DNA from: Fulvia fulva
Lineage: Eukaryota > Ascomycota > Dothideomycetes > Mycosphaerellales > Mycosphaerellaceae
Direction of reading: 5' to 3'
DNA: 64,000 nt
Assembly (NCBI RefSeq): GCF_020509005.1
Contig: NC_063014.1
Coordinates: 3,348,001-3,412,000 of the forward strand
In this document: positions 1 through 64,000 of the stretch, piece after piece
Numbering within the stretch: position 1 is the stretch's first letter
How the letters are laid out: every line of letters begins with the position of its first letter
Notes under the pieces: model-generated
Told to the model about the DNA's origin: nothing
What the model saw: only the letters and a program-made list of their open reading frames with translations
The model's database searches: none
Translations under genes and position numbers: made by a program

Positions 1-870
1 CATTTAAGACATAGCTTACTATCAAGCTATTAGCTAATGCCGACCACTTTCCGTAAGAGAAGGACAACGTTACGTACGTCTTCTCCCTCCTTCGGGGAGA
101 CGCCGCGGCTTAGGTATAATACTATATCGATAACGCTACGTAGACTATCGGCTACCCGGACGTCCTTACCTTAATATAGGACCTCCGTGCTACCTTTAGT
201 AATCTAGACCGTAGAGCTACCGCCTAGAACGCTATCTATAACCTCCTCTAGAAGAACAAGAGCTTCGCCGAGTACCTCGCGGCCTTTAACCGCGATATCG
301 GGTTTACCGGCTATAACGAAGAGACTAAGAAGAGCACTCTCCGCCGTAGCTTATTAGTAGAGCTTCTTCGAGCCCTCGAGGATAAGGACGTCGGTACTAT
401 AAGCTTCCGTAAGCTCGTCGAGACCTACTAGCGCCTCGACTCTAATATACAATATACCGCCTCTCTCCTCGCTTCCCGTTCTTAAGGTCGTTAGCCTCGT
501 AGTCCCGGAAGCCACTTCGCTACTCTACTAGGCGCCGCCGCTCCTACGGCTTTCCCTCCCGTCTCTATAGGTAATACTATAGATCTTAGCGCTAGTACCG
601 CCGTCCCTCGAGTCTAGGGCCTCGTTAATAGTAAGCTTACTCCCGAAGAGAAGCTTCGCCGTCGCTAGGCCGGACTCTATACCTACTACGGCGGTCTAGG
701 CTATATCGTAGTTAACTATCCGTAGCTCGCTACCCGTAACGCCCGTAACCCGGTTCGCGGCGCTATCGGCGCTATCGAGCCTACTCCTACTACTCCCGCT
801 AAGTAGGAAAAAGCCTAGGTCTTCCTTATCGACGCGATAAAGACTAAGAATAACGTTTACCGAAAGTGAA
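1..870 (+). pseudogene. Gypsy-1 gag (RIP-degraded, 5' end outside window)
   Basis: Read with TAG/TAA as former Gln/Trp codons, one frame gives a Ty3/Gypsy Gag. It has the typical retrotransposon-gag helix region around 230-460 (key text NLLQKNKSFAEYLAAF) and a zinc-knuckle relic near 680-725 (YTYYGGLGYIVVNYP, a CX2CX4HX4C box with Cys and His changed to Tyr by G-to-A). Gag packages element RNA into virus-like particles. The start and 5' LTR lie left of base 1. Stops are spread throughout and CpA is almost absent, so it is dead. It runs into pol on the same strand after a short frame change near 860-890. The identification rests on motifs only. Confidence 0.8.
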
Positions 871-3800
871 GAGAGGAAAGAAGTTAAGGATCAATATAGT
901 ATAGCTAGACCTATACGACGAGACGGGTAAGGACTACGCTTATAAACCGTTCGTTACGAATGTAAATATCGGCTTAAAGAAACTCTCTTCTTCTAATCTT
1001 ACTCTTATAGATACTAGCGTACTAGGCGAGTCTTTTATAGACTATAAACTCGCGACCTCTCTTAACCTTGAACTATAGGAACTAAAGTACCCTCGTACCC
1101 TTAAACTCTTTAACGGTACCGAGACTACTACTAGTAAGATTACTTATATTATATATACGTCAATTACTCTCGGAGGCAAGCGTATGTCGATTACTAGCTT
1201 CCTTACGTCCCTACCGTATTAGAAGTTTATCCTCGGCCTCCCCTAGTTTAGACGATACTAATCTATTATCGACTAGACTTCCCTTACTATTAGCTTCCCT
1301 CTAGAAGCTCCTCCGGTACCTCCGCCTTCTCCGCCGCCTTAGCGCGGTCCTAAGTATACTAAGATCTTCTAGGTAAACGCCGCTACCTTTACTACTACTA
1401 CCGAGTAGCCTAAAGCTTAAGTCTTCGCCGCCTCTCTCCGCGATATCGATATCGCCCTCGAGAAGCTCGATAAGAAGCGTATACCTACCGACCCTACTAC
1501 GAAGGTCCCTCCTTAGGCATACTATATCCTCTATATATTCGATACTAAAGCCGTAGACGAGCTACCTCCTTATCGCCCTTACGACTATAAGATTAAGCTA
1601 GAAGAAGGTGTAGAGATACCGTTCGGACCGCTATATTCTATGTCCCGAGAAGAGCTTATCGTCCTTAAGAGATACCTCGAAGAGAACCTAAAGAAGGGGT
1701 TTATTCGAGCGAGCCGTTCTAGCGCTAGTAGTCCCGTTATATTCGTTAAGAAGCCCGGCGGTAGCCTACGCTTCTACGTAGACTACCGAGGCTTAAACGC
1801 TATTATAAAGAAGAACCGCTACCTAATACCGTCAATTTAGGAGACGCTCGAGCGCCTCTCTAAGGCCAAGTACTTCACTAAGCTCGATGTTATCGCTACG
1901 TTTAACAAGTTACGAATAGTAGAAGGATATAAGTATCTTATAGCCTTCCGTACTCGCTACGGGCTATTCGAGTCGCTCGTTATACCCTTCGGCGTTTATA
2001 ACGGGCCTAGTACCTTCTAGAACTTTATTAACGACATCCTTTAGGAGTTCCTCGATCAGTTCTATACTACCTATATCGACGACATCCTGGTCTATAGCGA
2101 GACTAAGGAGGAGCACCGCGAGCACGTCTATAAGGTCCTTTAGAAGCTCGTAGACGCCGGCTTATAGCTCGACATCGACAAGTACGAGTTTAAGAAGACC
2201 GAAGTCAAGTTCCTTAGTTTGATCATTACCGTAGACGGTATTAAGATAGACTAAGAGAAGATCGACGCTATCGTCGAATAGGATACTCCTACGAACGTTA
2301 AGGAGGTCTAGGGTTTCCTAGGCTTTACTAACTTCTACCGCCGCTTTATCTACGTATTCTCGGGCGTAGTACGCCCTTTAATAAAGCTTACGCGTAAGGG
2401 TAAGAAGTTTGCCTAGACCGACGAATACTAGGAGGCTTTTAACTTACTTAAAGCGAAGTTTACTAAGAACCCGCTCCTATAGCACTTCGATTTCGAACTA
2501 GAGACCCGTATAGAGACTAACGTATCTAACGGCGTAGTAGGCGGTGTCCTACTATAACGCCGCTCGCCTAAATCTCCCTAGTTACCTATCGCCTTCCTCT
2601 CTAAGAAGATGACCGCTACGGAGTATAACTACGAGATCTACGATAAGGAGCTTCTCGCTATCGTTAAAGCTTTTAAAGAGTAGCGCCCCGAGCTCGAAGA
2701 CTCTACTATACCCGTCTTAGTAAGCTCCGATCATAAGAACCTCGTCTACTTTATAAAGAGCAAGCTACTTAATCGTCGCTAGGCCCGCTAGAGCGAGTTC
2801 CTCTCCCGGTTTAACTTTATAATCTCGTACACGCCCGGTAAGGCCAACTCGATAGCCGACGCCCTTACCCGCCGCCTAAGTAACTCTCTAGTTGATCGAA
2901 GAGGGGGCTAGCAAATCGTAGAGTAATAAGTTATTAAAGAGTATAACCTCTCTTCCGAGCTTCGAGAGTACCTATCGAACGGCTAGCCTACGCTCGCCGC
3001 TTCCTTTACTACTCTCGTACTCGCTCCTACCTACCTTAACGAGAGTAATAATGAATCCGAGCCTAAAGAATACGCCTCGGACGCTAATGACTTAAACGAT
3101 AATAAAGAGGGCTTAGTAACGACCGAAGGCTTATCTAAATTAGACTTTAAGGGGTTTGATAATAAGGAGTAACCTAAAGGCATTATAGCACGAGTACGAA
3201 CAGCGTACAATACCGACCTAGACGCCTAAGAGTTAGTTTAGGCCCTTGAATCTAGCGCGAGGACATTCCCGGGCTTCTCGCTATCTAAGTACGAGCTCTA
3301 GGAAGGTATCGTCTACTTCCGTAAGAAGCTTTACGTACCGTAGCCTAAAGGCTCTAATATCCGAGCTAAGATTCTTTAAATCGTCTACGACTCCGCCTCT
3401 AGGGGTCACCTAGGCGTAGCTAAGACCTATAAGCTCCTCGCTAGGTATTAGTAGTAGCCGTATTCCTAGAAGGACGTCCGCCGCTACGTACTAAACTACG
3501 CTACTTATCGAAGAGCTAAAGCTAACCGCTACCGCCCCTACGGTCTCTTATACCCTCTCCCGGCTCCTAATCGTCCGTAGAAGTACATTACTATAGACTT
3601 TATTACCGATCTTCCCTACGGTAAGACCTTTAGCGGCGTAAAGGTAAAGGCCCTTCTAGTAATCGTAGACCGTTACTCTAAGGACCGGTATATAATCCCG
3701 TACTAGAGTATAACCGTAAAGGAGACTACTCGCTTATTCTACGAATTCGTCTAGCGATTTTAAGGCCTCCCGGATAGTATCACCTCTAATAGAGGCTCCT

Positions 3801-4760
3801 AGTTTATCTCGTACTTCTAGAAGCGTCTATATACTATCCTAGGCATTAAGTATAACCTCTCGACTAGTTTTTAGCTACAGACCGATAGCTAGACCGAAAT
3901 TACGAACGCTATCCTCGAGTAGGTCCTTCGTTACTTCGTCGACTACTACTAGAAGGATTGGCCTTAGTATATCCCTACGGTAGAGTTCGCTACTCGTAAC
4001 TAGGACTCGGAGACTACTAGCTACTCTCCCTTCTATACTACGAGAGGTTACTACCCTCGTATAGGTATAGAACTAGAAGAGCCTCTCCCGCCTACCGAAG
4101 ACGTAAACGAGTAAGTAGTAGACGAGTTTGCTACTATACTCTTATAGATCTATAAAGAAGTCTACGACGAGATAGTATACGTATAAGTAATCTACGAGGA
4201 TCAAGCTAATCGTCGTCGCTAGCTAGCTCCCGACTACTAAGTAGGCGATATAGTCTACCTTAACTCTAAGAATATTAAGACGGACCGCCCCTCTAAGAAG
4301 CTAAGCTAGAAGAACCTAGGTCCTTTTAAGATTACCGAGCGTATTAGTTTATACGCCTACCGTCTAGCTCTTCCTACGAATATGAAAATCTACGACGTCT
4401 TCTATCCCGTACGCCTTCGGCCGTCGGCTAAGGACCTATTCCCGAACTAAAACTAAGACATACTAGGTCCTCCCGATAAAGTAGAAGTCGACGAGCCGGT
4501 TAACCTACCTTCTAACGACTATACCGTCCGTAAGATCCGGGGAATCCGCGTAGAGCCTAACGAAGTTAAAGGGCTACCGCTAATTAAGTATAAAGTCGAA
4601 TAGTAAGGTTGCCCTAAGTAGGATACCTTATAGGAACCCATCTAATATATTATCTTTAATCGTTAAGCAATCGAAGAATACTACGCCCGCGTAGACGGCC
4701 TAGAGGTCAATATCGGTAGGCTTTCCGAATCTAAGCTCTTCGACGGGGCTTACTAATAGT
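871..4760 (+). pseudogene. Gypsy-1 pol: protease, RT, RNase H, integrase, chromodomain (RIP-degraded)
   Basis: Domains follow Ty3/Gypsy order. A protease-like box is near 1000. The RT begins around 1640 with an open 66-codon stretch ([20 protein letters not shown]), then [11 protein letters not shown] near 1875 and YIDDIL at 2071-2088. RNase H lies about 2500-2880 ([17 protein letters not shown], then SSDHKNL). Integrase has a HHCC relic from 3404 (GHLGVAKTYKLL, Cys changed to Tyr), D in TIDFITDLP near 3595, D-to-N in ITSNRGSQF near 3785 and E near 3895. A C-terminal chromodomain relic (VRKIRGIRVEP, then stop-interrupted KYKVE) spans about 4525-4690, which places it in the chromovirus branch. 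Dozens of TAG/TAA stops of the Gln/Trp type disrupt it. It is non-functional. Confidence 0.88.
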
Positions 4761-4850
4761 ATATCAACTATAATATTAGGCCTAGGCCTAGTACTAAAGC
4801 TAAATATCCTCGATATATAGAACTACTACGGCTTCGTAGGAACTTAGCTT

Positions 4851-4863
4851 TGTTTAGGGGGGG
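4851..4863 (+). other. Gypsy-1 polypurine tract
   Basis: A run ending in seven G residues (TTTAGGGGGGG) lies between the end of pol and the LTR. This is the expected plus-strand primer position for an LTR retrotransposon, and it marks the 5' edge of the 3' LTR. Confidence 0.65.
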
Positions 4864-5058
4864 CTACTATTATAGTCTCCCTATAGAGTATATAGAAGGT
4901 AGGGACAGAAGAGCCTTAGAGTACTTAGAAGTCGTTAAGAAGTGAAAGTCTAGCTTAGTATATAAGCGCTAAGAATTATATACCCCGTAATATTTACTAC
5001 GGGGAGGATTTACGAATAATCTCTATATAAGGCGAAAGATTTACAACTCTTATATATC
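4864..5058 (+). repeat. Gypsy-1 3' LTR (right boundary uncertain)
   Basis: Non-coding AT-rich sequence directly after the polypurine tract, RIP-mutated like the rest of Gypsy-1. The second LTR lies outside the window, so the length cannot be fixed by comparison. The right boundary is set only by the candidate LINE-A target duplication at 5059-5065; the LTR may have continued past the LINE-A insertion. It contains a perfect 7-bp stem (CCCCGTA at 4983-4989 with TACGGGG at 4998-5004, 8-base loop). Confidence 0.5.
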
Positions 5059-5065
5059 ATTATAG

Positions 5066-5282
5066 ATTGACTAGGACGAGGACCATTCAATCGATAGCCC
5101 TTATCAAGACGAGCAATCTACTCAAGCAGTAGCGACCCGCCTGCGCTGGCGGCGGCGCAATTGTGATACAAAAAAAAACCCCAAAACCGAGGTCCCCTTC
5201 CCCTGAAGGCAGACCCTAGAATTGCGGAGTTGCGGAGGACAACTGCCCAATTAGGAAGCGCGACCCCGAACAACAGCGAAGG
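5066..5282 (+). promoter_or_regulatory. LINE-A 5' UTR with probable internal promoter
   Basis: Non-coding leader of the intact LINE. It contains a GC-rich segment around 5138-5160 and an A run at 5169-5177 just before ORF1. Full-length LINEs need an internal promoter here. No specific core element can be assigned from sequence alone. Confidence 0.4.
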
Positions 5283-6632
5283 ATGGCAACCAACGAGAGC
5301 CATAGCCTTGCGAACATTCTGCACCAAGAGTCAAACCGGGGAACAAACCAAGAAAAAACCCAGGACACAAGCCAAGGCCCACTATACAGAAAGCAGAGGC
5401 CAACGACAAACAACACAGCGTGGACGACCCTATATACGGAGGCGGAGAACTTACTAGGGGATGACGAACACCCAGCCCGGGCATATAAGAACACCATAGC
5501 ACAGCTACTAGGAGCGCTAAAAGCGCTATCATACCAAATCCCGAAGACAATCCAACAAGTAACACAGAAGGCAGCCCAGAAACCAACTACATGGGCAACA
5601 GTAGCAGCAGGCAAGAATCAACCCCCTCCGAAGGAAAGTAAGGCGGTACGCCTATACATTACTGATCCGGCGGAGAAACAAGAAATCGCAGCCCTAACAA
5701 GCAAGGAGATTGTCGACAGAATCGGCCAAAAGGAGGTAGTTGGGGCGAGGGTAGAAGCAACAGGCGTAGTAAGACTCTTTACCGCACAAGAGTCTGATAG
5801 ACGAAAGCTGGAGACCTATAAGGAGTGGACTACTAAAGTCGCGAAGTCGGCACGAGTCTCCCACCAACAGTATACCGTCATCGCCCACGGGGTCCCTAGG
5901 ACATTCAAGGTCGAAGACCTTCCCCACCTCCAAGTACAGAACCAGAACACCTCCCCAGGAGTACGACTAACGAAGGCGGCATGGCTGCACAAGACAGTAG
6001 ACCGAGAAAAGACGCATTCATCGCTTATTATTTGGGTAGAGACAGCGGAACAAGCTAACCAGATATTAGACAATGGGCTATTCTGGAACTGCGAGAGAAT
6101 GGACACGGAGATCCATCAGAGCAGCCACAGGGTACTACAATGCTTCCAATGCCAACAGTACGGTCACATAGCCTCAAAATGCGGGGAGAAGACCCCAAGG
6201 TGTCCTCACTGCGCAGGCCCACACCAGGGAAGGGAATGCCCAAAAAAGGAGAGCAGGTGCGCATGCTGCGGCAGAAGGCACCCAGCGTATTCAAGCCAAT
6301 GCCCGGCTAGAATAGCAGCACAAGAACGAGCGAGACAAGCAAGGATCTCTACACCAGCTAGGTACCCCCAACGACAACAGGAGGGACCTACCGTGTACAA
6401 GGGCTTCGAGCCGAGCAAAAGGAAGAGGGCAGAAGAGACGAACAAGGGAACCCAACCGCAAACGCATCCACCTCCCGGTCGGCCTCGACACCTTGACCGG
6501 GCAGCCAACGAACTAGGCCAAATGCGAATCTTTGGGGCGCCCCAGCGGCCCCAGGGCCAGCCGGACAGCGAGATACAGGCTCAGGAGACACAGCAGGTCA
6601 GCACGGAAATGGACCTCACGGATAACGAATGA
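5283..6632 (+). CDS. LINE-A ORF1: Gag-like RNA-binding protein with three zinc knuckles
   Basis: An intact 449-codon ORF. LINE ORF1 proteins bind element RNA and form the ribonucleoprotein that is reverse transcribed. Residues 1-280 are polar and basic with no fold I can name. Three Cys/His knuckles follow: C287-X2-C290-X4-H295-X4-C300, C307-X2-C310-X3-H314-X4-C319, and a cluster at C326/C328/C329/H333/C340. The tail is Pro/Gln/Arg-rich. The ATG at 5283 is the first in frame after the leader. Its TGA (6630-6632) overlaps the ORF2 ATG (6629) as ATGA, which suggests coupled translation. Degraded homologues of this ORF occur in LINE-B, C, D and E in this window. Host control is probably by RIP or silencing, but this copy shows no RIP. 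Confidence 0.92.
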   Translation: MATNESHSLANILHQESNRGTNQEKTQDTSQGPLYRKQRPTTNNTAWTTLYTEAENLLGDDEHPARAYKNTIAQLLGALKALSYQIPKTIQQVTQKAAQKPTTWATVAAGKNQPPPKESKAVRLYITDPAEKQEIAALTSKEIVDRIGQKEVVGARVEATGVVRLFTAQESDRRKLETYKEWTTKVAKSARVSHQQYTVIAHGVPRTFKVEDLPHLQVQNQNTSPGVRLTKAAWLHKTVDREKTHSSLIIWVETAEQANQILDNGLFWNCERMDTEIHQSSHRVLQCFQCQQYGHIASKCGEKTPRCPHCAGPHQGRECPKKESRCACCGRRHPAYSSQCPARIAAQERARQARISTPARYPQRQQEGPTVYKGFEPSKRKRAEETNKGTQPQTHPPPGRPRHLDRAANELGQMRIFGAPQRPQGQPDSEIQAQETQQVSTEMDLTDNE

Positions 6633-9600
6633 TACTATACGACGACATCACTATCGTACAGTACAACGTAAACAAAAGTAGGGACAAGGTCCAGCGCCAC
6701 TTTCTACAAGAGCTAGACCCGCTACGGCACCACGTTATTGCGGTACAGGAACCATGGATCAACCCCTACGTAGGACTCCCAGCCACTTGTAATGACCGGA
6801 GATACCACACCGTAATCGCGGGCCAACGAGGCGTCATCCCGAGGACATGTATATACGTAAGCAAGACTATAGACCTTGAGTCGTGGAAGGTTATACTACC
6901 GCAGCAGGGCAACCTAGGAGACATAACATCAATCCAGATCGACACGACACAAGGCCCTATCCAGATCCATAACGTTTACAACCCGCCACCGCGGGGTCGG
7001 ACGAGTAGGGAACTAGGAACCCTCGCCCACCTAGAGCGGACCCTAAGCCAAGACACGAAGCAAGTACTCCTCGGCGACTTCAACCTCCACCACCCACAGT
7101 GGGGACTCGAATTCACTCCCCCGCACGCATTTCTAGGGGGGAAGCTACTGGACATAACCGCACGCTACGGAATGGCCTTAGTAACACCAAAGGGAACAGA
7201 GACGTGGAAGGCCCGTACTAGTGCAAGCACGATCGACCTATGCTTTCTATCACGAGAACTTGAAGAGAGACTAGTCCAATGCCGACCGAACTACGCGCTA
7301 GAAGCCTCCTCAGACCATATCCCTATCCAAACGACGCTAGGGGTGAAGGCGATAGAGGAGCCAGCAAACGAACCACGCCGTAACTGGAAGAAGGCACGCT
7401 GGGACGACATAAGAGGCTTCCTAATAGCGAACCTACCACAGCATAGAGAACTCGAGACGACAGCTCAGCTAGATCAAGCAGCGGAACAGATTACCTCGGT
7501 CATATGGCAAGCAGCGGAACAATACACGCCGTTACTCCGGCCCTCAACGCAGCAGAAGGCCTTCTGGACCCCTGAATGCTCTACGAAGGTAAGGGAGGCT
7601 AGAAGGGCAAGGCGACAGTGGACGAAGGAGCACACCCAAGAGACGTGGGAGCAATACTGCCACGCGACACAAGAGAAGAAGGCACAGATAAGACGCGATA
7701 AGCTGCAGGACTGGAGAGCGACGATCGGGCTCGTTACAGAAAACCCGGAACAGATGTGGAGACTTGCTAAATGGGCACGACTACCTGAAGAGCAACAAGC
7801 CCCTCACTTCCCCCCAATCGTAGACCGCGAAGGGATTGCCCAGGCTACGCCCCGGGGCAAGGCAAAAGCGTTAGCCGACCATTTCTTTTCGACGCAAGTA
7901 GAGGCAGACCTTACGGACATCGACCCGAGCACATACCCGGAACCCCTGGACATGGATTGGGCGGTTAGCCCTAACACAGTAACAGGAGTCATAAGTAAGC
8001 TAAAGGGACGAAAAGCCCCAGGCCCAGACAGGATACCAAACGTACTGCTAAAAGAGTGTAGAGAAGAGATCGCGCCGAGCCTTGCAAACCTATTTACCGC
8101 GTGCCTACGGCTAGGGTATCACCCGAAGCCGTACAGAGAGTCTATGACAGTAGTGCTACGCAAGCCACAGAAGGAAGACTATACTCAGCCCAAGTCGTAC
8201 AGACCAATAGCACTTCTAAATACGATAGGGAAGGTCCTAGAAAAGATAGTAGCCCAGAGACTTACGCAGCTTGCCGAGGACAACCACGTACTCCCAGCAA
8301 CACAGATGGGGGGAAGAAGCCAGCGATCGACACTAATAGCAATGGAGCTAATTACGGAGCAAATCCAGACCCTCTGGCACTACGGCAGGAACCGAGCGGC
8401 GTCCTTACTATCCCTCGACATCGCAGGGGCCTTCGACAACGTCTCACACCAAAGGCTAATACATATCCTACAGCAGAAAGGCATCCCCCAGTGGGCAACG
8501 TCGTTCGTCTTCTCCTTTCTCCAGGAACGGACGACATACCTAGTCCTAGGAAGGTACACGTCCGACCCGGTGAAGGCAGAGACTGGAATACCTCAGGGAT
8601 CTACTCTCTCCCCTATCCTGTTTCTAATATTTATGTCGGATCTAATCCCCCTACTCACCTCTCCGCAAACCTCAGCATCGGGGTTCGTAGACGATACAAA
8701 CATCCTAGCCTGGTCAGACTCGACAGAAGAGAACTGTCGCCTCCTTGAAGATAGGCACAAGAAATGCGAGGAGTGGGCAAAGAAGCATGGTGCCCGGTTC
8801 GCCCCTGAAAAGTACCAACTTATACACTTCAGTAAAGCGAGAACACACCATAATATGAAGGCGGCGGTAAGAATCCAAGGCTACGAGACCAAGCCATCAG
8901 CGGAGCTACGAGTACTAGGGATCTGGCTCGACCCGAAGCTAAGCTGGAATGTACAGATTAAGAAAGCCCAGAGTCGAGCGCAAGTCAATGAAGCCTCGAT
9001 AAAGAGGCTTACGGCATCTACATGGGGAGCAACATTCGACAAGGCAAGAGTAATGTATAAGGCGATCGTCAGACCAGCTATGTTGTACGGGGCACAGATT
9101 TGGGGAACAGGAGGCGCAGGCAAGCCGATCCCGAAACGGATAGAGCAACCCCTAAACAGGACACAGGCAGGCAACCTACGTAGGGTACTAGGCGCATACA
9201 AGACAACGTCAACAAGCACGGTAGAAATGGAGACAGGAATACCACCAATCGGCCAGTACATCCGGGGAATGAGAATTCAATACGCGGCAAAGACGACAGG
9301 TTACCTAGCACAAACCACGATCCAGGAGGCAAAGAATAAGATAGAAAGCCGCTACCGGAGAGGGGCAGGATATAGGACAAGCCAAAAAGAGGATGACCTT
9401 ACGACCTTTACGGCCGTACAGACAAGCACCGAATGGCTAGCACGAAAGGAGGAGGAGCGTAGGACTCGCCAGGCCGGCGGGAGCAAGGCTAAGACCCAAA
9501 ACCTAGCGGAACAGATAGCGAGCTGCCTATGGGAGCAGGACTGGAAAAGGAAGCCCCCTAAGACAACAGGCCCGATAGCGCTCCGAGCCTTCCAGAGACA

Positions 9601-9982
9601 CAATTACCAGCTATATAGGGACCTGACAAGGGCCGAAGCAAGCATAGCGATCCAAATCAGGTCCGAACACATTGGATTAAGGGCCTACCTGTTCAGAAGA
9701 CGCGCACTAGACATCTATAGCCCAGCCTGCCAGTGTGGCTACCCATCGCAAAACCCAGAACATATGCTACTACGATGCCCGCAGTGGGCGAGAGGCAGGG
9801 GAAATTGGAGGCACCAAGCGGGAAGGAGAGACTACAAGTCAATTATTAGGGACAAAGGCAACATTCGCCGAATCTCTCGGTGGATACTACAGCAGGGATA
9901 CCTCCAGCAGTTTAGCCTCGCGAGCGAGACGGAGGAGTGGATAGACAAGAGGCGGAAGCGAGGGGGGTTGCAGATAGGGTAG
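6629..9982 (+). CDS. LINE-A ORF2: endonuclease-reverse transcriptase
   Basis: An intact 1117-codon ORF that carries out target-primed reverse transcription. The N-terminal AP-like endonuclease spans about 1-235, with N14 (QYNVNKS), E41 (VQEPWIN), D150/N152 (LLGDFNLHH), D203 (STIDLCF) and D229-H230 (SSDH). The RT spans about 460-760: GRKAPGPDRIPN at 460-471, D597 in SLDIAGAFD, GIPQGSTLSPILF at 653-665, and catalytic FVDD at 686-689 (the common LINE form is YADD/FADD). A C-terminal knuckle lies at C1034-X1-C1036-X8-H1045-X4-C1050. I see no RNase H signature between RT and knuckle. All key residues are present, so the copy may be active. Closest in type to the fungal Tad1 clade. Confidence 0.94.
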   Translation: MILYDDITIVQYNVNKSRDKVQRHFLQELDPLRHHVIAVQEPWINPYVGLPATCNDRRYHTVIAGQRGVIPRTCIYVSKTIDLESWKVILPQQGNLGDITSIQIDTTQGPIQIHNVYNPPPRGRTSRELGTLAHLERTLSQDTKQVLLGDFNLHHPQWGLEFTPPHAFLGGKLLDITARYGMALVTPKGTETWKARTSASTIDLCFLSRELEERLVQCRPNYALEASSDHIPIQTTLGVKAIEEPANEPRRNWKKARWDDIRGFLIANLPQHRELETTAQLDQAAEQITSVIWQAAEQYTPLLRPSTQQKAFWTPECSTKVREARRARRQWTKEHTQETWEQYCHATQEKKAQIRRDKLQDWRATIGLVTENPEQMWRLAKWARLPEEQQAPHFPPIVDREGIAQATPRGKAKALADHFFSTQVEADLTDIDPSTYPEPLDMDWAVSPNTVTGVISKLKGRKAPGPDRIPNVLLKECREEIAPSLANLFTACLRLGYHPKPYRESMTVVLRKPQKEDYTQPKSYRPIALLNTIGKVLEKIVAQRLTQLAEDNHVLPATQMGGRSQRSTLIAMELITEQIQTLWHYGRNRAASLLSLDIAGAFDNVSHQRLIHILQQKGIPQWATSFVFSFLQERTTYLVLGRYTSDPVKAETGIPQGSTLSPILFLIFMSDLIPLLTSPQTSASGFVDDTNILAWSDSTEENCRLLEDRHKKCEEWAKKHGARFAPEKYQLIHFSKARTHHNMKAAVRIQGYETKPSAELRVLGIWLDPKLSWNVQIKKAQSRAQVNEASIKRLTASTWGATFDKARVMYKAIVRPAMLYGAQIWGTGGAGKPIPKRIEQPLNRTQAGNLRRVLGAYKTTSTSTVEMETGIPPIGQYIRGMRIQYAAKTTGYLAQTTIQEAKNKIESRYRRGAGYRTSQKEDDLTTFTAVQTSTEWLARKEEERRTRQAGGSKAKTQNLAEQIASCLWEQDWKRKPPKTTGPIALRAFQRHNYQLYRDLTRAEASIAIQIRSEHIGLRAYLFRRRALDIYSPACQCGYPSQNPEHMLLRCPQWARGRGNWRHQAGRRDYKSIIRDKGNIRRISRWILQQGYLQQFSLASETEEWIDKRRKRGGLQIG

Positions 9983-10187
9983 TCATCAGGGCAGGCCCAT
10001 GACACTAGCGTACCCCTAACAAGGGAAATTTAAGACGACAACGAGGAGGAAAAGACAGGCGGGAAGGAGGAGGGGTTTTCACCAACACGGTTTCCCCTCT
10101 ATATATACAAAAACAAGATAGCATAGCTGCATAGGCCAAAGGGCACTACAACAGCTTAATGAAATATCTATCTATCTATCTATCTAT
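9983..10187 (+). other. LINE-A 3' UTR and (TATC)n tail
   Basis: A 3' UTR of about 175 bp ends in a microsatellite tail of TATC units (about 10163-10187). Reverse-complement versions of the UTR and tail appear at 49294 and 55162 (GATAGATA followed by TTCATTAAGC). This shows that the 3' end is a fixed feature of the family. Confidence 0.8.
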
Positions 10188-10194
10188 ATTATAG

Positions 10195-10848
10195 TTTTGT
10201 TAGTCTATTACTTCCGGGAGCCTTCCTAGCGTATATAGTTATGTGCTGCTTCTAGACTCTAGAGGTAGATTATATACGCTATAGATTAGGACCTAGCCTT
10301 AAGTTGTTTTAAGCTATACTATAGTAATATCCCTATCGGTTCTCGGCTAGGCCTACTAGTCCTCTACTAGTACCTTCTTACTAATATAGATATATGTTCG
10401 TAGGACTCCCTCGGTTCTATTTCTTGATACGTAGTATCTCTAGTCTCGTATAGTTAATAGAATCCTAGAGTATAGGTTGATCTACGGTTCCTATATTACT
10501 ATAATATAGTGTTCCTCCGGGTCTAAGGCTTTTAGAAAGCTCCTTTAGACTTTGTCTTTACTTCTGTTTATATTATACTAAATGATTAATAGTCTACTAG
10601 TATAAGGCATTAGGACATGTTTGTGTCTAGGTCTGTTTAGTCTTACTATTAGTCTTACTATTAGTTTTCCCGTCCTTCCTCCTATTCTTCCCTTTAGGGT
10701 TAGCTCCCTATTATTGAGTTAATTCTTATTTGTCTATTACTCTACGCTACCTTATATAGAAACGTTAGTCTCCCTATTACTAGTACTATTTATAGCTCCT
10801 CTTATAGCCGGGGTCTCTTATTCGGGTAGGTAGTTCTCTCTAGTTGTT
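10195..10848 (-). pseudogene. LINE-C ORF1 tail and ORF2 endonuclease fragment (RIP-degraded)
   Basis: On the minus strand, about 10650 down to 10200 reads as the start of a LINE endonuclease: ALDPEEHYIIVIQEPWINLY, then RTYICISKK and VYNLPLESRS, matching LINE-A ORF2 residues about 10-135 with RIP-type stops. The stretch 10690-10848 corresponds to the low-complexity C-terminus of ORF1. It continues on the far side of LINE-B copy I (20055-21150), so the two parts were once contiguous. The left end is lost at the LINE-A/Gypsy-1 boundary, and the rest of ORF2 is not in the window. Confidence 0.7.
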
Positions 10849-10869
10849 TCTATTTACCTACGATCTCTT

Positions 10870-10913
10870 GACCCGCCGTCTTCTACTACTACGTGGCTCG
10901 TACCTATTTAATA
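10870..10913 (+). repeat. 44-bp copia LTR 3' end fused to the LINE-B 5' end
   Basis: This segment matches the last 44 bp of the copia-1 LTRs (42912-42955 and 48133-48176), differing only by C/T and G/A changes. It lies inside the 13-bp TSD of LINE-B copy I and directly before LINE-B 5' sequence. The 8 bases between TSD and LTR piece (10862-10869) are unexplained. LINE-B copy II lacks the LTR piece. Confidence 0.75.
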
Positions 10914-11149
10914 GGGGTGAATCACGACACATTCGAAAGCTCTTATTAAGGCCATTCTAACGATATATAAAGCAGGCCACTACCCCTAGAATTGAGGGAG
11001 TTCTACCTTATTTAATCTAGATAGCTTAAAGTTCTCTTCACCCTGTTTCTTCAGCTCTAAACGCCGCGGAGGTGCCTAGCTATATTAGGCAACTCCTAGG
11101 CAATAGTAGCCTAGGCTACGGCACTAACGGCGCCTACGGCCCTATAGGC

Positions 11150-11936
11150 GAAGCTCCCCTAAGACAACTAGTAGCAACTTATAGAGGACGTAAAAAGTAT
11201 AGAAACTAACGATTAGCTCCTATACCGGTCTCTATAGGTAATAATTACTTAGCTACGTACGGCGCTAGTACTATCGTACTACCGAGGGCAATAAGAAATC
11301 AGGACGACGTCTTAGCCGATTAATAAGGCCACCCGGAATTTACACCCCTATAGCTAGGTATCGGTCGCGGTATCGATACTAGGCCCCCGCCTAACGTACG
11401 ATATAGTTACGATGTATATTATAGTAAAGGAAGACTAGGCCGAAGTTACGAAGCTATCGAACAAGGAGCTCGCCTAACGAATCAATTAACTAGTAGTAGT
11501 CGTAGTGAACTAATAGTCTAACGGCACTCTATAGATCTATACTAGCTCTACTACTACTAGGAGGCACCTAGAGGCATAGCTATAGTAGGTATCTAAGGTT
11601 ACGCTATTAGCGAAGGTCTTAACGAAGCAATTTACGATCCTAGTCTACGATATACCTAAGGAGTTCGACCTAACTAACTAAGGTCACCTACGTACTCTCT
11701 AAGAGGACAACCCGGTCACTCTTAACTCTCTAATCTAGAAGGCGACTTGGCTCTATAGGAAATGGCTAGAAGGTAAGAAGGCCGCGGCGCTAATAGTATA
11801 GCTATAAGACGCGAAAGCGGCGGATCTAGCGATATAATAAGGCCTGATCTAGTAATATAGCCTTAAGATAGTAGAAAAGCACTCCTTATCCTTTCGTGTC
11901 CTCTAATACTTTAAATGCTAACAGTATAGACACTAA
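11150..11936 (+). pseudogene. LINE-B copy I ORF1, 5' part
   Basis: With stops read as Gln/Trp, one frame gives a LINE ORF1: IEDVKSIETND, EVTKLSNKELAQRINQ, VTLLAKVLTKQFTILVYDIP, then KIVEKHSLSFRVLQYFKCQQY. The last stretch aligns with the first zinc knuckle of LINE-A ORF1 (HRVLQCFQCQQYGH). The frame is cut inside this knuckle by chimera 1 and resumes at 16141. Many TAG/TAA stops are present. The start codon is not identifiable. Confidence 0.75.
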
Positions 11937-12118
11937 ACCTATACGTATATAGATAGATAGATTTGTCATTCCCCTGTTCTAGGACCCTATCCGGCCTATA
12001 TAGGTATATATCTATTGTTATGTACAAAGGGAAACCCGAATAGGTGAAAACCCTTCCCGCCCCCGACTACTCCTTATCTAGTTTAGCTTTCCCTCTGAAC
12101 GTACGTAGTCTATATCAC

Positions 12119-15050
12119 TACCCCGTTAGCCCCCGCTCCTAGCCGGTCTCGTCGCGCTACGTCGTGTCCTCTCTTCCTATACTGCTCCTACTAGGCGGTA
12201 CTATTCTAGCTAGCCCTTCTCTAGTATCTAGTTCGTAATGCGCCGTAGGTCCTTAGCGTTGTTAAGAAGTGCCCTAATCGTCCGGTTCCTCGCCTTTACT
12301 ATCTACTCCCCCCTTCCTAGCGACTACCTCGGATAGACGAGGAGTACGTACCGTACGTTCTAGGAGCGATAGCCGTAGGGGCAGCTAGTATTCGTATATC
12401 CTAGAACCTTCCTCTATAATAGGTACCCCTAGAGGCCGATGTGTTCGCTTCGTAGTTAGGTTACTATGCTACTCTATACCCTCGTAAGGCGGTAGTAGAT
12501 AAGCTTCGGGGGGTACTTGACCGCGGATTTTGTAGCTAACTATTCCTTAGGTTGTCCCGCTAGCTAAGGGCGTCTACTATGCCCTACAACCTAGTTGTTC
12601 TACCTCTCTTTCTATAGTTGCTCTACAAACGATTTCTTACCTTCCTATTATGTTGCTAGCTGTTCGTCCCTTACCCGGTAGTTCGGCTCGTTTCCGGGTC
12701 GAATGCCCCTATACGCTAGTACTGATTCGCGGGCCCTTACGACTATACTAGCGATGACCTTCTATACTAGGTACTGTGCCGACTTGCCTAAGTAGGAGGT
12801 CCGTAGTCCCTAGATGTATAGGTCGATTGGCGGTATAGCGGTCTCGTACTTAAGTATCCTCGTTAGTGTCGACTTATATGCCCCGGTGACCTTCCTTAGG
12901 CATTGGTTTTAGATCTTCGCTAGCGGCGCGACGAGTCCCTTCGATAGGCAGGCCCTCTCGCCTAAGGACTACACTTGGCTACTATAGGTAAGGACTGGCC
13001 GTACAATAGCCGTATATAGAAGCCGTTACTACCGGAAGTCCGCCCCCTATATAGACGTAGTGAGCCTCTAGTATGATGCTATATTCTGTTTAGCTTTCCG
13101 TAATATTGCCTATACGTACTTCCTCTACCGTAGCGCCGGGTCTACCTATAGTCCGAGGATCCTAAGCTAATTTGCCGGGTTAGTCGTATAACCCTATATC
13201 TAGATAGAAGCTTATATATTGTGGAACCGTGGCCGGCGCGTAAAGTGTATTAGATTGTACTTTTCTAGGGCAAACCGAGCCCCGTGCCTCCTAGCCTAGT
13301 CCTCGTAGATCTTGTGCTTCTCTTCTAGTAGCCTATAGTTCTCCTTAGTCGAGGAAGACTACGCTAGGATGTTCGTATCGTCTACGAAGCCGCTCGTAGC
13401 GGTGTTCTAGGATTCTAGGGCTAGGAGTAGCGTCGCTATAAAGAAGAGGAACAGAATAGGTACTAGCGTTAAGCCTTACGGGATTCTAGTATAGACTACT
13501 TGAAATGGGCTTCTATACTAGCCGACTAGGATCGACGTACTACGGTTTTAGAGGTAGGACCGTACGAAGTTAACAAGCCACTTAGGGAGTCCCTTCGACC
13601 TTAGGATGTAGAGTAGCCGCGGGTATAACACGTAGTCGAAGGCTCCCGATATGTCTAGGCTAAGTAAGGAAGCCACCTTGTCCCTATTCTTATACTAGAT
13701 AGCCTTTACCTAAGAGGTGATAAGTTCTATCGCGGATAGCGTCGATCGCTATAGGCGCGCACCTATCTAGGTGTCCGGGAGTAGGGAGTGTTCCTCTACC
13801 GCCTCGGAGAGTCTCGTTATAACTAGCTTCTTAAGCGCCTTCCTAAGAGTGTTAAGGAGCGCAATTAGGCGGTACGACTTCACCTACGTATAGTCTTCCT
13901 TCTACGGCTTACGTAGGACTACTGTCGTCGATTGTTTAAAAGCTATCGGGTGGTACCCGGTCTGTAGGTAGGCGTTAAAGATCGCTATAACTACTAGGGC
14001 TAGTTGATCTCTACACTTCTTTAGTAGCTCGTTTAGGATCCTATCCGGCCCCGGGGCTTTCTTCGCCGGCAACTTCCTTAGTATAGCGGCAACTTCTCCC
14101 TCGGACACCTCCTATTAGACCGCGATACTAGGGGCTAGGGGAGTAGAGCTGTTTATATCGCTTAGATTAGCCTCGACTAGGGGCGGGAAGAACTTGCTAG
14201 CTAGTAGACGCGCCTTGGCCTCGGGGTCGCTAACCGGGCCACTAGGCGATTGTAGCGCTAGGATAGAGAAGGAGGGGCCCTATGTAGGGTCCTGTCGGGC
14301 CCATTTCGCTAGCTTCCACATCCTCTCTAGCTTGCCGGCGATTTCTTCTACTGTAGCCCTCTAGCCGACTACTTTCTCCCTTCGTATTATAGCTTTCTTC
14401 TATTAGTATGCCTCCCTATATACGTTCTAAGCCTCCTCGCTATAGCTGCTCGTCTATACCCGGCGGGCTCTCCTTGCTTCTCTTACTACCGTAGTGTACT
14501 CCGGCGTCTAGTATAGTTTAGACTATGTCGTTAGTTAGGTAAGCGGAACGTGAAGTGAGGTCGCTTTTCTTATTTCGTCTATCAACCCCTAAACTACTTC
14601 GTCTATCTCGTCTTTACTGTTGTATTACTACTACGCGATCTAGACTAGCCTCTTAGAGTCATCGAGGTACGCCTAGATATTGGCCTAGTAGGCCTTTCCC
14701 TAGTTTAGCTTAGGGGTTCTCGCTAGTGTGCGTTATATCTATATCGTAATAGAGGTCCTGACTAGCATATAGTCTAACGACGCCTCGAGTTCATGTTCGA
14801 TCCTATAGTAGGTTACCGTGTAGTAGTAGCTATCTAAGATCTAGGAGAGGTCGATCGTGCCTTAGAGTCCCCCTCTCTTCTAGGTGCCCAGGTCCTTCGG
14901 GGTATTAAGGGCAATTGCGTTGCTCGCTATCAAGTCGAGTACTTCGTCGGCTATAGGGTACGGCTGTATAAGGCTTTCCTAGGAAGGGTAGTATATATTA
15001 AAGTCTCCTACTACGATGTAGTACCCTTGTCTCTTAAGCGTACTGTCTAG
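12119..15050 (-). pseudogene. LINE-B ORF2 3' part in chimera 1 (EN-RT, RIP-degraded)
   Basis: Minus-strand LINE ORF2 lacking its first part, of the same family as 16949-19873. An open 68-codon stretch at 14108-13902 retains the RT entry motif (KKAPGPDRILNELLKKC, TTVVLRKP). The FVDDTNI relic lies near 13370-13390. The 5' break is within the endonuclease, just before the GDFN motif, at the junction with the module. RIP stops are spread throughout. The position of the terminal stop is approximate. Confidence 0.8.
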
Positions 15051-16128
15051 TAAGGAAGGAATCGTATTTAGTAAGCTAGCTACGAGATAAGGTAACAAGT
15101 CTTAACCGCGCTTTCCTACTTATCTAGCACTACCGTGTAGCCTCGTTTCGAGAGGTTAGCCCGGAGTAAAAGCTTCCCTCTACGCCCTCCCTCCCTGTTT
15201 GCTCCTTAAGCCAATATCCACCTCTATAGGCCTAAGCCCTTTAGTGCTCTCTATTGACCGACATGCGCATCCGTCCTCTCGGGCTATATAGACAGTATCA
15301 GCCGTCGCTACTAGTATATACTACGCCCTAGGTTTTGACGCCCTTCGCGTTACCGTAGCCTATCTCTAGAAAGCGGCCGTCTATACCTCGTAGGTTTGCT
15401 CGGGGCATACACTACGCCGGGCAGCGTACTCCTTACGTTTCTACCTACTAACTAATATGAAGTTCCTTATTACCCTACCCTCGATCCTCCCCGATCACCG
15501 AACTAATCCACTTATATTATACGTCTTTTCCCCGTCCTAATAGCCGTCTTTTCCTTGCTTAGGCTATCGTCTTTTCCTCGTCGTAATCTACTATATTAGA
15601 CTAGGTACGTTGTGAAGTAGGATAGGCAGTGCCTTAGGCAAAACCCTCGTTCCTATACCGGGTGTTTAATAGGCCCTTATAGGCTTCGTCGCGTATCTAC
15701 CTGCCTACCGTATTGCCCGCTAGTAAACACTAGATTGTTTCGTAGTCCGCTCGACGCCGTTATATAGTCCGCTTAGTTGTTGTTCTATAGTCCGCTCGTC
15801 TAATGTTCGTCGCTTAGCCCGCTCGGTTTACGGTCTCCGGAGGTAAAAATTCTGTACTTATACTAGAGGTGTCCTATCGAGCGTATAGGCCACGGTTCCG
15901 CGCCCTTCTTACACGTAGAAAGAAGAGGGACTCGCTCCCGATACGAGTACACGCTCGTCGGATAGTTTTTATACCCGTTTTGCTAGTAGTCCTCTATTCG
16001 CCGCGGCTTCGCCTACGCTACGCGCCCGTCGCGCCTACGACGCTCTAGCGTAAGAATACTTGGCTCTCTCGTAGCTAGACGAGAGGTTCGTAGCCGACAC
16101 TACGTATAGGTGATTCTCGTCGTCGACC
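15051..16128 (-). repeat. 1078-bp non-coding chimera module, copy 1
   Basis: It is nearly the same as 52679-53756, of identical length (1078 bp) with the same ends, differing mostly by C/T and G/A changes. No coding frame is visible on either strand. Internal features include three 23-bp tandem units beginning CGTCTTTTCC (15522, 15545, 15568), four copies of TAGYCCGCT at 15743, 15765, 15788 and 15815, and a perfect 7-bp stem CTCTCGT/ACGAGAG with a 6-base loop near 16064-16083, close to its sense 5' end. In both places it sits at the 5' side of a truncated LINE. I do not recognise its source; no tRNA-like or Pol III box is evident. Confidence 0.85.
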
Positions 16129-16140
16129 TATACGTATATA

Positions 16141-16560
16141 AACAAGTAGGCCTACTCGAACTATATAGGAGACTATATATCTAGGGACTATATATTAGCT
16201 ACGAGACGGTACGCGAACTATCCGGGGTACTACCTATTATATAGCGCGGAATGCCTATAGAGGAAACTAGCGAAAAACAAGGCGATTATAATTAGAACCG
16301 TCGCCCTAAGATTCTACGGTAACCGTAAGGCTAGCCTATACCGGAACTAGCTAGCGGCGGTCGGGTATAAGCGCCCTAGGGCCGAGAACGTTATAAAGGA
16401 TACGTAACCTAGGGCGTACGAGAGGCTACGTACTCTACTAGCTACGGCGAGGGAATCTAACTAGGCCCGGCTCCCCTTTAGTATATAGCCGATAGGCGTA
16501 GACTAGGACGTATAAGGTAGTATAATATAGGATATTATAGAGGAAATAATTGTCGATAAC
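16141..16560 (+). pseudogene. LINE-B copy I ORF1, 3' part (zinc knuckles)
   Basis: Continues the frame broken at 11936. The reading ATRRYANYPGYYLLYSAEC aligns with the Cys-rich part of LINE-A ORF1 (CACCGRRHPAYSSQCP), with most Cys changed to Tyr by G-to-A. The basic C-terminal region follows and ends close to the ORF2 start. The uninterrupted version of this joint can be read on the minus strand around 42480-42560 in copy II. Confidence 0.72.
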
Positions 16561-16564
16561 GATA

Positions 16565-19500
16565 ACTAGCCTCGATACGCTTAGTATTATCTAGTATAAC
16601 GTCAACTATAGTAAGGATATAGTCTAGAACCATTTCCTATACGAGGCGGACCCGTACGTCTACTACGTCCTAGTAATCTAGAAGCTATAGATTAACCCGT
16701 AATATAAGAGACTTACGACCTACAAGTTACTAGGCTATACGATATACCTACGAGGCGACGGTAGACCCCGTACGTACTTCTATATTAGTAAGGACATACT
16801 AGAATCCGACTAGGAGGTAGTATACTACGTAGACGAAGAAGGCGGGGGCGATATTACCTCCCTCTACGTAGGTAGTACCTAGATACATAACCTATATATA
16901 TAACCGCTAGCCTCGAGGTCTAGCCGCGACCTTAGGGTCTATAGACACCTAGACAGTACGCTTAAGAGACAAGGGTGCCATATCGTAGTAGGAGACTTTA
17001 ATATATACTACCCTTCCTAGGAAAGCCTTATATAGCCGTACCCTATAGCCGACGAAGTACTCGACTTGATAGCGAGTAACGTAATTGCCCTTAATACCCC
17101 GAAGGACCAAGGTACCTAGAAGAGAGGGGGACTCTAAGGCATGATCGACCTCTCCTAGATCTTAGATAGCTACTACTATATAGTAACCTACTATAGGATC
17201 GAATATAGACTCGAGGCGTCGTTAGGCTATATACTAGTCAGCACCTCTATTACGATATAGATATAACGTATACTAGCGAGAACCCCTAAGCTATACTAGG
17301 GAAAGGCCTACTTAGCTAATATCTAGGCGTACCTCGATAACTCCGAGAGGCTAGTCTAGATCGCGTAGTAGTAATACAATAGTAAAGACGAGATAGACGA
17401 AGCAGTCTAGGGGTTAATAGACGAAATAAGAATAGCGACCTTACTTTACGTTCCGCTTACCTAACTAACGACATAGTCTAAACTATACTAGACGCCGGAG
17501 TGCACTACGGTAGTAAGAGAAGTAAGGAGAGCCCGCCGGGTATAGACGAGCAGCTATAGCGAGGAGGCCTAGAACGTATATAGGGAGGTATACTAATAGA
17601 AGAAAGCTATAATACGAAGGGAGAAAGTAGTCGGCTAGAGGGCTATAGTAGAAGAAATCGCCGGCAAGCTAGAGAGGATGTAGAAGCTAGCGAAATAGGC
17701 CCGATAGGACCCTATATAGGGCCCCTCCTTCTCTATTCTAGCGCTATAATCGCCTAGTAGCCCGGTTAGCGACCCCGAGACCAAGGCGCGTCTACTAGCT
17801 AGTAAGTTCTTCCCGCCCCTAGTCGAGGCTAATCTAAGCGATATAAATAGCTCTACTCCTCTAGCCCCTAGTATCGCGGTCTAATAGGAGGTGTCCGAGG
17901 GAGAAGCTGCCGCTATACTTAGGAAGTTACTAGCGAAGAAAGCCCCGGGGCCGGATAGGATCCTAAACGAGCTACTAAAGAAGTATAGAGATTAACTAGC
18001 CCTAGTAGTTATAGCGATCTTTAACGCCTGCCTATAGACCGGATACTACCCGATAGTATTTAAATAATCGAGGATAGTAGTCCTACGTAAGCCGTAGAAG
18101 GAAGACTATACGTAGGTAAAGTCGTACCGCCTAATTACGCTCCTTAATACTCTTAGGAAGGCGCTTAAGAAGCTAGTTATAACGAGACTCTTCGAGGCGG
18201 TAGAGGAATACTCCCTACTCCCGGACACCTAGATAGGTACGCGCCTATAGCGATCGACGCTATCCGCGATAGAACTTATTACCTCTTAGGTAAAGGCCAT
18301 CTGGTATAAGAATAGGGACAAGGTGGCTTCCTTACTTAGCCTAGACGTATCGGGAGCCTTCGACTACGTGTTATACCCGCGGCTACTCTATATCCTAAGG
18401 TCGAAAGGACTCCCTAAGTAGCTTATTAACTTCGTACGGTCCTACCTCTAAAACCGTAGTACGTCGATCCTAGTCGGTTAGTATAAAAGCCTATTTTAAG
18501 TAGTCTATACTAGAATCCCGTAAGGCTTAACGCTAGTACCTATCCTATTCCTCTTCTTTATAGCGACGCTACTCCTAGCCCTAGAATCTAAGAATACCGC
18601 TACGAGCGGCTTTATAGACGACACGAACATCCTAGCGTAGTCTTCCTCGACTAAGGAGAACTATAGGCTACTAGAAGAGAAGCACAAGATCTACGAGGAC
18701 TAGGCTAGGAGGTACGGGGCTCGGTTTGCCCTAGAAAAGTACAATCTAATATACTTTACGCGCCGGCTACGGTTCTATAATATACAAGCTTCTATCTAGA
18801 TATAGGGGCACACGACTAACCCGGCAAATCAGCTTAGGATCCTCGGACTATAGGTAGACCCGGCGCTACGGTAGAGGAAGTACGTATAGGCAATATTACG
18901 GAAAGCTAAACAGAATATAGCATTATACTAGAGGCTTACTACGTCTATATAGGGGGCGGACTTTCGGTAGTTACGACTTCTATATACGGCTATTATACGG
19001 CCAGTCCTTACCTATAGTAGCTAAGTGTAGTCCTTAGGCGAGAGGGCCTACCTATCGAAGGGACTCGTCGCGCCGCTAGCGAAGATCTAAAACTAATGCC
19101 TAAGGAAGGTCACCGGGGTATATAAGTCGACACTAATAAGGATACTTAAGCACGAGACCGCTATACCGCCGATCGACCTATATATCTAGGGACTACGGAC
19201 CTCCTACTTAGGCAAGTCGGCATAATACCTAGTATAGAAGGTTATCGCTAGTATAGTCGTAAGGGCCCGCGAATTAGTACTAGCGTATAAGGGCATTCGA
19301 CCCGGAAACGAGCCGAACTACCGGGTAAGGGACGAATAGCTAGTAATATAATAGGAAGGTAAGAAGTCGTTTATAGAGCAACTATAGAAAGAGAGGTAGA
19401 ACAACTAGGGTATAGGGTATAGTAGACGCCCTTAGCTAGCGGGACAACCTAAGGAATAGTTAGCTACGAAATCCGCGGTCAAGCACCCCCCGAAGCTTAT

Positions 19501-19873
19501 CTACTACCGCCTTACGAGGGTATAGAGTAGTATAGTAACCTAACTACGAAGCGAACACATCGGCCTCTAGGGGTACCTATTATAGAGGAAGGTTCTAGGA
19601 TACACGAATACTAGCTACCCCTACGGCTATTACTCCTAGAACGTACGGTACGTACTCCTCGTCTATCCGAGGTAGTCGCTAGGAAGGGGGGAGTAGATAG
19701 TAAAGGCGAGGAACCGGACGATTAGGGCACTTCTTAATAACGCTAAGGACCTACGGCGTATTACGAACTAGATACTAGAGAAGGGCTAGCTAGAACAGTA
19801 CCGCCTAGTAGGAGCAGTGTAGGAAGAGAGGACACGACGTAGCGCGACGAGACCGGCTAGGAGCGGGGGCTAA
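16565..19873 (+). pseudogene. LINE-B copy I ORF2 (endonuclease-RT, RIP-degraded)
   Basis: The endonuclease start reads IIQYNVNYSKDIVQNHF near 16590, followed by HIVVGDFNIYYP near 16980 and RT motifs KAPGPDRILNELLKK near 17940, SLDVSGAFD near 18340 and GFIDDTNI near 18610. The C-terminal Cys-rich end and a TAA at 19871-19873 follow. It resembles LINE-A ORF2 in layout but is clearly a different family. There are numerous TAG/TAA stops of the Gln/Trp type. It is non-functional. Confidence 0.83.
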
Positions 19874-20041
19874 CGGGGTAGTAATATAGACTGCGTACGT
19901 TTAGAGGGAAAGCTAATCTAGATAAGGAGTAGTCGGGGGCGGGAAGGGTTTTCACCTATTCGGGTTTCCCTTTTTATATAACAATAGATATATACCTATA
20001 TAGGCCGGATAGGGTCCTAGAACAGGGGAATGACAAATCTA
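19874..20041 (+). other. LINE-B 3' UTR and CTAT tail
   Basis: The 3' UTR ends GGGGAATGACAAAT followed by CTATCTA-type repeats. The same UTR occurs at 29870-30020 (plus) and, reverse complemented, at 11960-12110 and 39215-39330. The tail unit differs between copies. Confidence 0.75.
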
Positions 20042-20054
20042 TCTATTTACCTAC

Positions 20055-21150
20055 TAGGAACCTAGTTAGTATTATTACCCTTACTTCCTACGCTCTCTAC
20101 TAAGCTAATAGTCTAACTAGGCATTAGTTTAACTATACCGGGTGTTTTCTCCTATATACTACGTATGTTATGTCCTCCTTCCGTTTTTAGTACTCTTAGG
20201 TCACGTAATCACTAGTATAGTAGGAGCAGACTAGTATAGCTTTACTATACTTTAGAGCAATATGTCCGTACTGTTAATAGTTAAGACATTAAAGGATTCT
20301 ATAGTTACTTTAATAAATTTCTATATCTAGCCTCTTAAAGTCCTAGTATAACCCTTAGTCTAAGACCTTGTTTGCTTACTCTAGTATTATAACCTATAAG
20401 ATTAGCGAGGAGGCCCTCTTGCCCTCCTCTATCTTCTTCTTAACCTACGCTATCTTTATGATCTATAGTCCTAGTGCTATTACCTAGTTTTGCCTCTAGA
20501 GGTTTAGTATATCCCTTTATATATTAAAGGTTCGTAGGACCCTATACGTAATTACTATATACTATTATTAGGAGACTTTTGCTGTGCTCCCAATCTTTAG
20601 TATCTACTCCTTATTTATTTCGAGGGCCTTCTTGTCCTATACGTATACTATAAATAGCTTAACCCCTTTATTCTCTACCCTTACTTCTATTATTCCCTTT
20701 ACTCTAATCTTCTCGACTATCTCCCTCCCGGTCATCTTTCCTATCTCTTCCTTCTCTTTCTAGTCCGTAATATAGACTCGTAGTACTATACTCTAGGGGG
20801 GGTAGATTGGCTCGCGATTATTACCTAGGTCGTTAGGCCCTAGGTCTGTCTCGGGTCTCTTTAAGGGTTGTTTCTCACGTTTCGTATTACTACCTCGATT
20901 GCCCTATTAATCGTAGTACTTATTTGTCGTTTAAGCGCCTTTAATCCCCTAAGTAGTTCGCTTATTACTCCTTTTAGTACTCTCTCCGGAAATCTCCCTT
21001 CTTCTACCGCTACTATCTCTTCCGCCTTCTTATAGAGCGTCCTCTACTCGTCTCCCCCTTGCTCTCGGTCGTCTACTACCGTCGTCGTCGCTATCTAGGT
21101 CTCTCTAGGTCGTGTAATCTCTCTCTAGATATATAGGTCAATCGGCGGTA
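20055..21150 (-). pseudogene. LINE-C ORF1 (RIP-degraded)
   Basis: The minus strand reads as LINE ORF1: LYKKAEEIVAVEEGRFPERV, ISELLRGLKALKRQI, GREIVEKI, then QYGHIALKYSKAILVCSYY, aligning with LINE-A ORF1 residues about 50-340 including the knuckles. Both knuckle Cys loss and stops are of RIP type. Its C-terminal end continues at 10848 once LINE-B copy I is removed. The upstream end meets a truncated copia LTR near 21150. Confidence 0.75.
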
Positions 21151-21154
21151 TTAA

Positions 21155-21253
21155 TGCTATATATAGATATACGCTATCCTATTAGGTCCTTCTTTATTTA
21201 TATAATCTATAATTCCTATCTTCTACGGCTACGTAGTCCGTACCTATTTAATA
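21155..21253 (+). repeat. Copia-2 5' LTR remnant
   Basis: It matches the last ~100 bp of the 3' LTR at 26272-26493 (shared ATTAGGTCCTTCTTTATTTA and the end TACCTATTTAATA, where the LTR end TTAACA has become TTAATA). The first ~120 bp are missing. Confidence 0.75.
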
Positions 21254-21273
21254 GGTTATAAGCCCGGGTTAGC
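21254..21273 (+). other. Copia-2 primer-binding site
   Basis: GGTTATAAGCCCGGG lies directly after the LTR. It is the same site as in copia-1 (GGTTATGAGCCCGGG) with one G-to-A change. It is complementary to the anticodon region of initiator tRNA-Met. Confidence 0.65.
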
Positions 21274-21755
21274 TTTTAGGTCTTATAGATTAAAGTCGTA
21301 GTAGTTATTCCTCTATAATACTAAAAGGAAGAGTAGACTAGAGGCCGCCTCCGTATTACGTAGGAAGCTACAGCTCGCTATAGGTATATATTAGTCGTAA
21401 AAGAGCCTAGTAAGGCACTGTTAGACTTTGACTAACTTAGAGGGCTAGAAGAGAAGCCTATACTAATACCTTAGAAAGGTAGGCGAGCCTACTAGGAAGA
21501 GTTGCTCTTAGGACATCGCATTATCCTTACTTACTAACTGTTCCGTCTAAGAGAGCCGTAGTGTCTTAGAACACCCTCCCCTATAAGAGCTATAGACAGT
21601 GTCTTAGAAACACGATCCTTACGACCGACTTTCCTCGCTTTCTAGTAGATAGCTATTCTCTCTACTATTAACCTCGCGTTCGGTTCACCTCCTATCGATC
21701 CGATCGCGTACGAACGAATACCTTTCTTCTATAGGCGGCCATCCTGTCCTATATA

Positions 21756-24700
21756 TAAAAGTATAGAGGAAACTGGATATAGCACCCTTAGTAGGAGGAG
21801 AGTAGTACCTATCCTAACTAAGGACAACTAGAGGACAAAGTTCTTATTGATACAAGACTATCTTAAAGCTCAAGATGTGCTTTAGGTTGTAGATAGAAGC
21901 TATCTATTATTAAGCACACCCAGCTCCTCAACACTATCTAAGTCATCAGATCCCTCACCTGGACTTGAAGAGTCAAGATATAGTCTAGTTAGGAGGAAAG
22001 CAAATACAAAGGCAAGATATAAGATCTTCATCTGCCTTTTATAAGATAACCAAGATGAGGTGTTAGAGATGAGACAAGCTAGAGAGATCTAGCTCAAGAT
22101 AAGGGCAAAGTACAGCAAGGTTCATGCTATATATATAATAGCAGTTGTTTAAGAATTGATCAACTTCAGAATAAGAGATAGCATGACCATCAGATAGGCC
22201 TAGGTCCACCTTGGCAATCTTGTAAGAAGGATTGCTGAAGTTGACCTAGTAGAGGCTCACTGCAGAGAGCCTACAAGGAAGCTGAAGCATCTGCTTCAAG
22301 CCCTGCCTAAGGTGTATCTTGAGACCAAGAACACCATCCTGGCCTAGCCAGGACTGTTATATGAAGATTGTCTATAACTGCTTGTGTCACATAGATCTAG
22401 GCTAGAAGTTGCATCCAAGGAAACAGCAATGTTTGTAGGAAGAGGTTTCTAGGGCAAGATCACCTGCTATCTCTGTGATGGTGATCATGTGATCGAGGAT
22501 TGCCTACACCTCTCTAGAGCTAAGCATGCTGTTAGGAAGGACAAGCTCAACAGAGGAAACACCTCTGTTACAAAGAGACAATCATCACCACCAAAAAGGA
22601 GGTCCCTATCCCCAAGCCTGAGGGACATCCTAGTGGTGATGAAGGACCTTACAAGGAAGGTGTGTGACAGCCAGAAGAAAAAAGCCTCATCCACCAAGAA
22701 GCCTGCAAGAGCCCATGCAACCCAGGAAGACTCATCAGACCCTGAGACACCATCAGAGGATGATGAAGTTGATGAGGTTGCCCATTCAACTGTGGAAGCC
22801 AAAAGCAAGTACCCCTCCTTAGAGTGGTTGCTTGACTCTTGTGCTTCATCCTATATGACTGACAAGGATTCACTTTTCAGGACCCTGAAACCTCTTCAGA
22901 AGAGGAAGTGGATCAAGGTTGGGGGTGGCTACCTACATGCCACACATAAGGGGAGTGCAGTGATAGGTAGTCCTTCTAGGAAGCAGATTGTCTTGAAGAA
23001 TGTTTTGTTTATTCCTAGCCTTGGAGTTAGCCTTGTTTCTTGGAATCAGTTCAGCTAACAGTTTGTTGTCTAACCACCCAGTTTCACCCTCAAATCCCTT
23101 TCTGGAAAACCTGTTGTCCAGACAAAGCTGAGAGGGGGTGTTCTATTCATTCAAAGTGTTTCAGAGCAGCTTGAAGCTATGCCTCAAGCATATGCCTCTC
23201 TATAGGAGCATGACTTGGATCTGTCCAAGTTAGGTACACATTTTGAGTGTGAATTGGAACAGGCTATGACTGCCACTGAGTCCCAGGACCAGTGGGAGCT
23301 ATAGCATAGAAGATGTGCACACCTTGGCACGGGACTGCTAAGAAACCTGTATAGAGTCACTGACAAGAAAGATCCCATTCCTGTTCCTTCTGAACACCAG
23401 AACTGCAAGGTCTGCTCCCTTGTAAACATGAGGAAGTTCAAAGGACCTGCTACAGAGAGGAAAGGAGAGAGGCTGGCCCTCATCTCTATTGACATCTATA
23501 GGCCTTTTCAAGGGGCAGTCTCAAGACTTGGCTTCAAGTACTGGCTTAAGATTGTAGACAACTTCTCAAGGAAGAAGTGGGTAATCCCTTTGAAGGCTAG
23601 GAGTGATGCTCCTACAGCTCTAAAGGAATGGAAGGTTCAGGTAGAGAACAGCTCAAGGTGTTTTCTATCTGCAATCCGTAGCGATAGTGCAAGGAAAATT
23701 CTTTCCTTGCTAAAACAGTGGGAGAAGGAGTTCGGCATTCAGATGGACACAACTGATGCCTACAACTCACTTCAGAATGGACCTGTAGAAAGGTCAATCC
23801 AAGCCTCTGAGAATACAGTGAGAGCTATGCTTGAGGACTCAAATATGCCAGTTAAATTCTGGCTAGAGGCCCTTATTGCTCAAACTATGGTCAGAAACAG
23901 ACTTCCAAATGGACCAATGATAGATGGTACTACTCTTTCACCAGAAGAAGCCTTCACTGGCCAGGTACTATCAGTTGACCATTCAAGAGTCTAGGGATGT
24001 AAAGCAGTGGTCTATATAGACCCGAGATCCCAACCTCAAGGCTTGGGAAGTGACAAGCTCATGAATAGGGGTAAAGAAGTTGTCTTTGTTGGCTATATAG
24101 AGAACACCACAAAGCAATGGCTCTTCTAGGAGCCTGACATAAAAGCCATCAAAACACACGGGCAAGTTGACTGGTTTGAGAATGAGAAGGGGGGTGATAT
24201 AGATCTTGGCATCACCTTCACAAACTAGTCAAGCAGAGCCCTAAAGAGAAACCCCGTTGGAAGACCTCCTACTTAGGTCTCCAGTTCATCAATGCAGCCA
24301 CAGCAGCTCCAAGCAAAGCCTCTGTTTGTGCAACTTCCTCAACCTCCAAAAGACATTAGAGTGTACCAGAAGAGTGGAGTAGAGGGGACTCCAAGAAAAG
24401 AAAAGGAAGAGGAACTTGTTCAGGAGGATCAACCTCAACAGCCACCTCAGCTTGCAGGCAACAAGAGGTCAAGGGGGATGAAGATGATGGCTTTGCTGAG
24501 CATGAAGCCAAGCATCATAGGGCATTGATTGCTCAGATGTTTCATCTTGATCTAACTATGAGCTGGGTTGAGGAAATCCTGAATGATGTGGAGGGATATG
24601 CATTTGCTGCTGTTAGGCAGGCCATAGCCTACCAGCAGGAAGTGCCAATCCTAAAGTCCTATAAGGAGGCAGTGGGAGACCCCAATCGGGGACATATGTG

Positions 24701-26237
24701 GAAAGAGGCAATCCAGAAAGAACTTATTGCCTTAGGAAGCAACAACACCTTGGATCCAGTTGTACCACCAAGGGGTGCAAACCTGGTTACATCTTAGTAG
24801 GTTTTTGATGTGAAAAGAATGATCAGTGGAGCCATTGAAAAGTTCAAGGCAAGACTAGTTGCAAGAGGATCACAGAAATATGGTGTTGACTTTGAAGAGA
24901 CCTTTGCACCTACTGTTAGGCATAATACCCATAGGGTCTTCATGGCTGTAGTATGTGAGAGAGATCTTAAGATGTACCAGGTAGATGTGAACAATGCTTT
25001 CACCGAAAGCAGCCTTCTTGAAGACATCTACATAATCCTACCCCCAGGTGTTGAAATTCCACCAAATATGGTCTTCAAGGTCCTTAGAAGCCTATATAGA
25101 CTGAAGCAAGCAGCTAGAGATTAGAACAAGCTCTGTGTTGCCAAGCTAGAACAGATTAGATCCACCTAGTCCCAGGTGGATCCATGCCTACTCATCCACA
25201 GAGGAAGAGACCTCATGGTCCTCACCTATATGGATGACATCCCCATTGCAGCTCCAAAGCTGTCAGATGTTCAGTGGTTCAAGGCTGAATTTAGAAGAGT
25301 GTTCAAGATCAAAGATCTTGGGGAACCTGAGAAGATCCTTGGAATAAGGATCACAAGAAACAGGTCCCAAGGTACTGTAAAGCTTGATCAAAGACACTAC
25401 ATCTAAACTAACCTTGCCAAGATGGGCATCTCTCTAGAGAAGGCCACCCCCACACTCTCACCTATAGACAGCTATAAGGATCTGAGACCTTCAGCTACTA
25501 TAGATGAGAGGTGCAACAAACAGGAGTACCAGAGTTGCAATAGTACCTAGATGTGGCCAATGACAATGATAAGGCCAGACCTTGCTTTCCCCCTTATAAG
25601 AATCAGCTCATATGTTGCTGACCCTCCAAAGCAACATCTTAGAGCTTTGAAGAAACTCTCCAGGTATCTGAGATCATACCCGGACCTGGGCTTGATGTAC
25701 AGAAGAGGAGGAGGTATTCTCCAGGGATACTCAGATTCTGATTATGCTATAGACAAGGCAGACAGAGTCTCAATCCTTGGACATGTGTGGTTCCTTTGTG
25801 GATCACCTGTGTCCTGGATAAGTAGGAAGCAGAAGTCTGTTGCCACATCAACAATGGAGGCTGAGTTCATGGCTATGAATGCAGCAGCCGAGCAGTCACA
25901 GTTTCTTGCTGCATTCCTTAGAGAGATGAGGTGCCCTGACCTAGTTAGAGAGTGTTCATTCTAACCTAGGATCAAGGCAAGCAGTACTGTTGATGAGCTG
26001 AGACCCGTGAAGCTTATAGGTGACAACTAAGCAGCTTTGACCTTTGTCAAAGATGCCTATATCCATGACAGGTCAAAGCATATTGATGTGGCATACCACT
26101 ATGTCAGGAATCTCTAGTGGCAAAGGGAGATTGCAGTAGATTACTACTACATAAAGGACATAGTTGCTAATGGGCTGACTAAGCCCCTCAATGGCCAGCA
26201 GTTCCAAAACTTTATAAGGCAGCTCCAGCTTGTATAA
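21756..26237 (+). pseudogene. Copia-2 gag-pol (stops and frameshift)
   Basis: Copia order can be followed. There is a zinc knuckle CYLCDGDHVIEDC at 22464-22503 and a protease box WLLDSCASSYMTD near 22830. Integrase has a D in ALISIDIYRPF near 23490, SAIRSDSA near 23680 and GPVERSIQ near 23785. RT has YQVDVNNAFTE near 24990 and YMDDIP at 25210. RNase H has GYSDSDYAIDKA near 25735, and the end is KHIDVAYHYVRN-like near 26080. Stops of the Gln/Trp type are scattered, and a frame change lies near 24430-24460. The expected start has ATA where copia-1 has ATG. From 24348 to 25750 it appears identical to copia-1. Confidence 0.85.
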
Positions 26238-26271
26238 GGGATGGTTTGAGACTTTCTGACCTGAGTGGGAG

Positions 26272-26493
26272 TGTTGAGAATAGGCAGGTCATAGGGTTAA
26301 CATTAGGTGCTTAGGGGGATTAGTAATCAGGGCTTGCTAGTCAAGTCCTGAGTACAGCTGTCCCTCCTAAAACACCTACACTATTAACTAGCGATACTGT
26401 ACATAGATACACACTATCCCATTAGGTCCTTCTTTATTTATATAATCTGTAATTCCTATCTTCTACGGCTACGCAATCCGTACCTATTTAACA
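26272..26493 (+). repeat. Copia-2 3' LTR
   Basis: It begins TGTTGAGAATAGGCAGG and ends ATTTAACA, about 222 bp. It aligns with the 218-bp LTRs of copia-1 in the first ~150 bp; the last third differs more than RIP alone would give. Confidence 0.8.
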
Positions 26494-27717
26494 TATTATA
26501 TTATTCGTTACTATTAGTAAGGTCTTTCTCTATACTTGTCTATTCTTCCTAGGCTTATATATCTTAGGTTCCTAATCTACTTAGCTATAGCTAAGATTAG
26601 AACGACCCGACGATTTATATTTAACCTTACTCGTTTACCGCTCGGCTAAGGTCTCTCGGTCTCCTAGGCGGCGGGTATATTAGTACTAGGTCGTTTGTTC
26701 TCTTACGCTTACTTACCTCGAGCCCCTTATAGAGCCCTACTCCCTTCTCAGGTTGTTATTACTATAGGTATCTAGCCGGTATAGCGACCCTTATCTATCT
26801 CGCTCGTTCTTATACCGCGATTCTTACCGGGTATTAGTTTAAGTATACTAGGTACTTTTAGCTATAGTACGTATATCGAGTCTCCTCCCTTAGCTAGTCT
26901 TTCTCTAAGTAAGGGCCGGCGTATCGGGGGTACTTTTGGCTTTTTTCTCCGTACTTAGGGGCGATATACCCGTATTATTAGTAGTAGAAGCATTAGAGTA
27001 CTCTATAGCTACTCTAATAGATCTCTATATCTAGTTACTTATAGTTCTAGACTAGTCCCTTATCTAGGACTTAGTTCTTCTATTCCGCCGTCTCTACCTA
27101 GACTATTAGGGATAAGTACGTCTTCGTAGGTTCTACGGTCCTATAGAGCTATATCGCCTTTATAAGTCGTAGTCCTAGGGATATAGCTTAGTTTTGTGTG
27201 TAGAGCTAAGGGAGGTCTTCGACCTTAAATATTCTAGGTACTCCGTAGGCTATTAGTATATATTATTAGTAAGAGACCTTTGCCGATTTCGTAACCTTTA
27301 TTATCTATTTATTATAGGTCTCGAGCTTACGTTTATCGGATTCTTAAGTAGTAAAGAGTCTTAGGGCGCTAGTCGATTCTATCTTTACCCCTACGACCTC
27401 CTTCTAGCTAATCCTATCTACAATCTCCTTACTTATAAGAGCTACGATCTTCTATTACTCTATCGGGTCGGTAATATATAGTCGTACTACCGTACTTGCC
27501 TTCATCGGTTACGGATTCGTACCTATAGCGACTATTACCTATATAGTAGGCTTTTAGGCTACTTTTAGCGTAGCTTACTAGATTGTCTTTAGGATCTAGA
27601 AGGATAGCGCCTTTAGCGCGCCTAGTAGCTAGGCTATTATGTTCTTATATACCCGGCTTAGGTGTTCTTTATTACCTAGTATGTTTTTAGCTTTGTTATA
27701 TAGGGTTGTCTATACTA
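26494..27717 (-). pseudogene. LINE-D ORF1 (RIP-degraded)
   Basis: The minus strand reads TLYNKAKNILGNKEHLSRV, IIAQLLGALKALS, VVRLYITDP, ISKEIVDRI, RLFTT and SDKRKLETYNK, closely matching LINE-A ORF1 residues about 45-190. A degraded knuckle region follows near 26940-27000 (VLQCFYY, YGYIAPKYGEK). It resembles LINE-E ORF1 at 63100-64000. It is cut on the right by the Fot1-type element at a TA; the N-terminal part probably resumes at 38309. Many RIP stops are present. Bases 26494-26570 next to the copia LTR show no clear motif. Confidence 0.75.
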
Positions 27718-27719
27718 TA

Positions 27720-27800
27720 ATGTAAAGTACTAGTAAGCTAGGAATACTAGTAAGCTAGGAATACTAGTAAGCTAGGAATTTTGTCTAAGTACGACTAACT
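27720..27800 (+). repeat. Fot1-type left TIR with three 17-bp repeats
   Basis: 81 bp, inverted relative to 38243-38306. It contains three direct copies of ACTAGTAAGCTAGGAAT (17 bp); the right TIR has only two. The inner part GTACGACTAACT is shared by both ends. Confidence 0.8.
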
Positions 27801-27879
27801 TCTTAATTATTGTACTATATCTTAATAATATAATATATAATCGTCTAATAAAGGAGATAGAATTGCTCTTACCCTCTCT

Positions 27880-30770
27880 ACCTATCGTTAAAGCTAATTT
27901 CCGAGTCTCCTACGTGTAGTTATAGTATATTACGTATCTTATTTGACGCTAACTAGCCGGTACTACGGAATCACTCCTCGCGTCGATACTCGCCCTATCT
28001 AGTATAAACTTACGTTAACCGAAGAATAGACAATTATTCGATATATCCTCGACCTCGATTCGCGAGGATTCGCGCCTACCCTTAGCGAGGTAGTAGATAT
28101 AGCGGACAAGCTACTCGGTAAACGCGACGCGGATCCGGTAGGTAAGAACTAGGTAGAGAGATTCGTTTTACGCTCTACCGAGCTTAAAACGGCCTTTAAC
28201 CGAGAGAAGAACCGTTAGAGAATACTCTAGAAGGATCTAGAAGTTATAAGCGCCTAGTTTAAGCTTATATAAGAGACGATTACTAAGTATAGCGTATATA
28301 ACGAGGATATCTATAACTTCGATAAGACGGGCTTTTAAATAGGCGTAATTAGCTCTATAAAAGTCGTTACTAGCTTAGAACGACGCTCTCGCCCTATAGC
28401 TACTTAGCCTAGTAATAGAGAGTAGGTTATAGTTATTTAGAGTATCTATACCGCTAGCTACTCGACCCCGCTCTTTATTATCTATAAAGAGCGCGTCTAT
28501 TAGACAGGTACGGATTAATAGTAGCGGAGTAGAGTAAGAAATCAATCATTAACTAACTAATAGCACGAGTATATAGCAATATATTAGGAACCTATATATT
28601 GATTATATTAGATGTCTATCTAAGCTAAAGGGGAGAGAAGGTATCTCCCTATAAGCTAAGTTATTATAGATGCCTTAGGCTACTAGATCACTTCCTAATT
28701 ATTAACTCTTGCCCTAGAAAAGTACAATCTGATATACTTTACGCGCCGGCTACGGTTCTATAATATATAAGCCTCTATCTAGATATAGGGGGATATAACT
28801 AACCCGATAAATCAGCTTAGGATCCTTGGACTATAGGTAGACCCGGCGCTACGGTAGAGGAAGTACGTATAGGCAATATTACGGAAAGCTAAACAGAATA
28901 TAGTATTATACTAGAGGCTTACTACGTCTATATAGGGGGCGGACTTTCGATAGTCACGACTTCTATATACGGCTATTATACGGCTAGTCCTTACCTATAG
29001 TAGCTAAGTATAGTCCTTAGGCGAGAGGGCCTACCTATTAAAGGGACTCGTCGCGCCGTTAGCGAAGATCTTAAACTAATACCTAAGGAAGGTCACCGGG
29101 GTATATAAGTCGATACTAATAAGGATACTTAAGTACGAGACTACTATACCGCCGATCGACCTATATATCTAGGGACTACGGACCTCCTACTTAGGCAAGT
29201 CGGCATAGTACCTAGTATAGAAGGTCATCGCTAGTATAGTCGTAAGGGCCCGCGAATTAGTACTAGCGTATAAGGGCATTCGACCCGGAAACAAGCCGAA
29301 CTACCGGGTAAGGGACGAATAGCTAGTAATATAATAGGAAGGTAAGAAATCGTTTATAGAGTAACTATAGAAAGAGAGGTAGAACAACTAGGGTGTAGGG
29401 TATAGTAGACGCCCTTAGCTAGCGGGACAACCTAAGGAATAGTTAGCTACGAAATCCGCGGTTAAGCACCCCCCGAAGCTTATCTACTACCGCCTTACGA
29501 GGGTATAGAGTAGTATAGTAACCCAACTACGAAGCAAACACATCGGCCTCTAGGGGTACCTATTATAGAGGAAGGTTCTAGGATACACGAATACTAGCTA
29601 CCCCTACGGCTATCGCTCCTAGAACGTACGGCACGCACTCCTCGTCTGTCCGAGGTAGTCGCTAGGAAGGGGGGAGTGGATAGCAAAGGCGAGGAACCGG
29701 ACGATTAGGGCACTTCTTAATAACGTTAGAGACCTACGGCGTATTACGAACTAGATACTAGAGAAGGGCTTACTAGAATAGTACCGCCTAGTAGGAGTAG
29801 TATAGGAAGAGATAATACGGCGTAGCGCGACGAGACCGGCTAGGAGCGGGGGCTAACGGGGTAGTGATATAGACTACGTACGTTTAGAGGGAAAGCTAAT
29901 CTAGATAAGGAGAAGTCGGGGGCGGGAAGGGTTCTTACCTATTCGGGTTTCCCTTTGTATATAACAATAGATATATACCTATATAGGCCGAATAGGGTCC
30001 TAGAATAGGGGAATAACAAATCTAATCTAATCTAATTATTAACTCCCTTTAAGATGCTATTTCTTAATAGTATCTATATTTTAGTATAGTATAAAGAGGT
30101 AGATATACCGTGGAATTAGAAGCTTACGGTCTTCGAGAATAGGTAGATAAGAAACGTACTTAGCCTCGAGTAGTTAAAGCACTTTAACGCGTATATAGAG
30201 GCGCGTTCTATAGGCAGCTATAGGTTACTTATTTTAGACGGTAATAAGAGCTATTTAAACTAGGGGTTTAAGGACTACTATCTAGACTATAAGATCCTTA
30301 CGCTCTATATACCGGCGTATTCGTCGTATATCCTATAGCCTCTTAACGTAGTTTGTTTTACGCCGTTAAAGCTAAAGTACTTATAACGCTCACGGGACTT
30401 AGCGCGTTAGCGCGTCTTCTATACTAATAAAGAAACCTTCTTTCCGGCGTTTAAAGACGCGTTTTTCGACGTATTTACCGCGTTAAACTATAAGAAGGCC
30501 TTTAAGGCTATAGGGTTAGTTCCTATTAACGCGTAAGTAGTACTTAACCGCCTTAATATACGCCTATAAACCCCGCTAGGACTACCCCGCCTTAGACGAC
30601 ATTATAGTAGTCTTAAACTCCGAGTAATTCGAAGGAGTTTATATCGTAATCTAAGCTTATATACGACGCTATACTAAGCAACTCCAAAATAGCTTATAAT
30701 AGCTTCTCTTAGCTTATAAAAGGCGGCGAAGTAATACTATAAGAGAATGTGCTTCTTAGAGCTCGTAATT
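27880..30770 (+). pseudogene. pogo/Fot1-like transposase (RIP-degraded, interrupted)
   Basis: The transposase cuts and pastes the element. A CENP-B/Tc5-type DNA-binding segment is readable near 28015-28220 (LDLDSRGFAPTLSEVVDIAD, GKNWVERFV). The DDE region begins with IYNFDKTGF near 28310 (usually FDETGF). After the LINE-B insertion it continues with PWNQKLTVFENR near 30110, LLILDGNKSYLN near 30226 and LQPLNVVCFTPLK near 30335, where the third catalytic Asp is Asn. Stops are of Gln/Trp type. Roughly 260 bp around 28505-28694 plus 30046-30105 does not match the expected transposase and may be a further small insertion. The start codon is not resolved. Confidence 0.78.
28695..30045 (+). mobile_element. 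5'-truncated LINE-B fragment with TSD
   Basis: A 14-bp duplication CTAATTATTAACTC occurs at 28695-28708 and 30032-30045. Between them is the last ~1.3 kb of LINE-B, beginning at CCTAGAAAAGTACAATCTG (equivalent to about 18730 in copy I), ending with the LINE-B 3' UTR and a TCTAA repeat tail. The ORF2 part carries RIP stops. 5' truncation is typical of LINE insertions. Confidence 0.88.
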
Positions 30771-30896
30771 CTAAGCTTAAATAATAAGTTAAGACTCTTA
30801 TAAAGCGCCGATCTTATAAACAAAAGCGTCCCTAGTACGGCGGGGTCTTAGAGTATAGAGTTAGCTCGTTATAGGTAGTTATCGAGTCGTTAAAGG

Positions 30897-31086
30897 TGTT
30901 ACGGCCGCTCCGTAAGTAAAGGATTCGAATCTGATCACGTGACCCGGATGACTAAGCTCGGCCTAATGCCGACGCCCGACACCTCGGCCTTTAAGTATAG
31001 GCCTCGTTCTTAGACTCTCTTCTCTCTTTAGCTATCGACTTCGTTAATACTATACCCTTATACTCTCGTACTATAGTCTCGTAATA
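30897..31086 (+). repeat. Gypsy-2 5' LTR
   Basis: It starts TGTTACGGCCGCTCCG and ends GTAATA (a probable TAACA end changed by RIP). 190 bp; it matches the 3' LTR apart from transitions and a 15-bp length difference. Confidence 0.85.
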
Positions 31087-33590
31087 CTTCGATAGCTTAT
31101 ATTAAGGACGCTACTATATTTAGCGCCGCTTAAGACTCTAGAAATCGCGACATTACGACTACTCGAAATCCCCGACTTATACTAGCGCAAAAGTAGCGTA
31201 GTGCTCTCTCTTTCTCCCTAGATTAAGACGCTAAGAAGGCGTATTACTATATTATAGCTAGGCTATAGGGTACCGGTTACCCTAGCGGCGGCGGCGGTAC
31301 GAATACTTAACGTATCGAGCGCCGCGCGCGACGAACTCGAAACTTAGAACTTTTTACGCGATCTAATTAGTATACCTAGTCCGACGATACCGTCCTACTA
31401 GATCCCTTTACTTAGTACGCTAATAAGGAACGCGCGGTTCTCGATAGGCTCCTAGAAGAGGAGGAAGGAGACGATACCTAACCCGAAATTATAGACACTT
31501 TTTACCTCGTAGTATTGCTCTACGAGGGCGATATTATAAACTACCTCGAAAAGAATAGGTCAATCGACAATACTCGTAAGGACTTTACTATTAACTATAT
31601 AGACGACTACGGTCGTACCGGGATATACCGTATCCTATATAACTACGGTCACTTAACGCGACTTAGTTTTACGACTACGTCTAGAACTAACTAGAGGTAA
31701 TTGCCTACGCCCTTCGTAAACTCGAGGCTAATTACCGCTAAGCTATCCTAGATAGGGCGGCGCTATATTAAGCTAACGAGCTAAATAAGAAGAAGTTCGA
31801 GGAAGTATATACCGAACTATAATATACGGAAAAGTATAAGTAGAAATATAAGTAGGACCTATAATAAGCTAATAAGGACCTTATAAAGGCTAACTAGGAC
31901 GTTACTAAGTATAGAAAGTAGGCTAATAACTAGTATAGCTCTACTAAGAGAGCCGAAAAGGAGGTCGATATATTTAAAGTTAAAGTCGCTAAACTAGAAA
32001 TACTCGTACCGGACGACTCCGCCCCTACGGCTACCGACGTAGTAGGGCTATAGTAGACTATCGCTACGCTTAAACAGGATCTCGAGGAAGCTAAGCGTAG
32101 CCGTACTACCGAGAAACCTAAGGAGCGTAGCGCCCGCTCCCTCTCCGAGTCACGACGTCGACGCGGCGATAAACTAGCTAAATAGTACGCCGAATAACCC
32201 GCTACGAAGCCTACGCGGAAGTAACGTAAGGAGAGATTCGCTAATAACTCCTCCGACCCCGATTCCTCCGACTCGTCCTTAGACTCTAATTCCGATTTCG
32301 AAGAGCGTCCGCGCCGTAAGAGTAAGGGTAAGGACAAGAGATCGAGAAAGAGATAAGAGACCGTTATTGTCGACGACGACGACGACTTCGAGATTATAGA
32401 CAGTAGCGTAGATATCGTACGCTATAACCGAACTATAGTAGAAGACTTTAAGACGAGTTCCTATGTCGAAGCACCTAAGCCCAAATTCTTAGGAGAGAAT
32501 ATAGGTAGTAAAGACTCGCCGATACTTAATTAGTAGACTACTTAACTCGGTAATAAGCTTGTCGCTTCTATCTTTAAGGACGTGCTATCCGCCCTACGTT
32601 TCGTATAAGAAACTACTATAGGGTTAGTATACTCTATACTCCGTAACTATATTCCCTAGAAGATCGTCTTCTCTAAGGTTCCCTCCGCGAGCCGGCTATT
32701 TAAGAGCGTAAAGAAATGCCCACGTTTCCTAGATAAGAACTTCGGCGACTATAATCCCGAGGGCACCGCGCGTAATAATATAGACGTACTTAAGATAGTA
32801 GAGAATAATAAGTTCTCCGAGTTCTATACTAAGTTCTAACGTGAGCGCGCCTAGCTCCTATAAGGCGCGAGCCGTAAGTCCGATATTATCGAGCTTAAGA
32901 AGAAGCTAAGCTTTAAGTACTATAATCGACTAGTCGTACTACCTAACGCGAAGTCGGTTAAGGAGCTTACTCGGTAATACTACCGCCTAGAGAGCGAGCT
33001 AGCTTAACTTGAACACGACCTACTACGTACTAAGAGCGACGAGAGGAAGGACAAGAAGACGACTATACCTAAGGGTAATAGTACGGTATCGGTACCTCCT
33101 ATAGTAGGGTAGATTATACTACCGACACTCCGTTTAGATAACGGTATACCTCTCGGCCGCTCTCCTTATACTAATTAGCCGCTCTTTCCGTAGAAGGACC
33201 GCCCTAATTAGTATAAGAACCTTATATAACTTACTTAAGATTAGCGTACTTAGATTATCGCTAGCGGTAGCTACCTACGCTACCGGGGTACCGGCTACGT
33301 CTTAGGCGCCGCCGGCTACCTACTTAACCTATACGAGCGTCCTAAGAAGAAGGCTAATAATAACGGCCTTACGGTCACTAAAGTACCGGCGAGAAATGCC
33401 TAAGCTATTATTTAAGCGTAATAGATAATAGTCCGCCTTAGGAAGTCTTATACCCTTACGAACCTTATAAATATATCCGTACTATATAGGCGTTTTCCTT
33501 ATAAGCCCGAGCGAGCACGCCCTCTTCTATAGAAGTAGATAAAGGACCCGAAGTCTCGTATTACTTTGTAGTAGAGGGTAGGGCAAATAG
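31087..33590 (+). pseudogene. Gypsy-2 gag (RIP-degraded)
   Basis: With stops read through, this gives a long charged, coiled-coil-like protein. There are Glu/Lys/Asp-rich stretches around 31740-32000 and an acidic Asp run near 32370-32388. Gag-like sequence follows at 32500-33060. No zinc knuckle is clearly readable. The position between the 5' LTR and pol supports Gag. There is no usable start or frame. Confidence 0.6.
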
Positions 33591-33610
33591 AATATATATA
33601 TATATATATA
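33591..33610 (+). repeat. (TA)n microsatellite
   Basis: About ten TA units between Gypsy-2 gag and pol. It probably arose by RIP of a CA/TG-containing repeat rather than as an independent feature. Confidence 0.6.
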
Positions 33611-36600
33611 CCTTCCTTAATAATAGTACTAACTCTAAACTCGTAAATAATTCCTTTACGCAAAAATACAAATTCCCGCTCTACGATATTAAGCCCTTTA
33701 CGCTAGGCCTAGGTAATAGCTCCTAAGTACTAACAATTATCACTAAAGCTATAAATATTGAACTGAACCTTTAAGGCTATGTCGAGACGGTTAAATGCCT
33801 AGTTACTAATACCTACTACGATATAGTCCTTAGCCTTAGATAGTACGCGAAGCATAGCCCTTATAAAGACTAGAAGCGAAGCGTACTTACCTTTAACGAC
33901 ATTAACTATTAGAATCACTCTCTCTATAAGAACGTTAGCCTACTAGTAACGTTACCTATCCCCGAGTTACTACTAACGCTAGTACCCGACTACGATAGCC
34001 TTAAGCGACCCGATATCCGTAATATACCGGTCCCTTAGCCCCTCGAAGTCGGCGCCAAAAGAGTTAGGGCTAGGTATAGAGACGATATTAAGCGGATTAA
34101 CTTATACGAACTCCGGAGACTCTATCGTACGAGAGGTACGGAAGTATATACTATATAGATTAACCTACGCGAAGTATATACGGCTAAGAGCGCGGCCGAT
34201 CTAGTTATAGTATAAGCGTTAGGGCTTTACGCTATAATAGTACGAAAGGTTATAGGCGGTAACGCTATATTCGCGTACGCTATATATATTAAAGATAGCT
34301 ACTATAGGACGCTCTGTTATCGATAGGAGTACTAGGTAGAGGCCTACGCGATAAACGTAACTAATTACGACGTATTTATAGAAAAGCTATACTAGAAGTA
34401 GAAGGACCCCGACGTACTTATTAAGCTACTAGCTATATACTATTATCGGTAAGCTCTATTCTCGAAGTTAGAGTTAGACAAGCTACTACCTTATCGCCCT
34501 GGCCTAGATTATAAGATTAAGCTAAAGAAGGATACTCGGCTACCGTTTAAGCGGCCCTATCCGATTTCGAATAGAGAGTTAGAAGTAGTAAAAGCTTAGG
34601 TAGATAACTAACTTTAGAAAGGTAATATCTAACGTAGTAACTTACCTATAGCATTACTAGTGAGTATCGTACGTAAACTAGGTAGTAGACTACGCGTCTA
34701 TATCGACTACCGCGCCCTATACGCTATTACTATAAAATCGAGGTACCCTATCCTACTTATTTAAGATACCCTCAACCGGATTAGTAGTAAGAAGTACTTT
34801 ACTAAGCTCGATATAATCGCTACCTTTAATCGTTTACGTATCGCGGAAGGGGACGAGTAGAAAACGGCATTTACTACGCGCTACGGTCAATTCGAATGTC
34901 TAGTAATGCCCTTTAGTCTCTATAATACACCCGGTACCTTCTAGTTATATATTAATAACGCGCTCCGAGAGTACCTAGACGATTTTACCTCTACGTACCT
35001 CGATAACGTACTTATATTTAGCGACACCCTAGAGGAGTATATCGTTTACGTCGAGAAGGTTATAGCGAAGCTATAGGAGGTAGGACTTTAACTCGACATC
35101 GATAAGTACGAGTTTTACGTCTAAGAGACGAAGTACCTTAGCTTAATTATAGGCGCGGACGGTATCAAGATAGATAAGGACAAGATCGCCGCATTCTAAG
35201 AATAGGAGACCCCTCGCAACCTAATAGATATTCTGTCCTTCCTTAGCTTTTATAACTTCTATAGGCGGTTTATTCGTAACTACTTAGGCATCGCCTACCC
35301 GATGACATAGCTTATTAAGAAAGACGTACTATAGGTATAGGGTAGCGAATATTAGGACGCTTTCGAACGTATAAAACAAGCGTTTACTAAGGACGACATT
35401 ATACTCGTACATTTCGTACCCGGGCGAGAAACGAAGCTCGAAACGGATACGTTAGACTTCGTCACTACTATAGTAATATCGTAGCGAGGAGAAGACAGTA
35501 TATAGCGCCTAGTAGCTTTTATGTCTAAGAAGATGTCGCCGTAAGAATATAACTACGATATCTATAATAAGGAACTACTCGCTATTATAAAAGCCTTTAA
35601 GGAATAGAAGCTAGAGCTTATGTCTAGAGATATTAATAGAGATAAGGCCGACTTCGAAAACCGTACCGACGAAAGCGGTAAGCTAATCCTAGTATACTCC
35701 GATTATAAGAACCTTAAATAGTTCATAAGCACTAAGGTCCTAAATAGACGCTAGGCGCGTTAGTCCGAGTTCTTGTCGTAGTTCTACTTTAAGATTGTCT
35801 ATATCCCTAGTAAGACGAATGTCAAACCTAATACTCTAATACGACGGCTATAGGACGTCCCTATAAATGATAACGACCTACGAAGATAGTATTAAGAATA
35901 GACGTTACTACCTAAGTACTGATTCCTTAATATCTCGCCGATAGAGATCCGTCTAGGCCGATAGGACAATAAACTTATAACTAAGATCCGCGTTATATAC
36001 GGAGAAGCGGAGCTATAGTAAGCGTTACGCTAGTTAGATATAGGAGAGCCTTATACGCTACTACGCTAGTACCGTATAGATAATAGCGAGGCGGTAGCTA
36101 TAGGCGGCCTTATCTATATTAAGAATAGATACGGCGGCTATAACGTCTTCGTACTAGACGTACCGGGTTTACGCTTTAAGGTCTTCTAAGTATATTATAG
36201 CACCCCCTCTACTAGTTACCTAGGTCGTACGAAGACCTTCGAGCTTATTACTCGCGACTTCGTCTAGCCCGGCCTTTCGTAGTATATACGTAGTAAGATC
36301 TTTAAGTACTACGAATGCCGCTCGTTAAAACCCTCGTAGACGTGATACCTAGGGCTACTAAAACCCCTACTAATCCCGTTTAAACTATAGGACGAAATTG
36401 CTATAGATTCTATAGTAGGACTACCGAAGAGTACTAATTATAATAGCGTTATATATACTAATGCCCTTACGATTACTAATCGTACGGGTAAGGGATGCTA
36501 TATAATCCTAGTAAAGGAGATAACGGCCGAATATATCGCCGAGGTCTTCGTCCGGGACTACTACCGCTTATATAGTGCCCCTCTATCTATCGTTATAGAT

Positions 36601-37800
36601 CGAGGTAGTAAGTAGCTATTAGCTTTTTAGTAACGCTTCTACGAACTAGTAGGGATAGTCTATAAGTTGTCTATAGCCTTCTATCCTAAGACCGATAGAC
36701 AGTCTAAGAACATAAATAAGGAGATAGAGAAGTACCTCTATATCTTTATCGACTACGTATAAGGAGATTTAGGTGTAGTGGCTTCCGCTAGCGGAATTCT
36801 TAAAGAACAACTATATTATAGAAGTAATAGATATGTCGCTATTCTTTGCCGAACGAGGTCGTAATCCTCGTACTAGTAACTTTAATAGAGATAGCCTCCC
36901 TAAGCGTCTAATACCTACTAAGTAACGCCTATCCGCCGAAAAGGTAGAGCGTTTTGCTTAATAGATAAAGGACTTCCGTACGTACCTATACGAATACTTA
37001 CGTTACGATTAAGCCCTATAAGTAGATAACGCTAATATATACCGTACTATACTACCGCGATATAGCCTAGGCGACCGTGTCTATATTAATACTAAGAACT
37101 AGAAGTCATTACGCCTAGCTAAGAAGCTTAATATCAAATGGTTTAGACCGGTAATAATTACTACCGCGCTCGGTAAGAATACGTATAGTATTGCCCTACT
37201 AGAGACGATCCGCGTATATAACTCCTTCTATTTAAATCTTCTTCGACCGGTAGATCTAGAAGATAACGTACGACCGCTACCGATCGAGGTTACTAATAAA
37301 ACTAGTAATACGTTCAAGACCTAGGAGGGTAAACGCGTCCTAGATTCTAAGCCGAAGGGTAGAGGCATTACTATACTAGTGAAATAGAAGGGCTATTTAG
37401 ATAGTAAGTCTACCTAGGAGCCCGCGAGCGTAGTATATAAGGATATACCGAAGGTAGTCGTAGACTTTAAGTATAATAACCTAACTAAGTCTATACCGAT
37501 CAACTTTTATTCGCTAGAAGATTAGATTCCGAATAAGACCTTAGTCGATATAAGGCCGGACGCGAACGTAATAGATCTAGTACCTTAGTGAACCGTAACG
37601 GTATAGCCTCTACGTAAAGGTAATAGCCCTATAGCTCTAGCTAAGGATGACTATACACCTAATACTAACGATAGCTATATTAAAAGGGTTTTAGTGCCTA
37701 CCTCTAGTAAGTTATTAGAGCTAATAGACGAAACGAACGATATAGAGGATAATAAAGCTTTCGCGTTTACGCTAAGGGAGATTTAAGGACATACGTATCG
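33611..37800 (+). pseudogene. Gypsy-2 pol: protease, RT, RNase H, integrase (RIP-degraded)
   Basis: A protease-like region lies about 33630-33960 (NTYYDIVLSL). RT has RLRVYIDYRALYAI near 34690, KYFTKLDIIATFN near 34795 and YLDNVLIF near 35000, where the catalytic DD is DN. RNase H has YNYDIYNKELLAIIKAF near 35550. Integrase has AIDSIVGLP near 36400, VIDRGSKQ near 36595 and NKEIEKYL near 36715. No chromodomain is obvious. Stops are almost all of the Gln/Trp type. It is more diverged from Gypsy-1 than RIP alone would explain, so it is a separate family. Confidence 0.82.
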
Positions 37801-37827
37801 AGACGGAGGTGTTTTAGAGGGGGGTAG

Positions 37828-38032
37828 TAGCACGGCCGCTCCGTAAGTGAAGGATTGGAATCTGATCACGTGACCCCCGGTCACGTGACCCGGATGACTA
37901 AGCTCGGCCTAATGCCGACGCCCGACACCTCGGCCTTTAAGTATAGGCCTCGTTCTAAGACTCTCTTCTCTCTTTAGCTATCGACTTTGTTAATACTATA
38001 CCCTTATACTCTCGTACTATAGTCTTGTAATA
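37828..38032 (+). repeat. Gypsy-2 3' LTR
   Basis: 205 bp, starting TAGCACGGCCGCTCCG (TG altered to TA), with an extra 15 bp relative to the 5' LTR that creates GGTCACGTGACC. It ends GTAATA before the AAAGG TSD. Confidence 0.83.
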
Positions 38033-38242
38033 AAAGGCTATAGAATAGTTAAAGAAGAGTCGTAGGTTAGAGAGTATAAAAGAGGGCTAGCTAAGTAGAC
38101 GGCGGTATAGTAACTACGGTTAGACTAGCTATAACGTACGAACGTACTAGGAAGAGAAAGAGAATAATTCTAAATCGGATAAGAGTATAAAGTTCCCTAG
38201 TTCCCTATTTGATAGTAGTGAAAACGATTAATAAAGAATACG

Positions 38243-38306
38243 AGTTAGTCGTACTAAGATAAAATTCCTAGCTTACTAGTGTTCCTAGCTTACTAGTACT
38301 TTACGT
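38243..38306 (-). repeat. Fot1-type right TIR with two 17-bp repeats
   Basis: Inverted match to 27720-27800, one 17-bp unit shorter. Flanked by the TA target duplication at 38307-38308. Confidence 0.8.
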
Positions 38307-38308
38307 TA

Positions 38309-38466
38309 GTAGATATATAAACGACCTTCTTATACTAGAGTAGCTATAATACTTTAACGAGTTTTCCTATAAAGTACTAGAGAGATATATTTAGGCTACT
38401 ATTAATAGATAGATACGGCACTTACTTTATAATTAAATTTAGTAAATATTATAAATTAACTAAGAT
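38309..38466. other. AT-rich stretch, probably the LINE-D 5' part
   Basis: 158 bp between the Fot1-type element and Gypsy-3. By position it should be the upstream part of LINE-D ORF1/5' UTR (minus strand), since the Fot1 element split LINE-D. Only weak similarity is readable. No other feature is seen. Confidence 0.35.
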
Positions 38467-38890
38467 TGTTACGAGATAGCCCTTTTTACGAACTGCCTCG
38501 TAATATAGTATCGTCGGCTATACGCCCGCGCGCTAGCGGCCGCTAGTACCCGCTAGCTCAATTTGCGTAACTTTATCTTCTCGCGCTTCTCGCGCTCTCT
38601 TAGATAGCTCGCGTAACTATATATGTCTTTGCCCGACCCTATTATAGTACTCTCGCCCGTAATAGTTAGTTACGCCTTCTTATAAATAGAGAGCTAACCT
38701 CTACGTACGATATCGAGACCGCCCGAGATAGTACGATAGTACTAGACCGTACGTCTAATTCGCGATAATAGAGAACGCCGACGAGGCCTCTCGACGCCCT
38801 CTCCTACGACCTTTAAGTATACGACCTACCGCCGCTACTTAGCGATAGTAGTACCTATATCGTACGAAAGATACTCGTCTCTCGTCTTAC
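38467..38890 (+). repeat. Gypsy-3 5' LTR and leader (boundary unknown)
   Basis: Non-coding, begins TGTTACGAGATAGCCC as other Gypsy LTRs here do (TGTTACGG in Gypsy-2). With no 3' LTR visible, the LTR end cannot be placed. Inverted GCGCGAG/CTCGCGC-like motifs occur near 38580-38610. Confidence 0.5.
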
Positions 38891-39196
38891 GAGGACGATA
38901 GTAAAGGCATCGACTTCATATAGTTTATTAATAGTATAGCACCTCCTCGTATAGACTAGATCGACTTCGACGATATAGACTTCGAGTACGATCTAATAAA
39001 CTATAAGATCGCCAATGCCGAAGTATTTAAGAGGGTAGTTACCTTACGGCCTAGTACTATATATCTTAAGGTTAAGAGCACTATAGATAGGTACGCCTAC
39101 TAGAAGGTTATACTCGACTACTCCCGAGCCTAGGTACGACGCTATCGCGAGGAACGCGATTAAGTCAATACTAAACTCGCGAAGCTCTAAGAAGAA
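38891..39196 (+). pseudogene. Gypsy-3 gag, piece 1
   Basis: Reads FINSIAPPRIDQIDFDDIDFE near 38930, then a coiled-coil-like segment (SRAQVRRYREERDQVNTKLA) running up to the LINE-B copy II insertion. Continues at 49000. Stops are of RIP type. Confidence 0.6.
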
Positions 39197-39329
39197 TATA
39201 ATAGATTAGATTAAATTTGTTATTCCCCTGTTCTAGGACCCTATCCGGCCTATATAGGTATATATCTATTGTTATATATAAAGCGAAACCCGAATAGGTA
39301 AAAACCCTTCCCGCCCCCGTCCCTTACCC

Positions 39330-42090
39330 AATAGTTCGGCTCTTTTCCGGGTCGAATACCCTTATACGCTAGTACTAATTCGCGGGCCCTTACGACTATA
39401 CTAGCGATGACCTTCTATACTAGGTACTATACACACTTACCTAAGTAGGAGGTCCGTAGTCCCTAGATATATAGGTCGATCGGTAGTATAACGGTCTCGT
39501 ACTTAAGTATCCTTATTAGTATCGACTTATATACCCTAGTAACCTTCCTTAGGCATTAGTTTTAGATCTTCGCTAGCGGCGCGACGAGTCCCTTTAATAG
39601 GTAGGCCCTCTCGCCTAAGGACTATACTTAGCTACTATAGGTAAGGACTAGCTATATAATAGCCGTATAAAGAAGTCGTAAATACCGAAAGTCCGCCTTC
39701 TATATAGACGTAGTAAGCCTCTAGTATAATGCTATATTCTGTTTAGCTTTCCGTAATATTACCTATACGTACTTCCTCTACCGTCGGGCCGGGTCTACCT
39801 ATAGTCCGAGGATCCTAAGCTGATTTACCGGGTTAGTTATATACCCCTATATCTAGATAGAAGCTTATATATTATAGAACCGTGGCCGGCGCGTAAAGTG
39901 TATTAGATTGTACTTTTCTAGGGCAAACCGAGTCCTATACCTCCTAGCCTAGTCCTCGTAGATCTTATACTTCTCTTCTAGTAGCCTATAGTTCTCCTTA
40001 GTTAAGGAAGACTACGCTAGGATATTTATGTCGTCTACGAAGCCGCTCGTAGCGGTGTTCTAGGATTCTAGGGCTAGGAGTAGCGTCGCTATAAAGAAGA
40101 GGAATAGAATAGGTACTAGCGTTAAGCCTTACGGGATTCTAGTATAGACTACTTAAAATAGGCTTTTATACTAGCCGACTAGGATCGACGTACTACGGTT
40201 TTAGAGGTAGGACCGTACGAAGTCAATAAGCTACTTAGGGAGTCCTTTCGACCTTAGGATATAGAGTAGCCGCGGGTATAACACGTAGTCGAAGGCTCCC
40301 GATATGTCTAGGCTAAGTAAGGAAGCTACCTTGTCCCTATTCTTATACTAGATAGCCTTTACCTAAGAGGTAATAAGTTCTATCGCGGATAGCGTCGACC
40401 GCTATAGGCGCGTACCTATCTAGGTGTCCGGGAGTAGGGAGTATTCCTCTACCGCCTCGGAGAGTCTCGTTATAACTAGCTTCTTAAGCGCCTTCCTAAG
40501 AGTATTAAGGAGCGTAATTAGGCGGTACGACTTTACCTACGTATAGTCTTCCTTTTACGGCTTACGTAGGACTACTATCGTCGATTATTTAAAAGCTGTC
40601 GGGTGGTATCCGGTCTATAGGCAGGCGTTAAAGATCGCTACAACTGCTAGGGCTAGTTAATCTCTATACTTCTTTAGTAGCTCGTTTGGGATCCTATCCG
40701 GCCCCGGGGCTTTCTTCGCTAGTAACTTCCTAAGTATAGCGGCAACTTCTCCCTCGGACACCTCCTATTAGACCGCGATACTAGGGGCTAGGGGAGTAGA
40801 GCTATTTATGTCGCTTAGATTAGCCACGACTAGAGGCGGGAAGAACTTACTAGCTAGTAGACGCGCCTTAGCCTCGGGGTCGCTAACCGGGCTACTAGGC
40901 GATTATAGCGCTAGGATAGAGAAGGAGGGGCCCTATATAGGGTCCTATCGGGCCCATTTCGCTAGCTTCTATATACTCGCTAACTTGCCGGCGATTTCTT
41001 CTACTATAGCCCTCTAGCTAACTGCTTTCTCCCTCCGTATTATAGCTTTCTTCTATTAGTATACCTCCCTATATACATTCTAGGCCTCCTCGCTATAGCT
41101 GCTCGTCTATAACCGGCGGGCTCTCCTTACTTCTCTTACTACCGTAGTATACTTCGGCGTCTAGTATCGTTTAGACTATATCGTTAGTTAGGTAAGCGGA
41201 ACGTAAAGTAAGGTCGCTTTTCTTATTTCGTCTATTAACCCTTAGACTACCTCGTCTATCTCGTCTTTACTATTGTATTACTACTACGCGATCTAGACTA
41301 GCCTCTCGGAGTTATCGAGGTACGCCTAGATATTAGCCTAGTAGGCCTTTCCCTAGTTTAGCTTAGGGGTTCTCGCTAGTATACGTTATATCTATATTAT
41401 AATAGAGGTCCTGACTAGTATATAGTCTAACGACGCCTCGAGTTCATATTCGATCCTATAGTAGGTTACCGTGTAGTAGTAGCTATCTAAGACCTAGGAG
41501 AGGTCGATCGTGCCTTAGAGTCCCCCTCTCTTCTAGGTACCTAGGTCCTTCGGGGTATTAAGGGCAATTGCGTTGCTCGCTATCAAGTCGAGTACTTCGT
41601 CGGCTATAGGGTACGGCTATATAAGGCTTTCCTAGGAAGGGTAGTGTATATTAAAGTCTCCTACTACGATGTGGTACCCTTGTCTCTTAAGCGTACTGTC
41701 TAGGTGTCTATAGACCCTAAGGTCGCGGCTAGACCTCGAGGCTAGCGGTTATATATATAGGTTGTATATCTAGGTACTACCTACGTAGAGGGAGGTAATA
41801 TCGCCCCCGCCTTCTTCGTCTACGTAGTACACTACCTCCTAGTCGGATTCTAGTATGTCCTTACTAACATAGAAGCACGTACGGGGTCTGCCGTCGCCTC
41901 GTAGGTATGTCGTGTAGCCTAGTAACTTATAGGTCGTTAGTCTCTTATAGTACGGGTTAATCTATAGCTCCTAGATTACTAGGACGTAGTAGACGTACGG
42001 GTCCCCCTCGTATAGGAAATAGTTCTAGACTATATCCTTGCTATAGTTAACGTTATACTAGATAATACTAAGCGTATCGAGGCTAGTTAT
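39330..42090 (-). pseudogene. LINE-B copy II ORF2 (EN-RT, RIP-degraded)
   Basis: Minus-strand counterpart of 16565-19873, more strongly mutated. RT entry motif near 40690-40720, FVDD-type relic near 40020-40045, endonuclease near 41550-42080. It is the reference for the uninterrupted 5' half that is missing in chimera 1 (sequence continues through CTGTCTAGGTGTCTATAG at about 41695-41712). Confidence 0.8.
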
Positions 42091-42737
42091 CGGTATCGAC
42101 AATTATTTCCTCTATAGTATCCTATATCCTACTACCTTATACGTTCTAGTCTACGTCTATCGGCTATATACTAAAGGGGAGCCGGGCCTAGTTAGATTCC
42201 CTCGCCGTAGCTAGTAGAGTACGTAGCCTCTCGTACGCCCTAGGTTACGTATCCTTTATATCGTTCTTAGCCCTAGGGCGCTTATACCCGACCGCCGCTA
42301 GCTAGTTCCGGTATAGGCTAGCCTTACGGTCGCCGTAGAATCTTAGGGCGACGGTTCTATTTATAATTGCCTTATTTTTCGCTAGTTTCCGCTATAGGCA
42401 TTCCGCGCTATACGATAGGTAATACCCCGGACAGTTCGCGTACCGTCTCGTAGCGGATATATAGTCCCTAGATATATAGTCTCCTATATAGTTCGAGTAG
42501 GCCTACTTGTTTATATACGTATAGGTTTAGTGTCTATACTGTTAGCATTTGAAGCATTAGAGGACACGAAAGGATAAGGAGTGCTTTTCTACTATCTTAA
42601 GGCTATATTGCTAGATTAGGCCTTATTCTATCGCTAGATCCGCCGCTTTCGGGTCTTATAGCTATACTATTAGCGCCGAGGCCTTCTTGCCTTCTAGCCA
42701 TTTCCTATAGAGCTAAGTCGCCTTCTAGATTAGAGAG
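42091..42737 (-). pseudogene. LINE-B copy II ORF1, 3' part
   Basis: Contains the zinc-knuckle relic (minus strand near 42535-42570) in one piece, confirming that the ORF1 halves at 11936 and 16141 in copy I belong together. It is interrupted at 42733-42737 (GAGAG) by copia-1 and continues at 48182. Confidence 0.75.
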
Positions 42738-42955
42738 TGTTGAGAATATGCAGGTTATAGGGTCAACATTAGGTGCTTAGGGGGATTAGTAATCAGGGCT
42801 TGCTAGTCAAGTCCTGAGTACAGCTGTCCCTCCTGAAACACCTACACTAACACCGGCGATACTGTATATAAATACACGCTATCCTATTGGGTCCTTCTTC
42901 GTCTTTCGTGTGATCCGCCGTCTTCCACTACTGCGCAACTCGTACCTGTTTAACA
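42738..42955 (+). repeat. Copia-1 5' LTR
   Basis: 218 bp, TGTTGAGAATATGC to TTTAACA. It differs from the 3' LTR at a handful of sites, all C/T or G/A. Confidence 0.95.
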
Positions 42956-42975
42956 GGTTATGAGCCCGGGTTAGC
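42956..42975 (+). other. Copia-1 primer-binding site (initiator tRNA-Met anticodon region)
   Basis: GGTTATGAGCCCGGGTTAGC starts directly after the LTR. Its complement contains GGGCTCATAACC, the anticodon stem-loop of eukaryotic initiator tRNA-Met, instead of a tRNA 3' CCA end. This is the half-tRNA priming known for Drosophila copia. Confidence 0.7.
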
Positions 42976-43455
42976 AACTCGGTGTTTCACCCTTGACAAA
43001 GTCGTATTGGAGTTATTCCTCTTCAGAACAAAAGGAAGGCAGACTAGAGGCCGCACCCGCATTGCACAGGAAGCTACAGCCGTGCTGTAGGTATATATAA
43101 GACGTGAAAGAGCCTAGTGAGGCACTGTCAGACTCCGAGTCAGGGAGCCTGTGCCAATACCTCAGACAAGTAGGCGAGCTTACTGAGAAGAGTCGCTCTC
43201 CGGACATCGCGTTCGCATCGACTAACTGTTCATTCTGAGAGAGCCGCAGTGTTCAGAAACCCCCTCTGCTGAGAGAGTTACGCTACAGTGTCTTAGCACC
43301 AACACGATCCTTCGACTTTCCTCCCCTTCCCGGCGGATAGCCATCCTCTCCGCTATCAACCTCGCGTTCGTTTTATCCCATTTCGATCCGATCGCGTACG
43401 ACCGAATACATCCTTTTACCTGAGGGCAGCCAACCTGTCCCTCAACTTACAAAAA

Positions 43456-46400
43456 ATGGAGAACGAGACTAGGTTTATAAGAAAGAGAGCAGCACCTGTT
43501 CTGACAAGAGAGAACCACGAAACATGGTTCAAGCTGATGAGAATACACCTGGTATTAAAGCAGGTTGACTGGGTCCTCGAAGACATCATTACGGACATTC
43601 CCGCTACAACCCCATCTATAGCGACACCCTCTACATCATCGGAGTCATCCCTTCCTTTGGATCAAGCGATAAGGAAGGCATCGTACAGACGGCACAATGC
43701 AACGGCCCTGTATGAGATGTACATCTGTCTGTCGACAGATGACTAAGAGATGACATACGAGATCCGGCATACGAAGGAGTTGTGGGAATGGGCTGAAGCC
43801 AAATACAAGAGAAGACTTCTCGCTACTAGAAGAAGTTTGCTTCAGCAATACACCAATTTCGTGATGACAGAGGACCAGTCAATAGATGACGCCTAGCAGG
43901 AGCTTAGCTCAATTGTAAGGAGGGCTGTTTTAATCTCGCCTCAGTTCTAAGACATCAAGACTGAGGACAGAAAGATCTAGCAACTCTTAGCAGCTCTGCC
44001 AGACTCATTTGGCTCAATTCGCGATGCAATTGATGCCCAAGTGAATCTCTCACCACAAGACATTCTTGCAATCCTTAGGGAGAAGCAAGAATCAATGATT
44101 CATCAAGGGACAGCCATGTTCGCTAAAAAGGGTTTCCAGGGCAAGCTCACGTGCCATCTCTGCAATAGTGACCATTTTATGAGCAAGTGCCCACACCTTT
44201 CTGCAGCTCAGCAGGCTGTTAGGAACAAGGACAAACTAGCTAGGGTTACCTACCCTGCTAAGAGACAACCGTCACTACCTCGTAGGAGGTCATCATCACC
44301 AAACCTTCGTGATGTCCTCAAGGTGATGACGAACCTTGCAAAGCAGATGAAGGAGAGCCGCAAGCCAAAGGCCTCCTCTAGTAAGAAGCCTGCAAGGGCC
44401 CGTGCGACCCAGGAAGACGCATCAGACCCTGAGATACCATCAGAAGATGATGATGTTGATGAGGTTGCCCATTCCACTGTGGAAGCCAAGGGCAAGTACC
44501 CCTCGTCCGAGTGGTTGCTTGACTCTTGTGCTTCATCACATATGACTGACCAAGATTCACTATTCAGGACACTGAAGCCTCTTCAAAAGAGGAAGTGGAT
44601 CAAGGTTGGGGGTGGCTATCTACAAGCTACACATATAGGAAGTGCAGTAATGGGTGGTCCTTCTGGGAAGCAAATTGTCTTAGAAAATGTCTTGTTTGTT
44701 CCTGGCCTTGGAGTTAGTCTTGTTTCTTGGAATCAGTTCAGCCAACAATTTGCTGTCCAACTACCCAGTTTCACCCTTAAATCCCTTTCTGGAAAACCTG
44801 TTGTCCAGACAAAGCTGAGAGGGGGTGTTCCATTCATTCAAAGTGTTTCAGAGCAGCTTGAAGCTATGCCTCAAGCATATGCCTCTCTACAGGAGCATGA
44901 CTTGGATCTGTCCAAGTTAGGTACACATTTTGAGTGTGAATTGGAACAGGCTATGACTGCCACTGAGTCCCAGGACCAGTGGGAGCTATAGCATAGAAGA
45001 TGTGCACACCTTGGCAAGGGACTGCTAAGAAACCTGTATAGAGTCACTGACAAGAAAGATCCCATTCCTGTTCCTTCTGAACACCAGAACTGCAAGGTCT
45101 GCTCCCTTGTAAACATGAGGAAGTTCAAAGGACCTGCCACAGAGAGGAAAGGAGAGAGGCTGGCCCTCATCTCTATTGACATCTGTGGGCCTTTTCAAGG
45201 GGCAGTCTCAAGACTTGGCTTCAAGTACTGGCTTGAGATTGTAGACAACTTCTTGAGGAAGAAGTAGGTAATCCCTTTGAAGGCTAGGAGTGATGCTCCT
45301 ACAGCTCTAAAGGAATGGAAGGTTCAGGTAGAGAACAGCTCAAGGTGTTTTCTATCTGCAATCCATAGTGATGGTGCAAGAAAAATTCTTTCCTTGCTAA
45401 AACAGTGGGAGAAGGAGTTTGGCATTCAGATGGACACAACTGATGCCTACAACTCACTTCAGAATGGACCTGTGGAAAGGTCAATCCAAGCCTCTGAGAA
45501 TACAGTGAGAGCTATGCTTAAGGACTCGAGTATGCCAGTTGAATTCTGGCTAGAGGCCCTTATTGCTCAAACTGTGGTCAGAAATAGACTTCCAAATGGA
45601 CCAATAATAGATGGTACTACTCTTTTACTAGAAGAAGCCTTCACTGGCCAGGTACCATCAGTTGACCATTTGAGAGTCTAGGGATGTAAAGCAGTGGTCT
45701 GTGTAGACCCGAGATCCCAACCTCAAGGCTTGAGAAGTGACGAGCTCATGAATAGGGGTAAAGAAGTTGTCTTTGTTGGCTATGTGGAGGACACCACAAA
45801 GCAATGGCTCTTCTGGGAGCCTGACATGAAAGCCATCAAAATACACGGGCAAGTTGACTGGTTTGAGAATGAGAAGGGGGGTGATATGGATCTTGGCATC
45901 ACCTTCACAAACCAGTTAAGCAGAGCCCTGAAGAGAAACCCCGTTGGAAGACCTCCTGCTCAGGTCTCTAGTTCATCAATGCAGCCACAGCAGCTCTAGG
46001 CAAAGCCTCTGTTTGTGTAACTTCCCCAACCTCTAAAAGACATTAGAGTGTACCAGAAGAGTGGAGTAGAGGGGACTCCAAGAAAAGAAAAGGAAGAGGA
46101 ACTTGTTCAGGAGGATCAACCTCAACAGCCACCTCAGCTTGCAGGCAACAAGAGGTCAAGGGGGATGAAGATGATGGCTTTGCTGAGCATGAAGCCAAGC
46201 ATCATAGGGCATTGATTGCTCAGATGTTTCATCTTGATCTAACTATGAGCTGGGTTGAGGAAATCCTGAATGATGTGGAGGGATATGCATTTGCTGCTGT
46301 TAGGCAGGCCATAGCCTACCAGCAGGAAGTGCCAATCCTAAAGTCCTATAAGGAGGCAGTGGGAGACCCCAATCGGGGACATATGTGGAAAGAGGCAATC

Positions 46401-47924
46401 CAGAAAGAACTTATTGCCTTAGGAAGCAACAACACCTTGGATCCAGTTGTACCACCAAGGGGTGCAAACCTGGTTACATCTTAGTAGGTTTTTGATGTGA
46501 AAAGAATGATCAGTGGAGCCATTGAAAAGTTCAAGGCAAGACTAGTTGCAAGAGGATCACAGAAATATGGTGTTGACTTTGAAGAGACCTTTGCACCTAC
46601 TGTTAGGCATAATACCCATAGGGTCTTCATGGCTGTAGTATGTGAGAGAGATCTTAAGATGTACCAGGTAGATGTGAACAATGCTTTCACCGAAAGCAGC
46701 CTTCTTGAAGACATCTACATAATCCTACCCCCAGGTGTTGAAATTCCACCAAATATGGTCTTCAAGGTCCTTAGAAGCCTATATAGACTGAAGCAAGCAG
46801 CTAGAGATTAGAACAAGCTCTGTGTTGCCAAGCTAGAACAGATTAGATCCACCTAGTCCCAGGTGGATCCATGCCTACTCATCCACAGAGGAAGAGACCT
46901 CATGGTCCTCACCTATATGGATGACATCCCCATTGCAGCTCCAAAGCTGTCAGATGTTCAGTGGTTCAAGGCTGAATTTAGAAGAGTGTTCAAGATCAAA
47001 GATCTTGGGGAACCTGAGAAGATCCTTGGAATAAGGATCACAAGAAACAGGTCCCAAGGTACTGTAAAGCTTGATCAAAGACACTACATCTAAACTAACC
47101 TTGCCAAGATGGGCATCTCTCTAGAGAAGGCCACCCCCACACTCTCACCTATAGACAGCTATAAGGATCTGAGACCTTCAGCTACTATAGATGAGAGGTG
47201 CAACAAACAGGAGTACCAGAGTTGCAATAGTACCTAGATGTGGCCAATGACAATGATAAGGCCAGACCTTGCTTTCCCCCTTATAAGAATCAGCTCATAT
47301 GTTGCTGACCCTCCAAAGCAACATCTTAGAGCTTTGAAGAAACTCTCCAGGTATCTGAGATCATACCCGGACCTGGGCTTGATGTACAGAAGAGGAGGAG
47401 GTATTCTCCAGGGATACTCAGATTCTGATTATGCTATGGACAAGGCAGACAGAGTCTTAATCCTTGGACATATATGGTTCCTTTGTGGATCACCTATGTC
47501 CTGGATGAGTAGGAAGCAGAAGTCTGTTGCCACATCAACAATGGAGGCTGAGTTCATGGCCATGAATGCAGCAGCCAAGCAGTCACAGTTTCTTGCTGCA
47601 GTCCTTAGGGAGATGAGGTGTCCTGACCTGGTTGGAGAGTGTTCATTCCAACCTAGGATCAAGGCAAGCAGTACTGTTGATGAGCTGAGACCCGTGGAGC
47701 TTATGGGTGACAACCAAGCAGCTTTGACCTTTGTCAAAGATGCCCATGTCCATGACAGGTCAAAGCATATTGATGTTGCATACCACTATGTCAGGAATCT
47801 CTCGTGGCAAAGGAAGATTGCAGTGGATTACTGCTATATAAAGGACATAGTTGCTGATAGGCTGGCTAAGCCCCTCAATGGCCAGCAGTTTCAAAACTTT
47901 GTAAGGCAGCTCCAGCTTGTATAA
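43456..47924 (+). pseudogene. Copia-1 gag-pol polyprotein (few stops, one frameshift)
   Basis: The ATG at 43456 opens a Gag with a copia-type N-terminus (ETWFKLMRIHL). In-frame stops lie at 43744, 43894, 43948 and 43978, all at likely Gln codons. The zinc knuckle is CHLCNSDHFMSKC near 44150. The protease box is WLLDSCASSHMTD near 44510, with Cys where Gly is usual. Integrase has SIDICGPF near 45175, SAIHSDGA near 45360 and GPVERSIQ near 45470. A frame change lies near 46110-46160. RT has VDVNNAFTE near 46670 and YMDDIP near 46915. RNase H has GYSDSDYAMDKA near 47420. The protein ends at the TAA 47922-47924. It cannot make a full protein without suppression, but it is the best-preserved LTR element here. 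Confidence 0.9.
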
Positions 47925-47946
47925 GGGATTGTTTGAGACCTTCTGA

Positions 47947-47958
47947 CCTGAGTGGGAG
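47947..47958 (+). other. Copia-1 polypurine tract
   Basis: Purine-rich CTGAGTGGGAG directly abuts the 3' LTR start at 47959. Confidence 0.6.
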
Positions 47959-48176
47959 TGTTGAGAATATGCAGGTCATAGGGTCAACATTAGGTGCTTA
48001 GGGGGATTAGTAATCAGGGCTTGCTAGTCAAGTCCTGAGTACAGCTGTCCCTCCTGAAACACCTATACCAACACCGGCGATACTGTATGTAGATACACGC
48101 TATCCCATTGGGTCCTTCTTCGTCTTTCGTGTGATCCGCCGTCTTCCACTGCTGCGCAACTCGTACCTGTTTAACA
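47959..48176 (+). repeat. Copia-1 3' LTR
   Basis: 218 bp, partner of 42738-42955, followed by the GAGAG duplication. Confidence 0.95.
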
Positions 48177-48181
48177 GAGAG

Positions 48182-48989
48182 TTAAGAGTGACCGGGTTGT
48201 CCTCTTAGAGAGTACGTAGGTAACCTTAGTTAGGTCGAACTCCTTAGGTATGTCGTAGACTAGGATCGTAAATTGCTTCGTTAAGACCTTCGCTAATGCC
48301 GTAACCTTAGATGCCTACTATAGCTATACCTCTAGGTGCCTCCTAGTAGTAGTAGAGCTAGTATAGATCTATAGAGTGCCGTTAGACTATTAGTTCACTA
48401 CGACTTCCCCTAGTTAATTAATTCGCTAGGCGAGCTCCTTGTTCGATAGCTTCGCCACTTCGGCCTAGTCTTCCTTTGCTACAATACGGATTATAACTAT
48501 ATCGTACGTTAGGCGGGAGCCTAGTATCGAAGCCGCGACCAATACCTAGCTATAGGGGTATTGATTCCGGGTGGCCTTATTAATCGCCTAAGACGTCGTC
48601 CTCATTTCTTATTACCCTCGGTAATACGATAGTACTAGCGCCGTACGTAGCTAAGTAATCATTACCTATAGAGACCGGTATAGGAGCTAATCGTTAGTTT
48701 CTATACTTTTTACGTCCTCTATAAGTTGCTACTAGTTGTCTTAGGGGAGCTGCGCCTATAGAGCCGTAGGCGCCGTTAGTGCCGTAGCCTAGGCTACTAT
48801 TACCTAGGAGTTGCCTAATGTAGCTAGGCACCTCCGCGGCGTTTAGAGCTAAAGAAACAAGGTGAAGAGAACTTTAAGCTATCTAGATTAAATAAGGTAG
48901 AACTCCCTTAATTCTAGGGGTAGTGGCCTACTTTATAGATCGTTAGAATGGCCTTAATAAGAGCTTTCGAATATGTCGTGTTTTAGGGC
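48182..48989 (-). pseudogene. LINE-B copy II ORF1 5' part and 5' UTR
   Basis: Reverse complement of 10920-11725 in copy I with only C/T and G/A differences. ORF1 occupies roughly 48182-48770 and the 5' UTR about 48770-48989. The 5' end is set by the TSD at 48990. Confidence 0.8.
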
Positions 48990-48999
48990 TATAATAGAT

Positions 49000-49279
49000 C
49001 AATTAGTTAGCTACTACTAGTCTTACGCGTCAAGAATATAATATCGTCTTCGAAGACTAATAGAATATAGCGACCGAGCGAGATAAGATATAAGCCGATA
49101 CTATAATATATTACACATCCTAGGAAGATACTAAGGTCCGTATCTAGATACTATAAATAGCCTTAGACGACACCGTAACTAAGGAACACTATAAGAAGAT
49201 TACCGATAAGCTAGTAGGCCGTATTAATACTACTAATAGCTATCTCGAGTAAGTAGAGGACGAAGTCGACTAACTTAAG
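49000..49279 (+). pseudogene. Gypsy-3 gag, piece 2
   Basis: Reads IALDDTVTKEHYKKITDKLV, then INTTNSYLEQVEDEVDQLKA, a coiled-coil-like Gag segment, up to the chimera 2 TSD. It joins piece 1 (39196) on the left and piece 3 (53771) on the right. Confidence 0.6.
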
Positions 49280-49483
49280 GCTAAGATTATATAGATAGAT
49301 ATTTCATTAAGCTGTTGTAGTGCCCTTTGGCCTATGCAGCTATGCTATCTTGTTTTCGTATATATAGAGGGGAAACCGTGTTAGTGAAAACCCCTCCTCC
49401 TTCCCGCCTGTCTTTTCCTCCTAGTTGTTGTCTTAATTTTCCCTTGTTAGGGGTACGCTAGTGTCATAGGCCTGCCCTGATAA

Positions 49484-52400
49484 CTACCCTATCTACCACC
49501 CCCTAGCTTCCGCCTCTTATCTATCCACTCCTCCGTCTCGCTAGCGAGGCTAAACTGCTAGAGGTATCCCTACTATAGTATCTACCGAGAGATTCGGCGA
49601 ATGTTGCCTTTGTCCCTAATAATTGACTTGTAGTCTCTCCTTCCCGCTTAGTGCCTCCAATTTCCCCTACCTCTCGCCTACTACGGGCATCGTAGTAGTA
49701 TATGTCCTAGGTTTTGCGATAGGTAGCCACACTAGTAGGCTGGGCTATAGATGTCTAGTACGCGTCTTCTAAACAGGTAGGCCCTTAACCTAATGTGTTC
49801 GCACCTGATTTGGATCGCTATGCTTACCTCGGCCCTTATCAGGTCCCTATATAGCTAGTAATTGTGTCTCTAGAAGGCTCGGAGCGCTATCGGGCCTATT
49901 GTCTTAGGGGGCTTCCTTTTCTAGTCCTGCTCCTATAGGCAGCTCGCTATCTGTTCCGCTAGGCTTTAGGTCTTAGCCTTGCTCCCGCCGGCCTAGCGAG
50001 TCCTACGCTCCTCCTCTTTTCGTACTAGCCATTCGGTGCTTGTCTATATAGCCGCAAAGGTAGTAAGGTCATCCTCTTTTTGGCTTGTCCTATGTCCGGC
50101 CCCTCTCCGGTAGTAGCTTTCTATCTTATTCTTTGCCTCCTAGATCGTAGTTTGTACTAGGTAACCTGTCGTCCTTACCGCGTATTGAATTCTTATTCCC
50201 CGGATATACTGGCCGATTAGTAGTGTTCCTGTCTCTATTTCTACCGTGCTTATTAACGTTATCTTGTATACGCCTAGTACCCTACGTAGGTTGCCTACCT
50301 ATGTCCTATTTAGGGGTTGCTCTATCCGTTTCGGGATCGGCTTGCCTACGCCTCCTGTTCCCTAAATCTATACCCCGTATAGTATAGCTAGTCTAACGAT
50401 CGCCTTATACATTACTCTTACCTTATCGAATGTTGCTCCCTATATAGATGCCGTAAGTCTCTTTATCGAGGCTTCGTTAACTTGTGCTCGACTCTAGGCT
50501 TTCTTAACCTATACATTCTAGCTTAGCTTCGGGTCGAGCCAGATCCCTAGTACTCGTAGCTCCGCTAATAGCTTTGTCTCGTAGCCTTGGATTCTTACCA
50601 CCGCCTTTATATTATAGTATGTTCTCGCTTTACTAAAGTATATAAGTTGGTACTTTTCAGGGGCGAACCGGGCACTATGCTTCTTTGCCCACTCCTCGCA
50701 TTTCTTGTGCCTATCTTCAAGGAGGCGACAGTTCTCTTCTGTCGAGTCTGACCAGGCTAGGATGTTTGTATCGTCTACGAACCCCGATACTAAGGTTTAC
50801 GGAGAGGTGAGTAGGGGGATTAGATCAGACATAAATATTAGAAACAGGATAGGGGAGAGAGTAGATCCCTAAGGTATTCTAGTCTCTGCCTTTACCGGGT
50901 CGGACGTGTACCTTCCTAGGACTAGGTATGTCGTCCGTTCCTAGAGAAAGGAGTAGACGAACGTCGTTACCTACTAGGGGATGCCTTTCTACTATAGGAT
51001 ATATATTAGCCTTTGGTATAAGACGTTATCGAAGGCTCCTACGATGTCGAGGGATAGTAAGGACGCCGCTCGGTTCCTACCGTAGTACTAGAGGGTCTGA
51101 ATTTGCTCCGTAATTAGCTCTATTACTGTTAGTATCGATCGCTAGCTTCTTCCCCCTATCTATGTTGCTAGGAGTACGTAGTTGTCCTCGGCTAGCTACG
51201 TAAGTCTCTAGGCTACTATCTTTTCTAGGACCTTCCCTATCGTGTTTAGAAGTGCGATTGGTCTGTACGACTTGGGCTAAGTATAGTCCTCCTTCTATAG
51301 CTTACGTAGTACTACTGTCATAGACTCTCTATACGGCTTCGGGTGATACCCTAGCCGTAGGCACGCGGTAAACAGGTTTACTAGGCTCGGCGCGATCTCT
51401 TCTCTATACTCTTTTAGTAGTATGTTTAGTATCCTGTCTAGGCCTAGGGCTTTCCGTCCTTTTAGCTTACTTATAACTCCTATTACTATGTTAGAGCTAA
51501 CCGCCTAATCTATATCTAGGGGTTCCGGGTGTATACTCGGGTCGATATCCGTAAGGTCTACCTCTACTTACGTCGAAAAGAAATGGTCGGCTAATGCTTT
51601 TGCCTTGCCCCGGGGCGTAGCCTAGGCAATCCCTTCGCGGTCTACGATTAGGGGGAAGTGAGGGGTTTGCTGCTCTTTAGGTAGTCGTGCCTATTTAGTA
51701 AGTCTCTATATCTATTCCGGGTTTTCTATAACGAGCCCGATCGTCGCTCTCTAGTCCTATAGCTTGTCGCGTCTTATCTATAACTTCTTCTCTTGTGTCG
51801 CGCGATAGTATTGCTCCTACGTCTCTTAGGTATGCTCCTTCGTCTACTGTCGCCTTGCCCTTCTAGCCTCCCTTACCTTCGTAGAGTATTTAGGGGTCTA
51901 GAAGGCCTTCTACTACGTTAAGGGCCGGAGTAACGGCGTATATTATTCCGCTACTTACTATATAACCGAGGTAATCTGTTCCGCTACTTGATCTAGCTAA
52001 GCTATCGTCTCGAGTTCTCTATACTATAGTAGGTTCGCTATTAGGAAGCCTCTTATATCGTCCTAGCGTGCCTTCTTCTAGTTACGGCGTAGTTCGCTTA
52101 CTAGCTCCTCTATCGCCTTCACCCCTAGCGTCGTTTAGATAGGGATATAGTCTAAGGAGGCTTCTAGCGCGTAGTTCGGTCGGCATTAGACTAGTCTCTC
52201 TTCAAGTTCTCGTAATAGAAAGTATAGGTCGATCGTGCTTATACTAGTACGGGCCTTCTACGTCTCTATTCCCTTTAGTATTACTAAGGCCATTCCGTAG
52301 CGTACGGTTATGTCTAGTAGCTTCCCCCCTAGAAACGCGTACGGGGGAGTGAATTCGAGTCCCTACTATAGGTAGTAGAGGTTAAAGTCGCCGAGGAGTA

Positions 52401-52678
52401 CTTACTTCGTGTCTTAGCTTAGGGTCCGCTCTAGGTAGGCGAGGGTTCCTAGTTCCCTACTCGTCCGACCCCGCGGTAGCGGGTTATAAACGTTATAGAT
52501 CTAGATAGTACCTTGTGTCGTGTCGATCTAGATTGATGTTATGTCTCCTAGGTTGCCCTACTACGGTAGTATAACCTTCTACGACTCAAGGTCTATAGTC
52601 TTGCTTACGTATATATATGTCCTCGGGATGACGCCTCGTTAGCCCGCGATTACGGTGTAGTATCTCCGGTCATTACAA
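49484..52678 (-). pseudogene. LINE-A ORF2 (truncated) in chimera 2
   Basis: Minus-strand copy of LINE-A ORF2 lacking about the first 53 codons. It aligns with 6787-9982; the differences seen are mainly C/T and G/A. RIP is patchy: the part encoding the FVDDTNI region (about 50640-50780) is almost unchanged, while other parts have lost most CpA. The stop codon is at 49484-49486. Confidence 0.87.
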
Positions 52679-53756
52679 CAAGGAAGGAATCGTATTTAGT
52701 AAGCTAGCTACGAGATAAGGTAATAAGTCTTAACCGCGCTTTCCTACTTATCTAGTACTACCGTATAGCCTCGTTTCGAGAGGTTAGCCCGGAGCAAAAG
52801 CTTCCCTCTACGCCCTCCCTCCCTATTTACTCCTTAAGCCAATATCCACCTCTATAGGCCTAAGCCCTTTAGTGCTCTCTATTGACCGACATACGTATCC
52901 GTCCTCTCGGGCTATATAGACAGTATTAGCCGTCGCTACTAGTGTACACTACGCCCTAGGTTTTAACGCCCTTCGCGTTACCGTAGCCTATCTCTAGAAA
53001 GCGGCCGTCTATACCTCGTAGGTTTGCTCGGGGCACACACTACGCCGGGCAGCGTACTCCTTACGTTTCTACCTACTAACTAATATAAAGTTCCTTATTA
53101 CCCTACCCTCGATCCTCCCCGATTATAGAACTAATCTACTTATATTATACGTCTTTTCCCCGTCCTAATAGCCGTCTTTTCCTTGCTTAGGCTATCGTCT
53201 TTTCCTCGTCGTAATCTACTATATTAGACTAGGTACGTTGTGTAGCGGGATAGGTAGTGCCTTAGGCAAAACCCTCGTTCCTATACCGGGTGTTTAATAG
53301 GCCCTTATAGGCTTCGTCGCGTGTCTACCTACCTACCGCATTGCCCGCTAGTAAACACTAGATTGTTTCGTAGTCCGCTCGACGCCGTTATATAGTCCGC
53401 TTAGTTGTTGTTCTATAGTCCGCTCGTCTAATGTTCGTCGCTTAGCCCGCTCGGTTTACGGCCTCCGGAGGTGAAAATTCTATACTTATACTAGAGGTGT
53501 CCTATCGAGCGTATAGGCCACGGTTCCGCGCCCTTCTTATACGTAGAAAGAAGAGGGACTCGCTCCCGATACGAGTACACGCTCGTCGGATAGTTTTCAT
53601 ACCCGTTTTACTAGTAGTCCTCTATTCGCCGGGGCTTCGCCTACGTTACGCGCCCGTCGCGCCTACGACGCTCTAGCGTAAGAATACTTGGCTCTCTCGT
53701 AGCTAGACGAGAGGTTCGTAGCCGACACTACGTATAGGTGATTCTCGTCGTCGACC
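52679..53756 (-). repeat. 1078-bp non-coding chimera module, copy 2
   Basis: Same length and boundaries as 15051-16128 (constant offset 37628), with the same 23-bp tandem units (from 53150) and TAGYCCGCT repeats. Differences are mostly transitions, with at least one transversion. No coding frame. Confidence 0.87.
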
Positions 53757-53770
53757 GCTAAGATTATATA

Positions 53771-55148
53771 GTAGGATACTAAGATCTCGTAACTTAAGAT
53801 ATAAGCCCGGCTTACCGCCTTACTAAGTAAGTAAGACCGCCCGCCTACTTTCTCTAAGTAGTTACGACCCTAGTAATAGCCGTAGTAGTAGGAATAGTAG
53901 ACTACTAGTCTAGAAGGATTTCTATAAGCCGGTACCCGTCGTTCTTAGACTCTAGTAGGTAGCGGCTATTAGGCCCGTAGCTAGAACCGTACTACCCGCG
54001 CCGGTTCTCTCGTACTCTTAGTAGCACGTACTAATAATACTACGATATTCGCCGCTTAAACTAACTAACGTTTCTCCTATCCTAAAGAGTTCGATAACTT
54101 AGGCGAGCTCTCCTATATCGACTAGAAAGAGAGCTATAAGGACTCTATCGCGGTACGATATACTGTATAAACACCTTACCTTAATGTCTTTAACTACGTT
54201 AAGCGTTATACTCTTAGTACCCCTAGGGATATTATCCGTACGGCTATTAAGAACGACGAATAGGTAAGCCTCGAGGATATATAGGACGAGTTAGACGATA
54301 ACTTCGGTAAGAATCCTCGAGACATTAAGCTTAAGGCTAGACGCGACCTATACTAGCTAAAGTAGAAGTACGGCTAGGAGTTTAGTTAATATATCGTCGA
54401 ATACCGCCGCCTTAGCGCTAAGGCCGGTAAGCCTATAGTGTCGTACGAGCTATAGATTAGCCTAAACGAGTTCTAGATAAAGAAGATAGAGGACTACTAG
54501 CTTATAGACCCCGTTAGCCAGTTCATTCGTATCGCTAAAGATAAGGAAGAGGTATATAATACCGTAAAGAGTATATATAGTAAGAGGAATAAGGATAAGG
54601 ATATCTAGTAAGGCGGTAACGGGCGTCGTAGTAGTTAAGGACAAGGCTAATAGGGCTTTAGATAATAGAGTGCTAGTATAGTACTACGAGCCGCGCCGCC
54701 TACTATAAATAATACGCTTACGGTCTCTACGCGTACCTAGAACGCTAGCCCGGCCGTACGCCTTATCCCCTAGTATTATACTATACTACCTAAGCTTATC
54801 GACGAACTCCGCGACTAGCTACGCTAGTAAGGCCGCTATTTCCGCTATCGTAAACCTAGATATACCGGCCTCGACCCCGTATATATTCTTTATAACTCCC
54901 GCGGTAAGTAGCGTACCGGCGACGTCGACCGCGAGATACCTATCGCTCTTAACGCTATAACCGACGCGCTAGCCCTCTAGATCGAAGTACTACCCGTTTA
55001 GGGAAATACCTAGCTCCTTAGTACCGTCGCGCTAAAGGAGTAATATACGAATCTACGAATTATAAACACGAAGAACAAGACTACGAGATATATACCTAAG
55101 AGGAAGAATACCTATATATAGTAATAGCTAAGGGTGACACCTATACGG
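53771..55148 (+). pseudogene. Gypsy-3 gag, piece 3 (main Gag domain and knuckle)
   Basis: Typical retrotransposon-gag core near 54080-54520 (LGELSYIDQKESYKDSIAVR, LYQLKQKYGQEFSQYIVEYR, LSAKAGKP). A knuckle relic reads YFRYRKPRYTG near 54838, Cys and His changed to Tyr. RIP stops throughout. It ends at the LINE-A fragment. Confidence 0.75.
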
Positions 55149-55989
55149 CTATATATATATAGATAGATAGATACTTCATTAAGCTATTATAGTGCCCTTT
55201 AGCCTATATAGCTATACTATCTTATTTTCGTATATATAGAGGAGAAACCGTATTAGTAAAAACCCCTCCTTCTTCTCGCCTATCTTTTCCCCCTCGTTAT
55301 TGTCTTAGATTTCCCTTATTAAGGGTACGCTAGTATTATAGGCCTACTCTAATAACTACCCTATCTATAACCCCTCTAGCTTCCGCCTCTTATCTATCTA
55401 CTCCTCCGTCTTACTAGCGAGGCTAAACTACTAGAGGTATCCCTACTATAGTATCTACTAAGAGATTTGGCGAATATTACCTTTGTCCCTAATAATTGAC
55501 TTATAGTCTCTCCTTTCCGCTTAGTACCTCTAATTTCCCCTACTACTCGCCTACTACGGGCATCGTAGTAGTATATATTCTAGGTTTTAGAATAGGTAGC
55601 TATACTAGTAGGCTAGGCTTTAGATGTCTAGTACGCGTCTCCTAAATAGGTAGGCCCTTAGTCTAATATGTTCGGACCTGATTTGGATCGCTATACTTGC
55701 TTCGGCCCTTATTAGGTCCCTATATAGCTAGTAATTATGTCTCTAGAAAGCTCGGAGTACTATCGGGCCTATTGTCTTAGAGGGCTTCCTTTTCTAGTCC
55801 TACTCCTATAGGTAGCTCGCTATCTATTCCGCTAGACTTTAGGTCTTAGCCTTACTCCCGCCGGCCTAGCGAGTCCTACGCTCCTCCTCTTTTCGTACTA
55901 GCTATTCGGTACTTATCTATACGGCCGTAAAGGTAGTAAGGTCATCCTCTTTTTAGCTTATCCTATGTCCGGCCCCCTATATATATATA
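55149..55989 (-). mobile_element. 5'-truncated LINE-A fragment (815 bp) with TSD
   Basis: A 13-bp duplication CTATATATATATA occurs at 55149-55161 and 55977-55989. The insert is the 3' end of LINE-A on the minus strand: GATA tail, 3' UTR, and the last ~207 codons of ORF2 (stop at 55355-55357), broken at the TSQKEDD region. It is RIP-mutated more evenly than chimera 2. Confidence 0.85.
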
Positions 55990-58900
55990 ACTAACGTATA
56001 GAAAGTATATAGTATATACTAGTACTATAACTAGTATATTAGATAGAAGAGTAAACGTACTTACCCTCTCTAATACTAGCGCCTCCTCTAAGTTTATTAA
56101 CCTAAGATTCGTTCGCGTAAACAAAGTCCCTACTTTTAAGCTAGAAAGGCTAAGACGCCTACGTATAGCTAACGGAGCGGCTATACGACTACTCGAAGTA
56201 GTACTAATAGACGTTACTATCGGTAGCTATACTAGTTAAGAGCTATACTACGTTACTAACCTTAATAAGTACGACCTAGTACTAGGTATCTCCTAGCTCG
56301 AAGAACACGACCCTTCGTATAGCTTTAAATATAAGACACTTAGCTTCGATAAGCCTACCTACTACTAATATTATAACTAGAACGGTATGCCTTATACGAT
56401 TATAATAGAAGCCGATAATAGTAAGCCTAAGGCGCCGAAACTAGTACTACCCGAGCTAGAACCCGATATCTATTTAATTAGCGCGGACGCCTATTATCGT
56501 ATAGCGAAGCGAGCCTAGAAGCGATAAGACTACCTAGACGCTTATAAGCTCTTTATACTATAGCCGGAGGATTTCGACGACGAGGAGTATACCTCTACCT
56601 TCGCTATATTACTAGATAATATCGAAATCTTTATAAATAAGAACAAGGTATAGGACCCGAAGGCTAAGCTACCGCCCGAATATTACGACCAAGCCGACGC
56701 CTTTAGGTATAAGAGCGAGTTTAAGCTACCTAAGTATAGCCCGTCCGAGTATATAATCAACTTGAAATTAGGATTAGAAGCGTAGCGACTCTATAAGAAG
56801 GCCTTTAGTATAAACCCGGATTAGCTAGTAGTTGTTAAGAAATTCATTAATAATAGTATAGCTAACGGTACGGTCGAACTATCTAAATTAGACATGTCGT
56901 CTCCCGTATTAATTATTAAAAAGCTTGGAGGCGGACTCTATATCTACGTCTACTACCGCGCCCTAAGTACTATTATAGTCAAGGACCGATACCTAATACC
57001 TCTATTAAGGGAGACACTTAAGCGAGTTTCTAAGGCCAAGTAGTTTACTAAGCTTAATATCGTCGCCGTCTTTAATAATATACGTATCCGTAAGGGGGAC
57101 GAATAGATAACCGCCTTTATTACTAGGTATATATTATACTAGTTTTAGGTCCTTCCGTTCGGCCTCTATAATAGCCCTAGTAGTTAGTAGCGTAAGATCA
57201 ACAATATTCTCCGAGAATTCCTAGACGACTTCGCTATAGTATACCTCGATAACGTCCTAATTTATACGGACGGCTCCTTAGATAATTATAGAGCTTACGT
57301 ATAAAAGGTCCTATATAGACTACGGGATATAGGGCTACTAGTAGACATCGATAAGTGTGAATTCTACGTCAAACGAATCAAATACCTAGGCCTTATTATT
57401 ACGACGGAGGGCGTTAAGATAGACCCTATAAAGATTAAAGCTATTATAAACTAGGAGGTACCTCGTAACGTTAAGGACGTTCTTACGTTTCTCGGCTTTA
57501 CTAGATTCTATAGGACGTTTATCTACGCCTTCTCTAAAGTAACCGCGTACCTTATAGACCTTACAAAGATAGGTAAAAAGAGTAAAGTCGACGGTAAGGT
57601 AGTCAAGAAGCTACCCTTTATATAGACCTAATAGTACGATATAGCCTTTAAGGAACTTAAGTAGTGCTTTAGCTAAGTAGGTATACTAGCCTATTATTAA
57701 CTAGGCGAGCAGATTTAGGTAGAAATAGGCTCTAGCGACTAGGTAAATATAGGGGTACTATTATCGATAATTAACGGCGTCCTTAGACCCGTAGCGTTCT
57801 ACTCGAAGAAGCTTAGTCCGTAAGAATATAACTACGACATCTACGATAAAGAGCTACTAGCTATCGTTAAGGCGTTCGAGGAATAGTAACCGGAACTTAT
57901 CGGCGCTATAGACGATAAGCTAGTTCGAGTACTTACCGATTACTGTAATCTTAAGTGCTTTATAACTACTAAGTAACTTAACTAGCGCTAGGTACGCTAG
58001 GCTAAGTTCCTATCCTAGTTCAACTTTAAGATTACCTATTGCCCGGGCGCCTAATAAACGAAACTAGATAGTCTTACCCGTCGCTCTTAGGATATACCGG
58101 CGGGGGTAGACGATACTAGAACGTAGTATTAATAATAGACTATTCTAAAACCCTATAACCTAGACATCGTTACTTAGTTCGCTATATAAGTATAGGACGA
58201 CCTACTAATAAACTATTAAGTGCTATTACTTTACGACTCGGACGATAAAGAAGAAGACTACTATACTAGCGATGTCGCTACCCCCGGTAATTAACCCGCC
58301 TCGCCTAGCGAGACGTAATATAGCCGTTACTTAGACTAAACGACGCCGAGGTAGGTAGTAACGTCGACTCGGAACTAGATAGTAGAGTCCTAGTCAAAGA
58401 GATTCCTAGTAACGAGTAACCTATTAAAGGAAGTATAGAGCCGTTAGACAAACCTATACTACTAGAGGAACGGGAGTAAACGGAGTTATATAAAGAAGAA
58501 CTATATATAGAAGTATATAATAGCCGGTCTATACCGACACGTATACTTAAACTAAAGTCCGATCTCTAGTAGAGGATCGCTAACGTATAGCTATAATAAT
58601 AGAAGATCGCCGTATTAGATTACGAAATTATCGCGGATCGACTATACGTTAATAAAGCCTTATATATCCTAGCCTTTTAGAACCTCCGTACCCGGATAGT
58701 ACGTAAATACTATAATAGTAGAGTAGCTAGCTACTAAGGTATAGTAAGGAATTTTAATCTACTATAGAGGTAAAACCTCTTCTAGCCTAGTATAGTAAGT
58801 AACGTCGTAAGATACGTACGGTACTACCTAATATATAGGCGCTCGACTCTATTAAGACTAATAAAGTAAGGCACCCTATCCCTATACTATACGCCCGGTT

Positions 58901-59470
58901 ACGAATAGAAGTATATTGCCGTAGACTTTATCGTCGACCTACCCGCTAGTAAAGATCCTAATACTAGACGAATCTATAAATATATTATAATAGTTACTAA
59001 TATACTAACTAAGCGCGTATAGCTACTCCCTACTAATAACTTAAACGCTAAGTACGCCGCTACCTTATTCTATAAGTATATATTCCCCGTATATAGCCTA
59101 CTAGAGGTAGTCGTAAGCGATAGAGGTACGTAATTTGTTAGCGCGCTCTTCCGTAGACTCTACGTAAGGCTTAGTATCTACTAAAATCTTTCTATAGCCT
59201 TCTATCTAGAAATAGATAGGCAATTAGAACGTATAAACTAAGTACTCGAACAGTATATCCGCGCCTATACTAACTATTAACAAGATAACTAGGTCGAGTT
59301 ACTACCCGACGCCGAGTTCGCCCTTAATAATTACGAGTCTATAAGTATCGGAATGACTCTATTCTTCGCCGACTCTAGCCGCTACCCGCGGATAGAGTTT
59401 AGTAGCCTAGCTAAACTATAAGTTATAGCTCGGAAAGTACCTAACGTCGAGGCCGCTAACGTATTAGTTA
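55990..59470 (+). pseudogene. Gypsy-3 pol: protease, RT, RNase H, integrase (RIP-degraded)
   Basis: A protease-like region reads LRIANGAAIRLLEVVL and YDLVLGISQLEEHDP near 56150-56310. RT reads MSSPVLIIKKLGGGLYIYV near 56895, AKQFTKLNIVAVFN near 57030 and YLDNVLIYTD near 57241 (second catalytic Asp changed to Asn). RNase H reads [20 protein letters not shown] near 57830. Integrase reads AVDFIVDLP near 58918, VVSDRGTQFVS near 59110 and LNQVLEQYI near 59235. It ends at LINE-E. No chromodomain is seen. Stops are of Gln/Trp type. Confidence 0.83.
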
Positions 59471-59668
59471 ATAATATATATATATATTATTTATTAAGCT
59501 GTTGTAGTACCTCCTAGCCTATATAGCTGTTCTACGTACTTCTGTCTTTCGAAGGGGAAACCGCTCGCGGTAAAAACCCCTCTCCTCTCCTATACTACTA
59601 TTGTCCGTTATTTGCCTTCCCGCTTTCCTTATAGAGGGTATACTAGTGTCATAGGCCTGCCCTAATGA

Positions 59669-62600
59669 CTACCTTGTCTACATCCCCTTAGTCTCCCTCC
59701 TCTTCTCTATCTACTCTTCCGTCTCGTTAGCTAGTTTAAACTAGGTAAGGTATCCTTATCTTAGGACCTAACGTACTATCCTCTATACGTCGTACTTGTT
59801 TATAACGATCGACTAGTAGTCGCGTCTAGCTACTCTCGCTCTCTATATACTCCGCCCTTCTACCTACTATAGGTACCGTACGACTATATATTCCGGGTTC
59901 TACGACGGGTAGCTATACTTATACGCTAGGTTATCTATATCTAGAACGTTCCTCCTATATAAGTAAGCCCGAAGCCCGATATATTCGGACCGGATTTAGA
60001 TTATTACGCTTACTTCTGCCCTTATAAGGTCGCGGTATAGGAGGTAGTTATATCTCTAGAAGGTTCGTAGGGCTAGGAGGCCTGTTCTCGCTAGCGGGTT
60101 ACTGTTCTATTCCTATTCCTATAGGTAGCCGGCTACCTGCTCTACGAGGCTCTAGGACTTTCCCTAGTTCCCCTTCCTTTCCCGGGTTCTTCGTCCCTCC
60201 TCCTCCCTCGCTAGCTACTCCGGCGTTCCTTATATTTTCCTAAAAACCCGTAAGTCGTCCCGCTTCTAACTCCTCCTTACGTATAGTCCTATATATAGCC
60301 GGCTATATCTCTATACGATTCGTACTGTCTTATTGTAGATAGTTTACTATACTAGGTACCCTATCGTCTTCGCCGCGTATTAGATCCTTATCCCTTAGAT
60401 ATAGTAACGGATAGGTAGTGTCCCGGTCTCTATCTCGGCTACTCTCGTCGGTATAGTCTTATACGCTCCGAGAATTCTTCTTAAGTTACCTACTTAGGTT
60501 CGATTAAGAGGCTGTTCGATCCGTCGTAGTACTAGCTTATCGACTCCCCCCGTACCCTAGATTTATACCCCGTAAAGTATCGCTAGTCGAACGATTACTT
60601 TATATATTATTCTTGCTTTGTCAAAGGTCGCCCCCTACGTTGACTTAGTAAGACGTGTTATTGATACCTCGTTTACTTATGCTCTATTCTAGGCCTTCTT
60701 AATCTATAGGTTCTAGCTTAGCTTCGGGTCTAGCTAGATTCCTAGTACTCGGAGTTTAGGAGAGGGCTTCGTCTCGTATCCCTAGATTATTATAGTTACC
60801 TATATATTGTAGTAGGTCCTCGCTTTACTAAAGTGGATCAGCTAGTATTTCTCTAGGGTAAAAAGGGCGCCGTAGCGTCTAGCCTAGTCCTCGTATACTC
60901 TATGTCTCTCCGTAAGTAGTCTATAGTTTTCCTCCGTTATTACGGACTAGGCTAGGATGTTTATATCGTCTACGAAGCCTAACGCCGAAGTCTAAGAGGA
61001 CGTAAGTAAGGGGATGAGGTCGGCTATAAAGATTAGGAATAGGATCGGAGATAGCGTAGATCCTTAGGGGATTCCGGTCTCTACGTATACCCTATCGGAT
61101 TTATACCTCCCGAGGACTATTCTCGTAGTCCTCTCTTTAAGGAAGAAGTATATAAATTTCGTAGCCTATACGGGGACTCCTTTCTGTCGGAGTATATAGA
61201 GTAGTCTTTCGTAGGAGACGTTATCGAATACTCCGGAGATGTCTAGGGGTAGTAGCGATACTGTTCTATTCCGTCTATAGTACTAGAGGGTTTAGATCTG
61301 TTCGGTTATTAGTTCTATTACCGTAAGGGTTAAGCGGTTACTTCTCCCTCCTATCTATATCTCCGGGAGGATGTTGTTCTCCTCGACTAGTTTTATAAGT
61401 CTCTAGGCTACTATCTTCTCTAGGATCTTCCCTACTATATTTAGGAGCGTAATCGGTCTATATAACTTGAGCCTATTATAGTCTTCCTTCTATAGCTTCT
61501 AGATAACTACTATTAGGGAGTCTCTATACAGCTTCGGATAGTAGTCTTTCCGTAGATAAGTAGTAAAGAGCTTAGCTAGGCTCGGGGCGATTTCCTCTTT
61601 ATATTCCTTTAGTAGGAGGTTTAGGATTTTGTCGGGTCCTAGGGCCTTTCTTCCCCTAAGCTGTCCTATTACGGCCTTAACCTCGCCTAGCTAGACTATC
61701 TAGTATATATCTAGTAGTTCCGGGTACGACGTGCCTACTATATCCGTTAGGTCTATATCGACTTATATTAAGAAGAAGTAGTCCGTAAACGCCTTCGCTT
61801 TTACCTCCGGCGTTAACCTTAGCGTTCCCGTTATATCGACTATAGGCGGGAAGTAAGGCGTCTTCTCTGTCCCTCTAGCTCTCGCCTACCTCGCTAGTTA
61901 CTATATCTAGTTAGGATTCTCTATTACGAGTCCTACCGTCGTTCTCTAGTCTAGCTATTTATCCCGACGTATCTAGGCTTTCTTAGCTTAGCTAGCCCTT
62001 TAGTATACGTCCTATATTGCTTATATATACTCCTTCGTCCACTCTTGTCTAGCCCTCCTCGCCTCCTTTACCCTTTCCGCGTACGCCGGGGTCTAGAATA
62101 GCTTCTGTCTTTAAGAAGGTCGAATGTAGGGTATATACTAACGAGCTACCTCCTATACGACTATCGTTATCCGTTCGGCTTCTTTATCGAGCTCGGCTTC
62201 TTATTCTACTTCTATTCCTACTTCTAGTCCCGTATTTACCCTATTATCGTATAGTCGTACCGCTAGTTCACCTCGGATTTCTTCTTACGGGGCCTTCTTC
62301 TAGTTTAGGCGTAGCTCCGCTATAGGTTCCTCCTCGACTCCTACCTCGATTATTGTCTAGATCGGGATGTAGTCTAATCCTATATCGAGTAAGAGGTTCG
62401 GGCGGTACTTGTCTAGTCTCGTTACTAGCTCTCTCGAGAGGAAGTATAGGTCAATCGTACTTACGCTTAATCTCGCCTTCTACGTCTCTATACCCTTTAG
62501 GGTCGCTAGTTCTATATCGCGGCTCGCGGTGATTTCTAGTAACTTGCCTCCTAGGTATACGTATAGGAGGGTAAAGTCTAGACCCTATTACGGGTAGTAA

Positions 62601-63070
62601 AGGTTGAAGTCGCCTACTAGGACTTAGTATATATCCCCTTATTTAAGTATCCGGTCTAGCGTAGCTAGGGTTCCTAGGTCTCTACTCGTTCGTCCTTATA
62701 TAGGAGGGTTATAGACGTTATAGATTTGGACGGTTCCCTAGCCTATTACTATTTCGATTGTCGTTATCCCCCCCTAGTAGCCCTCCCGCTATAGTACGAC
62801 CTTCTATACTTCTATACTAATAGCCTTACTTACGTAGGTATATATTCTTAGGGTATGTCCTATACCCCTACTAATTACCGTATAGTATCGTTAGTCGTTA
62901 TAGGTTACCGGTTTGCTTATATATAGGTTAGTCTAAGGTTCCTATAGCGCTATAACGTAGTGCTTTTAGTAGTCGAGTTCTTATAGGAAGTAGAGTTAGA
63001 CCTTATCTTTGCTTTTATTAACGTTATACTATATAATAGTAAGGTTGTCCTATACTACTATTACTAGCTA
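59669..63070 (-). pseudogene. LINE-E ORF2 (endonuclease-RT, RIP-degraded)
   Basis: The minus strand begins YNVNKSKDKV near 63040 and continues with GTLATLDRILK and VLVGDFNLYYP near 62610. The RT reads RKALGPDKIL near 61640 and GFVDDINIL near 60960-60980. It ends with a stop at 59669-59671 in sequence very like the LINE-A end. It is closely related to LINE-A but diverged beyond RIP. Stops throughout. Confidence 0.8.
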
Positions 63071-63074
63071 GCTA

Positions 63075-64000
63075 GGATAATGTCTATAGGGGTGCTCCGG
63101 GCTTAGATAGTACCTACGATTATTATATCTTCCTCTTAGATTAGTAGACCTTCGGCCGGTAGGGGTGTTCTAAAAATCCGTATCTATTATATCTCGTTTA
63201 CTACCCTATTTAGCCCCCTTAGCCGTCCTAGCGGCGGGTACGTACTCGATAGGGTGCCCCTTGTTACCTCCTCCGTTCTCTTTCTTTTTGCCGCCTCAAA
63301 GCCTTTATATTAAGCGCTACCTTACTACGGGGTAGGGTACCTCGCTAGGGTCGTTATTCGTACTTAGTTAGCCTTCCCTTTCGCGGCGATTCGGGTTAGG
63401 CATTAGCTCGAGTACGCCGGGTATTTCCGGCTATAGTATACGTACCTTACTTCTTTTAGGCATTGCTTTCCCTAGTATAGGCCTACGTAGTATAGGTACT
63501 TCGGGGTCTTCTCCGTATATTTCGGGGCGATATGTCCGTACTATTAGTAGTTAAAGTATTAGAGTACTCTATATTTACTCTAGTAGATTTCCGTATTAAG
63601 ACGTCTATAGTTCTAGTATAGTCCTTTATCTAGGACGAGGTTTACTTATTCCGTATTTACTATCTAGACGATTAACGAGGAGTATGTCTTTATTATTTCG
63701 ACGCTTCTATATAGCTAGACGGCCTTAAAGAAGCGTACTCCTAGGGATGTGCTCTAGTTCTATATTTATAGCTAGGGGAGGTCGTTTTCGACCTTAAAGG
63801 TTCTAGGGACCCCGTAGGCTATTACTATAAATTGTTAGTAGGAGACCTTTACTGACTTTGCTACTTTAGTTATCTATTCCTTATACGTCTCGAGTCTTTA
63901 TCGGTCTGTCTCCTATACGGTAAAAAGCCTTACTACCCCTCTTAGCTCTATCTTCGCTCCTACGATCTCCTTCCGGCCGATTCTATCTACGAGCTCCTTA
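63075..64000 (-). pseudogene. LINE-E ORF1 (partial, RIP-degraded)
   Basis: Near the window end the minus strand reads KELVDRIGRKEIVGAKI, matching LINE-A ORF1 KEIVDRIGQKEVVGARV. The knuckle region near 63440-63560 is degraded. The N-terminal part is outside the window. Most similar to LINE-D ORF1 (26494-27717). Confidence 0.75.

Follow-up and report, generated by a model that had tools for sequence, protein, structure and literature searches.

Repeated joining of one noncoding RNA to truncated LINEs of several families in a fungal genome

The genome of Cladosporium fulvum (Fulvia fulva), the fungus of tomato leaf mould, carries hundreds of copies of one 1078-nt noncoding module, which is found at the 5' end of truncated LINEs. 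It is well supported that this joining happened independently many times, with the RNAs of at least six LINE families. We reached this view from two chimeras that lie in one window, a stretch of 64,000 nucleotides (C3:3348001-3412000), and from searches of the whole genome (67,169,167 bases in 14 contigs). The available passages of the paper on the Race 5 assembly describe 67.17 Mb in 14 telomere-to-telomere chromosomes, Chr14 measuring 460 kb, with the LINE Tad1 making up 16.3% of the genome and RIP demonstrated (PMC9453070).

Two chimeras in one window

Read along the minus strand, chimera 2 consists of a target duplication, the module, a LINE-A part that runs to its ATCT tail, and the second copy of the duplication (Table 1). 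The LINE-A tail was compared with the tails of other copies, and the module length of 1078 nt includes the final G. With the reference ORF2 starting at 6629, LINE-A is cut near ORF2 codon 53, so that a module followed by LINE-A cut at about codon 54, as given in the preliminary description, is confirmed. The duplication had been put at 14 bp; the repeat is indeed exact, but its true length is 15 bp. Joining the flanks with a single copy of the duplication yields an empty site of 263 bases, which was matched at 94-98% over 262 or 263 of the 263 bases in the 40 host-repeat copies scored of 57 candidates. Because this site is intact in host-repeat copies, chimera 2 is a single insertion.

Table 1. 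Features of the two chimeras and of the LINE-A reference copy, in window positions
Feature	Position	Strand	Remarks
Long LINE-A reference copy, ends approximate	5004..10183	+	ORF1 5283-6632 and ORF2 6629-9982, both open
Chimera 1: module 16128->15051 and LINE-B 15050->11952	11937..16140	-	Target duplications 11937-11951 and 16126-16140
Chimera 2, left target-site duplication GCTAAGATTATATAG	49280..49294	.	Exact repeat of 53757-53771
Chimera 2, 5'-truncated LINE-A read 52678->49295, 3' tail AATGAAATATCTATC at left end	49295..52678	-	92% identity to 6787-10178 of the plus-strand LINE-A copy
Chimera 2, module/LINE-A junction: module ...CCTTCCTTG, then TTGTAATGACC	52678..52679	-	L019 has the identical breakpoint
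Chimera 2, 1078-nt noncoding module read 53756->52679, 5' and 3' ends complete	52679..53756	-	
Chimera 2, right target-site duplication	53757..53771	.	Exact repeat of 49280-49294

Chimera 1 joins the same module to LINE-B. Its direct repeat measures at most 15 bp, three bases of which overlap the module start, and its empty site is found within the window as well, near position 42520 in reverse orientation (ungapped alignment of 527 bases, 95.4%). Of 1078 sites, 34 distinguish the two modules, and 31 of these differences are transitions. When projected from alignments, the LINE-B start falls at about LINE-A codon 131, roughly 78 codons beyond the cut of chimera 2, in agreement with the distance of about 80 codons proposed earlier.

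The long LINE-A copy has frames of 449 and 1117 aa within window positions 5283-9982, with endonuclease and reverse transcriptase domains; a target duplication was looked for around this copy (5004..10183) and not found. Over the same 5283-9982 the CA/TG content is near normal, and a RIP pattern is seen in chimera 2 and the nearby LINE-B.

Copy number and character of the module

A 26-base pattern for the 3' end of the module matched 614 places genome-wide, and a 24-base pattern for its 5' end matched 588, with up to two mismatches tolerated, so that more diverged copies escape these counts. Both reversed-pattern controls gave 0, which for the 614 matches excludes chance, and the near equality of the two counts indicates that few modules are truncated. 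On the module side the joint is exact, the final base being G in 40 of 41 young junctions.

The module contains no long open reading frame, the longest stop-to-stop stretch being 79 codons in sense and 101 on the opposite strand. Searches of the module against Rfam and for tRNAs gave no match. We dropped the idea of a structured RNA, given that all 48 dinucleotide shuffles of the un-RIPped module folded more stably than the module itself (z = +1.9); eight 200-base pieces gave z values between -0.85 and +1.42.

No solo copy of the module was recognised among the 90 of 614 junctions examined, and no source gene of the module RNA was found in these or among the best 40 of 656 candidates. The latter 40 are un-RIPped modules taken as the top-scoring, hence nonrandom, part of the candidates, where an active source would be expected to rank; all of them sit on LINE-type sequence, in one case (L077) with a partial module between. 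Heavily RIPed and RIP-free copies of the module coexist, so capture was probably at work both before the latest action of RIP on new copies and after it.

Partners of the module

We read 95 junctions and retained 90 as distinct after dropping repeats (W2=L001, L031=L051, L038=L052, L040=L054, L043=L055). In the junctions examined the module stands at the 5' end in sense orientation, and in 88 of the 90 the sequence that follows is of LINE type, from at least six families. LINE-A accounts for 39, LINE-B for 28, family D for 8, family F for 5, family H for 2 and family C for 1, with five other LINE-like partners (one of them, at the second module of L028, assigned from a 30-residue match alone), another module in one case (L077) and one partner unassigned (L041). 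A genome-wide count of the module with its 3' partners classified, and a comparison of LINEs with other partners, had been proposed as checks on the first description; the count gives 614 3' ends, and the partners classified at the 90 junctions are 88 of LINE type, one module and one unassigned. Families A, B, C, D and F are 64-75% similar where they can be aligned. Family H aligned to none of these and encodes a LINE-type protein (E 2e-37).

The association can also be seen from the side of the LINEs, whose 3'-end patterns occur at 640 places for LINE-A and 1389 for LINE-B. On C1 below 10.05 Mb, a module lies on the same strand within 6.5 kb upstream of at least 34 of 89 exact LINE-A 3' ends, as against 3 of 89 when the strands are exchanged. 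For LINE-B the excess is weak (at least 9 of 100 versus 3 of 100, below 5.03 Mb of C1 and among the matches listed). Among 46 LINE-A copies with an un-RIPped 3' end in the first 10 Mb of C1, a class chosen by a 35-base pattern among the matches listed and including some copies 90-93% similar to the reference, at least 19 are capped by a module, 17 have a 5'-proximal LINE-A marker and 10 have neither. The module places used on C1 were those with at most one mismatch among the matches listed, which makes the capped fractions lower bounds. The ten copies without module or marker include the truncated copies L133, L121 (about 92 LINE-A bases) and L114/L115, and also L123, whose 5' part is inverted.

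A tripartite element, L077 (C3:1270700-1274200), carries a full module, a module from position 297 and LINE-B, an order that suggests two successive joins. In L026, two modules less than 4 kb apart are followed by identical LINE-B bases past the joint.

A short motif at the breakpoints

The LINE side of the joint was placed on un-RIPped references for 33 of the 41 young junctions; the other eight were dropped for want of a reference (five) or because they fell at or before the reference start (three). These 33 junctions represent 25 distinct breakpoints. The base at which the LINE restarts (+1) is C at 24 of the 25, the lost base just before it (0) is C or T at all 25, and the base that precedes this lost pyrimidine is A or G at 24. 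The resulting motif, R-Y^C, is present at 24 of 25 distinct breaks over a background of 6.2-6.7% of LINE-A and LINE-B positions (p ~4e-27 against 7%). The exception is the A-C^T break that chimera 2 has in common with L019. The inner join of L077 is also at A-C^C.

Uncapped truncations were sought in 20 LINE-A and 20 LINE-B copies, 15 and 18 of which extend past the sequence examined, and three sites with a target duplication were obtained after leaving out L121, L123 and L135, which have a 5' break and no duplication found. One of the three, L147, starts at A-C^C; L133 does so provided that three shared bases are assigned to its duplication; and the start of L114/L115 does not fit the motif.

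Independent joins or amplified chimeras

A set of 25 un-RIPped modules varies at 22 sites; seven of these modules are free of variants, and their partners are LINE-A, LINE-B and family D. Haplotypes 3-8 sites apart occur at five breakpoints used more than once (LINE-A 7327 and 8371; LINE-B 1745, 1245 and 2090 in L054 numbering), and the mean distance between modules is 3.6 within breakpoints (9 pairs) and 3.7 between them (291 pairs). Different module haplotypes at one breakpoint imply that joins recur independently. The preliminary description had explained its two chimeras either by separate captures or by a partner RNA that is used again and again because LINE RTs prefer it; both are borne out by the 90 distinct junctions, by the number of distinct young breakpoints and by the haplotypes that differ within breakpoints. 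Gene conversion among modules could have mixed haplotypes, though it could not create new breakpoints and duplications.

In an alternative account, a small number of master chimeras arose by single joining events and spread by transposing whole, and the copies reflect amplification. This would explain breakpoints that recur, such as LINE-A 8412, 7944 and 7327. It would also fit L051 and L093, which have the LINE-A 7944 breakpoint and a five-site haplotype in common at different target sites, and from which we gather that some chimeras may re-transpose as units. Of the three copies at LINE-A 8412, L071 and L072 have the same 5' flank and represent one duplicated locus, and L061 is one site away. 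As an account of the whole set, amplification is nevertheless very unlikely, given the 25 distinct breakpoints in 33 young junctions, the different haplotypes at five shared breakpoints, with mean distances of 3.6 within and 3.7 between, and the scarcity of truncated modules. Still less probable is a reading in which the module belongs natively at the 5' end of a LINE, with the chimeras as recombinants or deletions of that region: the sense orientation and 5' position of the module would be expected, but its partners come from at least six families and are entered at many internal sites, and the 17 of 46 C1 LINE-A copies that have the 5' marker have no listed module before their 3' end. Finally, chimera 2 might have been derived from chimera 1 through gene conversion of the module, which had been named as the result that would overturn the earlier interpretation. 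The two modules are 97% alike, yet chimera 2 differs in LINE family and breakpoint, has its own 15-bp duplication, and has an empty site that is intact in the 40 host-repeat copies scored; with family, site, duplication and empty site all its own, an origin by gene conversion is for practical purposes excluded.

How the joint may form

Several points are shown and have to be accommodated: chimera 2 is a single insertion, the module keeps the same ends while its partners and breakpoints are many, the breaks follow a motif, and the joins recur. The joining step itself we infer from DNA. Chimera 2 is very probably the product of LINE-driven retrotransposition of a LINE-A RNA and a separate module RNA. 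The LINE-A RNA would be cut, or its copying halted, at an internal site, preferably R-Y^C, and the 3' end of the separate 1078-nt noncoding RNA would be joined to the broken LINE end. Copying of the joined molecule would proceed as far as the module 5' end, and insertion by target-primed reverse transcription would generate the 15-bp duplication. Perfect target duplications of 12-16 bp beside an (ATCT)n LINE tail are present in six of seven further chimeras with flanks, and in the seventh, L053, no duplication was found in the sequence examined, which is without the LINE tail. Such duplications, together with the LINE tails and empty sites, show LINE-type insertion. Furthermore, fixed module ends combined with variable LINE ends indicate that two RNAs were joined, and a motif that lies partly on bases absent from the product suggests that the cut or the stop in copying precedes the joint.

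For the joining step we favor, at about even confidence, template jumping: the reverse transcriptase would reach the 5' end of a LINE RNA that has been cut, run off it, and continue on the module RNA from its 3' end. That it instead changes templates where it pauses, with the LINE RNA intact, seems unlikely. Ligation of module RNA to cut LINE RNA before reverse transcription, followed by retrotransposition as if it were LINE RNA, is a possibility to be taken seriously, even if we lean somewhat against it. Repair of the fungal tRNA-ligase type offers a possible route for such RNA ligation. The exact joint on the module side would be expected from ligation (G in 40 of 41 young junctions), as would the loss of the R-Y bases if the RNA is cut there and the start of uncapped L147, and of L133 under one reading, at A-C^C. 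On the other hand, ligation alone does not explain why one RNA is chosen so often, and the uncapped sites with a duplication are just three, with L114/L115 off the motif. In the passages available, preligation is discussed for human LINE-1 chimeras in PMC13174262 and PMC8857657; the latter also reports that a non-LTR enzyme can jump between templates in vitro, and the former names both routes.

Comparison with known elements

The closest known counterparts are chimeras of WEIRD and MGL, called MINE, which were reportedly described in Magnaporthe grisea/oryzae by Fudal in 2005. According to the available passages of Gogvadze 2007 (PMC2104539), a MINE consists of a 1113-nt WEIRD RNA and a 5'-truncated MGL, a layout identical to ours, and the claim that the window hints at an undescribed composite retroelement system is not supported in that form. 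Our module-LINE chimeras appear to work like MINE, a likeness of layout that leaves descent from a common sequence aside. Both have a full-length noncoding RNA of about 1.1 kb (1113 nt in MINE, 1078 here) on the 5' side of a truncated LINE in the same orientation. Both have target duplications of 10-20 bp, which we found in six of seven chimeras with flanks and in both window chimeras, and many breakpoints, some of them shared. A tripartite element is known in both, and a solo RNA copy has been found in neither, as far as the 90 junctions and those passages go. The switch motif given for MINE is GCC*(A/U) in the LINE template, and R-Y-C immediately precedes the break at 10 of the 13 distinct sites listed in Table 3 of that paper (PMC2104539). 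The break here (R-Y^C, 24 of 25) thus falls one base earlier than in Magnaporthe (R-Y-C*, 10 of 13), an offset that may be an effect of how the joint is assigned or a real difference. For one published MINE primer, at most 13 of 20 bases match the module, a level that is not informative.

The two systems also differ. The material available on Magnaporthe covers one LINE plus a SINE and 31 MINEs; here there are at least six LINE families, 614 module 3' ends, a telomere-to-telomere assembly and haplotype evidence of independent joins. No comparable element in fungi other than Magnaporthe was found in the literature searched, which left most subscription papers outside, and in the C. fulvum genome passages searched the terms "chimeric" (PMC9453070) and "chimer" (PMC10823647) were absent.

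Outside fungi, the available passages on U6-L1 and other snRNA-LINE chimeras likewise describe a full-length noncoding RNA upstream of a truncated LINE with a target duplication, and report that LINEs of several clades can form them (PMC4476161, PMC13174262). In contrast to U6, a known host RNA with its own genes, the module matched nothing in Rfam, and none of the 90 of 614 junctions examined was recognised as a solo copy. Nor does it belong to a fixed composite of the SVA type, for which the 25 distinct breakpoints in 33 young junctions leave no single internal structure. SINEs are nonautonomous RNAs copied by the LINE machinery. The module resembles them in this respect but has no LINE-like 3' tail: at 89 of 90 junctions, its end CCTTCCTTG is followed by LINE-type sequence or another module.

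Capping of truncated LINEs by a noncoding RNA was thus already known from the rice blast fungus, and occurs here on a larger scale; new are the several LINE families, the hundreds of copies, the haplotype evidence and the fact that no solo source was found in the junctions examined. What was known from one fungus becomes quantitative, with a large share of truncated LINE-A copies bearing one noncoding RNA at a short break motif. Since un-RIPped copies have distinguishable haplotypes, joining events can be counted. Template jumping and RNA ligation can now be tested against each other as the origin of such chimeras, and so can the question of whether WEIRD-like RNAs are host RNAs or a mobile class that survives only by attachment to LINE copies. 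Tentatively, and with slightly less than even confidence, we suggest that the module is a selfish RNA element instead of a host RNA. Having no 3' tail and no independent form of insertion, it would live only as the 5' end of chimeras, be transcribed from them, be trimmed at ...CCUUCCUUG and be joined to the broken 5' ends of RNAs from any of several LINE families, parasitizing failed LINE copies; WEIRD would belong to the same class. For annotation, a module of this kind could end up as an unclassified repeat.

Other LINE copies

Several LINE copies met in the course of the analysis have features of their own. Family C, one of the module partners (L033), is also present in the window at 59474-63057 and is about 65% similar to LINE-A. 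L114/L115 (C1:98905-100550 and 105715-107360) represents a local duplication, in which one truncated LINE-A insertion is repeated at a distance of about 6.8 kb. In L123 (C1:2567179-2568824), a LINE-A with an inverted 5' part lies beside a short LINE-A tail, in a twin-priming-like arrangement. The family D partners are those of L035, L044, L047, L065, L068, L075, L090 and L032; in five of these eight junctions the translations are 99-100% identical over about 179-202 residues to a reverse transcriptase of Stemphylium lycopersici (P0005), which hints at a recent transfer between fungi or at contamination of the record.
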